64,000 bases of DNA. It comes from Muricoccus pecuniae. Its GTDB lineage: Bacteria > Pseudomonadota > Alphaproteobacteria > Acetobacterales > Acetobacteraceae. Shown here in pieces: positions 1 to 64,000 of the stretch. The notes under the pieces were generated by a model. It saw nothing but the letters and a program-made list of their open reading frames with translations. It made no database searches and was not told where the DNA came from. The position numbers and the translations under genes were made by a program. The stretch covers positions 1 through 64,000 of the forward strand of contig NZ_JACIJD010000020.1 of NCBI RefSeq assembly GCF_014199205.1, written 5' to 3'. Every line of letters begins with the position of its first letter. Position 1 is the first letter of the stretch.

Positions 1-203
1 CTGTCGCGCGGCACCACCCAGCAGACCCGGTCCACCATCCCCGCCCCGATCAGCCGGCTCGCCGCCAGCACGGGAAGCAGCGACTTGCCCCCGCCGGGCG
101 TGACGGCGGCGAGGATGTCGCGCGCCTCCGTCTCGCCCGTGGCGATCGCCTCCACCACCCCCGCAAGGCGCTGCTGGTGCGAGCGGAGACGACGATGGGT
201 CAC
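1..203 (-). CDS. DEAD/DEAH-type helicase, N-terminal fragment
   Basis: Only the first 67 codons lie in the window; the gene continues past the left edge. The start is the GTG at 203-201: an in-frame TGA lies ten codons upstream and no other start codon falls between. The visible protein opens with a basic segment and a glutamine pair (residues 9-10), as in Q-motif helicases, followed by VTPGGGKSLLPVL, a Walker A (motif I) loop. That pattern fits superfamily II helicases related to type III restriction R subunits and UvrB-like DEAD/DEAH proteins that use ATP to remodel DNA or RNA. The substrate cannot be told from this fragment. Confidence 0.7.
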   Translation of the reverse strand, partial: MTHRRLRSHQQRLAGVVEAIATGETEARDILAAVTPGGGKSLLPVLAASRLIGAGMVDRVCWVVPRD

Positions 204-271
204 AGTGAGTCCGGGTGTGAGGACATGACCTCAACACCTTGATTCGTCGCGATTCCCCTGTCCAGAGAAAA

Positions 272-285
272 TTGTGAGCGCTAAC
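272..285. promoter_or_regulatory. LacI/GalR-family operator-like palindrome
   Basis: TTGTGAGCGCTAAC has the central CG and one perfect half (TTGTGAGCG) typical of LacI-family operators; the other half is imperfect. It sits about 70 bases upstream of the helicase start, so it could control that gene. No LacI-family regulator is present in the window, so this rests on the sequence pattern alone. Confidence 0.25.
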
Positions 286-294
286 CCGCCTTTC

Positions 295-1038
295 TCAGCC
301 CCCGGCATCCCCGCGCAGCAGCGCCGCCAGCGCGGGGGAGAGGCCGGCCGACTCCCGCCCGCGCACCGGCGCCATCGGCCCGCTCCGCGCGCGGGCGGGG
401 CGCAGGGCGACCAGCGCCTCGGCCATCCGCACGCCGCAGGCCATGCCGTCCAGCAGCGGCACGGGGGAGCCCTCGCGGAGGGCAGGCTCCATCCCGGCCA
501 GCGCCGCCCCGCCCAGGACCACGCTGTCCGCCCCGCCCGCCACGAGGGACGCCACGCCCTCGGCCACCGCGCGCCGCGCGCCCTCGGGGTCCGACAGGGC
601 GCGCTGCGGGGTGAAATCCACGCCGACGAGGCCGGAGAGGCGGGAGGACAGGCCGTACTTCCCGACGAGCTGGCGGTAGCTCTCCGTGCCCCCGAAGGTG
701 ACGAGGCCGAAGCGGGGGCCGAGCATGAGCGCGGCGAGACAGGCGGCCTCCGTCATCCCCACCACCGGGCAGGGCATGAGCTGGCGGGCCGCGTCCAGCG
801 CCGTGTCGAGCGAGACGGCCAGCACCACCGCGTCCACCCTTCCCGCATGCTCCGCGAGGAGGTCGAGGATGCCGTGGGCCGCGATGGCGTTCTCCAGCCC
901 GGAGGAGATCACCGCCGGGCCGAAGCGCGGCGTGCCCGGCACGATCTCCACCCCCGGCGAGGCGGCGGCGCGGGCCGCCCCGGCGCAGAGCGCGGTGATG
1001 GCTTCGGTGGTGTTGGCGTTGGCGACGAGGATTCGCAT
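295..1038 (-). CDS. Asp/Glu/hydantoin racemase-family protein
   Basis: 247 residues, the usual length for the hydantoin racemase branch of the Asp/Glu racemase superfamily. The N-terminus (RILVANANTTEAIT) and the block PVVGMTEAACLAALML match that branch, whose classical members epimerise 5-substituted hydantoins with two cysteines acting as acid and base. Here the usual first Cys position is Val75 (LAVSLDTA) and the second is Gly177 (VLGGAALAG), so classical two-cysteine chemistry is not supported; a cysteine in GMACGVRMAEAL is still present. It lies five bases downstream of the TauD-like gene and is probably co-transcribed with it. Family assignment is firm, activity is not. Confidence 0.75.
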   Translation of the reverse strand: MRILVANANTTEAITALCAGAARAAASPGVEIVPGTPRFGPAVISSGLENAIAAHGILDLLAEHAGRVDAVVLAVSLDTALDAARQLMPCPVVGMTEAACLAALMLGPRFGLVTFGGTESYRQLVGKYGLSSRLSGLVGVDFTPQRALSDPEGARRAVAEGVASLVAGGADSVVLGGAALAGMEPALREGSPVPLLDGMACGVRMAEALVALRPARARSGPMAPVRGRESAGLSPALAALLRGDAGG

Positions 1039-1043
1039 GGCGG

Positions 1044-1799
1044 TCAGCGGAGCGCGGCGAAGCCCGGATTGTCCAGGCGCGACGGCACCTCCCGGCAGGC
1101 CGTGACCACCGCGCCGGGGATCCGCTCGGCCCAGACGAGGAAGGGGTTGAGGGCGAGGATATCGCCCACGCGCAGGCTCAGTGTCATCGGCTCGCCCATC
1201 GCCGCTTCCAGCGCGGCCGGCAGGAGGTCCGGCGGCAGCGCCTCGTCGTCCCAGCGCCCGCCGAAGATCCCGCCCTCATGGGAGAAGACGGCCAGCGGCG
1301 GCTCGCCCCTGGTCTCGTAGAGGGCGGAGAGCCCGGCCCGGTCGGCGCGCAGCAGGGCGTTGTGGACGGCGGCGGCCGAACGCAGCCGCGCCGTGGCGGG
1401 CTCGGTCATCCGCAGCAGCAGCGCGTCGCAGGCCTCGGCATGATGGCGGCCCGTGCCGGGGGCGGCGGTGCAGGGCTCGCCCAGCCGGCCCGCGAGGATC
1501 CGCAGCGGCGTGTCCGGGTCCCCGGCGGCGTGCAGGCCGCGCAGCAGGGCGAAGCCCCGCCCGTGGTCGAGGCGCGAGCGCAGCTCCTCCACCAGCAGGT
1601 CGAGCCGCGGGGTGGGGTCGCTCGGCACCGCGGCGGCGATGGCGCTGCGCGCGGCCTCCAGCTCGGCCGCGTGCTCGGCGCCGAGCGGGATCATGCACTC
1701 GTTCGGCGGCAGCTCGGCCGCCGACCAGACGAGGGGGCCGACCAGCGGCACCAGGCGGCGCGGCGTGACAGTCATGGGATCGTTCATCACCTCCCGCAT
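1044..1799 (-). CDS. Degenerate TauD/TfdA-like protein
   Basis: 251 residues. FALLRGL (about 83-89), AAAVHNALL (about 142-150) and GDILALN (212-218) are landmarks of the TauD/TfdA fold of Fe(II)/2-oxoglutarate dioxygenases. In active members iron is held by an HxD pair and a distal His. Here the first site reads H-A-E (about 120-122) and the distal His region reads FLVWAER (about 220-226) with no histidine, so it is probably a non-catalytic relative or has altered metal binding. Three in-frame ATGs (1799, 1787, 1775) compete as start; the longest is given. First gene of a two-gene unit with the racemase-like protein. Confidence 0.65.
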   Translation of the reverse strand: MREVMNDPMTVTPRRLVPLVGPLVWSAAELPPNECMIPLGAEHAAELEAARSAIAAAVPSDPTPRLDLLVEELRSRLDHGRGFALLRGLHAAGDPDTPLRILAGRLGEPCTAAPGTGRHHAEACDALLLRMTEPATARLRSAAAVHNALLRADRAGLSALYETRGEPPLAVFSHEGGIFGGRWDDEALPPDLLPAALEAAMGEPMTLSLRVGDILALNPFLVWAERIPGAVVTACREVPSRLDNPGFAALR

Positions 1800-1897
1800 A
1801 GCCCAGCCCGGACCGGGGCGCCAAAACCTGCGACACAGGCTTCACCGCGGGCGGGGGATCGCGCAGGCTGCCCTCCCCCAGCCGAGGACCGCGATTG

Positions 1898-3058
1898 ATG
1901 GACGCACTCCCCGCCAACCCCGCCCTCGACCTGCCCTTCGACGCGGAGGCCATCCTCGCGCGCCTCCGCCCCTGGGTGGAGTGCGAGAGCCCCACCTTCG
2001 ACGCGGCGGCGGTGAACGCGATGATGGACCTCGCCTCCCGCGACCTCGCCCTGATGGGCGCGCGGATCGAGCGCATCCCCGGCCGCATGGGCTTCGGCGA
2101 CAGCGTCCGCGCCCGCTTCCCGCATCCGGAGGGGGAGGCGCCCGGCATCCTCGTCCTCGCCCATCTCGACACCGTGCACCCCGTGGGCACGCTGAACGCC
2201 CTGCCCTTCCGGCGGGAGGGCGGTCGCTGCTACGGGCCGGGGATCTGCGACATGAAGGGCGGCACGCTGCTGGCCCTGGAGGCGATCCGGGAGTTGGCCC
2301 GCGCCGGCATCCCGACCTCGCGCCCCGTCACCGTGCTGCTGACGCCGGACGAGGAGGTGGGCACCCCCTCCACCCGGGACCTGATCGAGGCCGAGGCCGC
2401 GCGCCACGCCGTGGTGCTGGTGCCCGAGCCCGGGCGGCCGGAGGGGGACAGCCCGATGGGCGGGGTGGTCACGGGGCGCTACGCCATCGCGCGCTTCAAC
2501 CTCCGCACCACCGGGCGGCCGAGCCATGCGGGGGCGAAGCTCTCCGACGGCCGCTCGGCCATCCGGGAGATGTGCCGCCAGATCCTGGCGATCGAGGGCA
2601 TGACGACCGAGGCCGCCACCTTCTCCGTCGGCGTCATCCATGGCGGGCAATGGGTGAACTGCGTCGCCACCCATTGCGACGCCGAGGCGCTGAGCATGGC
2701 CCGCCGCCAGCCCGACCTGGACGAGGCGGTGCGCCGGATGCTCGCCCTCCGCTCCTCCGCCCCGGACGTGGCGCTGGAGGTCCGGCGCGGCGTCACCCGC
2801 CCGGTCTGGGAGCCGGACGCGGCGGTGATGGATCTCCTCGGCCAGGCCCGCGCGCTCGGGGCGCGGATGGGCTTCGAGATCGGCCATGAGAGCGCGGGCG
2901 GCGGCTCGGACGGGAACTTCACAGGGGCCATGGGCGTCCCGACCCTGGACGGGCTGGGGGTGCTCGGCGCCGGCTATCATACGCTGGGGGAGTACATCCG
3001 CGAGGACTCCCTCGTGCCCCGCGCCCGGCTGCTGGCCGGGCTGCTCGCGCGGGTCTGA
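1898..3058 (+). CDS. M20 family zinc carboxypeptidase (glutamate carboxypeptidase-like)
   Basis: 386 residues, normal for carboxypeptidase G2-type M20A peptidases, which cleave C-terminal glutamate or similar residues from N-acyl or folate-like substrates with a two-zinc centre. Visible metal and catalytic motifs are AHLDTVHP, CDMKGG, the TPDEEVGT glutamate pair, and the ESAGGGSDGN loop in the C-terminal catalytic half. The RPSHAG loop marks the dimerisation lid domain. No signal peptide is seen, so it is probably cytoplasmic. The ATG at 1898 is preferred to the TTG three bases earlier. It is divergent from the TauD-like gene. Confidence 0.88.
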   Translation: MDALPANPALDLPFDAEAILARLRPWVECESPTFDAAAVNAMMDLASRDLALMGARIERIPGRMGFGDSVRARFPHPEGEAPGILVLAHLDTVHPVGTLNALPFRREGGRCYGPGICDMKGGTLLALEAIRELARAGIPTSRPVTVLLTPDEEVGTPSTRDLIEAEAARHAVVLVPEPGRPEGDSPMGGVVTGRYAIARFNLRTTGRPSHAGAKLSDGRSAIREMCRQILAIEGMTTEAATFSVGVIHGGQWVNCVATHCDAEALSMARRQPDLDEAVRRMLALRSSAPDVALEVRRGVTRPVWEPDAAVMDLLGQARALGARMGFEIGHESAGGGSDGNFTGAMGVPTLDGLGVLGAGYHTLGEYIREDSLVPRARLLAGLLARV

Positions 3059-3068
3059 GCGGCGCGCC

Positions 3069-3611
3069 TCAGCCGAGGAAGGGAAAGTCCCCGGCGGCCT
3101 CCCAGGGGCCGCCGCGATAGTGCCAGAGGAGCAGCCCCTCTCCCCGCGCCTCCCAGGGGGTGAAGCCGGCCGCCATCCCCTCCAGTAGGGCGCGCGCCGC
3201 CTCGGGCGTGACCTTGTTCTGCACCGTCACATGCGGGCGCCACCCCGCCGCGTCCTGCCGGGTGAGCCAGGGCGACCAGTGCTGGGCGAGGAGCCGGCGC
3301 AGGCGCAGCAGCGGCGGCGCCTCGACTTCCAGCGCCACGCCTCGGCCCAGCGAGCGCGGGCCCGTGAAGGTGAGCGGCACCGGGGGCGTGCCCGCGCAGG
3401 CCGTGCGGAGGTTGTCCGCGATCTCCTCGATCGCTTCCCCGGGCAGGGCGTGAAAGAGGGTGAGATGCGCGGGGATGAGGTTGCGCTCCGGCGGGAAATG
3501 GGCGCGGCGCAGCGCGTCCAGCCGGGCGAAGGCCGCCTCGTCGAAGCGGAGGGTGAGGATCAGCGGCGCGGGGCCGCCCGCCCCTCCCCGCGCGGATTCA
3601 TCATGGGACAT
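3069..3611 (-). CDS. 2'-5' RNA ligase / cyclic phosphodiesterase-like protein
   Basis: 180 residues with the two HxT motifs of the 2H phosphoesterase superfamily: HLTLFH in the N-terminal half and HVTVQN in the C-terminal half. These proteins act on 2',3'-cyclic phosphate or 2'-5' linkages in RNA or nucleotides; the physiological substrate of bacterial stand-alone members is mostly unknown. The ATG at 3611 was chosen because the N-terminal beta-strand (LILTLRFD) follows it closely; the longer open frame upstream lacks family similarity. It converges on the M20 gene with ten bases between the stops. Confidence 0.82.
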   Translation of the reverse strand: MSHDESARGGAGGPAPLILTLRFDEAAFARLDALRRAHFPPERNLIPAHLTLFHALPGEAIEEIADNLRTACAGTPPVPLTFTGPRSLGRGVALEVEAPPLLRLRRLLAQHWSPWLTRQDAAGWRPHVTVQNKVTPEAARALLEGMAAGFTPWEARGEGLLLWHYRGGPWEAAGDFPFLG

Positions 3612-3896
3612 GCCCTCCCGAACGGGGTTTGAGGGGATCGGTTCCTGTGGCACCCCGCACCGCCCGGCCAGCACCGCCCCGGCGAGGCCCGGAATCGAGC
3701 AGGGGACCCCGCGACCGGGCCATGGCGACGCTTCTTCAGGCCCAGCTGCTGCTTCTCCTGCTGGCAGGGATGCGGCGGCGCGGCAGCTTCCCCCGCCCGC
3801 GCGACACCCTTCCGCGGGTGCGGCGGCCGTCGTGCTGATGCGCCACTTCGGCTGAGGCCGATACCGCGCCGGCCGGAACTGCTCTATCCCCGGGGG
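3612..3896. other. Intergenic region, no confident gene
   Basis: 285 bases between the divergent 2H phosphoesterase and AlkA genes, so both promoters should lie here. A 38-codon plus-strand frame at 3722-3838 encodes a leucine-rich start and a basic tail, but has no Shine-Dalgarno sequence or recognisable relatives. Nothing else was recognised. Confidence 0.5.
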
Positions 3897-4541
3897 ATGA
3901 GCGCCCGCGCCGCCCGCCAGCACCTCCTCGCCGATCCCGTGCTCGGCCCCGTCGTCGCCCAGGTCGGGCCGATGCGCCTCAAGCCCGTGCGGGACCGCGA
4001 GCCCTACGAGGCGCTGGTCCGCGCCATCGCGCACCAGCAGGTCCATGGCCGCGCGGCGGAGGCGATGCTGAACCGCCTCATCGCCCAGGCGCCGCACCAG
4101 CCCTTCCCCTCCCCCGAGGCCGTGCTCTCCCTGCCCGAGGGCGCGCTGCGGGCCTGCGGCTTCTCCGGGGGCAAGCAGGCCGCCATCCTCGACATCGCGC
4201 ACAAGGCCGCGGCCGGCTGGATCCCCACGCGCCGCGCCGCTGCCCGCATGACGGACGAGGCGCTGATCGAGCGGCTGGTCGCGCTGCGCGGCGTGGGCCG
4301 CTGGACGGTGGAGATGCTGCTGATCTTCACCCTCGGGCGGCCCGACATCCTGCCCGTCGACGATTTCGGCGTGCGCGAGGGCTACCGCCTCGCGGCCGGG
4401 CTGGACGCGCAGCCCAGGCCGAAGGAGCTGGCCGCGATCGGGGAGCGCTGGGCCCCCTGGCGCTCCGCCGCCGCCTGGTATCTCTGGCGCGCGGCGGATC
4501 TGAGCAAGGAGGGCCGCTTCAAGGCGCCGGCGGCGATCTGA
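3897..4541 (+). CDS. alkA: DNA-3-methyladenine glycosylase II (AlkA family)
   Basis: 214 residues, matching the short bacterial AlkA-type glycosylases that excise 3-methyladenine and other alkylated purines in base excision repair. The helix-hairpin-helix is LRGVGRWTVEMLL (about 126-138), followed by the catalytic aspartate in LPVDDFGVREGY. The block EALVRAIAHQQVHGRAAEAM is the usual N-terminal AlkA signature. The N-terminal TBP-like domain of E. coli AlkA is absent, as in many homologues. It stands alone and is divergent from the 2H phosphoesterase; no Ada-box regulator is visible. Confidence 0.9.
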   Translation: MSARAARQHLLADPVLGPVVAQVGPMRLKPVRDREPYEALVRAIAHQQVHGRAAEAMLNRLIAQAPHQPFPSPEAVLSLPEGALRACGFSGGKQAAILDIAHKAAAGWIPTRRAAARMTDEALIERLVALRGVGRWTVEMLLIFTLGRPDILPVDDFGVREGYRLAAGLDAQPRPKELAAIGERWAPWRSAAAWYLWRAADLSKEGRFKAPAAI

Positions 4542-4824
4542 GGCCGCGCCCCCTGCGGGCGCCCGGGCGAACCGGTGGCCTCGCGGGCTCCGCCCCGGCA
4601 TCACGGCAGTGGCGAGAGGGTGTCAGACTCCGGAGCGCATACACGTCCAAGAGGGGCCGCGCGCGAGCTTCCAAGTCGAGCCCGGGCCGATCCCGCCGCC
4701 GGGAGCGTCCGCCCGATCGGGCACTCCCCGGGAGTGGATAAGGCGGTCATCGGCCACCAGCCTCCGCGCGAGCTGATGCGCGCCCGCAGCCTCGACGCGC
4801 TTCGCCGGGCGGCGTGAGGCGGCG
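4542..4824. other. Intergenic region, no confident gene
   Basis: 283 bases between the end of alkA and the end of the converging esterase gene. The only long frame (4575-4817) is arginine- and proline-rich without recognisable domains and is probably a high-GC artefact. No clear terminator hairpin was found. Confidence 0.45.
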
Positions 4825-5580
4825 TCAGCCCGGGAAGAAGCCTTCCATCACGGCCGCGAAGCCCTCGGGCTGGTCGGCATGGACCCAGTGCCCCGCCCCC
4901 TTCACCGTGAGGAAGCGCGCGGCGGGGAAGGCCGACCGGATCACCGGCCGGTCCTCGGCCCGGATATAGTTCGACCGCTCGCCCGAGACGAAGAGGGAGG
5001 TCCCCTCGAAGCGCGCCCCCTCCGGCATCTCCCAGCCCATGATCGCGGGCAGCGAGGCGGCGATCCCCTCCAGCCCGATCCGCCAGCCCGAGCCATCCGG
5101 CCGGCGGTTCGTCAGGATGAAGGCGCGCACCCCCGGATCGGGCTCGGCCGTGGCGAGGCGCGCATCCGCCTCCGCCCGCGCCGTGCCGGGGGGAATGGCG
5201 CGCATGGCCGCCACCAGCCCGTCCCAGCGCGCGGGATAGGCGGTGGGGGCGATGTCCGAGACGAGGAGGCGCCCGACCCGCTCGGGATGGGTGAGGGCCA
5301 GCATCATGGCCACCTTCCCGCCCATGGAGTGCCCCATCACATCCGCCCGCCCGACGCCGCGGGCATCGAGGCTCTCGGCCACATCGGCGGCCATGGAGCG
5401 GTAGTCGATGGCGGGCGCGTGCGGGCTGGCCCCATGGTTCGCCAGGTCGAGCGCGAGGACGTATCGCCCGCCCGCCGCCAGCCGCCGCTGCAGCGCGCCG
5501 AAGTTCCGGGCCTGGCCGAACAGCCCGTGCAGCAGCAGCAGGGGCGGCCCCTCGCCCTGCTCGATCGCCCCGAGTTCCAT
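4825..5580 (-). CDS. Alpha/beta-hydrolase, YbfF-type esterase
   Basis: 251 residues. LLLLHGLFGQARNF near residues 14-27 forms the oxyanion segment; GHSMGG holds the nucleophilic serine; the histidine of the triad lies in KGAGHWVHADQPEGF. This arrangement is typical of the YbfF / epoxide-hydrolase-like esterase branch, which hydrolyses acyl esters or acyl-CoA; the natural substrate is not predictable. It is the last gene of a three-gene minus-strand run behind the EamA exporter (10-base gap) and the quinone reductase. Confidence 0.85.
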   Translation of the reverse strand: MELGAIEQGEGPPLLLLHGLFGQARNFGALQRRLAAGGRYVLALDLANHGASPHAPAIDYRSMAADVAESLDARGVGRADVMGHSMGGKVAMMLALTHPERVGRLLVSDIAPTAYPARWDGLVAAMRAIPPGTARAEADARLATAEPDPGVRAFILTNRRPDGSGWRIGLEGIAASLPAIMGWEMPEGARFEGTSLFVSGERSNYIRAEDRPVIRSAFPAARFLTVKGAGHWVHADQPEGFAAVMEGFFPG

Positions 5581-5590
5581 CGCCCCTCCC

Positions 5591-6451
5591 CTATCCCCTG
5601 ACGGCGAGCGCCACGCTGGCCGCGATCAGCGCGCCGCCCAGCCACACATCCCAACCCAGCGGCTCGCCGAGCCAGATCGCCCCGCCGGCCACGCCGAGGA
5701 CGGGCACGAGCAGGAAGCCCATCGAGGCCACGGTGGAGGGCAGGCGGCGCCCGGCCTCGATCACGCTCCAGGTGCCCACCGGCGCGGCCAGCAGCCCGAT
5801 GAAGAGCGCGTGCGGCAGCGCCCCCGTGCCGATCCCGCCCGTGGGCTCCCGGATGAGGGCCAGGGGCAGGAGCATGAGGCTGGCCACCCCGAAGCAGAAG
5901 GGCAGCAGCTCCAGCATCGGCCGCGCGGGCGGCAGGCGGCGGGTGATGACGATGGCGACGCTCCAGGCCAGCGCCGCCCCGATCAGCATGGCGTTGCCCG
6001 CCAGCACCCCGGGCCGGGAGGCGTCGATCGACCAGGGACCAACGAGCACCGCCGCCCCCGCCAGCCCCAGCGCCGCCGCCCCCCAGCGCCAGCCCGACAC
6101 CCTCTCCCCGAGGAAGAGGACGGAGAGGGGGACGAGCCAGGGCGTGGTCACGTTGGAGAGCACCGCGATCCGCCCCGCCGGCAGCAGGGCGAGGGCGAGA
6201 TGGGTCAGCGCGAAGAAGCCGCCGAGCTGGAGGGTTCCCACCGCCAGCACCGCCGGCAGGTCCCGCCGCCCGGGCAGCCGCAGCCGCCCGAGCGCGAGCA
6301 GCACCGCCGCCGTGACGAGGGCGGCCAGCCCCGCCCGGCTGAGGGCGAACCAGGCCGGCGTCGCGTCGCGCAGCGCGTCCTTGCTCACGGGCCAGGCGCC
6401 GCCGAAGAGAAGGACGGCGATCGCGAGCAGCCGCAGGTCGCGCGGGTTCAA
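5591..6451 (-). CDS. EamA/DMT-superfamily inner-membrane transporter
   Basis: 286 residues with about ten hydrophobic segments and an internal duplication, the pattern of the EamA (DUF6) drug/metabolite transporters that export amino acids or small metabolites. The loop LSNVTTPWLVPLSVLFLGERVSGW in the first half and its counterpart near LGEPLGWDVWLGGALI in the second are typical repeat ends. Translation appears to begin at a TTG (6451); no ATG lies close. It is sandwiched between the quinone reductase (10-base gap) and the esterase. The substrate is unknown. Confidence 0.85.
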   Translation of the reverse strand: MNPRDLRLLAIAVLLFGGAWPVSKDALRDATPAWFALSRAGLAALVTAAVLLALGRLRLPGRRDLPAVLAVGTLQLGGFFALTHLALALLPAGRIAVLSNVTTPWLVPLSVLFLGERVSGWRWGAAALGLAGAAVLVGPWSIDASRPGVLAGNAMLIGAALAWSVAIVITRRLPPARPMLELLPFCFGVASLMLLPLALIREPTGGIGTGALPHALFIGLLAAPVGTWSVIEAGRRLPSTVASMGFLLVPVLGVAGGAIWLGEPLGWDVWLGGALIAASVALAVRG

Positions 6452-6461
6452 CGGCCCGGCT

Positions 6462-7466
6462 TCAGGCGAGCGTCAGCACGATCTTGCCGATATGGGTGCT
6501 GCTCTCCATCAGCCGGTGCGCCTCGGCGGCCTCGGCGAGAGGGAAGGTCGCGTGGATGCGCGGGCCGCAGCGCCCGGCGGAGAGGACGGGCCAGACCTTC
6601 TCCTCCAGCGCGCGGGCGATGGCGCCCTTCTCCTCCGTCGTGCGCGGCCGCATCGTGCTGCCCGTGACGGTGAGGCGCTTCACCATGATCGGGCGGATGT
6701 CGGCCCCCTCCACCTCGTGCCCGCCCATGAGGGCGATGATGACCAGCCGCCCGTCCATGCCGAGCACGCGCAGGTTCCGCCCGAAATAGAGGGCGCCGAG
6801 CATGTCGAGCACGACATCGCCGCCCTTGCCCCCCGTGACGCGCCTCATCTCCTCGACGAAGTCCTGGGTGTTGTAGTCGAAGGCCTCCTCCGCCCCGAAC
6901 TCGACGCAGGCCCGCACCTTCTCCGGGCTGCCGGCCGTGGCGAAGGGGCGCGCGCCGAACTCGCGGGCGAGCTGGAGGGCGGTCGAGCCGATGCCGGAGG
7001 TGCCGCCATGGATGAGCACTGTCTCGCCGCTCGCCAGCCGCCCGTGGCCGAAGAGATTGGCCCAGACGGTGAAGTAGGTCTCGGGCACCGCCGCGGCGCG
7101 GGTGGCGTCGAAGCCCTCGGGCCATGGGAGGCATTGGGGCTCGGGCGCGACGGCGTATTCGGCATAGCCGCCGCCATTCGTCAGGGCGCAGACGCGGTCG
7201 CCCACCCGGAACCGGCTCGCGCCCTCGCCGAGCGCCACGACCTCGCCGGCCACCTCGAGCCCGATCACGGGGCTCGCGCCCTTGGGCGGGGGGTAGTGGC
7301 CCTTGCGCTGCTGCACGTCCGGCCGGTTCACCCCGGCGGCCATCACCCGGATCAGCACCTCTCCCGCGGCCGGGCGGGGCACGGGGCCGGTGGCCGGCAC
7401 CAGCACCTCCGGCCCGCCGCCCTCGCCATGGGCGATGAAGGTCATGGTCTCGGGGATCGGGGGCAT
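6462..7466 (-). CDS. NAD(P)H-quinone oxidoreductase, zinc-free MDR family
   Basis: 334 residues of the quinone oxidoreductase / PIG3 branch of medium-chain dehydrogenases. MTFIAHGEGGGPEVL and VNRPDVQQRKGHYPPP are signature N-terminal blocks; HGGTSGIGSTALQLA is the NADPH-binding Rossmann loop; no catalytic or structural zinc cysteines are visible. These enzymes carry out NADPH-dependent one-electron or enone reductions on quinones. It is the first gene of the three-gene unit with the EamA exporter and esterase, which suggests handling of a reactive carbonyl or quinone compound, though that link is only inferred. Confidence 0.9.
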   Translation of the reverse strand: MPPIPETMTFIAHGEGGGPEVLVPATGPVPRPAAGEVLIRVMAAGVNRPDVQQRKGHYPPPKGASPVIGLEVAGEVVALGEGASRFRVGDRVCALTNGGGYAEYAVAPEPQCLPWPEGFDATRAAAVPETYFTVWANLFGHGRLASGETVLIHGGTSGIGSTALQLAREFGARPFATAGSPEKVRACVEFGAEEAFDYNTQDFVEEMRRVTGGKGGDVVLDMLGALYFGRNLRVLGMDGRLVIIALMGGHEVEGADIRPIMVKRLTVTGSTMRPRTTEEKGAIARALEEKVWPVLSAGRCGPRIHATFPLAEAAEAHRLMESSTHIGKIVLTLA

Positions 7467-7671
7467 GGCGGCTCCTTCTGGACGGGGCGCGGAAGGTCGG
7501 CGCGGGGGCGCGGCCCGTCAAGCGCGCGGGGGCGGCCTGGAGGCCAGGCACCGCCGGCAGGAGAGGGCCGGCACCGATCCGTGACCTCCCCGCGATGCCC
7601 CGGCCTTGCGCCCGGGCGCCTCAGCGGCGACCATCGGGGCTTCCCTGGCAATGCGAGAGAGGAGAAGGGCC

Positions 7672-8922
7672 ATGCGCCCGGCCGCGCCGCGCCGCAGCCT
7701 GTTCGCCGCCCTCGCCCTCGCGGCGGGGCCCTCCTCGCGCGCCGCCCGGGCGCAGGGGGGCGGGGGCAACGGGCCGTCCGCCGAATGGCGCTTCGGCGCG
7801 ATCTACCCCCTCTCCGGCGCCCCGGCCCTGCCCGGCGACGAATCCTTCCGCGGGCTGGAGATGGCGGTGGAGGAGCGCAACGCCGCCGGCGGCCTGCTCG
7901 GCCGCCCCATCCGCCTCCTCCGCGCGGACGCGGCCGATCAGGCGACAGCGGTGGCCGAGGCGCGGCGGCTGATGGGGCCGGAGCGCGCCTCCCTCCTCTT
8001 CGGCAGCTATGCCTCCTCCCTCTCCGCCGCGGTCACCCAGGTGAGCGAGGCACAGGGCGTGCCTTTCTTCGAGCTGGGCGCCTCGGCGGACAGCATCACC
8101 GAGCGCGGCTTCCGCAACCTCTACCGCACCTGCCCGCGCGCGAGCGATTTCGCCCGGGTGGCGGCGGAGGCGATGGGCGAGCTGCTGCCGCGCCTTCTCG
8201 GCATTCCCCGCACGGAGATGCATGTCGGGCTGCTGCACGAGGACGGGCCCTTCGGCCAATCCCTCGCGGAACTGCAGGCCGCGCGTCTGGGCGGGGCCGG
8301 GATCGGCGTGGCCGAGCGCGTCGAGTATCCCGCCCGCGCGACCGACCTGCTGCCCGCCGTGCAGCGCCTCCGCGAGGCCTCGGTGGAGGTGCTGCTGCAC
8401 GCGGCCGGGCAGAACGACGTCGCCCCTCTCTTCCGCGCGCTGCGCGAGGTCGGCTGGCGCCCGCGCATGATCATCGGCAGCGGCGCCGGCTACAACCTGA
8501 CGGACACGGCCCGCAGCCTCGGCCCCGCGATCGAGGGGGTGATGAACCTCGACTTCACGGCCTATGCCATCGCCGAGCGCGTCGCGCCGGGGAACGCCGC
8601 CTTCGCCGAGGCCTACAAGCGACGCTACGGCGCCGAGCCCCGCTCGGGCCACTCCCTCGCCAACCATTTCGGCGCCCGCATCGCCCTCGATGCCGTGGCC
8701 CGCGCGGGCGGCACGGAGAAGGAGCGGCTGCGCGCCGCCGTCCTCGCCACCGACCTGGCCGAGGGCACGACCCCCACGGGCTGGGGCGCCGCCTTCGACG
8801 AGCGCGGCCAGAACACCCGTGCCCGCCCCTGGCTGATGCAGTGGCAGGACGGCAAGCTGGTCACCATCCACCCCGAGGCCGCCGCCGTGGCGCCGCCGCG
8901 CGCGCGGCTCGGGACCGAGTAG
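7672..8922 (+). CDS. ABC transporter receptor, branched-chain amino acid type
   Basis: 416 residues from the ATG at 7672, which follows a purine-rich ribosome site (gagaggagaaggg). Residues 1-28 are a signal peptide with an arginine pair and an A-R-A-Q cleavage region. The mature part (WRFGAIYPLSGAPALPG, then MAVEERNAAGGLLGRPI) is a type I periplasmic binding fold as in LivJ and AmiC-like receptors, which bind amino acids, amides or aromatic acids. No permease or ATPase genes are adjacent. It is followed after 13 bases by an AbgB-like amidohydrolase, so the ligand may be the substrate of that enzyme. Confidence 0.88.
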   Translation: MRPAAPRRSLFAALALAAGPSSRAARAQGGGGNGPSAEWRFGAIYPLSGAPALPGDESFRGLEMAVEERNAAGGLLGRPIRLLRADAADQATAVAEARRLMGPERASLLFGSYASSLSAAVTQVSEAQGVPFFELGASADSITERGFRNLYRTCPRASDFARVAAEAMGELLPRLLGIPRTEMHVGLLHEDGPFGQSLAELQAARLGGAGIGVAERVEYPARATDLLPAVQRLREASVEVLLHAAGQNDVAPLFRALREVGWRPRMIIGSGAGYNLTDTARSLGPAIEGVMNLDFTAYAIAERVAPGNAAFAEAYKRRYGAEPRSGHSLANHFGARIALDAVARAGGTEKERLRAAVLATDLAEGTTPTGWGAAFDERGQNTRARPWLMQWQDGKLVTIHPEAAAVAPPRARLGTE

Positions 8923-8935
8923 GGAGCCGAGTGCC

Positions 8936-10366
8936 ATGAGGAACGACGAGCGCGTCTGGCGCGCCGTGGACGAGCGCCGCGACAGCTACGCCGCCTTCTC
9001 CGACCGCGTCTGGGAGATGCCGGAGATCGCCTATACCGAGAAGCGCTCCGTGGCCGAGCACGTCGCCATGCTGGAGAAGGAGGGCGCGCGCATCACGCGG
9101 GACCTCGCCGGCATCCCGACGGCGGTGATGGGCGAGTGGGGCGAGGGCGGGCCGGTGATCGCCATCCTCGGCGAGTACGACGCCCTTCCCGGCCTCTCGC
9201 AGGAGGCGGGTATCGCCGAGCCGAAGCCCGTCGAGGGCCAGGGCGGCAACGGCCATGGCTGCGGCCACAACCTGCTCGGCGCCGCCTCGCTGCTGGCGGC
9301 CGCCGCGGTGAAGGACTGGCTGGCCGAGAACGGCATCCCGGGCCGCGTGCGCTACTACGGCTGCCCCGCCGAGGAGGGCGGCGCCGCCAAGGGCTTCATG
9401 GCGCGGGACGGCGTGTTCGACGACGTGGACATCGCCATCTCCTGGCACCCCGCCTCCTTCTCCGGCGTGAACGAGGCGGTGTCGCTCGCCAACACGCGCA
9501 TCGACTTCACCTTCCACGGCCGCTCCTCCCACGCCGCCGCCGCGCCCGAACTCGGCCGTTCGGCGCTCGATGCCGTGGAGCTGATGAATGTCGGCGTGAA
9601 CTACATGCGCGAGCACATGCCGGACCACGCGCGCATCCACTACGCCATGCTGGATGGCGGCGGCATCGCGCCCAACGTCGTGCAGTCCCGCGCGAAGGTG
9701 CGCTACCTCATCCGTGCCGCGGACCTGCCGGAGCTGAATACCCTCGTCGGGCGCGTGAAGAAGATCGCCGAGGGCGCCGCGCTGATGACGGAGACGCGGG
9801 TGGAGACGGGCGTGGTCAGCGCCGTCTCGAACCTTTTGGGCAACGCGCCGCTGGAGCGCGCGATGCACGACAACTTCCAGCGCCTGGGCCCGCCGCAGTG
9901 GGACGAGGCGGACCGTGAGTACGCCGCGCAGATCCAGGCGACGCTGAGCGAGGCCGACATCAAGGCCGCGCACCGCCGCCACGGGCTGAAGGTGGAGCCG
10001 GGCAAGACGCTCTGCGACATCATCGTGCCGCTGGAGAACCGCGGCGAGGGCGGCGTCGGCTCCACCGATGTGGGCGACGTCTCCTGGGCCGTGCCCACGG
10101 TGCAGGCGCGCGGCGCCACCTGCGCCATCGGCACGCCCTTCCATTCCTGGCAGCTCACCGCCCAGGGCAAGTCGCCGGCCGCGCACAAGGGCATGCTGCA
10201 CGTGGCGAAGGTGATGGCCGGGACGGCGGTGGACGCGATCCGCGACCCCGCGCTGATCGAGCGCGCGAAGGCCGAGTTCAGGGAGCGGACGGGCGGCAAG
10301 CCCTATGAATCCCCGCTGCCGAAGGACCTCTCCCCGCCGATCAAGGCCATGGGCCAGGGGGTCTGA
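8936..10366 (+). CDS. M20D amidohydrolase, AbgB-like
   Basis: 476 residues, the size of the B subunit of p-aminobenzoyl-glutamate hydrolase and related M20D peptidases. Metal-binding motifs are GHGCGHNLLG, the CPAEEGG glutamate pair, SWHPAS and, near the C-terminus, GTPFHSW. The lid region carries GRSSHAAAAP. AbgB works with AbgA in E. coli, but no AbgA homologue is adjacent, so this may be a homo-oligomeric N-acyl-amino-acid amidohydrolase. It directly follows the periplasmic receptor gene with a 13-base gap, implying an uptake-and-cleave operon. Confidence 0.88.
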   Translation: MRNDERVWRAVDERRDSYAAFSDRVWEMPEIAYTEKRSVAEHVAMLEKEGARITRDLAGIPTAVMGEWGEGGPVIAILGEYDALPGLSQEAGIAEPKPVEGQGGNGHGCGHNLLGAASLLAAAAVKDWLAENGIPGRVRYYGCPAEEGGAAKGFMARDGVFDDVDIAISWHPASFSGVNEAVSLANTRIDFTFHGRSSHAAAAPELGRSALDAVELMNVGVNYMREHMPDHARIHYAMLDGGGIAPNVVQSRAKVRYLIRAADLPELNTLVGRVKKIAEGAALMTETRVETGVVSAVSNLLGNAPLERAMHDNFQRLGPPQWDEADREYAAQIQATLSEADIKAAHRRHGLKVEPGKTLCDIIVPLENRGEGGVGSTDVGDVSWAVPTVQARGATCAIGTPFHSWQLTAQGKSPAAHKGMLHVAKVMAGTAVDAIRDPALIERAKAEFRERTGGKPYESPLPKDLSPPIKAMGQGV

Positions 10367-10373
10367 CACAGCT

Positions 10374-10405
10374 TCCGCGCCCCTCCCGGCCGGGAGGGGC
10401 GCGGA
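10374..10405. terminator. 32-bp perfect palindrome in a convergent gap
   Basis: The segment from TCCGCGCCCC to GGGGCGCGGA is a perfect 16+16 inverted repeat with no spacer. It begins seven bases after the amidohydrolase stop and lies before the LysR stop, so it probably acts as a bidirectional hairpin terminator. No T-tract follows on either strand. Confidence 0.65.
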
Positions 10406-10421
10406 GGCCCGCCCGTGCGCG

Positions 10422-11330
10422 CTATGGGCAGGCCTGGCCCATCCGCCGGTGGTGCAGGCCCGAGGAGAAGTAGCCGCTGAGGTAATCCAGCACGGCGCGA
10501 ACCTGCGCGGCGTTCCGCCGCCGCTCATGCGCCAGGAGCCAGATCTCGTAGGGCGGCTTGATCCCGATATCGAAGCAGCGGAGGAGCTCCGGGTCGCCCG
10601 CCGCGACGAAATCAGACATCAGCCCCACGCCCAGCCCCGCCCGGATCGCGGCGAACATCGCGCTCACGCTGCTTGGCCGCAGGCCGACCGCGGCGTCGGG
10701 GATGTTCGCCGCGGCCCAGGCGGCCACCGGCCCCGAATGTTGCACCACATCCGTTCCGATGAAGACATGCCCCGCGATCTCCTGGACGCAGCGGGGAACG
10801 CCCCGCGCGGCGGCATAGGCGCGGCTGCAATAGACGGCCCATTGCTCCGTCGCGATGCGGCGGCCGACAAGGTTCGGCTCGTCCGGGCGCGGCCCGGCCC
10901 GCAGGGCGACATCGGCCTCGCCTGCATCCAGATCGAGGCGCCGGTCGCTCGTGATCACGTCCAGCCGGATGCCGGGATAGGCCGCGTGGAAGTCGCGCAT
11001 GGCGTGGAGAAGGAAGCTCGTGGCGAAGGCCTCGGTCGTGGTGAGCCGCACTGTCCCGGACAGCCCGCGCTTGCGCGCCGCGGCCTTGCTCCCGAAAAGC
11101 TGGACCGCCGCCTCGACCGCCCGCGCCGCCTCCATCAGCTCCCCGGCCGCCTCGGTCGGAAGATAGCCCGCCGGGGATTTCTCGAAGAGCTCCAGCCCGA
11201 GCGCCGCCTCCAGCGCCGCGATCCTGCGCGCCGCGGTACTCTGGCTGACGCCGAGCGCACGGCTGGCGGCGAGGGTGGTTCCCTTCTCCGCGACGGCGAG
11301 GAAGTACCGCAGGTCGTTCCAGTCGAGCAT
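10422..11330 (-). CDS. LysR-family transcriptional regulator
   Basis: 302 residues from the ATG at 11330. The N-terminal winged helix reads LRYFLAVAEKGTTLAASRALGVSQSTAARRI (helix-turn-helix about residues 17-37), followed by the typical linker and a periplasmic-binding-like effector domain starting near LSGTVRLTTTE. LysR regulators usually control a divergently transcribed neighbour; here that is the glutathione S-transferase starting 107 bases away. The effector is unknown. Confidence 0.92.
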   Translation of the reverse strand: MLDWNDLRYFLAVAEKGTTLAASRALGVSQSTAARRIAALEAALGLELFEKSPAGYLPTEAAGELMEAARAVEAAVQLFGSKAAARKRGLSGTVRLTTTEAFATSFLLHAMRDFHAAYPGIRLDVITSDRRLDLDAGEADVALRAGPRPDEPNLVGRRIATEQWAVYCSRAYAAARGVPRCVQEIAGHVFIGTDVVQHSGPVAAWAAANIPDAAVGLRPSSVSAMFAAIRAGLGVGLMSDFVAAGDPELLRCFDIGIKPPYEIWLLAHERRRNAAQVRAVLDYLSGYFSSGLHHRRMGQACP

Positions 11331-11437
11331 CCCGCGGATTCTGCATTCCCGCCGAACCGCCGGGCAAGATTGGTGTTTGAGCGGCGCCGCCGGGCTGCGT
11401 AGTGAGGAGGCCGCTTTCACCTCCTGGGGCTGCGGCC

Positions 11438-12139
11438 ATGAAACTCCACTTCGATCCCGTCTCCACCTCCTCGCGCAGCGTGACCTTCTTCCTCTTCGAC
11501 CAGGGCATCTCCTTCGAGGAACGGATCGTGAGCCTGAACGCCGGCGAGCAGCGCGCGCCGGACTTCCTGCGGCTGAACCCGAACGGGCTGGTTCCGGTGC
11601 TGGAGGACGGCGACTTCCACGTCACCCAGAGCGCCACGATCCTGCGCTACCTGGCCGACCGCCATGCACCGGCGACCCTCCCCTCCGAGGCCCGGGCGAG
11701 GGGGCGGGTGAACGAGGCGCTGGACTGGTTCTCCACCGGCTTCTACGTCTCCTACTGCGTGTTCCTCGCCTATCGCCGCATGCTGCCCCCGCTCCAGGCC
11801 ATGCCGGCGGAGGGGCACCTGGCGATGGAGGGCCTGGGGCAGGCCATGGCGGCGAAATACCTCGCGGTGCTCGACCGGCACATGCTGGGGGAGAGCCCTT
11901 ATGTCTGCGGGACGGAAGTCTCGGTCGCCGATTATCTCGGCTTCGCCCATGTCACCCTGGGCGAATACCTGGACTTCGATCTCTCCCCCTATCCGCGCGT
12001 GGCGGACTGGGTGCGGCGGATGAAGGCGCGGCGCGGCTACGACCCGGCCTACGCGACCTTCCGCGGCTTCGTGCAGGCCGCACGCGTGGCCCGCGCCGCG
12101 CAGGCAGCACCCGCCGAGCCTGCCCCTGCCGACGCCTGA
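11438..12139 (+). CDS. Glutathione S-transferase family protein
   Basis: 233 residues from the ATG at 11438; the upstream in-frame extension runs into the LysR/GST promoter region. The N-terminal thioredoxin-like domain carries the cis-proline block NGLVPVLEDGD and the glutathione-binding QSATILRYLADR; the all-helical C-terminal domain contains VSVADYLGFAHV, the N-capping box. The layout resembles theta-class GSTs. It is divergent from a LysR regulator, which is a plausible controller, and is followed after 31 bases by a small membrane protein. Confidence 0.9.
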   Translation: MKLHFDPVSTSSRSVTFFLFDQGISFEERIVSLNAGEQRAPDFLRLNPNGLVPVLEDGDFHVTQSATILRYLADRHAPATLPSEARARGRVNEALDWFSTGFYVSYCVFLAYRRMLPPLQAMPAEGHLAMEGLGQAMAAKYLAVLDRHMLGESPYVCGTEVSVADYLGFAHVTLGEYLDFDLSPYPRVADWVRRMKARRGYDPAYATFRGFVQAARVARAAQAAPAEPAPADA

Positions 12140-12170
12140 CACCATCGTCCCCAGGAAAGGAGCAACCCCG

Positions 12171-12584
12171 ATGCGTCGGATCGACCTCGGCTTCCTCATC
12201 CTCGCCACCGCCACCCTGCTGGTTGGCGTGGGAATGGGAGTCTGGATGGGGCTGACCCACAACTTCCACTTCGCGCCGGTCCACGCGCATCTGAACCTGC
12301 TGGGCTGGACCTCACTCGCGATCTTCGGCCTCTGCTACCGGGCCTATCCTGCGCTGGCAGGCTCGCGCCTCGCGCTGCCGCACTTCGCGCTCGCGGCGGG
12401 CGGCGCGATCCTCTTTCCCGCGGGGATTGCGCTGTCGATCTCCGACATCACCATGGAGGTCGCGAAGCTCGGCGCCCTTCTCTGGGCGCTCGCGGTGCTG
12501 CTCTTCCTCGTCGCCCTGGTCAGGCTGGTCCTGGCGGGGCGGGCCAAGGCGGATGCCGGCACGGCACGCGCCCTGGCAGCCTGA
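12171..12584 (+). CDS. Small four-helix membrane protein with HAHLNLLGW motif
   Basis: 137 residues with four predicted membrane helices (about 7-29, 42-62, 70-91, 98-125). The motif PVHAHLNLLGW opens the second helix; similar histidine-rich segments occur in short proteins often labelled as heme-copper-oxidase-subunit-I-like. Whether it binds heme or metal is unknown. A ribosome site (aaaggagc) precedes the ATG. It sits 31 bases behind the GST gene and is probably co-transcribed. Topology is well supported, function is not. Confidence 0.75.
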   Translation: MRRIDLGFLILATATLLVGVGMGVWMGLTHNFHFAPVHAHLNLLGWTSLAIFGLCYRAYPALAGSRLALPHFALAAGGAILFPAGIALSISDITMEVAKLGALLWALAVLLFLVALVRLVLAGRAKADAGTARALAA

Positions 12585-12587
12585 CGC

Positions 12588-12613
12588 GCCGGGCGGCAGC
12601 AGGGCCGCCCGGC
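12588..12613. terminator. Convergent hairpin terminator
   Basis: GCCGGGCGGC and GCCGCCCGGC form a perfect 10-bp stem with a six-base loop. It lies four bases beyond the stop of the small membrane protein and before the stop of the converging Bug receptor, so it can end transcription from both sides. No T-tract. Confidence 0.6.
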
Positions 12614-12621
12614 AACCCTTC

Positions 12622-13608
12622 TCAGTCGGCCTTGATGCCGGCTGCCTTGATGACCGGCTCCCACTTGGCGATCTCGTCGTCCAGCCACTTCTTCGCACTG
12701 GCCGGCGTCGTGTCCGAGCGCGTCTCCATGGTGAGGTCGGAGAGGCGCTGCTTCACGCTCTCCATCGCCATCACCTTGTTCAGCGCGCCGTTCACCGCCG
12801 CGACCACGGGCTCCGGCGTGCCGGAGGGGGCCAGCACCATGTGCCAGGTATAGGCCTCGTAGCCCGGGACGCCCGCCTCGCTGAAGGTGGGGATGTTGGG
12901 CACCTGCGGGATGCGGCTCGCGCCGGAGATGGCCAGCCCCTTCACCTCGCCGCGCGTGACAAAGGGAAGCGCGGAGTTCGCCACGTCCAGCATCATCGCG
13001 ACCGTGCCGTTCAGCAGGTCCGGCATCGCCGCGGCCGAGCCGCGATAGGGGATGTGGTTCACGCGCAGCCCGCCGGCCTGGCGGAGGAACAGCTCGCTCG
13101 CGAGGTGCAGCGCCGCGCCGTTGCCGGTGGAGGCGTAGTCGTACTTGCCGGGATTCGCCTTGAAGAGCGCGATCAGCTCCGGCAGCGAGTTTGCCGGAAC
13201 CTCCTTGTTCACCATCATCAGCATCGGGATGACGCCGGTCAGGGCGACGGGCGTGAGGTCGGCCAGCGGATCGAAGGGCAGGCGCGGGAAGATGGAGCGC
13301 AGCGCCGCGTGGGCGATGGTGGTGTAGAGCAGCGTCTGCCCGTCCTTCGGCGCCTTCGCCACCACGTCCGAGCCGACGACGACGCCCGCCCCCGTGCGGT
13401 TCTCCACGATCACCCGCTGGGGCAGCATTTTGGAGAGCTCGTCGGCGATGAGGCGCGCGGGCACGTCCGTCGGGCCGCCGGCGGCGAAGGGAACGACGAG
13501 GCGCACGGGCGCGCTCGGCCAGCTCCCCTGCGCGCGGAGAGCGGGGGCGGCGAGCGGCGCGGCGGCGAGGCCCGCGGCCCCGGCGATGAGGTGGCGGCGC
13601 TGGATCAT
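12622..13608 (-). CDS. Bug/TctC-family periplasmic receptor
   Basis: 328 residues from the ATG at 13608, giving a signal peptide with an arginine pair (MIQRRHLIAGAAGL) and an A-L-R-A-Q cleavage region. The mature sequence (VRLVVPFAAGGPTDVPARLIA, then VENRTGAGVVVGSD) is the standard Bug fold that captures carboxylated small molecules, often for tripartite tricarboxylate transporters. No TctA or TctB membrane genes are near. It is the last gene of a minus-strand run with the ammonia-lyase, M20 peptidase and amidase, so its ligand may be their substrate. Confidence 0.92.
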   Translation of the reverse strand: MIQRRHLIAGAAGLAAAPLAAPALRAQGSWPSAPVRLVVPFAAGGPTDVPARLIADELSKMLPQRVIVENRTGAGVVVGSDVVAKAPKDGQTLLYTTIAHAALRSIFPRLPFDPLADLTPVALTGVIPMLMMVNKEVPANSLPELIALFKANPGKYDYASTGNGAALHLASELFLRQAGGLRVNHIPYRGSAAAMPDLLNGTVAMMLDVANSALPFVTRGEVKGLAISGASRIPQVPNIPTFSEAGVPGYEAYTWHMVLAPSGTPEPVVAAVNGALNKVMAMESVKQRLSDLTMETRSDTTPASAKKWLDDEIAKWEPVIKAAGIKAD

Positions 13609-13640
13609 AGGGGAAGCATCCCAGGAAAGTGGAGGTTTCG

Positions 13641-14837
13641 TCATCCCAGAAGGGGGGAGACAGGGTCAGTGTCAACGCCCGGCCCGCTCACGAGGCGCTC
13701 ATAAAGGTTTATGTCCGTTGCACCCTCGGTCGAGAAGACCAGCGCGCGGCTCTCCGGCCCGAGGCCGAGCGCCTCCCGCGCGGCCCCGTCCCGCGCCGCC
13801 AATGCCAGCCCGGCCAGGCCGGCCGCCCCGCTCTCCCCGGCCTCGATGGGCGGCGCGCGGCGGGCGAGGAGGCGCATGGCGGCGATGGCGGCCGAATCGG
13901 GGATGGCCATGAAGGCGAAGGCGGCCCGCTCCAGCTCTCCCCAGGCGAGAAGGCTCGGCTCGCCGCAGGCCAGCCCGGCCATCATCGTGTCCAGCTCTCC
14001 CGGAACCGTGGCGGGCTCGCCGGCCTCGGCGCTGGCGAGGAGGCAGGCGGCGCGCTCGGGCTCCACCACGACCAGCCGCGGCCCCGTGCCGTGCCGCGCC
14101 CGCAGCGCGACCGAGACCGCCGCCGCCACGCCGCCCACTCCGCCCTGGACGAAGACGTGGCTCGGCGGGGCGGGCAGCGCGTCCAGCGCCTCCTCCGCCA
14201 TCAGGCGGTAGCCCTGCATCACCTCGCGCGGCGTCTCGGTGTAGCCGGGCCAGGAGGTGTCGGAGACGAGGAGCCAGCCCGCCTCCCGCGCCGCCGCCTC
14301 GGAGGCGCGGACGCTGTCGTCGTAGTTGCCGGGGACCTCCCGCACCTCGGCGCCCAGGGCGGTCATCGCCTCCCGCCGCCCCGCGCTCACGCCAGGATGG
14401 ACGAAGATGACGCAGCGCGCCCCGAAGCGCCGCGCGCCCCAGGCGACGCTGCGGCCGTGGTTGCCGTCCGTCGCGCAGGTGACGGTGATGCCCGCCGTCT
14501 CCGTCGCGAAGCGCCCGGATTCGAGCTCGGCGGGAGAGGCCGCGTTGGCCACGCCCCGCCGCGCCAGCTCCCGCGCGATGACGACCGAGACGGCGTAGGC
14601 CCCTCCCAGCGCCTTGAAGGAGCCGAGGCCGAAGCGGGGCGATTCGTCCTTCAGATGCACCGAGGCCAGGCCGAGCGCCGCCGCGACATCCGGCAGGCCG
14701 CGCAGCGGCGTGGGCGCGTAGCCCGGCCAGGCGGTGATCGCGGCCCGCGCGCGCCGCCACCCGCCCTCGGGCAGCACGACCACCCCGGGCACGCCGTGGC
14801 GCGGGTTGGTCAGGAGGCGGAAGGGGTGGCCGGTCAT
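13641..14837 (-). CDS. Diaminopropionate ammonia-lyase-like PLP enzyme
   Basis: 398 residues from the ATG at 14837 (the upstream TTG extension is less likely). The PLP lysine is in RFGLGSFKALGGAY; TCATDGNHGRSVAWGARRFG holds the substrate-binding loop of fold-type II enzymes, and VQGGVGGVAAA the phosphate-binding glycine loop. The pattern fits diaminopropionate ammonia-lyase (YgeX), which releases two ammonia molecules from 2,3-diaminopropionate to give pyruvate; threonine-dehydratase-like alternatives cannot be excluded. It is separated from the Bug receptor gene by 32 bases. Confidence 0.82.
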   Translation of the reverse strand: MTGHPFRLLTNPRHGVPGVVVLPEGGWRRARAAITAWPGYAPTPLRGLPDVAAALGLASVHLKDESPRFGLGSFKALGGAYAVSVVIARELARRGVANAASPAELESGRFATETAGITVTCATDGNHGRSVAWGARRFGARCVIFVHPGVSAGRREAMTALGAEVREVPGNYDDSVRASEAAAREAGWLLVSDTSWPGYTETPREVMQGYRLMAEEALDALPAPPSHVFVQGGVGGVAAAVSVALRARHGTGPRLVVVEPERAACLLASAEAGEPATVPGELDTMMAGLACGEPSLLAWGELERAAFAFMAIPDSAAIAAMRLLARRAPPIEAGESGAAGLAGLALAARDGAAREALGLGPESRALVFSTEGATDINLYERLVSGPGVDTDPVSPLLG

Positions 14838-14879
14838 GGCGGGCAGGAGGTCACGGCGCGAGGCGCTGGGCAAGACGCC

Positions 14880-15179
14880 CTACCAGCAGAGGAAGATCTC
14901 GATCAGCAGGAGCAGGTAGCCCAGCGCCATCACCACGAGGCCGAGGAAGATGAGCACGATGCCGATGCCGTAGCGCAGCGTCTCCACGCCGTAATCGACG
15001 AGCAACCGCCCGAAGGCGAGGGTCTCCCGCCCACCGCCGCAGGAGCGGGGCGGCGGCTCGGGCCTGGCCTGGACGATTGGACGGGCAAGGGGCGCCGCGC
15101 AGGCCGCCGGCGCCCCACCCTCCCCCGCCCCCAGCAGGAGCAGGGGTAGCAACAGGAGCCGCGCGGCGCCGGGCCGCAC
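14880..15179 (-). CDS. Small secreted/membrane protein, unknown function
   Basis: 99 residues from a GTG start. A leucine-rich signal or anchor segment (about residues 6-18) is followed by a proline- and arginine-rich stretch and a long C-terminal hydrophobic helix (about 72-97), which would place the protein in the inner membrane. No family was recognised. It lies between the M20 peptidase (8-base gap) and the ammonia-lyase (42-base gap) and appears to be part of the same transcript. Confidence 0.55.
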   Translation of the reverse strand: MRPGAARLLLLPLLLLGAGEGGAPAACAAPLARPIVQARPEPPPRSCGGGRETLAFGRLLVDYGVETLRYGIGIVLIFLGLVVMALGYLLLLIEIFLCW

Positions 15180-15187
15180 CGCGGGGG

Positions 15188-16375
15188 CTACAGCCCCGCC
15201 CGCTCCAGCCGGAGGATCGCGCGGGCCAGGGCCTGGGCGCGGGGGACCATGCTGGAGACCTCCAGATACTCCTCCGGGCTGTGCGCCTTGCCGCCCACGG
15301 GGCCCACGGCGCAGAGGGTGGGCGCGCCCATGGCGGCGGTGAAGCCGCTGTCGGCGCAGCCGCCGGAGAAGTCGCCGGTGACGCTCAGCCCGCTCTCCGA
15401 CGCCGCGTCGCGGTACATCTCAAAGACGCGGGCGGCGGCGGGGGTCTGGGTCAGGGGCAGGAACTCGCCCCGGATCGTCATCGCCGCCCGCGTGCCCGGC
15501 ACGAAGGAGCGGGAGACGATCTCGTGGATGCGGCCCATGACCTCGTCCCGGTCCGCGGGTTCGACATAGCGCAGGTCGATCTGCATCGCCGCGTGCGGCG
15601 CCACCGTGTTCACGCTCTGCCCGCCGCTGACGAGGCCGACATTCAGCGTGATGCCGCGCGCGAGGTCGGTGAGGGCGTGGACGGCCGTCACCTTCGCCGC
15701 CAGCTCGCCGATGGCGCTGATCCCCTGCTCGAAATTGCCGCCGGAATGGGCGGCGCGGCCCTCGATCTCCACGGCCATGAACACGCCGCCCTTGCGCCCG
15801 GTGACGACGCCGCCATTGGCCCGGCCGGGCTCGGAGTTGAACACAACCCGGGCGCGGCGGGCCTCGGCCTCGATCACCGGGCGGCCCTCGGGGGAGCCGA
15901 TCTCCTCGTCGCCCGTGAACAGCCCGACGATCGGGCCCGGCGCCCCGCCCACGGCGTGGAAGGCGGCCATGACGAACATGTTCATCACCAGCCCGGCCTT
16001 CATGTCGGCCACGCCCGGCCCCGTGGCGATGCCGTTCTCCACGCGGAAGGGGCGGCGCTCCGGCTCGCCCTTGGGGAAGACGGTGTCGCGATGCCCCATC
16101 AGGAGGACGTTGCGGCGGGCGTTGCCTTCAGCACCGGCGTCGCCCTCCGCGTCCAGCGTGGCGCGGAGGCAGTCGCCGAAGCGGGCGCCGGGGATCGTCT
16201 CCACGGGGATGCCGCGGGATTCGAAGAAGGCGCGGACCTGCCCACCCACCGCGTCCACCCCGGCCTTGTCGTAGGAGCCGCCATCGGTGTTCACCATGGC
16301 CTCCAGCAGGGCGAGCATCTCCCCCTGCCGACCGGCCAGCCAGTCCAGCACGCGGCTCTCGGTGGTGGCGCTCAT
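15188..16375 (-). CDS. M20 family carboxypeptidase (second copy type)
   Basis: 395 residues with the same architecture as the peptidase at 1898-3058 but clearly diverged. Zinc motifs are GHRDTVFP (histidine and aspartate), VADMKAG, GDEEIGSPEG (catalytic glutamate pair) and the terminal GGKAHSPEEYL histidine. FSGGCADSGF lines the active site. It belongs to the glutamate carboxypeptidase branch. No signal peptide. It sits in the amidase-to-Bug run, 69 bases downstream of the amidase, consistent with stepwise amide and then glutamyl or N-acyl hydrolysis. Confidence 0.88.
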   Translation of the reverse strand: MSATTESRVLDWLAGRQGEMLALLEAMVNTDGGSYDKAGVDAVGGQVRAFFESRGIPVETIPGARFGDCLRATLDAEGDAGAEGNARRNVLLMGHRDTVFPKGEPERRPFRVENGIATGPGVADMKAGLVMNMFVMAAFHAVGGAPGPIVGLFTGDEEIGSPEGRPVIEAEARRARVVFNSEPGRANGGVVTGRKGGVFMAVEIEGRAAHSGGNFEQGISAIGELAAKVTAVHALTDLARGITLNVGLVSGGQSVNTVAPHAAMQIDLRYVEPADRDEVMGRIHEIVSRSFVPGTRAAMTIRGEFLPLTQTPAAARVFEMYRDAASESGLSVTGDFSGGCADSGFTAAMGAPTLCAVGPVGGKAHSPEEYLEVSSMVPRAQALARAILRLERAGL

Positions 16376-16444
16376 CCCGCTCTCCTCGCTGTCCGGACCT
16401 CCATCAGCCCGGCGGCAGCGCGATGCAAGCCGCCGGGCGGATCG

Positions 16445-17842
16445 TCACGCGATCGGATCGGCCTCGGGCACCGCCAGGGCGCGCTCCAGCGCCCGCGCGC
16501 CGCGGAGGCAGAGGTCGTCCCGGCCCTGGGCCGCCACGATCTGCACGGCGCGCGACATCCCCTCCGCGTCCAGCCCGGCGGTGAGGGCGATGGCGGGCTG
16601 GCGTGTCAGGTTCTGGGTGAAGGTCCAGGGCGCCCAGTCCCGCCACAGCGCCTCGGTCGGGCGGATGGTCGGCCCATCCGCGGCGAAGGCGGCGGTGGGG
16701 GTGGCGGCCGTCAGGATCAGGTCGTAGCGGAGGTGGAAGAGGCCCATGCGGTGCGCGGCGTCCACGCGCATCGCGTCGGCGGCGAGGAAGTCGATGGCGG
16801 AAAGCCCGCCCTCGCGCCGGGCGACCTCGGCCAGCCCGTCATCCAGCTCGCCCCGCTTCTCCTCGGGGGTGGCGGCGACGAGCTTGGCCAGTGCCACGCC
16901 CCAGACGCGGCCGAAGATCTGGCGGGTGTCCGGCAGCTCCGGGTCCGCCTCCTCCACCAGCGCGCCCTCGGCCCTGAGCGTGTCGGCGGCGCGCTGCAAG
17001 GCGGCCTCGCCATCCGCGTCCAGCGGCGGCTCGTAGCCCCAGCGGCGGACGAGGGCGATCCGCATCCCCCGCACCCCGTCCTCGATCCCCGCGCGCCACT
17101 CCCGGGGATCGTCGGGCAGGCAGAGGGGGTCGCGGACATCGGCGCGGCCGATGGCGTTCAGCATCAGCGCTGCGTCGCGCACCGTGCGCGTCATCGGCCC
17201 CGCGCAGGCCACCGCCGAGAAGGCGCCGTGCGGCCATTGCGGCACGCGGCCATAGCTCGGCTTGAAGCCGACGATGCCGCAATAGGCGGCGGGGATGCGG
17301 ATGGAGCCGCCGGCATCCGTGCCGATGTGCAGCGCGCCGAAGGCCGCCGCCGCCGCCGCCCCCGCGCCGGAGGAGGAGCCGCCGGTGGTGCGCTTGAAGT
17401 CCCAGGGATTGCGGGTGATGCCGTGCAGCGGGCAGTCCCCCGGCGTCTTCCAGCCGAACTCTGTCGTCGTGGTCTTGCCGATGATGACGGCGCCCGCCGC
17501 CTTCAGCCCCATCACGGCCGGCGCGTCCTCGGATTGCGGGCGGGGATCGGTGGTGCGGCTGCCCCGGCGCGTGGGGAAGCCGGCCATGTGCAGCAGGTCC
17601 TTCACCGTGCAGGGCACGCCGTCCAGCACGCCCATGGGGCGGCCGGCCATCCAGCGCGCCTCGCTCTCCCCGGCCTGGCGCAGCGCCTGGGGGTTCATCG
17701 CGGCGAAGGCGTTGACCGAGGGGTTGTGCCGGGCCACCCGCTCCGTCACGGCGCGCAACACCTCCACCGGGCTCAGCGCGCGGCGGGCATAGAGGGCGAT
17801 CAGGGTTTCCGCGTTCATCAGCGCGGGGTCGGTGGCGGTCAT
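16445..17842 (-). CDS. Amidase (amidase-signature family)
   Basis: 465 residues. The Ser-cisSer-Lys triad is visible: lysine in GVPCTVKDLLHMAG, the cis-serine and nucleophile in GGSSSGAGAAAAA and GTDAGGSIRIPAAYC. The family hydrolyses diverse amides, including carbamoyl and acyl amides, and includes GatA-like proteins; absence of GatB and GatC neighbours argues against tRNA amidation. First gene of a minus-strand run continuing with an M20 carboxypeptidase, a small membrane protein, a diaminopropionate ammonia-lyase-like enzyme and a Bug receptor. Confidence 0.9.
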   Translation of the reverse strand: MTATDPALMNAETLIALYARRALSPVEVLRAVTERVARHNPSVNAFAAMNPQALRQAGESEARWMAGRPMGVLDGVPCTVKDLLHMAGFPTRRGSRTTDPRPQSEDAPAVMGLKAAGAVIIGKTTTTEFGWKTPGDCPLHGITRNPWDFKRTTGGSSSGAGAAAAAAFGALHIGTDAGGSIRIPAAYCGIVGFKPSYGRVPQWPHGAFSAVACAGPMTRTVRDAALMLNAIGRADVRDPLCLPDDPREWRAGIEDGVRGMRIALVRRWGYEPPLDADGEAALQRAADTLRAEGALVEEADPELPDTRQIFGRVWGVALAKLVAATPEEKRGELDDGLAEVARREGGLSAIDFLAADAMRVDAAHRMGLFHLRYDLILTAATPTAAFAADGPTIRPTEALWRDWAPWTFTQNLTRQPAIALTAGLDAEGMSRAVQIVAAQGRDDLCLRGARALERALAVPEADPIA

Positions 17843-17897
17843 GCGGGTCCTGCGAGCGAGAGGCGGGGCAGGTATGGACCCGCCTCCCCCGCCGAGG

Positions 17898-17945
17898 AAG
17901 CCCAGCGCTTGAGAAGCCCAGGGCTTGAGAACCCCAGGGCTAGAG
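17898..17945. repeat. 16-bp tandem repeat, three copies, overlapping the radC stop
   Basis: Three head-to-tail 16-base units starting at 17898, 17914 and 17930 share the form AAGCCCAGGGCTTGAG; the first differs at one base and the third at two. Each unit contains a small palindrome (AAGCCC-A-GGGCTT). The third copy covers the TAG stop codon of radC. Confidence 0.75.
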
Positions 17946-18845
17946 CAGCCCCTCCCGCCGGAAGGAGAGGTGCCGGCCGTTGCCGATGATGAGGTGGTCG
18001 TGGACGACGACGGAGAAGATCGCCCCGGCCTTCTTGATCTCGGCCGTCATCTCGATGTCCGCCCGGCTCGGCGTCGGGTCGCCGCTGGGATGGTTGTGGA
18101 CGAGGATCAGCGCCGTCGCGTGCAGCTCCAGCGCGCGCTTGATCACCTCCCGCGGATAGACGGGGGTGTGGTTCACCGTGCCCTTCGCCTGGGCCTCGTC
18201 GGCAATCAGCCGGTTCTTGCTGTCGAGGAAGAGGATGCGGAACTGCTCGATCTTCTCGCGCGAGATGGCGGCGTTGAGATAGGCGAGCAGCCGGTCCCAG
18301 TTGTTGAGCACGGGCTGCTCCATCGCCTCCGCCTTGGCCAGGCGCAGCGCGGCGGCCTGGACGAGCTTGAGGGCGGAGACGCTGTGCTCGCCCAGGCCCC
18401 GCGTGGCCAGCAGGTCGGCCTGCGGCGCGGTCAGCACGGCGGCGAAGCTGCCGTAGCGGTTGATGAGGGTCTTCGCGAGCGGCTTCGTGTCGCCCTTCTT
18501 GAAGGCGAAGAAGAGCAGCATTTCCAACAGCTCGTAATCCGCCAGCGCGTCCGGCCCGCGTTCCAGCAGCTTCTCGCGCATGCGGCCGCGATGGCCCTGC
18601 GGCCCGGTGCTGGCGAAGGGAAGGTCATCCGCCTCCGGCTCCGCCGCGCGGGCTCGCCGGCCGCCCGTGCTCGCCCCCGCCTCGCCGGAGCGGAGAAGGT
18701 TCCGGGGGCGCGGGAGCTCGTCCAGCCCCATCGCCTCGGCAAAGCCCGGCCGCGAGGCCGGCGCCGCGGCCACGGGATAGCCCATGCCTGGCGGCGCGGC
18801 GCTCCGGGCCGATCCCTTCCGGCCGAAGATCCTCTCCAGCCACAT
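17940..18845 (-). CDS. radC: RadC/JAB-domain protein
   Basis: 301 residues. The C-terminal JAMM metalloprotease-like motif is HNHPSGDPTPSRAD, with a preceding catalytic-type glutamate in the fold; a helix-hairpin-helix-like segment (ATRGLGEHSVSALKLVQ) lies in the middle. The family was once tied to recombination repair, but that link is disputed and the biochemical role is uncertain. The first 75 residues are a low-complexity alanine/arginine-rich extension, longer than in E. coli RadC. Its 3' end is embedded in a 16-bp tandem repeat. Confidence 0.9.
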   Translation of the reverse strand: MWLERIFGRKGSARSAAPPGMGYPVAAAPASRPGFAEAMGLDELPRPRNLLRSGEAGASTGGRRARAAEPEADDLPFASTGPQGHRGRMREKLLERGPDALADYELLEMLLFFAFKKGDTKPLAKTLINRYGSFAAVLTAPQADLLATRGLGEHSVSALKLVQAAALRLAKAEAMEQPVLNNWDRLLAYLNAAISREKIEQFRILFLDSKNRLIADEAQAKGTVNHTPVYPREVIKRALELHATALILVHNHPSGDPTPSRADIEMTAEIKKAGAIFSVVVHDHLIIGNGRHLSFRREGLL

Positions 18846-18966
18846 CCCCGGTCTCCGTTCTGGCAGGCAACGCCACCATTTTGGCGACGTGGAGCGCTAT
18901 CATCTCTCCACCCAGGGTTGCGCTCAAGCCGGAACATCACGGGACCGAGAGGAAGCCCTCCTCCGT

Positions 18967-19941
18967 TCAGGCGGCCGTGATTCCCGCGCCCCTCGCCACG
19001 GCGGTCCATTCGGCAGCGAATCTCGCGATCATTCGCGCGTACTCCGCCCCGACCAGCGGCACGGCCGGCGCGTAGGAGGCGAGATCCGCCAGCTTCGCCC
19101 GGATCTCGGGCTGCGCGACGGCGGCGAGGGTTGCCTCCCGCACCGCCTCGGCCACCGGCGCGGGCAGGCCCTTCGGGCCGGAGATGCCGATCCAGGTGGT
19201 GGCGGTCAGGGCGGGAAGGCCGAGCTCGGCGAAGGTCGGCACCTCCGGCGCCGCGGGCACGCGGGCGGGCGAGGAGACGGCGAGGGCGAGCAGCGTCCCG
19301 TCCCGGATCATGGCCACATTGGTGGTCAGGGGGTCGAAGACGCTCTCGATATGCCCGGCGAAGAGATCCTGCATGGCCGGCGCGCTGCCGCGATAGGGCA
19401 CGTGGTCGAGCTTCGGCACGCCTGCCTCCCGCGTGAGCACCTCGCCCATCAGATGGGTGATGGAGCCGATGCCGGAGGAGCCGTAGCGCGCCCCGGGCCC
19501 CCGCGCCTTGTCGAGGAAGGCCGCGAGCGTCGGCGTGTTCGAGCCCTTGTTCACCATCAGCACGTTCGCCGTGTCGCAGAGCATGGCGATGTGGGTGAAG
19601 TCGGCGACGGGATCATAGGGCAGCGCGGGGTAGATGCCGGGCGCGATGCCGTGGGGCGAGGCATGGCTGATGACCAGCGTGTGCCCGTCCGGCGCCGCCT
19701 TCGCCGCCGCGTCGGCTCCGATGGTGCCGCCCGCACCCGGGCGGTTCTCCACAACGATCGTGCCGCCGAGATGCCCGGCGATGGCGGGGGCGACCAGCCG
19801 TGCGACGACATCCGCCAGCCCGCCCGGCGGGAAGGTGGCGATCAGCCTCACGGGCTGTCGCGGCTTCCAGGCGGGCTGGGCGATGGCCGGCAGCGCCAGG
19901 CCGGCGGCACCGGCGGCGAGGAGGGAACGGCGGCGGATCAT
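18967..19941 (-). CDS. Bug/TctC-family periplasmic receptor
   Basis: 324 residues with a twin-arginine-like signal ([20 protein letters not shown]). The mature part ([21 protein letters not shown], then [18 protein letters not shown]) is a typical Bug receptor; [16 protein letters not shown] is the conserved ligand-pocket block. It follows the gamma-glutamyltransferase gene on the same strand with a 92-base gap that holds a tandem hairpin repeat. No membrane subunits of a tripartite transporter are nearby. The ligand may be a gamma-glutamyl compound or a product of it, inferred from context only. Confidence 0.92.
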
Positions 19942-19958
19942 GGAGCGGTCCTCTTTCC

Positions 19959-20000
19959 CTGGGGCGGTGCGCCCCTTCGCTGGGGCGATGCGCCCCGCGG
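19959..20000. repeat. 21-bp tandem repeat of a hairpin unit, two copies
   Basis: Two adjacent 21-base units (19959-19979 and 19980-20000) begin CTGGGGCG and contain GGGGCG-N3-CGCCCC, each able to fold into a 6-bp hairpin. They lie in the gap between the gamma-glutamyltransferase gene and the Bug receptor gene, upstream of the receptor start, where they could attenuate transcription or stabilise mRNA. Confidence 0.65.
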
Positions 20001-20033
20001 GAACCGCTCAGCAACCCGCGTGCCGCCCGGGCC

Positions 20034-21635
20034 CTACGCCTCCCGCGCGGCCAGCGCCGCCGACCATGGCGACATCACGTCCGTGATCCCCGTCGCCGTG
20101 CCGTCCCCGTTGCGCGCGATGAAGTTGGGGCAGGCGAAGTTCACGGGCAGCACGGCATGCTCCACCACCTCCAGCTCGCCGTCCTCGGCGAGCCCATCCA
20201 GCACATCGGCGCCCAGCCGGCGATCCGCCGTCACGCCCTCCGGCCCGGAGACGTCGATGCGCGGGGTATGGGCCGCCGCCTCCGGCTCCATGCCGAAATC
20301 GAGCCCAAAGGCGAGCATCTGCATCACGCTCGCCAGGATGCGCCGCCCACCCGAGGCGCCGCCGGCGAGGAGCGGCTCCGTCTCCTCCCCCGCCCGCGTC
20401 ACCACCACGGGGCTCATGTTGCAGAGCGGGCGCGCGCCGGGGCGGATGGCGTTGGCGCTGCCGGGCTGTGGGTCGAACCACATCATCCCGTTGTTCATCA
20501 GCACCCCCGTGCGCGGCAGCACCACGCGGCTGCCCATGGAGGAGAGAAGCGTGGTGGTGACGGAGACGGTCATCCCCGCCGCGTCGCGGACGGTGAGATG
20601 CGTGGTGCAGGTCTCCGCCGTCTCCTTCGCCGCGCCCAGCCCGGCGAGGCGCTCGGCATAGGCGCCGCGCATCGCGCGGGCGAGGCCGCGATACCACCCG
20701 GCGTCAGGTGTGGCGCCGACAGGAAGGCGCTCCATCTCCGCGATCACGGCCGCCATGGTGGGCGCCGCGGTCAGCCCGCCCGCGGTGTGGACGACATGCG
20801 TGTCGCGCCAACGGATCGGCATGCTCTCCCGCAGGGTGGCGCGGCAGCCCGCGAGGTCGGCCGCGCTGACCACCCCGCCCATCGCCGCGATGTCGGCGAC
20901 GAGATCGGCCGCCACCCCGCCCTCGTAGAAGTCGCGCAGCCCGTGGTCGCGCAGTCGGGTGAGCGTCTCGGCCAGGGCGCCCTGTTGCAGGAAGCCGGGC
21001 ATGCCCTGATAGGGCGGGTTGGGCGGCAGGCCGCCCGGCAGGTAGATGCGCGCGCTCTCCTCATAGAGGCGCAGCACCGCCGCCGAGGCCGAGACCTTCA
21101 GCGTGGTGAACCAGTCCTGCGCCAGCCCGCGCCGGGCGAGGGCGATGGCGGGGCCGAGCAGCGCGTCCAGCCCCATCCCCGTGCCGAAGCGCTCCCGCAG
21201 CAGGTCGTAGCCCGCGACGGCCGAGGGGATCACGAAGGAGAGCGGGCCGTGGATGTTCACGTCCCCCACCACCTCCGGCCAGGCGAAGAGGTCCCGCTTC
21301 CACTTCCCCGTGAGCGGGTAGGCCGAGGGGTCCACCCCGGCCGGAGCCACGGGGCCGAAATCCACCACCTCCGGCGCCGAGCCCGGCTTGTGGACGAGGG
21401 CGAAGCCGATGCCGCCGAGGCCGCTGTTCCACGGCTCGGCCGTGGCCAGGGCGAAGCAGGCGGCGACGGCGGCGTCCGCCGCATTGCCCCCGGCCTCCAG
21501 CACCGCCACCCCCGCTTCCGCCGCCGCCCGGGACTGGGAGGCGACCACGCCCGCGCGGCCGGTGGCGGCGGGCTTGGCCAGCACCCAGTGCTGGCTCGTA
21601 TGCGGCGGGGGGAGGTAGGCGGCGAGGCCGGGCAT
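20034..21635 (-). CDS. Gamma-glutamyltransferase family protein, apparently cytoplasmic
   Basis: 533 residues of the Ntn-hydrolase gamma-glutamyltransferase family, made as a proenzyme that self-cleaves before a threonine. The expected processing site is the first Thr of [20 protein letters not shown] and [11 protein letters not shown] match the small-subunit pocket. The N-terminal block [16 protein letters not shown] is the large-subunit signature. No signal peptide is present, unlike E. coli GGT, so action in the cytoplasm is likely. It lies upstream of a Bug receptor on the same strand and is divergent from malate synthase. Confidence 0.88.
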
Positions 21636-21764
21636 CGGGCACCTGTTCGAGAGGGGCCGGGAGGGTCGCGCCGTCCCCTCGGCAGGGCAAGAGTGCCCCC
21701 GGTTTGCGGGCGGCGCGGTTGCCGGTTAACTGGCGGCACCAAAGACCGCAGAGAGGAAACGCGC

Positions 21765-23912
21765 ATGGCCGAAGCCGCCCAGGGCATGGAGGTCTCCCCC
21801 ATCCTCCGCCGCTTCATCGAGGAGGAGGCCATTCCCGGCACGGGGGTGGAGGCGCCCGCCTTCTGGTCCGCGATGGAGGGGAGCCTGCGCGGACTCGGCC
21901 CAGGGAACGCGGCCCTGCTGGCCGAGCGCGACGCGCTGCAGGCCCGGATCGACGCCTGGCACCGCGAGCACCCCGCCCGCCCCGTGGACCGCGCGGCCTA
22001 TGAGGCCTTCCTGCGGGAGATCGGCTATCTCCTCGACCCGCCTGCGCCCTTCTCGGTCGAGACGACGAATGTGGACGACGAGATCGCGCGCCTCGCCGGC
22101 CCGCAGCTCGTCGTGCCCGTGAACAACGCGCGCTACGCGCTGAACGCCGCCAATGCGCGCTGGGGCAGCCTGTACGACGCGCTCTACGGCACCGACGCCA
22201 TCCCGCAGGAAGGGCCGAAGGCCAGGGGCTACGACCCCGCGCGCGGCGCGGCGGTGATCGCCCGCGCCCGCGCCGTGCTGGACGCCGCCGCCCCGCTCGA
22301 ATCCGGCAGCCATGCGGACGCCACCGCCTATCGCGTGGAGGGCGGCGCGCTCAGCGTGATGACGGGCAGCGGGCGCAGCACCGGGCTGAAGGATGCCGGC
22401 CAGTTCCGCGGCTACACCGGCAGCGAGTCCGAGCCGACCTCCATCCTGCTGGCCAGGAACGGCATCCACCTGGAGATTGTCATCGACCGCTCCCACCGGA
22501 TCGGCGCGACGGACAAGGCGGGGGTGGCGGACCTCATCCTCGAATCCGCCCTCTCCACCATCATGGACGCCGAGGACTCGGTTGCCGCCGTGGATGCGGA
22601 GGACAAGGTCGGCGTCTACCGCAACTGGCTCGGCCTCATGCGCGGCGACCTCACGGCCAGCTTCGAGAAGGGCGGCGAGACGCTCGAGCGGCGCCTCAAC
22701 CCCGACCGGCGCTTCAAGGCGCCGGACGGGGGCGAGCTCACCCTTCCCGGCCGCTCGCTCATGCTGGTGCGCAATGTCGGCCACCACATGACGACGGACG
22801 CCGTGATGCTCGACGGCGCCGAGGTGCCGGAGACGGTGCTCGACGCCTATGTCACCTCCCTCATCGCGCTGCACGACATCCGCGGGCGCCGGCTGAACAG
22901 CCGCGCCGGCAGCGTCTACATCGTGAAGCCCAAGATGCACGGCCCGGCCGAGGTCGAATGGGCCGTGGCGCTGTTCGGGGAGGTGGAGGCCGCGCTCGGC
23001 CTGCCGCGCGACACGCTGAAGATGGGCATCATGGACGAGGAGCGGCGCACCTCCGTCAACCTCGCCCGCTGCATCGAGGCGGCGAAGTCCCGCGTGTTCT
23101 TCATCAACACCGGCTTCCTCGACCGCACGGGGGACGAGATCCACACCTCGATGGAGGCGGGGCCGGTCGTCCGCAAGAACGACATGCGCAAGTCCGCCTG
23201 GATCTCGGCCTATGAGGACAACAACGTCGATGTCGGCCTCGCCTGCGGGCTGGTCGGCCACGCGCAGATCGGCAAGGGCATGTGGGCCGCGCCCGACGCC
23301 ATGGCCGCGATGCTGGAGCAGAAGGTGGCCCATCCGAGGTCGGGCGCCAGCACGGCCTGGGTCCCCTCCCCCACCGGCGCCACGCTGCACGCGCTGCATT
23401 ATCACGGCGTGGACGTGGCCGCGCGGCAGAAGGAGATCGCGGGCGGCGGGCCGCGCGCGAAGCTCTCGGACCTGCTGACCATCCCTCTCGCCGAGAACAC
23501 CAACTTCGCGGAGGAGGACATCCAGGCGGAGCTGGACAACAACGCCCAGGGCATCCTCGGCTACGTCGTCCGCTGGATCGACCAGGGCGTCGGCTGCTCC
23601 AAGGTGCCGGACATCCACGACGTCGGGCTGATGGAGGACCGCGCGACGCTCCGCATCTCCGCCCAGCACATCGCCAACTGGCTGCGCCACGGCATCGTGG
23701 ACCGCGCCCGGGTGGAGGAGACCATGCGCCGCATGGCCGCGGTGGTGGACAAGCAGAACGCGGGCGACCCGGCCTACACGCCCATGGCGCCGGACTTCGG
23801 CGGCGTGGCCTTCAAGGCGGCCTGCGACCTCGTCTTCGAGGGCGCGGCGCAGCCCAACGGCTACACAGAGTTCGTCCTCACCCGCCGCCGCCGCGAGGCG
23901 AAGGCGGGCTGA
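21765..23912 (+). CDS. glcB: Malate synthase G
   Basis: 715 residues from the ATG at 21765, which has a good ribosome site (agaggaaa). It condenses glyoxylate with acetyl-CoA to malate. Length and blocks fit isoform [54 protein letters not shown], and the acetyl-CoA and glyoxylate pocket around [12 protein letters not shown]. The long in-frame extension upstream of 21765 has no such similarity. It is transcribed alone and is divergent from the gamma-glutamyltransferase. No isocitrate lyase is in the window, so glyoxylate may come from glycolate or purine breakdown. Confidence 0.95.
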
Positions 23913-23918
23913 GCCGCC

Positions 23919-23949
23919 GCGCCGCGCCGGGGCCCTCCCGGCGCGGCGC
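23919..23949. terminator. Convergent hairpin terminator
   Basis: GCGCCGCGCCGGG-type arms form a 13-bp perfect stem with a five-base loop (GCCCT) immediately after the malate synthase stop and before the stop of the converging propeller gene. No T-tract; probably bidirectional. Confidence 0.65.
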
Positions 23950-23952
23950 AGG

Positions 23953-24954
23953 TCAGCCGGCGGGCAGCAGCCTCGTCACGTCGGCGCCGCGCCCGGTCCG
24001 TATCCGCCCCTCCACCCGGGCGCGCTCCAGGTCCACCACCGCCACCTCGTCCGAGGCGAGGGAGACATAGGCGATCGGGCGCGTGGGGTGCAGCGAGGCC
24101 GCGCTCGGCCTCGCGCCCAGCGGCACATGCGCGATCTCGCTCATGTCGCCGCGCAGGATGGACAGGCTCTCCCGCTGGAGATCGGCCAGCAGCAGCCGCC
24201 CGTCCCTGACGGGATAGACGCGCAGCGGATCGCCGCCGACCGCGCGCGTGTCCCGCACGCGCATCGTCCCCGTGTCCACCGCCACCAGCGTGCCGCTGCG
24301 GCGGTTGCCCACATAGAGGGTCCGCTCCTCCGGCGAGAGGCAGCAGCCCTCGGGCATCCGCCCCGTCGTCACCACCACCGGCGCGGCGGCGGCATCGCGC
24401 GGGCGCACGAGGCTGGCGGTGTTCGAGAGCAGCCCCGTGACATAGGCGCGCTCCCCGTCACGGCTGAGGGCGAGCATATGCGTCTTGATCCCGCCCGTGG
24501 GCACGGCATAGCCCGCCGCGCCGTCCTCGGCGGGGTGGTCGAGGCTGAGCAGGACGGCCTTCTCCTCGCTCAGCACACAGAGCCGGTCCGCGGCGTCGAT
24601 CGCCATGCCGTGCAGCCGGTTGAAGGGCGAGAGGTCGATGCCGCGCAGGATGCGGCGCGCGGCGAGGTCCACCACGATCACGGAATGTCCGCCCTCCCCC
24701 GGCGACGCGGAGGACTCCACCCCGTAATGGCCGATGAAGGCGTGGCGCCCGGCCGCGTCCACGACGAACTCGTGCGGGAACTCGGGCAGGTCGAGCTCCG
24801 CCATCCGCCGTCCGTCGGAGGGATCGAGAAAAGCGAGGCGGTGGTCGGTCTTCTCCATCACCAACAGCGTCTCGGGGCGCGGCTGGGCGCCCGCGGGTCC
24901 TGGCGCGGGAAGGGCGGCGGCGAGGCCGGCCGCCAGCAAGGTTCTCCGATGCAT
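23953..24954 (-). CDS. Secreted YVTN/WD40-like beta-propeller protein
   Basis: 333 residues with a signal peptide (MHRRTLLAAGLAAALPAPG, cleavage near A-G-A-Q). The rest is a series of repeats of about 40 residues with patterns such as LAFLDPSDGRRMAELDLP, YVTGLLSNTASL, TLYVGNRRSGTLVAVDTG and IAYVSLASDEVAVVDLERA, typical of seven-bladed YVTN propellers. Such proteins are often periplasmic scaffolds or act in quinoprotein maturation; no catalytic residues are evident. It stands alone between malate synthase and the cysteine operon. Confidence 0.82.
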   Translation of the reverse strand: MHRRTLLAAGLAAALPAPGPAGAQPRPETLLVMEKTDHRLAFLDPSDGRRMAELDLPEFPHEFVVDAAGRHAFIGHYGVESSASPGEGGHSVIVVDLAARRILRGIDLSPFNRLHGMAIDAADRLCVLSEEKAVLLSLDHPAEDGAAGYAVPTGGIKTHMLALSRDGERAYVTGLLSNTASLVRPRDAAAAPVVVTTGRMPEGCCLSPEERTLYVGNRRSGTLVAVDTGTMRVRDTRAVGGDPLRVYPVRDGRLLLADLQRESLSILRGDMSEIAHVPLGARPSAASLHPTRPIAYVSLASDEVAVVDLERARVEGRIRTGRGADVTRLLPAG

Positions 24955-24981
24955 GCACAGCCCTCCCCGGGGGACGGGGCG

Positions 24982-25617
24982 TCAGGCCCGGAGCGACAGC
25001 CGCTCCTTCAGCGCCGCGATCTCCGCCCGCAGCGCCGCCATCCGCTCCTCGACGGACTCCAACGCGCCGGGGGCGATGCCGTAACCGGCCGTGGGATCCT
25101 CGCAAGGCTTGCCGGGCGGGCGGGCGGGGATGCCCACCACGGTCACCCCGTCCGGCACGGGATCGACGCAGACGGCGTTCGCCCCCACCCGCGCGCCGCG
25201 CCCGATGCGGATGGGGCCGAGGACCTGCGCGCCGGCGCCGATGACGACGCCGTCCTCCAGCGTCGGGTGCCGCTTGCCCGGCTTCAGCGTCAGCCCGCCC
25301 AGGGTCACGCCGTGATAGATGAGCACGTCGTCGCCGATCTCGGCCGTCTCGCCGATCACCACGCCCATGCCGTGATCGATGAAGAGCCGCCGCCCGATCC
25401 GCGCGCCGGGATGGATCTCGATCCCCGTCAGGAAGCGGGAGAGATGGGAGACGCAGCGGGCCGGGGCGCGGAGCCCCGCGCGCCAGAGCCGGTGCGCGAG
25501 GCGGTGCCAGAGCACGGCGTGCAGGCCGGCGTAGCAGAGGACCGACTCCGCCACCGTCGGCCGCGCCGGGTCTCGCGCGCGGATGCTGCGCGCGATCTCC
25601 AGCGCCTCCGCGATCAT
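24982..25617 (-). CDS. cysE: Serine O-acetyltransferase
   Basis: 211 residues from the ATG at 25617, which overlaps the cysK stop as ATGA. It acetylates serine with acetyl-CoA to O-acetylserine, the substrate of CysK. The left-handed beta-helix is clear ([35 protein letters not shown]), with the catalytic Asp-His in the DHG segment. It is the short EpsC-type form, without most of the N-terminal helical domain. The C-terminus is a coiled helix ending SLRA and lacks the terminal isoleucine that docks CysE into CysK. Third gene of prx6-cysK-cysE. Confidence 0.93.
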
Positions 25618-26603
25618 GCCAGCCAGGCCGGCACGGGCAGGTTCTTCTCCCGCAGCCATTCCGGGTTGAAGAGCTTGGACTGGTAGCGCGCGCCGCTGTC
25701 GCAGAGCACGGTGACGATCCGGTGCCCCGGTCCCATGGACTTCGCCACCGCGATCGCCGCCGCGACGTTCAGCCCGGCCGAGCCGCCGACACTCAGCCCT
25801 TCCTCCGCCAGCAGGCGGAAGCACTGGTACAGCGCCTCCTCGTCGGAGATGCGGACGGCGTCGTCGATCGGGGCGCCGGTGAGGTTGCCCGGCACCTTGC
25901 TCGCCTGCCCGATTCCCTCGGTGACCGAGTTGCCCTCGGCCGCGACCTTGCCGGTCTTGACCCAGGAGAAGAGGCCGGAGCCGTGGGGGTCGGCGAGCAC
26001 GATCCGCACCCCGGGGTTCCTCGCCTTCAGCGCACGAGCCGTGCCGGCGAGCGTGCCGCCCGTGCCGCAGGCGCAGGTGAAGGCATCGACCTTGCCTTCA
26101 GTCTGCTCCCAGATCTCGGGGCCGGAGCTGCGCTCGTGCTCGGCGGCGTTCGCCTGGTTGTCGAACTGGTTCGCCCAGACCGCCCCCATCTCCTCCGCGA
26201 TGCGGCGGGAGGTGTGGACGTAGTGGCCGGGGTCGCTCAGCGGCTTCGGCGGCACCAGCCGCACATCGGCGCCGATCATGCGGAGGAAGTCGATCTTCTC
26301 CCGGCTCTGCGTCTCGGGCACGACGATCACGGACTTCCAGCCCCGCGCATTGGCGGCGAGGGCGAGGCCGATGCCGGTGTTGCCCGCCGTGCCCTCCACC
26401 ACCGTGCCGGGCTGGAAGGGGGTGAGGAGGCCGCGCTTCACGGCCTCCCCGAGGATTCCCACGGCGGCGCGGTCCTTCACGCTGCCGCCGGGATTCATGA
26501 ACTCGGCCTTGCCCAGGATCTCGCAGCCCGTCTCCTCGGAGGCGCGGCGGAGCCGGATGAGCGGCGTGTTGCCCACCGCATCCCAGAAATCGGTTGCGAC
26601 CAC
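25614..26603 (-). CDS. cysK: Cysteine synthase A (O-acetylserine sulfhydrylase)
   Basis: 329 residues, a PLP fold-type II enzyme that replaces the acetyl group of O-acetylserine with sulfide. The PLP lysine is in [23 protein letters not shown] is the substrate-carboxylate loop; [15 protein letters not shown] binds the PLP phosphate; the C-terminal [14 protein letters not shown] is typical of this branch. It lies four bases after prx6 and overlaps cysE by four bases, so the three genes are probably one transcript that pairs cysteine production with peroxide reduction. Confidence 0.95.
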
Positions 26604-26607
26604 TGTG

Positions 26608-27249
26608 TCAGGCCTTGTTCTGTTCGAGATCCACCCAGCGCAGATAGGGCTTCTCCGCCGTGAATCCCTGGGGAAACTGCTTCTTCGCGTCCTCGTCCGA
26701 CATGCTGGCGAGCACGATCGCGCGCTCGCCCGGGCGCCAGTTGACGGGGGTCGCCACCTTGTGCCGGTCGGTCGTCTGCAGGCTGTCGATCACGCGCAGC
26801 ACCTCGTCGAAGTTGCGGCCGGCGCTGGGGGGATAGATCAGCATGAGGCGGATCTTCTTGTTGGGGTCGATCACGAAGACCGTCCGCACCGTCACGGCCG
26901 CATCCGCCTCGGGATGGATCATGCCGTAGAGGGTGGCGACCTTCTTGTCGGGGTCCGAGATCATGGGGAAGTTCACCGGCGTCCCCTGGGTCTCGGCGAT
27001 GTCCTGGTTCCAGCCCTCGTGGCGGTCCAGCGTGTCCACGGATAGGCCGATCACCTTCACGCCGCGGCGGTCGAACTCGGGCTTCAGCTTGGCGGTATAG
27101 CCCAGCTCCGTCGTGCAGACGGGGGTGTAGTCCTTGGGGTGGCTGAAGATCACGCCCCAGGAATTGCCGAGCCATTCGTGGAAACGGATGCGGCCTTCCG
27201 TAGTATCGGCCTCGAAATCCGGGGCGACCTGCCCGAGCTGAAGCGTCAT
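26608..27249 (-). CDS. 1-Cys peroxiredoxin (Prx6 family)
   Basis: 213 residues. The peroxidatic cysteine is in PKDYTPVCTTELGY, followed by the catalytic arginine region; WNQDIAETQG and LMLIYPPSAGRNFDEVLRVIDSLQ are Prx6-specific C-terminal blocks. No resolving cysteine is evident, so this is the 1-Cys type that needs an external thiol. It reduces hydrogen and alkyl peroxides. It is the first gene before cysK and cysE, an arrangement that could tie thiol supply to peroxide load. Confidence 0.93.
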   Translation of the reverse strand: MTLQLGQVAPDFEADTTEGRIRFHEWLGNSWGVIFSHPKDYTPVCTTELGYTAKLKPEFDRRGVKVIGLSVDTLDRHEGWNQDIAETQGTPVNFPMISDPDKKVATLYGMIHPEADAAVTVRTVFVIDPNKKIRLMLIYPPSAGRNFDEVLRVIDSLQTTDRHKVATPVNWRPGERAIVLASMSDEDAKKQFPQGFTAEKPYLRWVDLEQNKA

Positions 27250-27391
27250 GCGACTCTCCTCCGTGGATTAGGGGATTTCACGAAGCTAACACGGGGTGAG
27301 CGCCGCAATCCACCCGGGCAGAGCGCGGCCTGCCACCGGCGGTTGCCGGTGCCATGTCGGGAATCGGGCCGGCCCTGCCAAGGGGGGCGCC

Positions 27392-28645
27392 TCAGCCGTA
27401 GCGCGAGAGGCCGAGATCGGCCGTCTCGATCTCCGGCACCCGGCCGGAGACGATGTCGGCCAGCACGCGGCCGGAGCCGCAGGCCATGGTCCAGCCGAGC
27501 GTTCCGTGGCCGGTATTGGTATAGAGATTGGCCAGGGGCGTCCTCCCGATCACCGGCGTGCCGTCCGGCGTCATTGGCCGCAGCCCCGTCCAGAAGCGGG
27601 CGGCGGCGATGTCGCCTCCCTCGGGGAAGAGGTCGCGCACGGAGTGTTCCAGCGTCTCCCGCCGGGGGGCGCGCAGCCGTGTGCTGAAGCCCGCGATCTC
27701 CGCCGTGCCGCCCACGCGGATGCGGTCCCCGAGCCGGGTGATCGCGATCTTGTAGGTCTCGTCCATCACGGTGGAGACGGGCGCGGCCGCTTCCTCCGTC
27801 ACGGGCAGGGTGAGCGAGTAGCCCTTGATGGGATAGACCGGCAGGCGCAGCCCGAGGGGGCGCAGCAGGGCGGGGGTATGGCTGCCCAGCGCCGCGACAT
27901 AGGCATCTGCCGCGAAGTCCCCGTGATCCGTCTCCACCGCCGTCACCCGCCCGCCCTCGGTGCGGATGGCCGCCACGGAGACGCCGAGGTGGAACTCAAC
28001 ACCCTTTGCCCGCGCCATCTCCGCCAGGCGCTGGGTAAAGAGGAAGGCGTCACCCGTCTCATCCTGGGGCAGGCGCAGCCCGCCGACGAAGCGCTCCCTC
28101 ACCCGCGCGAGCGCCGGCTCGGCCGCGATGCAGCCCGCGGGGTCCAGCAATTCCCAGGGGACGCCGTACTCGTCCAGCACGGCGGTATCGCCCCCAACGG
28201 CGTCGAGCTGCTTCTGCGTGCGGAAGAGCTGCACGGTCCCCCGCGCGCGGTGGTCGAACTCGATCCCCGTCTCCGCGCGCAACTCGGCGAGCGCCACGCG
28301 GCTGTACTCCGCCACGCGCACCATGCGCCCCTTGTTGCGGCGATAGGCGCGCTCCGTGCAGTTCGCGGCCATGCGGGCGAGCCAGGAGAGCATTTCCGGG
28401 TCCGGGCGCGGCCAGAAGACGAAGGGGCGGTGGTGCATCAGCAGCCACTTCACCGCCTTCATCGGCACGCCCGGCCCCGCCCAGGGGGAGGAGTAGCCGT
28501 AGGAGAGCTGCCCCGCATTGGCGAAGCTCGTCTCCTTCCCCGCCCCGTCCTGCCGGTCCACCACCACCACCTCGTGCCCGGCACGGGCGAGGTACCAGGC
28601 GGTGGTCACGCCGATCACCCCGCTGCCGAGGACCAGGACCTTCAT
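27392..28645 (-). CDS. dadA: D-amino acid dehydrogenase (DadA-like)
   Basis: 417 residues from the ATG at 28645 (ribosome site ggagatga). The FAD-binding motif [22 protein letters not shown] is at the N-terminus, followed by [16 protein letters not shown], a DadA hallmark; the C-terminal [15 protein letters not shown] and [16 protein letters not shown] close the flavin site. DadA oxidises D-amino acids to 2-oxo acids and passes electrons to the quinone pool from the inner membrane face. No alanine racemase (dadX) is adjacent. A D-aminoacylase at 41409-42860 could supply substrate, an inference only. Confidence 0.93.
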
Positions 28646-29056
28646 GCGATCATCTCCGCGCGCGTCACGCCCGCGAGGTTGCGGGATTCGCGCAGGAAGT
28701 CCACTGCTCCGGGGGCGGCGCGTCCGCCCCACGCGCGTTTCATCCTGTGTTAGCGACGAGTCGGCCCCGCCCGCGTCATATACCGGGGATGGAAAGAGAC
28801 CTCGACACGGGGCGCTCCAATCGGCGGGCCCTGCACCTCTGGCTGGCGATCGCCCTGACCCCCCAGCCGCCGCAACCGGCGGCCCTCCGGACCGCGCAGC
28901 CGCGGCCGGAGCCGCCCCGCATCCCGCCCCGGCACATGGCCGAGACGCCGGTCCGTCCGGCTTCCCCTCCCGGGAAACCGGCCTGAACGAGCGCGACCGC
29001 ACGCAACGTGCCGTCGGGAAGCTGCTGGAAGAGGGAAACCGGCAGGCGGCGATGTC
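28646..29056. other. Intergenic region between dadA and tRNA-Met
   Basis: 411 bases. The dadA promoter must lie near the left side. A 65-codon plus-strand frame (28789-28986) begins near a TATACC box but has no Shine-Dalgarno sequence, is proline-rich and has no known relatives. No terminator or repeat was recognised. Confidence 0.45.
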
Positions 29057-29133
29057 TGGTAGCGGGAACCGGACTTGAACCGGTGACCCCGGCATTATGA
29101 GTGCCGTGCTCTAACCAGCTGAGCTACCCCGCC
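29057..29133 (-). tRNA. tRNA-Met (CAU), elongator
   Basis: A 77-base cloverleaf with encoded CCA. The acceptor stem starts GGCGGGG with a terminal G-U pair; the anticodon loop reads CTCATAA (anticodon CAT) and the variable region GGGGTCAC matches elongator methionine tRNAs rather than tRNA-Ile(CAU). The T-stem is ACCGG/CCGGT. The initiator features (three G-C pairs in the anticodon stem, unpaired 5' base) are absent. Confidence 0.95.
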
Positions 29134-29162
29134 AGAGTCAGCCGCCTGCCGGGACGCGCGAA

Positions 29163-30275
29163 TTAGGCCGCCGGTGCCGCCGCGTCAACCTCCTCGCGGC
29201 GATGCGCGCGAATGAAGCCGCCGCCCAGCACGCGATCCCCGTCATAGAGCACGCAGCCCTGTCCGGGGGCGGAGATCACCGGCCGGTCCGGGCGCACGAC
29301 GAGCTGCGCCGAGGCGGCATCCCACTCGGCCGTCACGGGCTGCGGCACCTCGCGGGCGCGGAACTTCGCCTCGGCGCGGAAAGGGGCGGCGGGAGGGCTG
29401 CTTAGCCAGTTCACCTCCCCCACCGGCACTTCGGCCACCGGGATCGAGGCGGCCGGGGCGACGACGATCCGGCGGCGCGCGGCATCCAGCGCGGCGACGC
29501 GCAGCCCGGCCTCGCCGCCTGCCTTGTTGGGAAGGCCGAGGCCCCTCGCCTGCCCCACGGTGTAGCGGGCCATGCCCTGGTGGCGGCCGAGCACGCGCCC
29601 CTCCGTGTCCACGATCTCCCCGGCCTCCGCCGCCTCCGGCCGCAGCTTCGCGACGAGGTCGTGGTAGCGGCCCTCCGGGACGAAGCAGATGTCCTGGCTA
29701 TCAGGCTTCTCGGCGACCGCGAGCCCCAGCCGCACCGCCTCCCGACGCACCGCGGCCTTGTCCGGCATGTCGCCCAGGGGGAAGCGCGCGAAGGCGAGCT
29801 GCTCCCGCGTGGTGGCGAAGAGGAAGTAGGACTGGTCCCGAGCGGGATCGGCGGCGCGGCGCAGCTCCGGGCCATCCGGCCCTTCCAGCCGGCGGGCGTA
29901 GTGGCCCGTGGCCAGCGCCTCGCAGCCGAGATCGCGGGCGAGGGCCACGAGGTCCTGGAACTTGACGGTCTGGTTGCAGCGCACGCAGGGAATGGGCGTC
30001 TCGCCGCGCGCGTAGCTGTCGGCGAAGTCGCCGATCACGGCGTCGCGGAACCGGCTCTCGCGGTCCAGCACGTAGTGCGCGATGCCCAGCCGGTCGGCCA
30101 CGTCGCGGGCGTCGTGAATGTCCTGGCCGGCGCAGCAGGCGCCCTTCTTCTGGATCGCCGCGCCGTGGTCGTAGAGCTGGAGGGTGGCGCCGATGACCTC
30201 GTGCCCCGCCTCCGCCAGCAGCCCGGCGACGACGCTGCTGTCCACGCCGCCGGACATTGCGACCATGATCCTCAA
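29163..30275 (-). CDS. mnmA: tRNA-specific 2-thiouridylase MnmA
   Basis: 370 residues. It thiolates U34 of tRNAs for Glu, Gln and Lys with sulfur passed from a cysteine desulfurase. VAMSGGVDSSVVAGLL is the PP-loop that adenylates the tRNA; ATGHYAR contacts the substrate; CVRCNQTVKF carries one catalytic cysteine and SQDICFVPEGRYHD the other. The start is unsettled: translation may begin at the TTG at 30275 (giving RIMVAMSGG) or at ATGs at 30266 or 30257, because the original start region is duplicated 35 bases upstream. It follows tenA closely in the desulfurase cluster. Confidence 0.95.
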   Translation of the reverse strand: MRIMVAMSGGVDSSVVAGLLAEAGHEVIGATLQLYDHGAAIQKKGACCAGQDIHDARDVADRLGIAHYVLDRESRFRDAVIGDFADSYARGETPIPCVRCNQTVKFQDLVALARDLGCEALATGHYARRLEGPDGPELRRAADPARDQSYFLFATTREQLAFARFPLGDMPDKAAVRREAVRLGLAVAEKPDSQDICFVPEGRYHDLVAKLRPEAAEAGEIVDTEGRVLGRHQGMARYTVGQARGLGLPNKAGGEAGLRVAALDAARRRIVVAPAASIPVAEVPVGEVNWLSSPPAAPFRAEAKFRAREVPQPVTAEWDAASAQLVVRPDRPVISAPGQGCVLYDGDRVLGGGFIRAHRREEVDAAAPAA

Positions 30276-30309
30276 GGCTTCGCCTTTCGGGGGGCGACCA
30301 TGATCCTCA
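30259..30309. repeat. Duplicated mnmA start region
   Basis: The 16-base word GCGACCATGATCCTCA occurs at 30259-30274 and again at 30294-30309, an offset of 35 bases. On the minus strand both copies read (A/T)TG AGG ATC ATG GTC GC, the first codons of mnmA. The upstream copy opens a 12-codon frame that overlaps the tenA stop as ATGA and ends at a TGA just before the mnmA TTG. Confidence 0.8.
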
Positions 30310-30999
30310 TGGCGTCGCGTTCAGCCCCATCTGCCAGAAATCCGCCTCCAGCCGCGAGGCCTCGGCGAAGAGGCGGGTCAGGGAGGCCAGGCGGGCCGCG
30401 CCGCCATGGGTGTCGCCCAACGCGTCCAGCCGCGCGGCGGCCCCGCGCGCCACGGCCTGGTAGTCGGCGCCGGCATACTGGACGATCCAGTTCTCATAGG
30501 GATTGCCGTCCCGCACCCGGCCGGGATGCGCCTCGATCCGCATGGCGACCTCGCCATAGCCGATCGTGCAAGGGGCGAGGGCGACCTCCAGGTCGAGGAT
30601 GTCGCCCCGGAAGCCCTGGTCCATCACCCAGCGCGTGTAGCCCACCGTCTCCGGCGCCTCCGCCTCGGCCAGCACCGCCACCTCGTCCAGCCCCCACTCA
30701 CGGCAGTAGACGAGGTGGAGCTTCGTTTCGTCGAGAATGGCCTGCACCACGGCGCCCTTGGCGCGCATGGCCTCCAGGCTCTCGGCCTTCACCACCGCCA
30801 GCGCCTGGGCGCGGGCGAACTGCACGAGGAAGAGATAGTCCTGCACGAGGTAGCGGCGGAAGGCGGCGAGCGGCAGCGTGCCCTCGGCCAGCCCCCGCAC
30901 GAAGGGGTGCCAGCAATAGGCATCCCATTCCCGCGCCGCGCCGGCGCGGAGGGCGCGGAAGAGCCCGCCTTCCCGCCCGTAGGGGACGGGCCCCGTCAC
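30307..30999 (-). CDS. tenA: TenA-family aminopyrimidine aminohydrolase/thiaminase II
   Basis: 230 residues, all-helical. [31 protein letters not shown] is the N-terminal TenA signature; [13 protein letters not shown] carries the active-site cysteine; [13 protein letters not shown] the C-terminal acidic and aromatic pocket. TenA salvages thiamine breakdown products by deaminating aminopyrimidine. No thi genes are near. It starts at a GTG overlapping the ferredoxin stop (GTGA) and precedes mnmA, so it lies inside a sulfur-transfer operon; whether that location is functional is unknown. Confidence 0.9.
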
Positions 31000-31322
31000 C
31001 CGGCGTTGCGGCTGCCGGCGGGCAGCTTCACCACCAGCCCGTCCAGCTTGTCCGTCATGATGAGCTGGCAGCCCAGCCGGCTCGTCTCCTGCAGGTCGAA
31101 GGCGAGGTCGAGCATGTCCTCCTCGTCCTCGGTCGGGGTCTCCAGCTTGGGGAACCAGGACGCGTCCACGATGACGTGGCAGGTGGAGCAGGCGAGGCTG
31201 CCCTCGCAGGCGCCCTCGATATCCACCCCGTGCTTGTGCGCGATCTCCAGCACCGACAACCCGAGCGGCGCCTCCACCTCGCGGCGCGTTCCGTCCCGCT
31301 CGACGAAGGTCATCTTGGGCAT
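30996..31322 (-). CDS. fdx: 2Fe-2S ferredoxin, ISC/adrenodoxin type
   Basis: 108 residues. Cluster ligands follow the adrenodoxin spacing: [14 protein letters not shown] (C-x5-C-x2-C) and the distal cysteine in [13 protein letters not shown]. The acidic stretch [15 protein letters not shown] is the partner-docking helix. In the ISC pathway this ferredoxin supplies electrons to the desulfurase-scaffold complex. It lies eight bases behind the IscS-like gene and overlaps tenA by four bases. Confidence 0.93.
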
Positions 31323-31330
31323 GGTCTCTC

Positions 31331-32515
31331 CTACTCGGCCGCTATCTGGTGGCGCACGGAATGCCAAGCGCGTGCCAACTCCGCGGCCGCCCGTCCCACC
31401 TCGGCGGGCGAGGTAAAACGGCCGATGCCGATCCGCAAGGTCGCGCGCGCCTCATCCGCCGGCAGGCCGAGGGCGCGGAGCACGTAGGAGGGCTCCACGC
31501 TGGCCGAGGAGCAGGCGCTGCCGGTGGAGACGCAAACCCCCGGCGCTGCCGCCATCACCGCCTGCGCGTCCACCCCGCCGGGCAGGGTGAGGTTGAGGTT
31601 CCCCGCCACGCGCCGCTCCCGGTCCCCGTTCACCCGGATGCCCGGGATCTCGGCCTCCAGCGCGGCGAGCAGGCGGTCCCGCTGCTGGGCGGCGCGGCCC
31701 TCGTCCAGCCTCATCTCCAACCGGGCGACCCGCGCGGCCTCCCCGAAGCCGATGACGAGCGGGGCCGGCAGAGTGCCCGAGCGCAGCCCCCTCTCCTGCC
31801 CGCCGCCGGAGAAGAGGGGGGCCAGCCGCACCCGCGGGCGCCGGCGGACATAGAGCGCGCCGATCCCCTTGGGCCCGTAGACCTTGTGGGCGGAGAGGGA
31901 GAGGAGGTCGATCCCCATCGCTTCCACGTCCAGCGGCAGGCGGGCGGCGGCCTGGGCGGCATCCGTGTGGAACAGCGCCCCCGCCCCGCGCGCCATGGCG
32001 GCGATGGCCGCGATGTCCTGCACCACGCCGATCTCGTTGTTCACGGCCATGACGCTGACGAGGAGGGTGGGGGTCGCCAGCGCCTCCCGCAGCGCCTCGG
32101 GGTCCAGCAGCCCGTCCGGGCGGACGGGCAGCACCACGGGCTCGAAGCCCTCGGCGGCGAGGTCGCGCACGCATTCGAGGACGCATTTGTGCTCGGTCGC
32201 CAGGGTGATGATCCGCCGGCGCTCGGTGCTCTGGGCGGCGGCGAAGCGCGCCGCCCCCTTGATGGCCAGGTTGTTCGATTCGGTCGCGCCGGAGGTGAAG
32301 ACCACCTCCCGCGGCTCCGCCCCGATCAGCGCGGCGACATGGCCGCGCGCCGCCTCCACCGCCGCCTCGGCCTCGCGACCCATGGCATGCTCGATGCTGG
32401 CGGGATTGGCGAAATTCGCCTCCCACCACGGGCGCATGGCGGCCAGCACGCGCGGGTCGGCCGGCGTGGTGGCGTGGTTGTCGAGATAGGCTGGGCGGTT
32501 CGCAGCGTCGCTCAT
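31331..32515 (-). CDS. iscS: Cysteine desulfurase, IscS-like
   Basis: 394 residues from the ATG at 32515. The PLP lysine is in [13 protein letters not shown]; the cysteine on the flexible active-site loop is in [20 protein letters not shown], the class I IscS form; [12 protein letters not shown] and [13 protein letters not shown] line the cofactor pocket. It takes sulfur from cysteine as a persulfide for Fe-S assembly and tRNA thiolation (MnmA, in the same cluster). It is the third gene after the Rrf2 regulator and a second, different desulfurase, separated from the latter by about 110 bases. Confidence 0.94.
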
Positions 32516-32623
32516 GCGGCCAAGATGGGCGATCCGGGGCGCCAGGACGAGGGCTACCCGCGCGGGTCCGCCCCGCGCCTGTCGCGCCATCCGCGCGCGC
32601 GCCGGCCCGGCCCGGCAATCGGA

Positions 32624-33703
32624 TCAGGCCGCGCGCGCGAGCCTCTCCCGCATGGCCGCATGGGCGGCGAGGAAGCGCGCCGCCGCATCCGGCGGGGCGT
32701 TCCAGGGGAGCGAGACGCGGATTGCCTCCCCGGCCATCGCGCCGAGCCCCATGGCGGCCAGCACCGGGCTGCGCGACACCTTGCCCGAGGAGCAGGCCGC
32801 GCCGGCCGAGACGCGCACCCCCAGGAGGTCGAGGGCGATCACCTGCGTCTCGGCGCCCGTCCCGGGAAGGGCGACGCAGCTCGTATTCGGCAGCCGCGGC
32901 GCCCCGGCCCCGGCCACGGGCAAGCCGAGCCCGGCCTCGATCGCGTCGCGCAGCCCCGCCAGCGCGGCGGCGGCGGCCGGGTCCGCGGCGGCCGCGGCGA
33001 CGCCAAGGCCGGCGATGGCGGGCAGCGCCTCCGTCCCGCCGCGCCGCCCCCGCTCCTGCCCGCCGCCCGCGAGCAGCGGGGCGAGGTCCAGCCCGGGGCG
33101 CAGCAGCAGCGCGCCCGCGCCCTTGGGACCGCCGAGCTTGTGGCCGGAGATCGCCATGCTGTCGGCGCCCGACGCCCCGAGGTCCAGCGGGACGCGCCCG
33201 GCCGCCTGGACGGCATCGAGATGAAGCAGGGCGCCGTGGCGGCGGCAGAGATCCGCGATGGCGGTAACAGGGTGGATCACCCCGGTCTCGTTGTTCGCCA
33301 CCATGGCGAGAACGAGGGCGGGCGGGCCGCCGGCCAGCGCCGCCTCCAGCGCCGCGAGGTCGAGCGTGCCGTCGCCCAGCACGGGCAGGGTCTCCGCCTC
33401 CTCGGCGGCGCGGAGCACGGCCGGGTGCTCGGTGGCGCCGGCCAGCACCCGCCTCCCCCGGCGCAGGGAGGCGATGGCCAGCGCGCTCGCCTCCGTGCCG
33501 CCGGAGGTGAAGACCACGTCCCGCGGCGCCGCGCCGAATCGGGCGGCCACGCGGGCGCGGGCCTCTTCCAGCACACGCCGGGCCGCGCGCCCCTCGGCAT
33601 GGACGGAGGAGGGATTGCCCGCCAGATCCATCGCGGCGATCGCGGCCTCCCTCGCCTCGGGGCGCAGCGGCTCGGTGGCGTTGGCGTCGAGATAGAGGCT
33701 CAC
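32624..33703 (-). CDS. Second cysteine desulfurase, NifS-like
   Basis: 359 residues. The PLP lysine is in AISGHKLGGPKGAGAL and the catalytic cysteine in SAGAACSSGKVSRSPVLAAMG, a loop distinct from the IscS-like gene next to it. YLDANATEPLRPEA and FTSGGTEASALA are conserved class V aminotransferase blocks. It starts at a GTG that overlaps the stop of the Rrf2 regulator (GTGA), so translation is coupled. Two adjacent desulfurases occur in several alphaproteobacterial clusters; how they divide labour is not known from sequence. Confidence 0.9.
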   Translation of the reverse strand: MSLYLDANATEPLRPEAREAAIAAMDLAGNPSSVHAEGRAARRVLEEARARVAARFGAAPRDVVFTSGGTEASALAIASLRRGRRVLAGATEHPAVLRAAEEAETLPVLGDGTLDLAALEAALAGGPPALVLAMVANNETGVIHPVTAIADLCRRHGALLHLDAVQAAGRVPLDLGASGADSMAISGHKLGGPKGAGALLLRPGLDLAPLLAGGGQERGRRGGTEALPAIAGLGVAAAAADPAAAAALAGLRDAIEAGLGLPVAGAGAPRLPNTSCVALPGTGAETQVIALDLLGVRVSAGAACSSGKVSRSPVLAAMGLGAMAGEAIRVSLPWNAPPDAAARFLAAHAAMRERLARAA

Positions 33704-34164
33704 CCTCCCTCCTCCCCCGGGGGCTCGGCGGGGCCGCCCGGAACCGGCACCGCCCGGCCGAGCGTGCGCCCCTCCACCACGTCCTGCAGGCTGATGGCGG
33801 AGAGGAAGAGCCGCACCTGCTCGCCGAGTGCGCGCCAGAGGTCGCGCTGGTCCGGGGGCATCTCGGGCGATTCCAGCATCTCGGCCCCTCCCGCGATCGT
33901 GTCGTCCACTGCCTCGACCACCTCGGCCACCGTGATCGAGGAGGCGGGGCGGGCGAGGCGGTAGCCGCCCCCGGGGCCGCGCGCCGAGCGCACCAGCCCC
34001 GCCCGGCGCAGCCGGCCGAAGAGCTGCTCGAGATAGGCGGTGGAGAGCATCTGGGACTGCGCGATCTCGGCCAGGGTCACGGGCGCGCCGTTCCCGTCCG
34101 GCCCGCGCCGGGCCATTTCGGTAAGGGCGGTCACGGCGTAGCGGCCGCGGGTGGACAGCCGCAT
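33700..34164 (-). CDS. Rrf2-family regulator, IscR-like but without cysteines
   Basis: 154 residues from the ATG at 34164. The winged helix (MRLSTRGRYAVTALTEMARR, then LAEIAQSQMLSTAYLEQLF) and the Rrf2 recognition segment RSARGPGGGYRLARP are clear. IscR normally holds a 2Fe-2S cluster with three cysteines and a histidine between the dimerisation helix and the C-terminus. That region here (VDDTIAGGAEMLESPEMPPD) has none, and the whole protein has no cysteine. It is the first gene of the desulfurase operon and overlaps the second gene by four bases, so it probably controls the cluster by some cluster-independent means. Confidence 0.9.
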   Translation of the reverse strand: MRLSTRGRYAVTALTEMARRGPDGNGAPVTLAEIAQSQMLSTAYLEQLFGRLRRAGLVRSARGPGGGYRLARPASSITVAEVVEAVDDTIAGGAEMLESPEMPPDQRDLWRALGEQVRLFLSAISLQDVVEGRTLGRAVPVPGGPAEPPGEEGG

Positions 34165-34592
34165 CTCAACCCCGCCGAAGCGCGGTGCGCGGGAAGCCCG
34201 AACCGGTGCGACCGGCAGCCATGCGCGCTGAAAGAGGTGGCCCTGCCATGATTTGGTTATGAATCTCGCCCAGCGCTCCCTATATTGCGCCTGTCTCGCA
34301 GACCGAAAGGCCGCGCGGGACGCAAGGCATCCCCGGAGCCGGTTCGGCGTCCTCACCCCTGGCGCAAAAATCTCTGCGCGTGGCGTGACGGCCCCAACCC
34401 TGTGCCCCCGGCCCGGTTTCCGTCTGGCGGAACGGGTTGCGCCCGCGGACCCCGTCACGGTCGCGGGTGGAACCCGTTCCGCCGGGTCGGGATGCCTGCG
34501 GTGATGAAATCAGGCGGGGCGGTCCCTCTCGGTTCTGGCCGTGGGGGCCCGGCCTGCCCCAGAAAAACGCCCCTCCGGGGCGGAAGGTGATG
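34165..34592. other. Divergent control region with long hairpin leader
   Basis: 428 bases between the Rrf2 regulator and the alpha/beta hydrolase. A TATATT box lies at 34281-34286 on the plus strand with no convincing -35 partner. A strong stem-loop occupies 34424-34485, and a short CGCCCC/GGGGCG hairpin (34568-34582) sits just before the hydrolase ribosome site. The minus-strand promoter of the desulfurase operon must also lie here. Confidence 0.5.
34424..34485 (+). other. Structured RNA leader element (long stem-loop)
   Basis: The arms 34424-34438 and 34471-34485 pair over 15 positions (one G-U), with an inner CCCGCG/CGCGGG stem at 34442-34447 and 34462-34467. It lies about 100 bases before the hydrolase start and downstream of a TATATT box, so it is either part of a 5' leader or a separate small RNA. 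There is no T-tract, so it is not an intrinsic terminator. It does not match any riboswitch recognised by eye. Confidence 0.5.
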
Positions 34593-35261
34593 ATGCCCGA
34601 GGTAATGTTTGCCGGCCCTGACGGCCGGCTCGAGGGTCGCTACCACCACGCCAAGCAGCCCAATGCTCCCACTGCCCTGATCCTGCACCCCCATCCCCTG
34701 CACGGCGGCACCATGAACAACCGCGTGGTGCACGCGATGTACGAGCGGTTCCGCGGGATGGGCTTCTCCACGCTCCGCTTCAACTTTCGCGGCGTGGGCA
34801 AGAGCCAGGGCCGGTACGACGGTGGCATCGGCGAGATCTCCGACGCAACGGCCGCGCTCGACTTCCTCCAGGCGGTGAACCCCGCGGCCTCCATGCTCTG
34901 GGTCGCCGGCTACTCCTTCGGCGCCTATGTCGGCATGCAGGTGCTGATGCGGCGGCCGGAAATGGGCGGCTTCGTCTCCATCGCGGCCCCGGCGAGCCAC
35001 TACGACTTCGGCTTCCTGGCCCCCTGCCCCTGCTCCGGCCTCATCCTCCACGGCGAGGCGGACGAGCTGGTGCCGGAGCCCTCCGTGCGGAAGCTGGTGG
35101 ACAAGCTGAACACCCAGAAGGGCATCAAGATCGACTACCGCACCATGCCCGGCGCCGGCCACGTCTTCACGCCGGAGCAGACGGAGAAGGTGGCCGAAGC
35201 CACCGAGGACCATGTGACGACGGTGCTCAACCGCGCCCGCATGTCCATGGCGGCGGACTGA
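34593..35261 (+). CDS. Alpha/beta-hydrolase of the Fe-S cluster neighbourhood
   Basis: 222 residues from the second of two adjacent ATGs (34590 and 34593), preferred because GGAAGG at 34582-34587 is better spaced from it. [18 protein letters not shown] near the N-terminus, the nucleophile elbow [10 protein letters not shown], and the C-terminal GAGHVFTP histidine define the hydrolase core. Similar proteins are often found next to isc or suf genes in alphaproteobacteria; their substrate is unknown. It is divergent from the Rrf2 regulator and followed by a strong terminator. Confidence 0.88.
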
Positions 35262-35281
35262 TCGGGAACCCATCCCGGGAG

Positions 35282-35315
35282 GGGGCGGCGTCCGCAGGGG
35301 CGCCGCCCCTTTTTT
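35282..35315 (+). terminator. Rho-independent terminator after the hydrolase
   Basis: GGGGCGGCG (35282-35290) pairs with CGCCGCCCC (35301-35309), followed by six T residues at 35310-35315. This is a classical intrinsic terminator for plus-strand transcription; the gene converging from the right (anmK) ends at 35318. Confidence 0.9.
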
Positions 35316-35317
35316 GT

Positions 35318-36427
35318 TCAGGCGAGCGCCGGCACACGCCGCCCGCCGGTGAGCGGGCGGGGCGCCCCGGTCGTGCCGGGAAAGGTGAGCGGCAGGTCGC
35401 GCGCGACCCGCGCCGCGAGCACGCCGAAGGCCTGGGCCTCCAGCGCGTCCCCGTCCCAGCCGACCACCTCCACCGGGCGCACGGGCGCGCCGAGCATCCC
35501 GGCCAGCGCCTTCATGAGGGCGGGATTCCGCCGCCCCCCGCCCGCGACCAGCCATTGCAGCGGCGGGTCCGGGAAGTGCCGCGCCGCCGCGCCGACGCAG
35601 ACGGCGCAGAAGGCCGCCAGGGTCGCCGCGCCATCAGCCGGGGAGAGCGCGCCGGCCCCGGATTCGCGCAGCGCCGCGTCGAAATCGAGCCGGTCCAGCG
35701 ACTTGGGCGGCGGCGCGGCGAGGTAGGGATGGGCCATCAGCCGCGCCAGCACCGCCCCGTCGGCCTGGCCGGAGAGGGCGAGCAGCCCGTCCCGGTCATA
35801 ATCCTGGCCGAGGGAGCGGCGGGCCCAGTCGTCCAGCGGGCCGTTGGCGGGGCCGGTGTCGAAGGCGATCAGTTCCCCGTCCGGCCCGATCCAGGTGACA
35901 TTGCCCACCCCGCCCAGGTTCAGGATCGCCACGGGCTTGGGAAGCGATTCGGCCAGCACGCGGTGGAAGACGGGCACGAGCGGCGCCCCCTGCCCGCCCG
36001 CGGCCACGTCGGCCGAGCGGAAATCGTGCACCACCTCCACCCCCGTGCGGCGGGCCAGCAGGGCGGGGTCGCCGATCTGCCAGGTGTGGCCGCGCTCGCC
36101 CGGGCGCGTGGCGGGGCGGTGCAGGATCGTCTGGCCGTGGAAGCCGATGAGGTCGGCGCGCATGCCGAGCCGCTCCACCGCCTCCGCGTGGCGCTCCGTC
36201 AGGCGGCGCGCGCAGTCGAGCAGGCCGGGGTCCTCCGCCAGCCGCCCTTCGGCATGGAGGCCGGGGGCGGCGTCCAGCAGGGCGCGCAGGTCCCGGCGGA
36301 GCGCGGGCGGATAGGGGATGGTGAGGGTCGGGCCGAAGCGCCCGATCCGCTCGCCATCCGTCTCGACATAGGCAGCGTCCACCCCGTCCAGCGAGGTGCC
36401 GCTCATCAGCCCGATGGTTCGCAGCAT
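35318..36427 (-). CDS. anmK: Anhydro-N-acetylmuramic acid kinase
   Basis: 369 residues from the ATG at 36427. It phosphorylates and opens the anhydro-ring of 1,6-anhydro-MurNAc during peptidoglycan recycling. [20 protein letters not shown] is the N-terminal ATPase loop, [11 protein letters not shown] the substrate site, and [15 protein letters not shown] and ALDTGP-type motif ([14 protein letters not shown]) complete the actin-like fold. The much longer upstream open frame runs through a tRNA and is ignored. It is divergent from tyrS, an arrangement common in Proteobacteria. Confidence 0.95.
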
Positions 36428-36478
36428 GGCGGCACTTGTGCTACGGCCCGCGCGCTTCGCAAAGCCCGAGTGACCGAG

Positions 36479-37702
36479 ATGAACAGCTTCCTGCACCTCG
36501 CCCGAGAGCGCGGCTACATCCATCAGGTGACGGACGAGGCCGCCCTCTCCGCCCGCATGGCCCAGGGAGTCCTGCCCGCCTATGTCGGCTTCGACTGCAC
36601 GGCGGACAGCCTGCATGTCGGCCATCTCCTGCCGATCATGCTGCTGCGCCTGCTGCAGAAGTGCGGCCACAAGCCCGTGGCGCTGCTGGGCGGCGGCACG
36701 ACGAAGATCGGCGATCCCTCCGGCCGCGACGAGGGGCGCCAGCTCCTGACGGAGGAGCAGATCGAGGTGAACAAGGCTGGCATCCGCCGCACCTTCGCCT
36801 CCTTCCTCCAATTCGGCGGGGGCAGCTCGGACGCTGTGATGCTGGACAACGCGGCTTGGCTGGACGGGCTGGCCTACATCCCCTTCCTGCGCGATGTCGG
36901 GCGGCACTTCAGCGTGAACCGCATGCTGACGATGGACAGCGTGCGGCTGCGGCTGGACCGCGACCAGCCGCTCTCCTTCCTCGAATTCAACTACATGCTC
37001 CTCCAGTCCTACGACTTCCTGGAGCTGCGCCGCCGCCACGGCGTCGCCCTCCAGATGGGCGGCAGCGACCAGTGGGGGAACATCGTGATGGGGGTGGAGC
37101 TGTGCCGCCGCATCGACGCGGCGGAGGTCTTCGGCGCCACCACCCCGCTGCTCGCCACGGCCTCCGGCGCGAAGATGGGCAAGACGGCCTCGGGCGCCGT
37201 CTGGCTGAACCCCGACCGCCTCTCCCCCTACGACTACTGGCAGTTCTGGCGGAACACGGAGGACGCGGATGTCGGCCGCTTCCTCCGCCTCTTCACCGAG
37301 ATGCCGATGGAGGAGGTCTCGCGCCTCGCCGCCCTGCAGGGGGCCGAGGTGAACGAGGCGAAGAAGATCCTGGCGACCGAGGCCACCGCCCTGCTGCACG
37401 GGCGCGAGGCCGCCGAGGCCGCCGCCGAGACCGCCCGGACCACCTTCGAGGGCGGCGGCGCGGCGGAGAGCCTGCCGAGCATCACCGCCCCCCTGCCCGC
37501 CGGGCTGCTGGATCTCGCCGTCTCCGCCGGCCTCGCGGCCAGCAAGGGCGAGGCGCGGCGCCTGATCGGCCAGTCCGGGCTGCGGCTGAACGACGAGGTG
37601 GTGACCGACCTCCTGCGGGAGGTGACGGAGGCGGACCTGCGGGACGGGGCGGCGAAGCTCTCGGCCGGGCGGAAGCGCCACGTGCTGGTGCGGGCGGGCT
37701 GA
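36479..37702 (+). CDS. tyrS: Tyrosyl-tRNA synthetase
   Basis: 407 residues from the ATG at 36479; a GTG nine bases upstream is an alternative. Class I signature motifs are [11 protein letters not shown] (HIGH) and [18 protein letters not shown] (KMSKS variant KMGKT). [12 protein letters not shown] and [10 protein letters not shown] bind tyrosine and adenylate; the C-terminal S4-like RNA-binding domain starts near [17 protein letters not shown]. Essential for translation. It is divergent from anmK and followed by a short hairpin and tRNA-Val. Confidence 0.96.
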
Positions 37703-37716
37703 GCCCCGCCCCGGCG

Positions 37717-37734
37717 GCCGCGCAGGGGCGCGGC
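37717..37734 (+). terminator. Hairpin after tyrS
   Basis: GCCGCGC and GCGCGGC pair around a four-base AGGG loop 15 bases after the tyrS stop. No T-tract follows, so it is a possible but weak terminator. Confidence 0.45.
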
Positions 37735-37791
37735 TGCCCCGGGTGGTGGCCGCCACTGGAAAACTCAAACTGTGCTTTGAAAACAGGCGGA

Positions 37792-37866
37792 TGGTGGGCG
37801 CAACAGGGATTGAACCTGTGACCCCCACCGTGTCAAGGTGGTGCTCTCCCGCTGAGCTATGCGCCC
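37792..37866 (-). tRNA. tRNA-Val (GAC)
   Basis: A 75-base cloverleaf with encoded CCA. The acceptor stem is GGGCGCA/TGCGCCC, D-arm AGCTCAGCGGGAGAGC, anticodon stem CCACC/GGTGG around loop TTGACAC (anticodon GAC), T-arm ACAGG/CCTGT with loop TTCAATC. Confidence 0.96.
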
Positions 37867-38011
37867 ATCCGCCGGGTTCCGTCGCCGTGCTCCGGGGAGC
37901 GCGGCGTCGGGGCGGCCCCTTTAGCCTGCCCTTCGCGGCCCGGCAAGCCCGAAGGCGCAGGCAACGCATCGGGCGTGACAGTTGCGCGCGGCTGTGGTGA
38001 TTCGGGGCGGA

Positions 38012-38890
38012 ATGGACGGACCCATCCAGGCCCCTGCCGAGGCCAGCACGCCCCCGCCTTTCCTGCTGGAGAGGCCGCCGCTCCAGGCCGCGCCGCTGGT
38101 CCTGGCCTCGCCGCATTCGGGGCGGCACTATCCCGCCTCCTTCCTCGCCGCCAGCCGGCTGGACCCGGTCTCGCTACGACGGTCGGAGGACGGATTCGTC
38201 GAGGAACTCTTCGCCGACGCGCCCTCGCACGGGGTGCCGCTGCTCTCGGCCACCTTCCCTCGCGTCTACTGCGACGCGAATCGCGAGGCCTGGGAGCTGG
38301 ACCCCGGCATGTTCGACGGGCCGCTGCCGGATTTCGTCAACAGCGCCTCCCCCCGCGTCGGCGCCGGGCTCGGCACGATCGCGCGCGTGGTGGCCAGCGG
38401 CGAGACGGTCTACCGCCGCCGCCTCTCCTTCAACGAGGCCGCCGACCGCATCCGGGCGCTCTGGGAACCCTATCACGCCGCCCTTTCCGGGCTGATCGGG
38501 GAGACGGTGCGCCGATTCGGCTGCTGCTTATTGATCGACTGCCATTCCATGCCCTCCCTCCCCGGCGAGCCCGGGCGGGCGGCGGACATGATCCTCGGCG
38601 ACGCCCACGGCACCTCGGCGGGCCCGCGCGCGACGCGCCTGCTGGAGGAGACGCTCGGCGGACTCGGCTACCGCCTCCGCCGGAACGATCCCTATGCCGG
38701 CGGCTACGTCACCCGGCATTACGGCCGTCCGCGGGAGGGCGTCCATGTGATCCAGCTCGAGATCGCGCGGAGCCTCTACATGGACGAGCGTCGGATCCAG
38801 CGCCTCCCCGGGCTGGAGGGCCTGCGCGCGGACATGGACCGGATGGTGCAGCGGCTGGCGGCCGAGGACTGGTCCTTCCTGAAGCCCTGA
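38012..38890 (+). CDS. N-formylglutamate amidohydrolase
   Basis: 292 residues from the ATG at 38012 (ribosome site ggggcgga); an upstream TTG and GTG are less likely. LVLASPHSGRHYP carries the zinc-binding histidine motif of the family, LLIDCHSMPSLPG the second, and GRPREGVHVIQLEIARSLYMDE the C-terminal block. The enzyme frees glutamate from N-formylglutamate, the last step of one histidine-degradation route, and homologues act in other formyl-amide pathways. No hut genes are adjacent. It is downstream of tRNA-Val on the opposite strand. Confidence 0.9.
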   Translation: MDGPIQAPAEASTPPPFLLERPPLQAAPLVLASPHSGRHYPASFLAASRLDPVSLRRSEDGFVEELFADAPSHGVPLLSATFPRVYCDANREAWELDPGMFDGPLPDFVNSASPRVGAGLGTIARVVASGETVYRRRLSFNEAADRIRALWEPYHAALSGLIGETVRRFGCCLLIDCHSMPSLPGEPGRAADMILGDAHGTSAGPRATRLLEETLGGLGYRLRRNDPYAGGYVTRHYGRPREGVHVIQLEIARSLYMDERRIQRLPGLEGLRADMDRMVQRLAAEDWSFLKP

Positions 38891-38917
38891 TCTCCCCCGC
38901 TGCCCGGGCATGCGGGC

Positions 38918-38947
38918 AAAAAAAGAGGCGGTGCCAGAGGCACCGCC
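38918..38947 (-). terminator. Rho-independent terminator of the candidate sRNA
   Basis: GGCGGTGCC-TCT-GGCACCGCC read on the minus strand, followed after two bases by seven T. The A-tract on the plus strand precedes the stem, so it works only for minus-strand transcription. Confidence 0.85.
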
Positions 38948-39005
38948 GAGTTTAGGGAGGAAACGTCCAAGAAAGACAACAACGCGACAACATCGCGTTG
39001 CTGCG
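38918..39005 (-). ncRNA. Candidate small RNA with anti-Shine-Dalgarno element
   Basis: A minus-strand unit lying between two plus-strand genes. It ends in a textbook terminator: 9-bp stem (38927-38935 with 38939-38947), three-base loop, then seven U (38918-38924). Upstream is an 8-bp hairpin (38980-38987 with 38993-39000, loop CAACA on the plus strand) and between the hairpins an unpaired UUUCCUCCCUAAA (38951-38963), which can pair with ribosome binding sites. A promoter-like TTGCGA-17-TACGTT (39040 to 39012) gives a start near 39005 and a transcript of about 88 bases. Exposed CCUCC elements are known in alphaproteobacterial trans-acting sRNAs such as AbcR and CcsR families; similarity to a specific family was not established. 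Confidence 0.65.
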
Positions 39006-39011
39006 ATGCAC

Positions 39012-39040
39012 AACGTAGGCTCCGCCCCAGGGTTTCGCAA
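39012..39040 (-). promoter_or_regulatory. Putative promoter of the candidate sRNA
   Basis: On the minus strand TTGCGA (39040-39035) and TACGTT (39017-39012) are separated by 17 bases. The -10 match is partial, so this is tentative; it places the start about seven bases further, near 39005. Confidence 0.4.
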
Positions 39041-39122
39041 GACCTTTCCCGCATTGCAGCATCACGGAAAGCGGATAGCTCCGGCACGGCTCTTCTGGCA
39101 CGGCTCTTGAGCAGGGAGGGGC

Positions 39123-39905
39123 ATGCGCCTCCTCGCCTTCCTCCTCCTCCTGCTCCCCGGCACCGTCCTCGCCCAGCCCTCGCCGATGGCGCTCTGCCGC
39201 GCCGCGATCGCCTCGGCAGAGCGTGAATACGGGCTTCCCGCCGGGCTCCTGGCCGCCATCGGCCGCGTCGAATCCGGCCGGCGCGATCCCGTGACGGGCG
39301 AGACCGGCCCCTATCCCTGGACGATGAACGCCGAGGGGGCCGGCAAATACTTCCCGGGCAAGGCGGAAGCGGTTGCCGAGGTGCGGCAGCTCCGGGCGGG
39401 GGGGATGCGGATCATCGATGTCGGCTGCATGCAGATCAACCTGCACCACCACCCCAACGCCTTCTCCTCGATCGAGGAGGCCTTCGATCCCATGGCCAAT
39501 GCCCGCTACGCCGCCCGCTTCCTCTCCGAGCTGAAGGCGGCGAGCGGGGACTGGATGACCGCCGCCGGCCACTACCACAGCCACACGCCGAGCCGCGCCG
39601 AGGCCTACCGCGCCCAGGTGGCGCTGCGCTGGCCCGAGGAGCAGCGCCAGGCCGGGAGCGCACCGGCCTGGCAGCCCGGCTGGTCCAACACGCCCCGCCC
39701 CCCTGCCATGGGCGCTCCCGTCACGGCCTCCCTGGCCGGGATGAGCATCCGTTCCGCTCCGCCGCCCACCATCATCCGCAGCCCGGGCGCGATGGCGGAA
39801 GGCGAGCGCGGGCGGGGCCTCGACGCCTACCGCGCCATGGCGATCCCCCTCGCCACCGGCCCCTCGCCCTCCCTCCTGCGTGGCCTGCCCGGGGTGCGGG
39901 GCTAA
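39123..39905 (+). CDS. Soluble lytic transglycosylase (SLT domain), secreted
   Basis: 260 residues with a signal peptide (MRLLAFLLLLLPGTVLAQ). The SLT fold is shown by REYGLPAGLLAAIGRVESG, in which the glutamate is the catalytic acid, and DVGCMQINLHHHPNAF and ARYAARFLSEL further on. These enzymes cleave the MurNAc-GlcNAc bond with formation of 1,6-anhydro-MurNAc, the substrate pathway of AnmK encoded nearby. The C-terminal third is proline- and serine-rich without a known domain. The stop codon falls inside a 25-bp tandem repeat. Confidence 0.92.
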   Translation: MRLLAFLLLLLPGTVLAQPSPMALCRAAIASAEREYGLPAGLLAAIGRVESGRRDPVTGETGPYPWTMNAEGAGKYFPGKAEAVAEVRQLRAGGMRIIDVGCMQINLHHHPNAFSSIEEAFDPMANARYAARFLSELKAASGDWMTAAGHYHSHTPSRAEAYRAQVALRWPEEQRQAGSAPAWQPGWSNTPRPPAMGAPVTASLAGMSIRSAPPPTIIRSPGAMAEGERGRGLDAYRAMAIPLATGPSPSLLRGLPGVRG

Positions 39906-39978
39906 GCCCGCACCCGGGGTGCGGGGCTAAGCCCGCACCCGGGGTGCGGGACTGAGCCCGTACCCGGGGTGCCGGGCC
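39891..39978. repeat. 25-bp tandem palindromic repeat, 3.5 copies
   Basis: Units begin at 39891, 39916 and 39941, with a partial fourth at 39966. The first two are identical, GGGGTGCGGGGCTAAGCCCG followed by CACCC; the third has two substitutions. Each unit can fold as GGGTGCGGG-GCTAAG-CCCGCACCC, a 9-bp hairpin. The array starts in the last codons of the transglycosylase and includes its TAA stop. Confidence 0.85.
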
Positions 39979-40017
39979 GAGAGGCGCGAGCCGCCCCGGC
40001 CCCGGCGCGCCGCAACC

Positions 40018-40054
40018 CGCCCCTGCCCTGTCGCGCTCACCGAGGGCAGGGGCG
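40018..40054 (+). promoter_or_regulatory. Hairpin over the P450 ribosome site
   Basis: CGCCCCTGCCCT (40018-40029) pairs perfectly with AGGGCAGGGGCG (40043-40054) around a 13-base loop. The 3' arm supplies the GGGGCGAGG purines that would serve as Shine-Dalgarno for the ATG at 40068, so folding could lower translation; it could also act as a terminator for the preceding gene. Confidence 0.5.
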
Positions 40055-40067
40055 AGGGGTTCTGGTC

Positions 40068-41399
40068 ATGGCAGCCACGCGGATGGGAAGCGGGGGCTCG
40101 ATCCCGCGGGCGAGCCTGGGCGAGACGGCGCGCGTCATGCTTTCCGTGGTGCTGCCGCTGCTGGGCAAGGGCGTCCTGCTGCGCCGCCCGCCCGTGGTCG
40201 CCATGGCGCAGTCCATGGGGCTGGACCGGCGCGCGGTGGAGACCATGCGCGCCCTGCGGGACCGGCACGGCGACGGGCCGCTGATCCTGCCGATCCCGCT
40301 GCATCCCTACGCCCTGATCCTCTCGCCCGCCCATGTCTCGCGCGTGCTCGCCCTCACGCCCGAACCCTATTCCCCGGCCAGCGACGAGAAGCGCTCCGCC
40401 CTCTCGCATTTCCAGCCGACCGGCGTGCTCATCTCTCCCTCCGCCGACCGCGCCCGGCGCCGCCCCTTCAACGAGGCGGTGCTCGACGCCCCCTGCCCCA
40501 TGCACCGCCTGGCCGAGCGTTTCCATCAGGTGGCCGAGGACGAGGCGACGGAACTGGTTGAGGCCGCCGACCATTTCGGCGAGCTGGACTGGGGCCGCTT
40601 CGCCACGGCCTGGTGGCGCATGGCGCGGCGCGTGGTGCTGGGCGAGGGCGCGCGGGACGACCACCGCCTCACCGACGCCCTCTCCCGCCTGCGGGCCGAC
40701 GCGAACTGGGCTTTCCTGCACCCCGGCCATCCCCGCCTCCGCGCCCGCTTCCGCGCTCGGCTGGAGGCGCATCTCGGGCGCGCCGAGCCGGGCAGCCTCG
40801 CCGCCCTCTTCCCCGCCGCCCGGGCCGCGCCCGGCACGGACCCGGCGGGGCAGGTGCCGCAATGGCTCTTCGCGCTGGACTCCCCGGCGCGCGCCACCTT
40901 CCGCACCCTCGCCCTGCTCGGCACCCATCCCGCCCTGCGGGGGCGGGCGGAGGGGGACATCGCGGAGGCCGGGCCGGCCGAGCGCCCCTTCCTGCGCGCC
41001 TGCCTGCTCGACACGCTGCGCCTCTGGCCGACCACCCCCGTGATCCTCCGCGAGGCCGTGGAGGACGTGGAGTGGGAGGGGGGGCGGATGCGGAAGGGCA
41101 CGGGGATCGTGGTCTACGCGCCCTTCTTCCACCGCGACGAGACGCGGCTGCCCCAGGCACACCGCTTCGACCCCGATCTCTGGCTCTCCGGCCGGCCGGA
41201 GGACGAGGGGCTCGTGCCCTTCAGCGACGGGCCGGCGAACTGCCCCGGGCGGAACCTCACCCTCCTGCTGAGCACGGCGATGCTCGCCGCCCTGCTGCGC
41301 CGCCGCGCCTTCACCCCCCTCGGCGCCGAGGGGATCGGGCCGGGGGACCGGCTGCCGGGAACCCTCAGCGCCTACGGGCTGCGCTTCCGCACGGGCTGA
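40068..41399 (+). CDS. Cytochrome P450
   Basis: 443 residues from the ATG at 40068. The heme-thiolate loop is FSDGPANCPGRNL with Cys392; the I-helix segment is FALDSPARATF; the K-helix reads LLDTLRLWP, so the near-invariant ExxR is D-x-x-R (Asp315, Arg318). RFDPDLW is the PERF-like element. No membrane anchor is obvious apart from a weakly hydrophobic N-terminus (residues 20-30), so it is probably soluble. No ferredoxin or reductase gene is adjacent. The substrate is unknown. It lies between a lytic transglycosylase and a D-aminoacylase. Confidence 0.9.
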   Translation: MAATRMGSGGSIPRASLGETARVMLSVVLPLLGKGVLLRRPPVVAMAQSMGLDRRAVETMRALRDRHGDGPLILPIPLHPYALILSPAHVSRVLALTPEPYSPASDEKRSALSHFQPTGVLISPSADRARRRPFNEAVLDAPCPMHRLAERFHQVAEDEATELVEAADHFGELDWGRFATAWWRMARRVVLGEGARDDHRLTDALSRLRADANWAFLHPGHPRLRARFRARLEAHLGRAEPGSLAALFPAARAAPGTDPAGQVPQWLFALDSPARATFRTLALLGTHPALRGRAEGDIAEAGPAERPFLRACLLDTLRLWPTTPVILREAVEDVEWEGGRMRKGTGIVVYAPFFHRDETRLPQAHRFDPDLWLSGRPEDEGLVPFSDGPANCPGRNLTLLLSTAMLAALLRRRAFTPLGAEGIGPGDRLPGTLSAYGLRFRTG

Positions 41400-41408
41400 A
41401 GCACGCCC

Positions 41409-42860
41409 TCAGTGGTTGCGCGTCACCAGCCGGCCCGGCTTCTCCCCCGTCGCCCCGCGCGCGGCGGCATAGGTGGGCACGCCGTTGCACCAGACCTCCT
41501 CGATCCCCTCGGAGAGCTGCTTCGGGTTCTCGAAGGTGGCGCGATCCCGCACCGTGTGGGGGTCGAAGAGGACGATATCGGCGAAGGCGCCCTCCCGCAG
41601 CACGCCGCGGTCCACCATGCCGAAGATCTCCGCGGCGCGGCCGGTCATCTTGTGGATGGCGGTCTCCAGGCTGAACAGCCTGACGTCGCGCACGTAGTGC
41701 CCGAGCACGCGCGGGAAGGTACCCCAGAGGCGGGGATGCGGGTGCTCGTCATGCGGGATGCCGTCCGAGCCGATGACGGAGAGCGGGTGCGCCATAATCC
41801 GGCGCACGTCCTCCTCGTCCATCTGCCAGGTCACCTGCCCCGCCGGCAGGAGGCGGGAGGCGGCGGTCTTGATGTCGGTGTTCCAGCCGCGCGCCACGTC
41901 CCGCAGGTACTTCCCTGCCATCTCGGGATGCGGGACGGACCAGGTGATCATCACCTCCACGTCGTCCCGCAGCTTGTCCGGCATCAGCACGGTGGAGCCG
42001 GCGGGATAGGGATAGACGTCGAAGGCGAGGTCCTGCGTGCGGGCGAATTCCGCCAGCAGCGGCAGGGTCTGGGTGGAGCGGCCGTAGTTCTCGGGCATGG
42101 AGCACTTGTGGTGGCTGACATGCACGGCCACCCCCGCGCGCTTGCCGATCTTCGCCGTCTCCTCGATGGAGGCGAGGATGCGGTCCGCCTCGTCGCGCAT
42201 ATGGGTGCAGTAGAGGCCGCCGAAGGGCCGGATGGCCTCGGCCACCGCGATCACCTCCTCCGTCGTCGCATGGGCGTTCGGGGGATAGTACAGGCCGGTC
42301 GAGAAGCCGCTCGCCCCCTCCCCCATGGATTGCCGCACGAGGTCGTGCATCCGCGCGATCTCGGCGTCCTTCGCGGGGCGGTAGACGTCGTTCTCCATGA
42401 CGCGCGCGCGGAGCGTCTGGTGGCCGACGAAGGCGAAGGTGTTCACCTCCGTTCCCCTGGTCCGCAGCGCATGGGCATAGTCGCCGAAGCTGTCGAAGAC
42501 GTACCAGCTCTCGTCCCCCAGCAGGTCAAGCGGCGGAATCGGCCGCGAGGTCAGGCGCGCGGGGGAGAGGCTGACGCCGCAATTCCCCACCACCACCGTC
42601 GTCACGCCCTGGCTCGTCTTGCAGGTCGTGCAGTCCGGCCCGCAGAGCACGGCGCGGTCGTCATGCGTGTGGCTGTCGATGAAGCCGGGGGCAACGGCCT
42701 TGCCGGTCGCGATCACCTCCCGGTCCGCGCTCGCCCCGCCGAGGTCGCCCACCCCCACGATCCGGTCCCCGCGCAGCCCGACATCGCCCACCCGGCGCGC
42801 CGTGCCTGTGCCGTCGAAGAGGGTGGCGTCGCGGATGATCGTGTCGCAGCGCAGGGCCAT
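41409..42860 (-). CDS. N-acyl-D-amino-acid deacylase (D-aminoacylase)
   Basis: 483 residues of the amidohydrolase superfamily. Metal ligands are visible as PGFIDSHTHDD, the cysteine in VGNCGVSLS, HVSHHKCS and the aspartate in IGSDGIPHDEHPHP; GLYYPPNAHAT is typical of D-aminoacylases. The enzyme releases D-amino acids from N-acyl derivatives; related dihydroorotase-like or D-glutamate deacylases are alternatives. It converges on the P450 gene with nine bases between stops. Its products could feed the D-amino acid dehydrogenase at 27392-28645. Confidence 0.9.
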   Translation of the reverse strand: MALRCDTIIRDATLFDGTGTARRVGDVGLRGDRIVGVGDLGGASADREVIATGKAVAPGFIDSHTHDDRAVLCGPDCTTCKTSQGVTTVVVGNCGVSLSPARLTSRPIPPLDLLGDESWYVFDSFGDYAHALRTRGTEVNTFAFVGHQTLRARVMENDVYRPAKDAEIARMHDLVRQSMGEGASGFSTGLYYPPNAHATTEEVIAVAEAIRPFGGLYCTHMRDEADRILASIEETAKIGKRAGVAVHVSHHKCSMPENYGRSTQTLPLLAEFARTQDLAFDVYPYPAGSTVLMPDKLRDDVEVMITWSVPHPEMAGKYLRDVARGWNTDIKTAASRLLPAGQVTWQMDEEDVRRIMAHPLSVIGSDGIPHDEHPHPRLWGTFPRVLGHYVRDVRLFSLETAIHKMTGRAAEIFGMVDRGVLREGAFADIVLFDPHTVRDRATFENPKQLSEGIEEVWCNGVPTYAAARGATGEKPGRLVTRNH

Positions 42861-42946
42861 GGTGCCGCCTTTCCGGGAAGGGCGGCATACTGGCCCCGGC
42901 GGCCCCGGCGATCCAGGGGGCGCCCTCCAGGCGAGGGACAGCGCCG

Positions 42947-43513
42947 ATGAGCGAGGCGGGCAGCACCGGACGGCCCGGGGCGGACGGGGTGAAGGCCCGG
43001 ATCGAGCGCATGCGGGACCGGCTCCTGCATCTCAGCAAGACCCTGCCCCTGGAGCAGCGCCTGCGGGACGGGCTGTCCCAGGGCACCCTCTCGGCGCTGG
43101 CCGCGGTCGTCGCCTACCTCCCCACCCAGGCGCTCGGCCTGCGCGAGGGGTTCTGGGGCGCCATCACCGCCCTGGCCGTGGCCCAGGCGGAGCTGGGGGC
43201 GGCGCGCAGCACCGGGCGGGACCAGCTCGCCGGCGCGACCATCGGGGGCGGCATCGGGGTGGCCACGGTGCTGACGATCGGGGCAGGCCTGCCGGGCTAC
43301 GTCCTGGCCGTGGTGATCTCCGTGCTCGCCTGCTGGTGCGTGAACATCGCCTCGGCCAGCCGGCTGGCCGCCATCACGGCGACGATCATCCTCCTCGTCC
43401 CGCATACCGGGACGCCGCAGCACATGCTCCTCTCGCGCGTGGGAGAGGTCGGCTGGGGGGCGCTGGTGGCGCTCGGCCTCGTCTGGCTGCGCGAGCGTGT
43501 GACGCGGCGCTGA
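42947..43513 (+). CDS. FUSC-family inner-membrane protein, short
   Basis: 188 residues with a charged N-terminal segment followed by about four to five membrane helices (about 55-70, 77-90, 97-115, 117-135, 148-182). LREGFWGAITALAVAQAELGA and GRDQLAGATIGGGIGV are the FUSC signature, found in aromatic-acid and fusaric-acid exporters. It is a half-size protein without the long cytoplasmic domain of AaeB. It is divergent from the D-aminoacylase and followed by a propeller gene. Substrate unknown. Confidence 0.85.
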   Translation: MSEAGSTGRPGADGVKARIERMRDRLLHLSKTLPLEQRLRDGLSQGTLSALAAVVAYLPTQALGLREGFWGAITALAVAQAELGAARSTGRDQLAGATIGGGIGVATVLTIGAGLPGYVLAVVISVLACWCVNIASASRLAAITATIILLVPHTGTPQHMLLSRVGEVGWGALVALGLVWLRERVTRR

Positions 43514-43571
43514 GAAACCGCGGCCCCGGCCCGGCTGTTCCCGGCGCGACAGGAACCGGACCACGCCCGTG

Positions 43572-44738
43572 ATGCACGCCTCCCGACGCCCGCTTCTCCT
43601 CGCCTCCGGCGCCCTCGCCCTCTCCGCCGCCCTTCCCGCCCTCGGCCAGACCCGGAGCGAGACGCGGGCCGGCACGGGCGCCGGGAGCAAGCCGCCCGCC
43701 ATGGACTTCTCGCGCGGGGCGAGGCTGGAACAGGTGGCTGCCTTCCCCGACCGGCAGATCACGGGCATCACCGTCTCCCGCAGTGGGCGCATCTTCGTCT
43801 GCCTGCCGCGCTGGGGGCAGGACGTGCCGGTCTCCGTTGCCGAACTCGCGGAGGGGCAGCTCCGCCCCTATCCTGACGAGGGCTGGAACGCTTGGCGCAA
43901 TGCCAGCCCCGCCATGCCGGAGCGCCGCTTCGTCTGCGTGCAGAGCGTGGTGGTGGACCCACAGGACAACCTCTGGGTGCTCGACCCCGCGGCGCCGGAC
44001 ATGATGGGGCCGGTGAAGGGGGGGCCGAAGCTCGTGCGGATCGACCTCCGCACCAACACGGTCGCGAAGGTAATCCCCGTGCCGGAGAGGGTGGCGCCGC
44101 CCGGCAGCTACCTGAACGACCTCCGCTTCAGCCCCGACGGGCGCACCGCCTACATCACCGACAGCGGCATCAAGGGCGCGCTGGTGGTGCTGGACACGGC
44201 GAGCGGCGCGGCGCGGCGCGTGCTGGACGGCCACCCCTCGACCCAATTCGAGGAGGGGCTGGTGCCGATGGCGGACGGCCAGCCCCTGCGCCGCCCCAAC
44301 GGCCGCACGATGCAGAGCGCGGCGGACGGCATCGCCATCTCCCCGGACGGTGCCACCCTCTACTGGCAGGCGCTGACGGGGCGCACGCTCTTCTCCATCC
44401 CCACTGCGGCGCTGCGCGACGCGCGGCTGTCGCCCGACCGGCTCGGCGCCCAGGTCCGCCGCGTCGCCGGGACCCATGTGGCGGACGGGCTGTGGATCGA
44501 CGCCGCCGGCCGCCTCTACGTCACGAACCCCGAGACGAGCGCGGTGGAAATGGCGCCCGCCCCCGGCCAGCCCCTCTCCGTGCTGGTGCGGGACGACAGG
44601 CTGCGCTGGCCCGACACCTTCGCCCAGGGACCGGACGGCGCGCTCTTCGTCACTACCTCGCACATCCAGGACAGCCCCTGGTTCAAGCCGGAAGCGAAAG
44701 CGACGCCCTCCGAGGTGTGGCGAATCGTCCCGGCGTAG
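43572..44738 (+). CDS. Major royal jelly-like secreted beta-propeller
   Basis: 388 residues from the ATG at 43572 (a GTG three bases earlier is possible). A signal peptide with an arginine pair leads (MHASRRPLLLASGALALSAA, cleavage near L-G-Q). The mature part has ITGITVSRSGRIFVCLPRW, VVDPQDNLWVLDPAAP, YLNDLRFSPDGRTAYITDS and DGLWIDAAGRLYVTNPE, repeat blades of the MRJP/gluconolactonase-like fold. Members may act as lactonases; catalytic metal ligands could not be assigned. It converges on cheB. Confidence 0.86.
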   Translation: MHASRRPLLLASGALALSAALPALGQTRSETRAGTGAGSKPPAMDFSRGARLEQVAAFPDRQITGITVSRSGRIFVCLPRWGQDVPVSVAELAEGQLRPYPDEGWNAWRNASPAMPERRFVCVQSVVVDPQDNLWVLDPAAPDMMGPVKGGPKLVRIDLRTNTVAKVIPVPERVAPPGSYLNDLRFSPDGRTAYITDSGIKGALVVLDTASGAARRVLDGHPSTQFEEGLVPMADGQPLRRPNGRTMQSAADGIAISPDGATLYWQALTGRTLFSIPTAALRDARLSPDRLGAQVRRVAGTHVADGLWIDAAGRLYVTNPETSAVEMAPAPGQPLSVLVRDDRLRWPDTFAQGPDGALFVTTSHIQDSPWFKPEAKATPSEVWRIVPA

Positions 44739-44752
44739 AGGGCTGGCTCTCG

Positions 44753-44787
44753 CGCGCCGAAGTGCCGGAACAGGGCTCTTCGGCGCG
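44753..44787. terminator. Convergent hairpin terminator
   Basis: CGCGCCGAAG (44753-44762) pairs perfectly with CTTCGGCGCG (44778-44787) around a 15-base loop, between the stop of the propeller gene and the stop of cheB. No T-tract. Confidence 0.6.
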
Positions 44788-44794
44788 ATGGGCA

Positions 44795-45838
44795 CTAGGC
44801 GTGGGCGGGCGTGCGGAGCGCGACGATCTCCTCGGCCAGCCGGTCCAGCGTCATCTCCGCTTCCACCGCCCCGGCCTGCATTGCGGCCTTCGGCATCCCG
44901 TAGACGACGCAGCTCGCCTCGCTCTGCCCGAGGCAGCGCGCCCCTGAGCGCCGCATCTCCAGCAGCCCCGCCGCGCCATCCCGCCCCATCCCTGTCAGGA
45001 TCAAGCCCATGGCATTCTTCCCGGCAGACGCCGCTACCGAGGCGAACAGGACGTCCACGGAGGGGCGATGCCCCGAGACGGGCGGGCCATCGTGCAGGCG
45101 GCATGCGTAATGCGCCCCGGTCCGCACGAGCTCGAGGTGGCGCGCACCGGGCGCGATATAGACATGGCCCGGCAGCACCTGCCGCCCGTCAGCCGCCTCG
45201 CTCACCGTCAGCGCGCACTGCTCGTTCAGGCGCCGCGCGAAGGAGGTGGTGAAGCCCGCGGGCATGTGCTGGGTGACAAGAATGGCCGGCGATGTCGCGG
45301 GAAGGCGCGAGATGACGCGCTGCAAGGCCTCGACACCACCGGTGGACGCGCCGATCGCCACGACGCGCCCTGCCGTGGACAGGCGCGGATCGGCTGCGAG
45401 CGGTGTCGGAGCACCCGGCTCCGCCTGGCGCGCGCGGGGCCGGCAGGCCGCCGCCATCTTCACCTTCGCCACCAGCTCGGCGCCCAACTCGACCATGCCG
45501 CTGCGGATGTTCATCAAGGGCTTCGGCACGTAGTCGACGGCCCCGAGCTCCATCGCCTGCACCGCTGCGTCCGCGCCCTTCTGGGTAAGGGTGGACACCA
45601 CCAGGACCGGCATCGGCCGAAGCGCCATGAGCTTCTTGAGGAAGCTCAGCCCATCCATGCGCGGCATCTCGATGTCGAGAGTGAGCACGTCCGGCGAGAG
45701 AGCCTTGATCCTCTCCCGAGCGATGATCGGGTCGGGCGCCGTGCCGACCACCTCGATGTCGGGATCCCTGGACAGGAGCTCCGTCAGCACCTGACGGATC
45801 AGCGCCGAGTCGTCGATGATGAGTACCTTGATCGCCAC
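44795..45838 (-). CDS. cheB: Chemotaxis response regulator methylesterase CheB
   Basis: 347 residues from the GTG at 45838, which has a CTGGAGG ribosome site; the longer frame reaches into cheD. The receiver domain has the phospho-acceptor Asp55 (TLDIEMPRMDG); the methylesterase triad is Ser in IGASTGGVEAL, His in TQHMPAGFT and Asp in TGMGRDGAAG. It removes methyl groups from (and deamidates) chemoreceptors. Last gene of the chemotaxis operon, 13 bases after cheD. Confidence 0.96.
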   Translation of the reverse strand: MAIKVLIIDDSALIRQVLTELLSRDPDIEVVGTAPDPIIARERIKALSPDVLTLDIEMPRMDGLSFLKKLMALRPMPVLVVSTLTQKGADAAVQAMELGAVDYVPKPLMNIRSGMVELGAELVAKVKMAAACRPRARQAEPGAPTPLAADPRLSTAGRVVAIGASTGGVEALQRVISRLPATSPAILVTQHMPAGFTTSFARRLNEQCALTVSEAADGRQVLPGHVYIAPGARHLELVRTGAHYACRLHDGPPVSGHRPSVDVLFASVAASAGKNAMGLILTGMGRDGAAGLLEMRRSGARCLGQSEASCVVYGMPKAAMQAGAVEAEMTLDRLAEEIVALRTPAHA

Positions 45839-45851
45839 CGGCGCCTCCAGT

Positions 45852-46442
45852 TCAGGAAAAGAGATCGATCGTTCCAACGGGCATGCGGCGCGGCAATGCG
45901 CGCTCGAAACGCGCTTCCACATCGCTCACGCGCGATGTTCCTTCCGGCAGGTCCTGCAGGAAGGCGCGCCCGCTGACCGGGAGATAGATGAGCCGCACCG
46001 CCCAGTTCCGGCCCATCTCGCTCACCAGCGGGACGATACCTTCCGTCCGGAGATAAGCTTCGACATAGGCCGCGTTACGCTCCCCGACCCCTCCCGACTG
46101 CTGGGCGAGGCGCCCTCCGCCGAACAGCTTCACCTCCAGCCGCGCTCGCTTCCCACCACGGGAGAGGATGTCGTTGATGAGGCGCTCCATCGCGAAATTG
46201 CCGTATCTGAGACTGGCCGACGCCTTGCCCCACACCCCATCCTTGCTCTCTGGCAGCATGAAGTGGTTCAGCCCTCCCACGCCGATAGCGGGGTCGCGGA
46301 TGCAGGCTGCCACGCAGGAACCGAGAACTGTTACGATCGCAGCCTCAGGATCCCCGGTCACGTGATGCTCCCCCGGACCAACCTTCACCAAGGGTCTGCC
46401 CTGGGCCGGCGATCGCTCCCGCACCTCAAGAAGCGTGTTCAT
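45852..46442 (-). CDS. cheD: Chemoreceptor glutamine deamidase CheD
   Basis: 196 residues from the ATG at 46442, which overlaps the cheR stop as ATGA. The catalytic cysteine is in VLGSCVAACI and the histidine in VGGLNHFMLP; LEVKLFGGGRL is also typical. CheD deamidates receptor glutamines and in some bacteria works with CheC. No CheC gene is present here. It sits between cheR and cheB in the operon. Confidence 0.95.
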   Translation of the reverse strand: MNTLLEVRERSPAQGRPLVKVGPGEHHVTGDPEAAIVTVLGSCVAACIRDPAIGVGGLNHFMLPESKDGVWGKASASLRYGNFAMERLINDILSRGGKRARLEVKLFGGGRLAQQSGGVGERNAAYVEAYLRTEGIVPLVSEMGRNWAVRLIYLPVSGRAFLQDLPEGTSRVSDVEARFERALPRRMPVGTIDLFS

Positions 46443-47278
46443 CGGAGCTTCTGGTAGATCGTTCTGCCGAGATGTCGGAACCGGTCGCAGGTTCGGAACA
46501 GGCTTTCCGAATGACCGATGAACAGGTGCCCTCCCGGAACCAGCATGTCGGCGAAGCGGTCGAACAACGCGCGCTGGGTCGGCTTGTCGAAGTAGATGAC
46601 GACGTTGCGGCAAAAGATCGCGTCGAAGGGCCCGCGCATCGGCCAGGAATCCAGCAAGTTCAACTGCCGGAAGGCGATGAGCGCCTTCAAGTCGTCGCCC
46701 ATCCTAACGGTACTGCCATCAAGCTGATGAACATGGGCGCGTTGCAGTTCGGCCGGTACCGGTGCGATCCGGTCTGCCGGGTACACTCCCGCGGCTCCCT
46801 TCGACACCATTTCCGTGTCGATGTCGGTCGCGAGAATGCGCGCGTCCCAAGCATGAAGATCGGGCATGGACCGATGGAGCGTCATCGCGATCGTGTAGGG
46901 CTCCTCCCCCGAGGAGCAGCCCGCGGACCAGATTCGGAGCCTTCGTCCCTGACGGGGGAGATGCGGCAGCAGGTCTCGTTCGAGGTACTCGAAATGATGA
47001 CGCTCCCGGAAAAACCCCGTGAGATTGGTCGTGATCGCGTTGACCATCTCGACCCGCTCCGCCGCCCCCTCCGGTGCGTCGAGCATCGACAGGTACTTGG
47101 CGAAGCTCGTGATACCAAGCACCCTTAATCTCCGGCGCAGTCTCCCATAGACAAGGTCACGCTTGCTGCTGCCGAGAACGATGCCTGACGCCTCGCGGAC
47201 GCGTTTGCTGATAGCGTCGAAGTCCGCCTCCGTGAGGGGAACGTCGCCAACGGACCGGTCCTGAAGCATGGCAGGCAT
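46439..47278 (-). CDS. cheR: Chemotaxis methyltransferase CheR
   Basis: 279 residues. The N-terminal helical CheR domain is followed by the AdoMet-binding domain with IWSAGCSSGEEPYTIAM, ILATDIDTEMVSKG and IFCRNVVIYFDKPTQ. It methylates glutamates of chemoreceptors. The beta-subdomain that binds the xWxxF tether is expected between these blocks. It overlaps cheD by four bases and follows the PAS-containing receptor gene, whose C-terminus carries such a tether. Confidence 0.96.
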   Translation of the reverse strand: MPAMLQDRSVGDVPLTEADFDAISKRVREASGIVLGSSKRDLVYGRLRRRLRVLGITSFAKYLSMLDAPEGAAERVEMVNAITTNLTGFFRERHHFEYLERDLLPHLPRQGRRLRIWSAGCSSGEEPYTIAMTLHRSMPDLHAWDARILATDIDTEMVSKGAAGVYPADRIAPVPAELQRAHVHQLDGSTVRMGDDLKALIAFRQLNLLDSWPMRGPFDAIFCRNVVIYFDKPTQRALFDRFADMLVPGGHLFIGHSESLFRTCDRFRHLGRTIYQKLR

Positions 47279-47293
47279 CGTACCCTCTCAGGT

Positions 47294-49687
47294 TCAGAAT
47301 TCCTTCCAATCATCCTCGGCAGGGTTAGCAGCACGGGCGGCTGGGGCTCGCTTCGCAACCGGCGCGGCAGGCCTGGTCGGCGACACCGACACGCGCTCGC
47401 CCAGGCTCGGGCCACCTTGCCAGGTCGGCAGCACAAAGCCCGCCACCATCTGCGCCAGGGACTGCGTCTGCTCCTCCATGGACTTGGCCGCTGCAGCAGC
47501 TTCCTCCACAAGAGCCGCGTTCTGCTGCGTGATCTTGTCCATCTGCGAGACGGCAGTATTGACCTGCTCGATCCCAGAACTCTGCTCCTGCGAGGCCGCA
47601 GAAATTTCGGCCATGATGTCCGTCACACGCCGGACGGAGGTCACGATCTCGTCCATGGTCTGCCCGGCAGAGGTGACGAGCTTGGATCCGCTATCCACCT
47701 TCTCAACAGAGTCGGAGATGAGTGCCTTGATCTCCTTCGCTGCATTGGCGCTGCGCTGCGCGAGGTTCCTCACTTCCGCAGCCACGACCGCGAATCCACG
47801 CCCCTGCTCACCGGCCCTTGCTGCCTCGACCGCGGCGTTCAGCGCGAGAATATTCGTCTGGAAGGCGATCTCATCAATGACGCCGATGATATCACTGATC
47901 TTGCGGCTGGAATGAGTGATCGCGTCCATGGTCCGGACGACTTCCGTGACCACCATGCCACCCCGCGTGGCGATCTCGGAGGCTGACGTCGCAAGCTTGT
48001 TGGCCTGCTGGGCACTGTCTGCATTCTGGCGGACCGTCGTCGTCAGCTCCTCCAGGCTGGCGGAGGTCTCCTCCAGGCTCGCGGCCTGCTCCTCCGTCCG
48101 CTGCGAAAGGTCGGTGTTTCCCATGGCGATCTCGCGCGATGCCACGCTGATCGTGCCGCAGCTCTCCGAGATCGTGGCAACCACCTCAGCCATCGTATCA
48201 AGCATGCCGTTGACGCCGGCACAGAGCTGACCGATCTCACCCGCCTTGCCAGCAAGCGATATTCGCTGGCTCAGATCGTTTGCCTGGGCCGCAGTGACAA
48301 TTGCCTGGGTCTCGCCGACAGCCCTCTTGAGGGCCTCACCCATTTCGACCTGGACTTCCATCGTGTCCAGCATGCTGTTGATGCCGGCGCAAAGGCGGCC
48401 GATTGCCCCCTCAACACCTTCGGTCGGGATACGGCGGGAGAAGTCATTACGCTGAGCCGCTGCGACGATCTCCTCCGTCCGGTCAACCGCGCGCGCCAGG
48501 GTATCCGCCGCACGCCGCTGCGCCGTGATATCGGTCGCGTACTTGACGACTTTGAACAGCTTACCACTCAGGTCGAGAATGGGATTATAGCTCGCCTGAA
48601 TCCAAATCTCCCGACCGCCCTTGGTGAGACGTTTGTACTGCCCCGCATCGTACTCGCCCCGCGCCAGCTTTTCCCAGAACATCTTGTATTCGACGCTCTG
48701 CCGCTCGGTCGGCTCCACGAACATGCTGTGGTGCTGGCCCCGTACCTCGTCCAGCGAATAACCGAGGGTCGTCAGGAAGTTCGCGTTCGCGTGCAGAATT
48801 CGTCCGTCCAGGCCGAACTCAATCACCGCCTGTGCCTTGTCAATCGCGGCAAGCTGACCGGCGAAGTTCGCGGACTCCATCTTCTGCGCCGTGATATCAG
48901 TCGCGTACTTGACGACTTTGAACGGCTTGCCACTCAGGTCGAGAATGGGATTGTAGCTTGCCTGAATCCAGATCTCCCGGCCGCCCTTGGCGAGACGCTT
49001 GTACTGTCCCGCATCGTACTCGCCCCGCGCCAGCTTCTCCCAGAACATCTTGTATTCGACGCTCTGCCGCTCGGTCGGCTCCACGAACATGCTGTGGTGC
49101 TGGCCCCGCACCTCGTCCAGCGAATAACCGAGGGTCGTCAGGAAGTTCGCGTTCGCGTGCAGAATTCGTCCGTCCAGGCCGAACTCAATCACCGCCTGCG
49201 CCTTGTCAATCGCGGCAAGCTGACCTTTCGCATCCGCTTCGAAAGCGCGCTGTTCCGTAAGATCCTGTCCCATCAGAACGATCTTGTTTACGCGACCATC
49301 ATCGCCTTGCACGGGGATGGCGGAGAGACGCAGCAATCGTTCCTGCTTCTCGCTGGAGGAGTGGCGCAGGGTTACCGCCGCCGCAGATCCGCGAAGAGCA
49401 CACTCCAGGAATTCCCGGTACTCCGGAGCGCCACGCTCCCCCTCACTCAACAATGCGGCATAGGATCGGCCGCGCATCAGGTCAGCTGTGGTGCTCAGCA
49501 ACGTGGCAAACGCAAGGTTAGCGTCCAGAACCGTGCCATCCGGTCCAAGCTCCACCATAGGCAGAGCTTGCTCGAATGCCGCCAGGAGTATTTCCATATC
49601 CCGCACGGCTTCCCGGCGGTCACGCTGGCTGCGGCGCTCAAGAAAGCTCACGGCCGGCTTGGCCTGTGTGGTTCGGCTCACGAACAT
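47294..49687 (-). CDS. PAS-containing cytoplasmic chemoreceptor (MCP)
   Basis: 797 residues from the ATG at 49687; an upstream TTG gives 17 more. No membrane helix is seen, so it is cytoplasmic. A diverged PAS domain (about 30-150) is followed by two almost identical PAS domains (about 155-267 and 277-389), tandem HAMP-like repeats (about 400-510, with [15 protein letters not shown] and [15 protein letters not shown]), then the MCP signalling hairpin with tip [20 protein letters not shown]. The C-terminus ends DWKEF, a CheR/CheB tether of the xWxxF type. PAS cofactors (heme, FAD) cannot be told from sequence. It probably senses redox, oxygen or a soluble ligand. Confidence 0.95.
48521..49225 (-). 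repeat. Internal duplication of a PAS module in the MCP gene
   Basis: The segments 48521-48859 and 48887-49225 (339 bases each, offset 366) differ at about 13 positions by eye. Only two differences change an amino acid (Leu/Pro and Thr/Ala); the rest are synonymous, so both copies are under selection or have been homogenised. Confidence 0.9.
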
Positions 49688-49738
49688 CGGGGGTCTCCGC
49701 GTCTCTATGATGTCTGTATCAAATCGCCGCAGCGCCAA

Positions 49739-50287
49739 TTAGGCAGCCAACGCGGCCGTATCTTCCCGGGGACGCTCGCTCTTCAGCGCACTGTCCTCGG
49801 TGATGTTGAGGAGCTTCTCTAGCGCCACCAACGCGACCATACCGCGCTCCAGGGGCACAAGGCCCGATAGAAGCCTGTCCGGACCGCCGGCACCTATCTC
49901 AGGCACAGGCCTGATGTCGCTGACATCAACGGTGATGATGTCGGAGACGGCATCGACCAACAGCCCCACCGTCCGTTCCATCGTCTGAATGATGACTACA
50001 ACATGCATTGGGCCAGGCATCGTTGGTGCCATGCCGAACCGTGCACGCAAGTCCAGGATTGGGACGATCACGCCGCGGAGATTGATGACGCCTCGTATCC
50101 AGGATGGCGCATTCGGGATAGCAGTTGTCTCAGTCCAACCCTTGATCTCGCGAACGGACATGATGTCGATGCCGTACTCGGCATCATTCAACGCGCAGGT
50201 GATGTACTGCCCCGTTGCCATGCCTGCTCCGTCCGCCGGCGCTTTCAGGGTGCCTGCCACAGCCTCGATGTTCATCGGTGCGTTCAT
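49739..50287 (-). CDS. cheW: Chemotaxis coupling protein CheW
   Basis: 182 residues with the CheW fold: YITCALNDAEYGIDIMSVREI, then APSWIRGVINLRGVIVPILDLRARFG, and VGLLVDAVSDIITVDVSDI. It links receptors to CheA in signalling arrays. N- and C-terminal extensions of about 25 residues each are polar. It lies nine bases behind cheA and is followed by the PAS-MCP, the usual position for a coupling protein. Confidence 0.95.
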   Translation of the reverse strand: MNAPMNIEAVAGTLKAPADGAGMATGQYITCALNDAEYGIDIMSVREIKGWTETTAIPNAPSWIRGVINLRGVIVPILDLRARFGMAPTMPGPMHVVVIIQTMERTVGLLVDAVSDIITVDVSDIRPVPEIGAGGPDRLLSGLVPLERGMVALVALEKLLNITEDSALKSERPREDTAALAA

Positions 50288-50296
50288 CGGAGTTCC

Positions 50297-52318
50297 CTAG
50301 TGTGACGGGGGTTGAGGCGAGGGGATGGTGATCGTTTGAGACGCGCCCCGAACAGGGCCAATCCCTCCGAGCGCGGGGACGTCAAGGATCAGCGCTACAC
50401 GGCCATCGCCGAGGATGGTCGCCCCGGCCACCCCGTCGACCGGCCCATAATTGGCTTCTAGGCTCTTCACAACGACCTGCTGCTGGCCAAGCAGGTCGTC
50501 CACGATGAGGCCCAACCTTCCGGCCCTATCCGTCTCGACGATGACGACGATCCCCCGGGACGGATCCGGCTCGGCATCCGGGACGGCGAACCGCAGATGA
50601 AGCGGGAGAAGGGGAATGTAGGCGCCCCGTATGGCCAGCACCTGCCCCGAGCCGATCACGTCGTGGATTTGCTCCTTCTGCGGCCTCAGGCTTTCGACAA
50701 TGGAAGTGATCGGCAGGATGTAGGCCTGTGCGCCGACGGACACGACAAGTCCGTCGAGCACTGCCAGCGTCAGTGGAAGCGACAGAACGAATCGAGAGCC
50801 GGAGCCGAGCCGCGACTCCACGGCAATCCGGCCACCGAGCGCCTCGATGTTGCGCCTGACCACATCCATTCCGACACCCCGTCCCGAAACCTCGGACACG
50901 GCTGCGGCGGTGGAGAAGCCCGGGAGGAAGATGAGTTCATCGATTTCCGAGTCGTTGAGCACGGCGTCCTGCCTCACCAGGCCACGCTCCTTGGCCCGGT
51001 CGAGAACACGGGCTCGATCGATCCCACGGCCGTCATCGGACATTTCGATGATGATGCGCCCGCTGCGCTGCTCTGCGCTTAGATGCACAGTACCCTGGCG
51101 AGGCTTGCCGCCGGCAGCACGCTGCTCCGGCGGCTCGATCCCATGGTCGAGCGCGTTGCGCAGGAGGTGCGTGAGCGGGTCTGCGAGTTGCTCGACAACG
51201 GTCTTGTCGATCTCTGTCATCTCGCCCGTGACAACCAGCCGCACCTCCTTGCCAAGCTGCGCCGAGAGCTCCCGCACGAGGCGTGGCATCCGCGAGAATA
51301 CCGATTTCACCGGCTGCGTGCGGATGGCCATCACCCCCTCCTGCAACTCCCGCAAGTGCTGGGAGAGGGTCTCTAGCCCCCCTATCAAACCGGGGCATAT
51401 GTCGGGCGGCAGGGCGCTTCCGACCTGCATCAGCATCGCCTGGTTGATCACCAGCTCGCCGACGAGGTTTACCAGCCGGTCGATCTTGGACACGTCAACG
51501 CGGACAGATTGCGGCGCCGGGGCATTCGCATCAGATCTCAGCGCTGGGACGGCGTCGCCCTGCACGACAGCAGAGGGGGATTTCCGCTCGTCGAGCTCGA
51601 ACTTCTCCTTCGCCGCCGGCGCGAGTGGCTCGATCCGCAGGTCACAATCGTCAGCGACGAATTCGAAAACCTCCTCGACCGCTAGACGCGGCACCGCGCC
51701 CTCAAGCGTGAGGTTCCAGCCGAGATAGGCGTCCTCAGGCTCCATCCGATCCAGGGAGGGGAGCTTACCGGCATCGACGGACAGCTTTACGGGACCCAGC
51801 GTCCGTAATTCACGAACGAGGTGCAGGGGCTCGCTGGCGTTCCGAAAGAGAGCTGCATGGGGTTGGAACAGAATCCGCCATCCCTCACCCACTGCCTCTT
51901 GAGGCTCGTCCGTCCTCGGGCTTGGCGCCGGCTCGGACGGTGCCGAGACGGCATGGAACTGCTGGATCAACTCTTCCGTCAGCCCCTCCGGGGCAGGCTC
52001 CCCTACCCGCTCTGCGGAGAGAAGGTCGGAAAGGGCGTCGGTCCCACGCAGAAGGAGCGCCAGGAGATCCGGATCCAGCGTAACCAACCCGTCACGGGCC
52101 CGGTCGAGAAGGGTCTCCATCACATGTGCCAGGCCGATCATGCGATCGAGACCGAAGGCACCTCCGCCGCCCTTGATGGAATGAATGGCGCGGAAGAGCG
52201 CGTGCACCGTCTCGGCATCGCTCCGCCCCTCAGCCAGCGCGGCGAGCTGGGCGTAGGCGCTCTCCAGCAGCTCGGCGCTCTCCTCGAAGAAGGTAGCGCG
52301 GAGATGGTCGAAGTTCAT
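50297..52318 (-). CDS. cheA: Chemotaxis histidine kinase CheA
   Basis: 673 residues. P1 carries the phospho-accepting His46 in FRAIHSIKGGGGAFG. A second domain (about 145-235, WRILFQPHAALFRN through VFEFVADDCDLRI) replaces the E. coli P2. P3 dimerisation starts near VRVDVSKIDRLVNLVGEL; P4 has N-box HLLRNALDHGIE, G1 SDDGRGID and G2 GRGVGMDVVRRNIE; P5, the CheW-like domain, ends the protein. It autophosphorylates in response to receptors and passes phosphate to CheY and CheB. Six bases separate it from the cheY stop. Confidence 0.96.
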   Translation of the reverse strand: MNFDHLRATFFEESAELLESAYAQLAALAEGRSDAETVHALFRAIHSIKGGGGAFGLDRMIGLAHVMETLLDRARDGLVTLDPDLLALLLRGTDALSDLLSAERVGEPAPEGLTEELIQQFHAVSAPSEPAPSPRTDEPQEAVGEGWRILFQPHAALFRNASEPLHLVRELRTLGPVKLSVDAGKLPSLDRMEPEDAYLGWNLTLEGAVPRLAVEEVFEFVADDCDLRIEPLAPAAKEKFELDERKSPSAVVQGDAVPALRSDANAPAPQSVRVDVSKIDRLVNLVGELVINQAMLMQVGSALPPDICPGLIGGLETLSQHLRELQEGVMAIRTQPVKSVFSRMPRLVRELSAQLGKEVRLVVTGEMTEIDKTVVEQLADPLTHLLRNALDHGIEPPEQRAAGGKPRQGTVHLSAEQRSGRIIIEMSDDGRGIDRARVLDRAKERGLVRQDAVLNDSEIDELIFLPGFSTAAAVSEVSGRGVGMDVVRRNIEALGGRIAVESRLGSGSRFVLSLPLTLAVLDGLVVSVGAQAYILPITSIVESLRPQKEQIHDVIGSGQVLAIRGAYIPLLPLHLRFAVPDAEPDPSRGIVVIVETDRAGRLGLIVDDLLGQQQVVVKSLEANYGPVDGVAGATILGDGRVALILDVPALGGIGPVRGASQTITIPSPQPPSH

Positions 52319-52324
52319 GCCGGC

Positions 52325-52690
52325 TCAGCCCGCCACACGCTTGACCACGTCGATCAGCTTCGCGGGATCGAAAGGCTTGACGAGCCATCCGGTCGCGCCC
52401 GCGCTCTTTCCCTCGGCCTTCTTCGATGCGTCCGACTCCGTGGTGAGCATCAGGATGGGCAGTGCACGCCACTTCGGATCCGCACGCAGCGTGCGGATCA
52501 GCGTCACGCCGTCCATCTTCGGCATGTTCAGATCGGTGATCACCACATCCACCGGCGAAGTGCGCAGCACGGCCAGCGCGGCTTGGCCGTCCTCCGCCTC
52601 GAGCACCTCGAAGCCCGCCTTCCCAAGGGTAAAGGCCACCATCTCCCGCATCGTCCGGCTGTCATCCACAGCCATCACTCGCTTGGCCAT
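52325..52690 (-). CDS. cheY: Chemotaxis response regulator CheY
   Basis: 121 residues from the ATG at 52690 (a GTG at 52699 overlaps the STAS stop and is possible). A single receiver domain: acidic pair in AVDDSRTMREMV, phospho-acceptor Asp53 in VITDLNMPKMDG, the switch threonine in MLTTES and the lysine in LVKPFDP. Phospho-CheY would bind the flagellar switch or act as a phosphate sink. No flagellar genes are in the window. Translation is probably coupled to the STAS gene. Confidence 0.95.
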   Translation of the reverse strand: MAKRVMAVDDSRTMREMVAFTLGKAGFEVLEAEDGQAALAVLRTSPVDVVITDLNMPKMDGVTLIRTLRADPKWRALPILMLTTESDASKKAEGKSAGATGWLVKPFDPAKLIDVVKRVAG

Positions 52691-52691
52691 C

Positions 52692-53000
52692 TCAATCACC
52701 CATCGGAATCATCGCGGTCAGGCCAAGATCGGCGACCGCCTCGGACAGCACCTGCGAAGGAGCCCGAACATGGAAGCCGCGGCCGGCGGCCAGCGCTGCG
52801 GCGGCACCGGCCGCGAGCACCTGGAGGCAAGCGGTGGACACCCGCTCGACCTCGCCTCCATCCAGCAGCACTGGACCGGCCGGAACACGCTCGCGAAGAG
52901 CACGGCACAGCGGCTCGGCCGCGGTCAGGTCCAGCACGGCCGGCAGGACCAGAGGCATTTCCGACAGCCCAACCTCCGCCGCGGCCCCTTCCTCTGACAT
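52692..53000 (-). CDS. STAS-domain protein of the chemotaxis operon
   Basis: 102 residues from the ATG at 53000; the open frame extends to a GTG at 53093 but that part has weaker G/C third-position bias. The core pattern (LVLPAVLDLTAAEPLCRAL, GPVLLDGGEVERVSTACLQVL) is a STAS/anti-sigma-antagonist fold; the residue at the usual phosphoserine site lies in ERVSTAC. Its role is unknown; small STAS proteins are found in some polar-flagellum chemotaxis operons. It lies between the MCP/CheZ-like gene and cheY. Confidence 0.8.
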   Translation of the reverse strand: MSEEGAAAEVGLSEMPLVLPAVLDLTAAEPLCRALRERVPAGPVLLDGGEVERVSTACLQVLAAGAAAALAAGRGFHVRAPSQVLSEAVADLGLTAMIPMGD

Positions 53001-53120
53001 CAGTCCGGTTACTCCCGCCTCATCCAGGCTTCGCGCCCGGAAATCGGCGCCACCTTGCCGGGACGTCGTTAGCGCCGCCTTAAAGGCGTTCACTTTCCCG
53101 CGCTCCGTGCGCCAATCGCC

Positions 53121-54218
53121 TCAGAACAGCTCGATGTCGCCGGCGTCGGAGTCGTCCTCGGGTGCGTCGCTGTCGTCACGGATGCGCGCCAGGAAGCGTT
53201 GGCGCACGCTGCTCAGCGACTGACGGTCCAGCATGCGCTGAAGCAGGGCATGGTCGATGCTGGCCTCCTCCCGGAGCAGCGGCACCGCTTCCAGGGACTC
53301 GCGCCTGAGCCGCTCGGTCGCCTCGCCCAGGGTGCAGACGACCTCGCGGAGATGGTCGAGATGCTGCGTCGTGCGGTCCTGGAACTGTGCGCCGGTCACG
53401 AGCATCGACACGGTGCCCGCGATCTCCGCCGAGGCCTCGAGCGCCTCGGCGAGTACGGAGGACAGGGCATCGTTCTGGGTCACGATCCCCGAGAGCACGG
53501 CGTTCAGCTCCTGCCGCGTGCGCGCCTGGGTGGCCCCATCGATGCCGGCGATCGCCTCGAGCTCGGCATGCGCACCCCTCACGCCCCGGGCGACGGCGGC
53601 GATCCTCTCACCCACCATGCGGGATGTCTCGTCCGTCTCGCGCGAGAGCTCCTTCAGCTCGTGCGCGATCACCTTGAAGGTGCCGCCCGACCCTTCGGCG
53701 CGCTGCGCCTCGATGGCGGCGTTCAGCGCGACGAAGCGGGCCTGCTTGTTGATGGTGCCGATCCGGGCGACGCACTGCTCCGCGCCGGCCACCTCGGCCG
53801 TGACCTCGTTCAGCACGGCCACCATCCGCCCGGCCTGCTCCGAGACCTGGCCCAGCGTGTCGATGGCGTGGGCGAGCGCGATCTCCACGAGACGAGTGGC
53901 CTCGGCGAGCGGCACGGCCCTCCCGGAGACCGTCACGGTTTTCGCGATCTCCGCGATTCGCTCGACCCGGCTCGTCTGCGCCTGGGCGGCGGCCGTCAGC
54001 TCCCGGAAACGCGCACTCAGATCCACCGTGCTGCGCTCGATCAGGCCGGTGGATTCGCTCAGCTCCTCCGCGATCGCCACGAAGGCGCGGCGCTCGGTCT
54101 CGCCCAGCTCCAGCCAGCGGGCGAGCAGATCCAGGGCGCCGCCATCGGGCGGGGCGTCGGCCCCGGGGCGGGAATCGGCGGCGAGTGGGGCATGCACGAC
54201 GGACGGGAACCCTTCCAA
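53121..54218 (-). CDS. MCP-like protein with CheZ-type motif
   Basis: 365 residues, helical, with no membrane segment. Residues about 150-200 (IGTINKQARFVALNAAIEAQRA, then IAHELKELSRET) are a degenerate receptor signalling tip. The stretch GAQFQDRTTQHLDHL (276-290) holds Asp281 and Gln285 in the D-x-x-x-Q spacing used by the CheY-P phosphatase CheZ. The operon has no separate CheZ, CheC or CheX, so this protein could dephosphorylate CheY; that is inference. The start is a TTG at 54218 or a GTG at 54197. It is the promoter-proximal gene of the chemotaxis operon. Confidence 0.75.
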   Translation of the reverse strand: MEGFPSVVHAPLAADSRPGADAPPDGGALDLLARWLELGETERRAFVAIAEELSESTGLIERSTVDLSARFRELTAAAQAQTSRVERIAEIAKTVTVSGRAVPLAEATRLVEIALAHAIDTLGQVSEQAGRMVAVLNEVTAEVAGAEQCVARIGTINKQARFVALNAAIEAQRAEGSGGTFKVIAHELKELSRETDETSRMVGERIAAVARGVRGAHAELEAIAGIDGATQARTRQELNAVLSGIVTQNDALSSVLAEALEASAEIAGTVSMLVTGAQFQDRTTQHLDHLREVVCTLGEATERLRRESLEAVPLLREEASIDHALLQRMLDRQSLSSVRQRFLARIRDDSDAPEDDSDAGDIELF

Positions 54219-54290
54219 ATCGAAGGGGTCTCTTAGGCGCCCGGGGCAGAACAGAAGGTTAAGGCTTCGCCGGGGCTGGCGCGGAGGGCC

Positions 54291-54785
54291 TCAGTCCGAG
54301 AAGAAATCCGGCAGCGGCCGCGGCGGCGGTGGGCTGCCGCGCATGGCCGTCCTCACCACCAGCTCCAGGGCTTCGAGGAAGCGCGAGCGGTTCTGGGCGC
54401 CGAAGGCCGCGTGGCGGGTCTCCTGCCCGGTCTCCCTAAGATGGCGGGACACCTCCCGCCCGGCGAGGGCGCCGCCGATATTGTCCGTGTCCCAGACCTT
54501 CCCGCCCGGCGCGATCGCGAGCCCCCCGGCCGCGAGGCAGCGCGAGGCGAGGGGGATGTCGGCCGTGACGCAGACGTCGTTCGGCCGGACCGCCTCCGCG
54601 ATCCAGTCGTCGGCCGCGTCCGCCCCCTCGGCCACGATCACGCGCCGGACCCAGTCGGGCAGCCGCACCCCGCGCGAGCCGTTGGAGACGACGGTCACCG
54701 CCAGCCCGTGCCGCGAGGCGACGCGGAAGACCTCGTCGCGGACGGGGCAGGCATCCCCGTCCACATAGACGTGCGGCGCGCTCAG
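54291..54785 (-). CDS. YaiI/YqxD family (UPF0178) protein
   Basis: 164 residues if translation starts at the CTG at 54785, which overlaps the hyuB stop (CTGA); a GTG at 54764 is the next start but would trim the first beta-strand of the family signature VYVDGDACPVRDEV. VCVTADIPLASRCLAAGG and the DTDNIGGALAGREVSRHLRETG block confirm the family, a PIN-like fold with conserved acidic residues that suggests nuclease activity, not yet proven. It is the last gene behind hyuB. Confidence 0.85.
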   Translation of the reverse strand: MSAPHVYVDGDACPVRDEVFRVASRHGLAVTVVSNGSRGVRLPDWVRRVIVAEGADAADDWIAEAVRPNDVCVTADIPLASRCLAAGGLAIAPGGKVWDTDNIGGALAGREVSRHLRETGQETRHAAFGAQNRSRFLEALELVVRTAMRGSPPPPRPLPDFFSD

Positions 54786-56413
54786 ACGAGACCGTCCGCG
54801 ATGTCGCGCTCGACCAGCGCGGGGTCGCGCTGCGCCGGATTGCCCATGCCGCCTCCCCCGGGCAGGAGGAGGCGCAGCCGCTTGCCCCGGGGAATGACCT
54901 GGAAGCCCTTCGTCCGGAGCAACGTGCCGTCCGTCAGCCCGACCCAGCCCGGCGCCCCGTCCCCGCCGCCGTCGCGGCCGCGCGGGGGATTCCCAACACG
55001 GTCGAAGATGGCGTTCACGGCGAACTCGGCATCGCCCTTCGCGCCGATCTCCATCACCTGCCCCAGCCCGCCGCGGGTGCGGCCGGCGCCGCCGGAGCCC
55101 GGGCGCAGCTCCTTCTTCCAGAAGATCACGGGAGCCACGTTCTCCGTCGCCTCCACCGGCATGGTGCGGACGCCGGAGGGAAAGGCGGTGCCGTCCAGCC
55201 CGTCCCTCCCCGGCCGGGCGCCCGTGCCGCCGGAGTTGAAGGTGATGACCTCGAAATCCGGCAGCTCGGCCTCGGCGCCGCTCACCTGCCCGCCCCCGCG
55301 GAGCGGCGGGTTCCAGAGGCAGGAGGAGCCCTCGGCCGTCACGCGGTCCGGCACGGCCTGGTGCAGGCAGCCCATCATCAGGTCCGGCAGGAGCTGGCCG
55401 ACGACGTGGCGCACGGCTACCGGGAAGGGCCGCGGGGCGTTGAGGATGCAGCCCTCCGGGATCTCCATGCGGAAGGGCAGCAGCGAGGCCCAGTTGTTCG
55501 GCACCTCGGGCGCGACGACGCATTTGATGCCGAAGCAGGCATAGGCGCGCGTATAGGCCGCCGGCACGTTGATGCCGCGCCCGGAGAGGCCGGAGGTGCC
55601 GGCATAGTCCACCGCGATGTGGTCGCCCGCGATCGTCATCCGCGCGCGGAGCGTAACCGGCGCCTCGTAGCCGTCCGAGCGGATCTCGGCCGCGTACTCG
55701 CCGCGCGGCAGCTCCGCGATGGCGGCCAGCGTCGCGCGGGAGGAGGCGTCGAAGATCGATTCGGCGAGGTCGTCGAGCGACTCCATGCCGAACTCGTCCA
55801 TCATCTCCACCAGCCGGCGCGCGCCCGCGTCGTTGCAGGCGCAGAGGGAGTAGACATCGCCCTCCAGCTCGGCCGGCGTGCGCGTGCCGGCGCGGAGGAT
55901 GTCGAAGAAGGTCTCGTTCGCGCGCCCCTGGTCGAAGCACTTCACGATGGGGATGTAGAGCCCTTCCTCGAAGACAGAGCGCCCTTCCGGCCCCATGCCG
56001 AGCCCACCGACATCGATGACATGCGCGGTGTTCGCGAAAAGGCCGACGATCTTCCCGTTCCGGAAGGCGGGCGTCACCACCGTCAGGTCGTGCAGATGGC
56101 CCGTGCCGAGCCAGGGGTCGTTGGTGATGTAGTGGTCGCCCGCCTTCATCCCCTCCGCCGGGAACTTGGCGAGGAAGTGGCCGACGGACTCCATCATGGA
56201 GTTCACATGGCCCGGCGTGCCCGTGACGGCCTGGGCGAGCATCCGCCCGCGCAGGTCGAAGATGCCGGCCGAGAGATCGCCCGCCTCGCGCACCGTGGTG
56301 CTGAAGGCGGTGCGGATCATGATCTGCGCCTGCTCCTCCACCACGGCGATCAGGCGGTTCCATTGAATTTGGCGCTGGATGGAGGCGAGGGCCTCGGAAG
56401 GGGCGTCAGTCAT
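54782..56413 (-). CDS. hyuB: Hydantoinase B/oxoprolinase family protein (HyuB)
   Basis: 543 residues from the ATG at 56413, overlapping the hyuA stop (ATGA). It is the B subunit type of ATP-dependent N-methylhydantoinase, acetone carboxylase and 5-oxoprolinase complexes. Signature segments are TAFSTTVREAGDLSAGIFD, HYITNDPWLGTGHLHDL, VVAPEVPNNWA-type pocket and the glycine-rich LLLPGGGGMGNPAQRDP near the C-terminus. It forms a complex with HyuA encoded just upstream. Confidence 0.93.
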   Translation of the reverse strand: MTDAPSEALASIQRQIQWNRLIAVVEEQAQIMIRTAFSTTVREAGDLSAGIFDLRGRMLAQAVTGTPGHVNSMMESVGHFLAKFPAEGMKAGDHYITNDPWLGTGHLHDLTVVTPAFRNGKIVGLFANTAHVIDVGGLGMGPEGRSVFEEGLYIPIVKCFDQGRANETFFDILRAGTRTPAELEGDVYSLCACNDAGARRLVEMMDEFGMESLDDLAESIFDASSRATLAAIAELPRGEYAAEIRSDGYEAPVTLRARMTIAGDHIAVDYAGTSGLSGRGINVPAAYTRAYACFGIKCVVAPEVPNNWASLLPFRMEIPEGCILNAPRPFPVAVRHVVGQLLPDLMMGCLHQAVPDRVTAEGSSCLWNPPLRGGGQVSGAEAELPDFEVITFNSGGTGARPGRDGLDGTAFPSGVRTMPVEATENVAPVIFWKKELRPGSGGAGRTRGGLGQVMEIGAKGDAEFAVNAIFDRVGNPPRGRDGGGDGAPGWVGLTDGTLLRTKGFQVIPRGKRLRLLLPGGGGMGNPAQRDPALVERDIADGLV

Positions 56414-58488
56414 CGCGTCAGCTCCAGATATCCGAGCCCATCCATCCGGCATGTCCACCCCGGCCCGACCAGCGTGCTCGTCTCCGCCTCGGTCACGATG
56501 CAGGGGCCGGCGACGGTCGCGCCCGGCGCGAAGGCCTCGCGATCGTAGACGGGCCAGTCCGAGACCTCGCCCCGCGCCGTGTCCCGCACGGCCTGGTGGC
56601 GGATGGGCGCGGGGCCGGGCGCCGCCTCCACCTCGGCCACGGGCTCGGGCGTTTCCACCCTCGTCGCCACGGTCACGGCGAAGGAGAGGATCTCCACGTC
56701 GCTGCCCGGCACCGGGCGGTCGTAGAAGGTGGCGTATTCGCGGTCATAGGCGGCGCGCACGGCCTCCACATCCGCGGCCTCCATCGCCGTCACCGGCAGT
56801 TCCACCGCGATCTCATGGCCCTGGCCGACATAGCGCATATAGGCGATGCGGCGCTCCACCAGCCCCGCCCCGAAGGCGCCATCGGCCACCACGCGCCGCG
56901 CCTCGGCGGACATCTCCGCCAGCAGCGCGTTGACGGCGGGGAGGTCGAAGCTGCGGAAGCGCTGGTAGAGGCTCCGCACGACCTCGTAGCCCACGGGGGC
57001 ACGCAGGAAACCGATGGCCGAGCCAACCCCCGCGCCCGAGGGCACGAGAAGCCGGTTCACGCCGATCTTCTCCGCCACGCGATAGCCGTGCACCGGACCG
57101 CCGCCGCCGAAGGCGATGACGGCACGGCCGTCATAGCCCTTGCCGCTCTCGATGGCGTGGACGCGCGCGGCATTGGCCATGTTCTCGTCCACCACCTCCA
57201 CCACGCCGAGCGCGGCCATCTCCGGCGCGAGGCCGAGCGCGCCGAGCGAGGCGTCCATCGCGGCGCGCGAGGCCTCGGGATGGAGGGAGAGGCTGCCGCC
57301 CGCGAAGCTCGCGGGATCGTAGCGGCCGAGCAGGAGGTTCGCGTCCGTCACCGCCGGCTTCGCCCCGCCGCGGCCGTAGCAGGCCGGGCCCGGATCGGCC
57401 CCCGCGCTCTCCGGCCCGACCTGGATGCGGCCGAGCGCGTCCACCGAGGCGATGGAGCCGCCGCCCGCGCCGATCTCGACCATCTCGATCACGGGGATGC
57501 GGAGCGGCAGGCCGGAGCCCTTCTTGAAGCGGCCGATGCGGGCCACCTCGAAGGTCCGGGCCGTCTGCGGCGCGAAGTCGTCGATGAGGCAGACCTTCGC
57601 CGTGGTGCCCCCCATGTCGAAGGAGAGCACGCGGTCCCAGCCCTTCTGCCGGGCGACATGGGCGGAGAAGATGGCGCCGCCCGCCGGGCCGCTCTCGACC
57701 AGCCGGATGGGGAAGCGCGCGGCCGTCTCGAGCGTGGTCAGCCCGCCGCCGGAGAGCATGAGGTAGAGCGGGGCGGCGAAGCCCGCCTCGGCCAGCCCCG
57801 CCCTGAGGCGGTGCAGGTAGCCCATCATCAGCGGCTGGACATAGGCATTGGCGGCGGTGGTGGAGAAGCGCTCCCACTCCCGCATCTCCGGGCTCACCTC
57901 GCTCGACAGCGAGACCGGGAGTTCCGGCCATTCCTCCCGCACGATCTCCGCCGCGCGCCGCTCATGCGCGGGGTTCACGAAGGCGTGCAGGAAGCCGATG
58001 GCGAGGCTCTCGATCCCCTCCCCGCGCATGAAGGCCACGGCGTCCCGCACGGCGCCCTCGTCCAGCGGCAGCAGCACGCGCCCCTCATTGTCCAGCCGTT
58101 CCGGCACGGGCCGGCGCCAGCGGCGGGGAACGAGGGGCTGCGGCAGGGTGATGTTCAGGTCGTACTGGTCGTAGCGGCTCTCATTGCCGAGCGCGAGGAC
58201 GTCGCGGAAGCCCTCGGTGGTCAGCAGGGCGGTGCGCGCGCCCTTGCGCTCGATCACCGCATTGGTCGCCAGCGTCGTGCCGTGGATGAACAGCGCGACG
58301 TCGGACGGCCCCATCCCCGCCTTGGCGAGCACCGCGCGGATGCCCTCCAGCACGCCCCTCTCGGGCGCGGCTGACGTGGTGAGCACCTTCGCCGTCCAGC
58401 GCTCGATGCCGCCCTGGTCGTCTGCGCGCTCCAGCGCCAGATCGGTGAAGGTGCCGCCGATATCCGCGGCTAGTCGCGCTCCCGTCAC
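56410..58488 (-). CDS. hyuA: Hydantoinase A/oxoprolinase family protein (HyuA)
   Basis: 692 residues from a GTG at 58488. An ASKHA-type ATPase: ADIGGTFTDLALE is phosphate loop 1 and FDMGGTTAKVCLID phosphate loop 2; FIHGTTLATNAVIERKGA is the N-terminal hydantoinase signature. With HyuB it hydrolyses cyclic amides (hydantoins, 5-oxoproline) with ATP, or acts as a carboxylase relative; the exact substrate is not predictable. A short-chain dehydrogenase gene ends four bases upstream, forming SDR-hyuA-hyuB-yaiI. Confidence 0.93.
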   Translation of the reverse strand: MTGARLAADIGGTFTDLALERADDQGGIERWTAKVLTTSAAPERGVLEGIRAVLAKAGMGPSDVALFIHGTTLATNAVIERKGARTALLTTEGFRDVLALGNESRYDQYDLNITLPQPLVPRRWRRPVPERLDNEGRVLLPLDEGAVRDAVAFMRGEGIESLAIGFLHAFVNPAHERRAAEIVREEWPELPVSLSSEVSPEMREWERFSTTAANAYVQPLMMGYLHRLRAGLAEAGFAAPLYLMLSGGGLTTLETAARFPIRLVESGPAGGAIFSAHVARQKGWDRVLSFDMGGTTAKVCLIDDFAPQTARTFEVARIGRFKKGSGLPLRIPVIEMVEIGAGGGSIASVDALGRIQVGPESAGADPGPACYGRGGAKPAVTDANLLLGRYDPASFAGGSLSLHPEASRAAMDASLGALGLAPEMAALGVVEVVDENMANAARVHAIESGKGYDGRAVIAFGGGGPVHGYRVAEKIGVNRLLVPSGAGVGSAIGFLRAPVGYEVVRSLYQRFRSFDLPAVNALLAEMSAEARRVVADGAFGAGLVERRIAYMRYVGQGHEIAVELPVTAMEAADVEAVRAAYDREYATFYDRPVPGSDVEILSFAVTVATRVETPEPVAEVEAAPGPAPIRHQAVRDTARGEVSDWPVYDREAFAPGATVAGPCIVTEAETSTLVGPGWTCRMDGLGYLELTR

Positions 58489-58491
58489 CCC

Positions 58492-59280
58492 TCAGAAGCC
58501 CCGGACCACGCCGCCATCCACGCGCAGGATCGTGCCGGTGATGTAGGAACCCGCATCGGAGGCGAGGAAGGCGGCCGCCTTCCCGAACTCCTCGGGGGTG
58601 CCGTAGCGGCGCATGGGGATCGTCTTCTCCCGGTCCGCGATCACCTGCTCCGGCGTCTTCCCTTGCTTCGAGGCGGCGGCACCCGCCAGCTCGATGCTGC
58701 GATCCGTGCGGATGGCGCCGGGGGCGATGATGTTCACCGTCACCCCGTCCGGGCCCACCTCGTCGGCCAGGGTCTTCGCCCAGCCCACGATATTGGCGCG
58801 CAGCACGTTGGAGAGGGCGAGGTTCGGCAGGGGCTGCACCATGCCCGTGCTGCCGACCGCGATGATCCGCCCGAAGCCCTGCGCCCGCATGGCCGGCAGC
58901 ACCTTGTTCGCCATGCGGATCGGCGAGAGCACGATGCGGCGGAACCAGGTCTCCAGCGCCTCCTCCGTGAGGTCGGAGGCCGTGCCGGCGGGCGGGCCGC
59001 CATGGTTCAGCACGAGGATGTCGAGCCCTCCCAGGGCGGCCATCGCGCCCTCGGCCAGGGCGTCCATGTCCTCGCCCTTGGCGACATCGGCGGCGAAGGG
59101 GTGGACGGCCGTGGCGCCCATGCCCGTCAGGGCCTCGCAGACCGGGCGGAGCCGCTCCACCTCGCGCCCGGAGATGGCCAGCGCCGCGCCGTCGGCGGCG
59201 AGCGCCTCGGCGATGGCCCGGCCCAGGCCCTTGGAAGCGCCCATTACCAGCGCCCTCTTGCCGCGCAGACCGAGTTCCAT
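58492..59280 (-). CDS. SDR-family protein lacking the catalytic Tyr-Lys pair
   Basis: 262 residues from the ATG at 59280. The nucleotide-binding glycine motif is MGASKGLGRAIAEAL and the NNAG position reads NHGGPP. The catalytic serine is retained (GSTG, Ser144), but the Tyr-x-x-x-Lys site reads Ser157-N-V-L-Arg161 (ALSNVLRANIVGW). This corresponds to an SDR subgroup related to FabG that lacks the canonical tetrad. It is the first gene of the hyuA-hyuB operon. Reductase activity is therefore uncertain. Confidence 0.85.
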   Translation of the reverse strand: MELGLRGKRALVMGASKGLGRAIAEALAADGAALAISGREVERLRPVCEALTGMGATAVHPFAADVAKGEDMDALAEGAMAALGGLDILVLNHGGPPAGTASDLTEEALETWFRRIVLSPIRMANKVLPAMRAQGFGRIIAVGSTGMVQPLPNLALSNVLRANIVGWAKTLADEVGPDGVTVNIIAPGAIRTDRSIELAGAAASKQGKTPEQVIADREKTIPMRRYGTPEEFGKAAAFLASDAGSYITGTILRVDGGVVRGF

Positions 59281-59399
59281 CCGAAACCTCCTCCGATTCA
59301 AGGGCCCGGACCCTGAACCCGCCTCCCCTCCCTGGCAAGATCGGGTCCCCTCCCCTCGCCGGGTTTGGCAAGCGGGGCCGCCCCATGCATCCTCCCGGG

Positions 59400-60368
59400 A
59401 TGAGCCGCCCCACCCTGCTCCTGACCCGCCGCTTCCCCGACGCGGTGGAGACCCGCGCCGCGAGGGATTACGAAATCCGACGGCCCGAGGGGCCGGACCG
59501 AACTCTCGACCCCGCCGCCCTCCTCGCCGCCGCCGGGGGCTGCGACGGCATCCTCTGCGCCGCCGGAGACGGGCTGGATGCCGACACCCTCGCGCGCCTG
59601 CCGGAGAGCGTGCGGATCCTCGCCACCTTCAGCGTCGGCACCGACCACATCGCGCTGGATGCCGCCCGCGCGCGCGGCATCGCCGTGACGAACACGCCCG
59701 ATGTGCTGAGCGTGGCCACCGCCGAGATCGCGATGCTGCTGATCCTCATGTGCGCCCGCCGGGCCGGCGAGGCCGAGCGGCTGCTGCGCGCCCGCGAGTG
59801 GGCGGGCTGGGCGCCCACCCAGCTCATGGGTGTGACGCTGGAGGGCAAGCGCCTGGGCATCCTCGGCATGGGGCGGATCGGGCGGGAGCTGGCGCGCATG
59901 GCGCGCGGCATGGGCATGCGGATCCACTACCGCAACCGCACCCGCCTGGCCCTTGATGAGGAGGAGGGCGCCACCTTCCACGGGGAGGACGACGCCTTCC
60001 TGGCCGCCTGCGACGTGCTCTCCATGCACATCCCCGGCGGGGCCGCCACATCGGGCTGGCTGAACGCCGCGCGCATCGCCACCCTGCCCCGCGGCGCGAT
60101 CGTGGTGAATACCGGGCGCGGCACGACGGTGGACGACGCGGCGCTGTGCGAGGCGCTGCATTCCGGCCATCTGCGCGCGGCGGGGCTCGATGTCTTCGCC
60201 GGGGAGCCCGCGATCTTCGAGGGCTATCACAGCGCGCCGAACGTCACCCTTCTCCCGCATCTCGGCAGCGCCACGATTGAGACGCGCGACGCCATGGGGT
60301 TCCGCTGCCTCGACAATCTCGACGCGGTGCTGCTGCGCGACGCCGAGCCGCCCCACCGCGTCGCCTGA
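59400..60368 (+). CDS. D-2-hydroxyacid dehydrogenase (glyoxylate/hydroxypyruvate reductase-like)
   Basis: 322 residues from the ATG at 59400 (an ATG at 59385 is an alternative). The NAD(P)-binding motif is ILGMGRIGRELARMARG; the catalytic Arg, Glu and His are in TGRGTTVDD, GLDVFAGEP and LPHLGSAT respectively. VGTDHIALDAARARGI and NTPDVLSVATAEIAM are glycerate-dehydrogenase-like. It would interconvert glyoxylate/glycolate or hydroxypyruvate/glycerate. It may be co-transcribed with the flavin reductase gene, which starts 12 bases downstream. Confidence 0.9.
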   Translation: MSRPTLLLTRRFPDAVETRAARDYEIRRPEGPDRTLDPAALLAAAGGCDGILCAAGDGLDADTLARLPESVRILATFSVGTDHIALDAARARGIAVTNTPDVLSVATAEIAMLLILMCARRAGEAERLLRAREWAGWAPTQLMGVTLEGKRLGILGMGRIGRELARMARGMGMRIHYRNRTRLALDEEEGATFHGEDDAFLAACDVLSMHIPGGAATSGWLNAARIATLPRGAIVVNTGRGTTVDDAALCEALHSGHLRAAGLDVFAGEPAIFEGYHSAPNVTLLPHLGSATIETRDAMGFRCLDNLDAVLLRDAEPPHRVA

Positions 60369-60380
60369 AGAGGGCCGCCG

Positions 60381-61043
60381 ATGCTCTTCGATTTCGCGGC
60401 CCTCCCGAAGAAGGACCGCTACAAGCTGGTGGTCTCGACCATCGTGCCGCGCCCGATCGCCTGGATGGTGACGCAGGACGCAGAAGGGCGCGTCAACGCC
60501 GCCCCCTTCTCCTTCTTCAACGTCTTCAGCAACGACCCCGTGGTGGTGGGCATCGGCGTCGGCGCCCGCGGCATGGGCGGCGAGGAGCGGGCGGAGTTCA
60601 AGGACACGCTGGCCAATCTGGAGGCGACGGGCGAGTTCACCGTCTGCATGGTGAGCGAGGAAACGGCGGAGGCGATGAACGTCACCGCCGCGGACTTCCC
60701 GCCGGGAGTGGACGAGTTGGAGCGCGCCGGCCTCACCACCGCGCCATCCGCCAAGGTCGGCCCGCCGCGGATCGCCGAGAGCCCCGTCGCCCTCGAGTGC
60801 CGGGTGTGGCAGACCATCCCGATCGGCACCCACCGCCTGGTGCTGGGCGAGGTGCTGGCCGTGCATGTCCGGGACGACTGCATGCTCGACCCCAGGCGCC
60901 TCTACGTCGATACGCCGAAGCTGAACCTCATCGGCCGGATGCATGGAGGCGGCTGGTACGCCCGCACCACGGACCGCTTCGAGCTGCGGCGGGTGACGGT
61001 GGATGAGGCCGAGGCGAGGCGGGAGGGGCGTTCCGCACCATAG
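60381..61043 (+). CDS. Flavin reductase-like FMN-binding protein
   Basis: 220 residues of the flavin_reduct domain family. STIVPRPIAWMVTQDAEGRVNAAPFSFFN is the FMN-binding N-terminal signature and LVLGEVLAVHVRD the central strand; PKLNLIGRMHGGGWYARTTDRFEL ends the barrel. Members reduce free flavin with NAD(P)H for a partner monooxygenase or bind flavin without known activity. No monooxygenase partner is adjacent. It follows the hydroxyacid dehydrogenase by 12 bases. Confidence 0.88.
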   Translation: MLFDFAALPKKDRYKLVVSTIVPRPIAWMVTQDAEGRVNAAPFSFFNVFSNDPVVVGIGVGARGMGGEERAEFKDTLANLEATGEFTVCMVSEETAEAMNVTAADFPPGVDELERAGLTTAPSAKVGPPRIAESPVALECRVWQTIPIGTHRLVLGEVLAVHVRDDCMLDPRRLYVDTPKLNLIGRMHGGGWYARTTDRFELRRVTVDEAEARREGRSAP

Positions 61044-61100
61044 GCCGGGATATGCCCCGCCCGCGGTGACGGCGGTGCGGTTTTGTGCTAGTTTTGTTCC

Positions 61101-61664
61101 ATGCAGATCTATCTCGCCGGGCCGGAGGTCTTCCTGCCGGATGCCGAAGACGTGGCCAATGCCAAGCGGGCGATCTGCGCCCGCCACGGGGCCACGGGCG
61201 TCTTCCCGACCGATCCAGTCCACTGCCCCGAGGCCGATGCCTCCCCCGAGGGCTGGCTCGCGATCTATCTCCGCAACGAGGCCCATATCCGCCGCGCCGA
61301 CGCCCTGATCGCCAATCTTACGCCCTTCCGGGGGCCCTCCGCGGATGCTGGCACGGTCTACGAGTTGGGCTTCATGCGCGCCCTCGGGCGTCCGGTGGCG
61401 GGCTACGCCAATACGAGGACGCCCTTCACCGAGCGCACCCGCTCCTTTCTCGGCCCCTCCGCCCGGCGCCGGCCGGACGGTGGGTGGGAGGATGGAGAGG
61501 GTCTGCACCTCGAATCCTTCGGGCTGCACGACAACCTGATGATCGATGGCGGCCTGCGCGCCGCCGGCGGCCCGCTGGTCACGCGAGAGGTGGCCGAGGC
61601 CGACCGCTGGCGGGACCTCACCGCCTTCGAGGCCGCCCTCCGGGCCTTGCTGAAATCGGCCTGA
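61101..61664 (+). CDS. Nucleoside 2-deoxyribosyltransferase
   Basis: 187 residues. IYLAGPEVFLPDAED is the nucleotide-sugar loop, ADALIANLTPFRGPSADAGTVYELGF contains the catalytic glutamate in YELGF, and LPVxGY-type (RPVAGYANT) follows. The enzyme swaps bases between 2-deoxyribosides in purine and pyrimidine salvage. It stands 57 bases after the flavin reductase and just before tRNA-Ser. It appears cytoplasmic. Confidence 0.9.
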   Translation: MQIYLAGPEVFLPDAEDVANAKRAICARHGATGVFPTDPVHCPEADASPEGWLAIYLRNEAHIRRADALIANLTPFRGPSADAGTVYELGFMRALGRPVAGYANTRTPFTERTRSFLGPSARRRPDGGWEDGEGLHLESFGLHDNLMIDGGLRAAGGPLVTREVAEADRWRDLTAFEAALRALLKSA

Positions 61665-61710
61665 CCCCGCTTGCCGAGATGGCGCGCGGCCCCTATACCC
61701 CGGCGCCACG

Positions 61711-61801
61711 GGACAGGTGGCCGAGCGGTCGAAGGCGCGCGCCTGGAAAGTGCGTATAGGTCAAAAGCCTATCGTGGGTTCGAATCCCACCCTGTCCGCC
61801 A
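61711..61801 (+). tRNA. tRNA-Ser (GGA)
   Basis: A 91-base class II tRNA with long variable arm and encoded CCA. Acceptor stem GGACAGG/CCTGTCC, anticodon loop CTGGAAA (anticodon GGA), variable arm stem ATAGG(T)/(G)CCTAT, T-arm GTGGG/CCCAC with TTCGAAT loop. Confidence 0.96.
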
Positions 61802-62030
61802 GTCACGCCACACATGTTCTCTCCAGCCGGTCCGCCGACGCCGCGAGGCGCGTGCTTCCTGCTGCTCCAGCCCCAGATCCGTCCTCGAGCAGCCAGGGAT
61901 TGCGCTCAAGGGGCCAGCACCGCTTGTTCAGACCATCGATGGACGGCCGACTTCTCCCATGCGGTCGTCGCCTCTGGGCTGCCAACCGGCGAGAGGGGCT
62001 GGCACTACGCTTCGCGGCCCGCCTGGATCC
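61802..62030. other. Intergenic region after tRNA-Ser
   Basis: 229 bases with no recognisable gene. A plus-strand frame (61814-62062) has no domain or ribosome site. tRNA-Ser genes can be integration sites, but no integrase, direct repeat of the tRNA 3' end or composition change was seen. Confidence 0.5.
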
Positions 62031-62999
62031 TTACCCGGCCTGAATGCCGGCGGCCCGGATGAGCCGCCCCCATTTGTCGATTTCCCCACCCACGAAGCTG
62101 CGGAAGTCATTGGGTGGAAGCACGCCCGCGCTGGCCCCCAGCGCCGCCAGCCGCTCGCGCAGCCCAGGTTCCTTCAGCACGCTGTCCAGCACCGCGGCGA
62201 GCTGTGCGGCGATGGTCGGCGGCGTGCCGGCGGGCGCGAACAGGCCGTGCCATTCCAGGCTCTCGTAGCCCGGCAGCGTGTCGGCCACCGCGGGCACGCC
62301 GGGCAGGCGTGCCACCGGCTCCCGCCCGGTATGGGCGATGACGCGCACCCCCTCCTGCCCGTGGAGCGGGAGGGCGGAGGTCGCGGTGGAGACGATCATG
62401 CCGATGCGCCCCGCGCGCAGGTCGTTCTGCGCCGCCGGGGTGTCGCGGTAGGGCACGTGGACGATCTCGGTGCCGGCCGTGCGGTTGAACAGCTCCAGCG
62501 CCAGGTGCTGGGAGGAACCGGTGCCGGTGCTCGCGCAGGTGATCTCGCCCGGCTTCGCCTTGGCCAGTGCGACCAGCTCCGGCACCGTGGCGGCGGGGCA
62601 GCCGGGGCCGAGCAGCAGCACGTTGGGCACCGTGACGATGCGCGCCACGGGCAGGAAATCCCGTCGCGCATCATAGGGCAGTCGCGGCATGAGCGCGGGG
62701 TTGATGGCGAAGCCGCTGGCGTCGTCCAGCAGCGTGTAGCCGTCCGGCCTGGACTGCGCCACGGCACTGGCGGCGATGGTGCCGCCGGCCCCGGCGCGGT
62801 TCTCCACCACCACGGGCTGGCCGAGCGCCTCCGAGACCCGCGGAAAGACCAGCCGCGCCACCGTATCCACCGCGCCGCCAGCGCCGTAGGAGACGATCAG
62901 CCTCACCGGCCGTGCCGGATAGGGCTCCTGCGCCAGCAGCGGCAGCGGCAGCGATCCGGCCGCAAGCATGGCGACCGCCTTCCTGCGTGACATCGTCAT
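62031..62999 (-). CDS. Bug/TctC-family periplasmic receptor
   Basis: 322 residues with a signal peptide (MTMSRRKAVAMLAAGSLPLP, cleavage near L-A-Q). The mature protein has VRLIVSYGAGGAVDTVARLVF, VENRAGAGGTIAASAVAQ and EIVHVPYRDTPAAQNDL, the standard Bug blocks that bind carboxylate ligands. No transporter membrane subunits are nearby. It follows the CoA-transferase gene on the same strand after 30 bases, so its ligand may be an organic acid activated by that enzyme. Confidence 0.92.
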   Translation of the reverse strand: MTMSRRKAVAMLAAGSLPLPLLAQEPYPARPVRLIVSYGAGGAVDTVARLVFPRVSEALGQPVVVENRAGAGGTIAASAVAQSRPDGYTLLDDASGFAINPALMPRLPYDARRDFLPVARIVTVPNVLLLGPGCPAATVPELVALAKAKPGEITCASTGTGSSQHLALELFNRTAGTEIVHVPYRDTPAAQNDLRAGRIGMIVSTATSALPLHGQEGVRVIAHTGREPVARLPGVPAVADTLPGYESLEWHGLFAPAGTPPTIAAQLAAVLDSVLKEPGLRERLAALGASAGVLPPNDFRSFVGGEIDKWGRLIRAAGIQAG

Positions 63000-63029
63000 C
63001 CCTGTCCCCTCCCCTCCTGTCCCGCTGCT

Positions 63030-64000
63030 TCAGCCGCGCACGATGCCGGCGGCGCGCAAGCGCGCCAGTTCGGCCTCGCCCAAGGCCGGGCGCAGGATCT
63101 CGTCGTTGTGCTCGCCGAGCTTCGGCGCCGGACGGGCCAGCACGCCGGGCGTGGCGGACAGCCGGGGCACCATGCCGTGCATCGGCACGAAGCCGTCGGG
63201 CATGTCGTCGTCGGGCACCTCGATCAGCGCCTCGCGTTCCGCCACGAAGGAGTCTTGCAGCAGGTCGGCGGCGTCCATGATCGGGCCGATGGTGACGCCG
63301 GCCTTGTCGAAATGCTCCAGCACCTCGGCCTTGTTGCGCTCCCCGATGAAGCTGCCGATGATGCCGTCCAGCTCCTGCCAGTTGCGCAGCCGGTCCGGGT
63401 TGGTGCGGAAGCGCGGATCCTCGATCAGCTCCGGCCGCCCGATCGAGCGCAGCAGCTTCTCCGTCATCCCCTGGGTGGAGGAGGACAGGCAGACCCAGCC
63501 GCCATCGCGCGTGCGATAGGCGTTGCGCGGCGCGGTGTTGGTGCTGCGGCTCCCCGTCCGCTGCTTGGTGCGGCCGGTCAGGCGGTAATTGGCAGCCTGC
63601 GGGTCCATCACCGCCAGCATGGGGTCGATCAGCGAGAGGTCGATCACCTGCCCCTGCCCCGTCCGCTCGGCATGGCGCAGCGCGATGGTGGCGGAGGCCG
63701 CGCCAAGGATGCCGGCGTAGCAGTCGCCCATGAACATCGGCGGCAGCACCGGCTCCCGGTCCGCGAAGCCGTTCACGGCAGCGAAGCCCGAATAGCCTTC
63801 GACCAGCGTGCCGAAGCCGGGCTTGTGGCGATAGGGCCCGTCCTGGCCCCAGCCGCTAATGCGCACGATCACCAGCGCGGGGTTGATCGCGTGGAGCACC
63901 TCCGGCGCCAGCCCCATCAGCTCCAGCACGCCGGGGCGGAAGCTTTCCAACAGGATCGCGGCGTCCTTCGCCAGCGCGCGCACCACCGCCTGCGCTTCCG
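63030..64000 (-). CDS. CaiB/BaiF family CoA-transferase, partial
   Basis: About 323 residues of a class III CoA-transferase; the 5' end lies beyond the right edge and the frame stays open to it. SFRPGVLELMGLAPEVLHAINPALV and SGWGQDGPYRHKPGFGTLVEGYSGF are family signatures; the catalytic aspartate is in MGDCYAGILGA; the C-terminal WVCLSSSTQGMTEKLLRSIG block is also typical. The enzyme moves CoA between carboxylic acids. The adjacent Bug receptor suggests uptake and activation of an organic acid. Confidence 0.92.
   Translation of the reverse strand, partial: EAQAVVRALAKDAAILLESFRPGVLELMGLAPEVLHAINPALVIVRISGWGQDGPYRHKPGFGTLVEGYSGFAAVNGFADREPVLPPMFMGDCYAGILGAASATIALRHAERTGQGQVIDLSLIDPMLAVMDPQAANYRLTGRTKQRTGSRSTNTAPRNAYRTRDGGWVCLSSSTQGMTEKLLRSIGRPELIEDPRFRTNPDRLRNWQELDGIIGSFIGERNKAEVLEHFDKAGVTIGPIMDAADLLQDSFVAEREALIEVPDDDMPDGFVPMHGMVPRLSATPGVLARPAPKLGEHNDEILRPALGEAELARLRAAGIVRG

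Follow-up and report, generated by a model that had tools for sequence, protein, structure and literature searches.

Within the 64,000-nucleotide stretch of Muricoccus pecuniae DNA that we analyzed (contig NZ_JACIJD010000020.1; hereafter, the window), two plus-strand genes flank a minus-strand unit that looks like a complete small-RNA (sRNA) gene, as the preliminary description of this DNA had proposed. The predicted parts of the locus are as follows.

37982..38890, plus strand: FGase gene (N-formylglutamate amidohydrolase), convergent neighbour (PF05013, E 4e-72)
38918..39005, minus strand: MmgR/alpha-r8 (RF00519) sRNA, predicted 88 nt, 5′ end placed from the promoter
38918-38924, minus strand: U7, two bases past the terminator stem (sequence)
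38927..38947, minus strand: terminator stem, 9 pairs, loop of 3 (terminator scan)
38954..38963, minus strand: 10-mer core UUUCCUCCCU, predicted anti-Shine-Dalgarno element (sequence)
38976..39004, minus strand: 5′ hairpin, 13 pairs (folding and terminator-like site scan)
39002..39010, minus strand: proximal PhaR-like dyad TGCATCGCA, spanning the predicted start site (motif fit)
39012..39017, minus strand: −10-like element TACGTT (sequence)
39035..39040, minus strand: −35-like element TTGCGA (sequence)
39050..39058, minus strand: distal PhaR-like dyad TGCAATGCG, upstream of the −35 element (motif fit)
39123..39905, plus strand: transglycosylase-like gene (SLT), divergent neighbour (PF01464)

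Among the best 80 of 537 FGase relatives, the closest proteins (86% identical) are those of Roseomonas rosea, Pararoseomonas indoligenes and Roseomonas sp. SXEYE001. A homologue of the SLT gene is present at 14 of 34 same-family loci, each about 3 kb or less in extent. By eye, a tandem repeat of about 25 bases in three copies, the third of which is altered, runs across the 3′ end of the SLT gene into the sequence beyond it (window positions ~39889-39963).

Anatomy and family assignment of the sRNA

The intrinsic terminator is as first described, with a 9-bp stem at 38947-38927 (minus strand) and seven U residues at 38924-38918, and the TTGCGA-17-TACGTT promoter-like pair is found at 39040-39035 and 39017-39012. 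The transcript of about 88 bases calculated from the promoter distance is a prediction that fits this promoter sequence. Two structural details are revised here. The hairpin upstream of the core exists, with 13 pairs (39004-38976) rather than 8. In the minimum-energy fold of the 88-nt RNA a CCUCC-bearing stretch is unpaired, as claimed, but it is shorter: the UCC of UUUCC can pair with GGA in a 3-bp stem, and the unpaired stretch therefore starts after UCC and reads CUCCCUAAACUC. CCUCC is paired when all 123 nt are folded, a length that includes promoter DNA not expected in the transcript. The fold of the 88-nt RNA has an energy of −40.0 kcal/mol (z = −7.4), a stability reached by 0 of 200 shuffles, and positions 38400-39600 hold two terminator-like sites against a shuffle mean of 0.4, the second being the 5′ hairpin. 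A generic sigma-70 scan called zero promoters in the stretch holding the TTGCGA/TACGTT pair, yet all 69 of the 69 relatives examined have TTGC or TTGT between −88 and −66 relative to the core. In each of them a hexamer whose second base is A comes 16-19 nt after TTGC/TTGT, a weak test run without a control.

The covariance search that had been suggested as a check was run on the window with every Rfam family, the gathering threshold serving as cut-off. The sole match above that threshold at the sRNA position was RF00519 (suhB/MmgR, alpha-r8), covering the whole model at 38984-38912 on the minus strand (60.9 bits, E 4.4e-10; the RF00519 gathering score is 41 bits). The preliminary description could not assign the RNA to a named family; this match, together with the published FGase synteny, supplies one: PMC12559287 describes alpha-r8 RNAs as having the 10-mer UUUCCUCCCU and a terminator in common, with one copy by an FGase gene in most species. 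The window RNA combines its above-threshold score with a core UUUCCUCCCU between hairpin and terminator, single-stranded save for the UCC that may join the 3-bp stem, a rho-independent terminator and an adjoining FGase gene. We hold with high confidence that it is an FGase-linked (SisA/MmgR-type) alpha-r8 member and an anti-Shine-Dalgarno repressor.

The family is a known one and the sRNA gene is well supported; the added value of the present analysis lies in a conserved PhaR-type operator and in a likeness to phasin promoters. Family match, synteny, core, stems, −35 element and the two PhaR-like dyads can all be read directly from the sequence. A literature search that omits most subscription papers returned no paper on a suhB/mmgR small RNA in Acetobacteraceae, and the Roseomonas literature on small RNAs and Hfq, judged by titles and the starts of abstracts, contained none on the RNA described here. 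Some of the present findings may already be in Lagares et al. 2016 and Ceizel Borella et al. 2018, which are said to treat the family phylogeny and the mmgR promoter.

Conservation in relatives

The preliminary description had made its reading depend on conservation in related genomes, and such conservation is found, in the stems as well as in the core. At 70 of 80 named loci TTTCCTCCC and a U-run lie on the strand opposite to FGase, at most 2.5 kb downstream of it, a proportion that favours RNA-linked orthologues because the query was built from the window FGase and eight FGases adjoining the RNA, with the best 80 of 537 relatives kept. Three of the 80 loci have fewer than 200 bases past FGase (contig ends), and the core is absent at 7 of the 77 testable ones. 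TTTCCTCCC is also present in 34 of 34 same-family loci (L001-L034) and 29 of 29 class-wide loci, both sets having been picked by Rfam score.

Of 200 same-family genomes, 167 have the RNA at E ≤ 0.001, a limit that takes in matches below the gathering cut-off, and 163 have it above that cut-off; of 115 genomes sampled across the class the numbers are 63 and 51. Thermus composti, an unrelated control genome, also gives a match below the cut-off. Some of the 80 FGase loci share genomes with the 200 (for example, L056 and L024), and the two sets are thus not independent. One FGase-sRNA locus of the Acetobacteraceae type lies in a Nostoc sp. record (NZ_JAIVFV010000206.1), possibly from a companion bacterium.

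A consensus structure was compiled from 70 RNAs (the window and 69 loci), 67 of them distinct; a locus whose contig ends 30 nt upstream of the core (L089) is counted among the 70 core-bearing FGase loci and omitted from the structure and −35 counts. TTCTTGGACGTTTCCTCCCT is invariant among the 67 distinct RNAs, its TTTCCTCCC part by construction, since the FGase-locus RNAs were located by TTTCCTCCC. Standard pairs fill 1096 of 1135 scored cells, 7 of 17 pairs show two-sided changes and 19 extra pair types occur, against 494-737 standard cells, 1-4 two-sided pairs and 8-11 types in a control with slid partners; the consensus was derived from the same sequences that were scored, which favours it in this comparison. 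The nine consensus pairs of the terminator have zero broken cells, and four of them show two-sided changes. In the 67 relatives the 5′ hairpin retains five consensus pairs, of which three show two-sided changes, with 292 of 331 cells standard; it is kept loosely, as all 39 broken cells fall within these five pairs.

PhaR-like dyads and the phasin promoters

Both dyads at the window promoter match the Sinorhizobium PhaR (AniA) motif YGCRNYGCR, the distal one lying one base away from a strict palindrome. PMC12542648 gives the S. meliloti PhaR motif as YGCRNYGCR in AT-rich arms and the R. sphaeroides site as CTGCNNNGCAG; PhaR of S. meliloti binds the mmgR promoter by EMSA, and phaP1 and phaP2 have two palindromes each. 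PhaR/AniA is reported to repress mmgR as well as to bind its promoter (PMC12542648; PMC8401924 / PMC7143759 / PMC5913331), and PhaR control of MmgR is already known from Sinorhizobium.

The arrangement recurs in relatives. At 66 of the 70 FGase loci a distal dyad starts between −99 and −85 relative to the core, and at 41 a proximal dyad starts between −51 and −38 (absent in 29); both are present at 38 loci and either one at 69, while the background, taken over 15 start positions elsewhere in the same FGase loci, is 435/17730 (2.5%). Among L001-L034, all 19 FGase-linked copies and 13 of the 17 unlinked ones have at least one dyad within 130 nt, versus 85 of 561 control tiles; the backgrounds of this, the FGase-locus and the class-wide dyad counts are mostly coding DNA. 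The unlinked count implies that the dyad typifies most family copies and not the FGase-linked ones alone. Across the class we took the best-scoring loci besides the window copy from the 63 positive genomes, 29 loci from 29 families, and found a dyad within 140 nt in 21 of them versus 55 of 522 tiles (8/29 without a dyad). FGase is nearby in 25 of the 29, one by a weak match (L162, 23.6% identity), and 18 of those 25 have the dyad. By eye, these class-wide dyads often sit at the putative start or in the −35/−10 spacer, as in S. meliloti.

The M. pecuniae genome has five RF00519 matches (L001-L005), four above the cut-off and the fifth at 35.7 bits, of which the window copy (L001) scores highest and is the only one with both dyads; L004 has the proximal dyad, L003 one in the distal place, L002 one just outside the distal place and L005 none. 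Differences among the five copies in the 5′ hairpin and in the sequence upstream suggest that the siblings are controlled separately, as is reported for Caulobacter. In another genome (G099, contig C4:165025-165614), three RF00519 copies stand in tandem at spacings of 247 and 269 bases, and each has a single PhaR-like dyad some 90 nt before its core.

Phasin genes provide a point of reference. A paired dyad pattern was used because plain CTGCNNNGCAG is too common alone, with 153 sites in the genome versus 82 for the reversed pattern. The 4.9 Mb genome has three instances of TGCRNYGCA-N33..55-TGCRNYGCA and none of its reversed form, each instance just upstream of one of four phasin genes found separately (PF09361); the fourth, at G000:C11:126193-126492, lacks the strict dyad pair. 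Since strict pairs lie only before phasin genes, they mark phasin promoters, as expected for PhaR. The sRNA promoter resembles these, with a slightly degenerate distal box and other spacing. At a phasin locus, a chrB-a RNA (RF03078, 68.4 bits; L051:2128-2213) lies on the opposite strand upstream of the phasin gene, back to back with its dyad promoter.

The genome has one phaR gene (G000:C9:39589-39771, PF07879, E 2.2e-31). Among the 200 same-family genomes PhaR and the RNA are both present in 158, the RNA only in 9, PhaR only in 1 and neither in 32; by genus the corresponding counts are 78, 6, 0 and 18. The table was compiled by eye, with totals of 167 and 159 that agree, and G094, G113, G182 and G190 are counted as PhaR-negative, being outside the listed positives. 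FGase is present in 199 of the 200, and the 32 genomes without PhaR and RNA measure 1.9 to 3.7 Mb. These double-negatives may reflect one or a few losses, so that the co-occurrence supports the PhaR link without being independent evidence for it; a handful of losses in small genomes may underlie it, and its p-values ignore relatedness.

As judged from the promoter motifs, PhaR probably controls the sRNA gene. A mechanism can be outlined by combining the dyads with what is known of SisA and MmgR. The RNA, about 88 nt long, would bind Hfq, and its CU-rich core would pair with Shine-Dalgarno regions to block the translation of several mRNAs. Without PHB, PhaR would repress the sRNA gene; PHB granules would titrate PhaR and release the sRNA gene along with the phasin genes, and the released RNA would then brake its targets. 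We lean toward the broader view that membership of the PhaR regulon is ancestral and class-wide for the FGase-linked alpha-r8 sRNA, that in Acetobacteraceae this sRNA has a phasin-like two-operator promoter, and that granules induce phasins and sRNA jointly in a storage-triggered feed-forward loop. If true, this sRNA family would be tied to carbon-storage sensing across Alphaproteobacteria via one PhaR operator, placed differently by lineage. The PhaR link predicts when the RNA is made and would narrow the target search to the time of granule formation.

Targets, alternatives and known systems

SisA represses mRNAs with Hfq, and direct pairing upstream of the start codon is described for one target (PMC12559287); from SisA we infer that the window RNA represses in trans. 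Phasins are not supported as direct targets. Core-leader duplex energies are ordinary: of 47 window genes, picked out by a simple rule on third-position G+C, 60, 26, 51 and 49% pair at least as strongly as the four respective phasin leaders. For S. meliloti, direct MmgR-phasin pairing has likewise not been identified (PMC12559287), and the phasin repression by MmgR may be an indirect effect. Exact complements of the core number 11 in the genome, four of them the sRNA genes, four just before start codons and three elsewhere; the reversed core pattern occurs five times, and seven complements outside the sRNAs versus five therefore show no target excess. The four complements before start codons precede reading frames of 246-364 aa which, read from their translations, appear to be an SDR, a 6-phosphogluconate-dehydrogenase-like protein, a TRAP-binding-protein-like protein and one without assignment.

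These data bear on a reading in which the RNA is an alpha-r8 sRNA with a SisA-like role in uptake and metabolism control, unconnected to PHB, and the dyads belong to another regulator or are functionless. Both the position of four of the seven non-sRNA complements just before start codons and the ordinary pairing of the phasin leaders are in keeping with it. So is the precedent in Caulobacter, where SisA repressed eight of ten reporters, including those for a TonB-dependent receptor and xylX, and where a shared upstream motif was not found for sisA-D (PMC12559287). We nevertheless consider it unlikely, given that the dyad fits the S. meliloti PhaR motif, that in this genome the strict pair lies only before phasin genes, and that PhaR and the sRNA co-occur; as to targets, the PHB-linked and SisA-like roles are mutually compatible.

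That the chief partner is another RNA, a sponge in place of mRNAs, has its model in CrfA, which binds SisA-D via the same 10-mer (PMC12559287). Here we rate it as quite improbable: the 11 exact complements in the genome include no candidate, a weak argument in that mismatches were disallowed, and the one core complement inspected as a sponge (L040) has neither a terminator-like site nor an RNA-family match when exact complements only are considered. That the element is a mere intergenic terminator is scarcely credible, for although it starts 28 bases past the FGase stop codon and its terminator is strong, the U-run lies on the minus strand and so does no service to FGase transcription, a terminator has no need for its core, 5′ hairpin, −35 element and dyad to be conserved, and four other places in the genome match the complete RNA model.

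Among known sRNAs, AbcR and CcsR carry a CU-rich anti-Shine-Dalgarno motif, as does the window RNA, and form families other than MmgR/alpha-r8; the only Rfam match here at the gathering threshold is RF00519.

SisA-D of Caulobacter crescentus, as described in PMC12559287, share with the window RNA the core UUUCCUCCCU, the terminator and the presence of several copies per genome, and SisA shares the FGase linkage. The hairpin upstream of the core is weak in SisA-D, whereas it has 13 pairs here, and the same text reports no shared upstream motif for sisA-D, in contrast to the PhaR-like dyads of the window promoter. SisA-D also have the sponge CrfA, with no counterpart identified here among exact core complements.

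The PhaR-repressed phaP1 and phaP2 of S. meliloti have two palindrome copies, as do the three dyad-bearing phasin promoters of this genome with their two dyads. Compared with those phasin promoters, the sRNA promoter drives a non-coding RNA, and its dyad starts are 48 bases apart rather than 56.

The likeness to S. meliloti MmgR extends over the Rfam match, the core, the terminator and the PhaR-type promoter dyad. The differences are a predicted length of 88 nt versus 77 for MmgR, the 13-bp 5′ hairpin, five RF00519 matches versus one in S. meliloti (PMC12559287), and two dyads, one upstream of the −35 element and one at the start site, versus a motif between −35 and −10 at mmgR.
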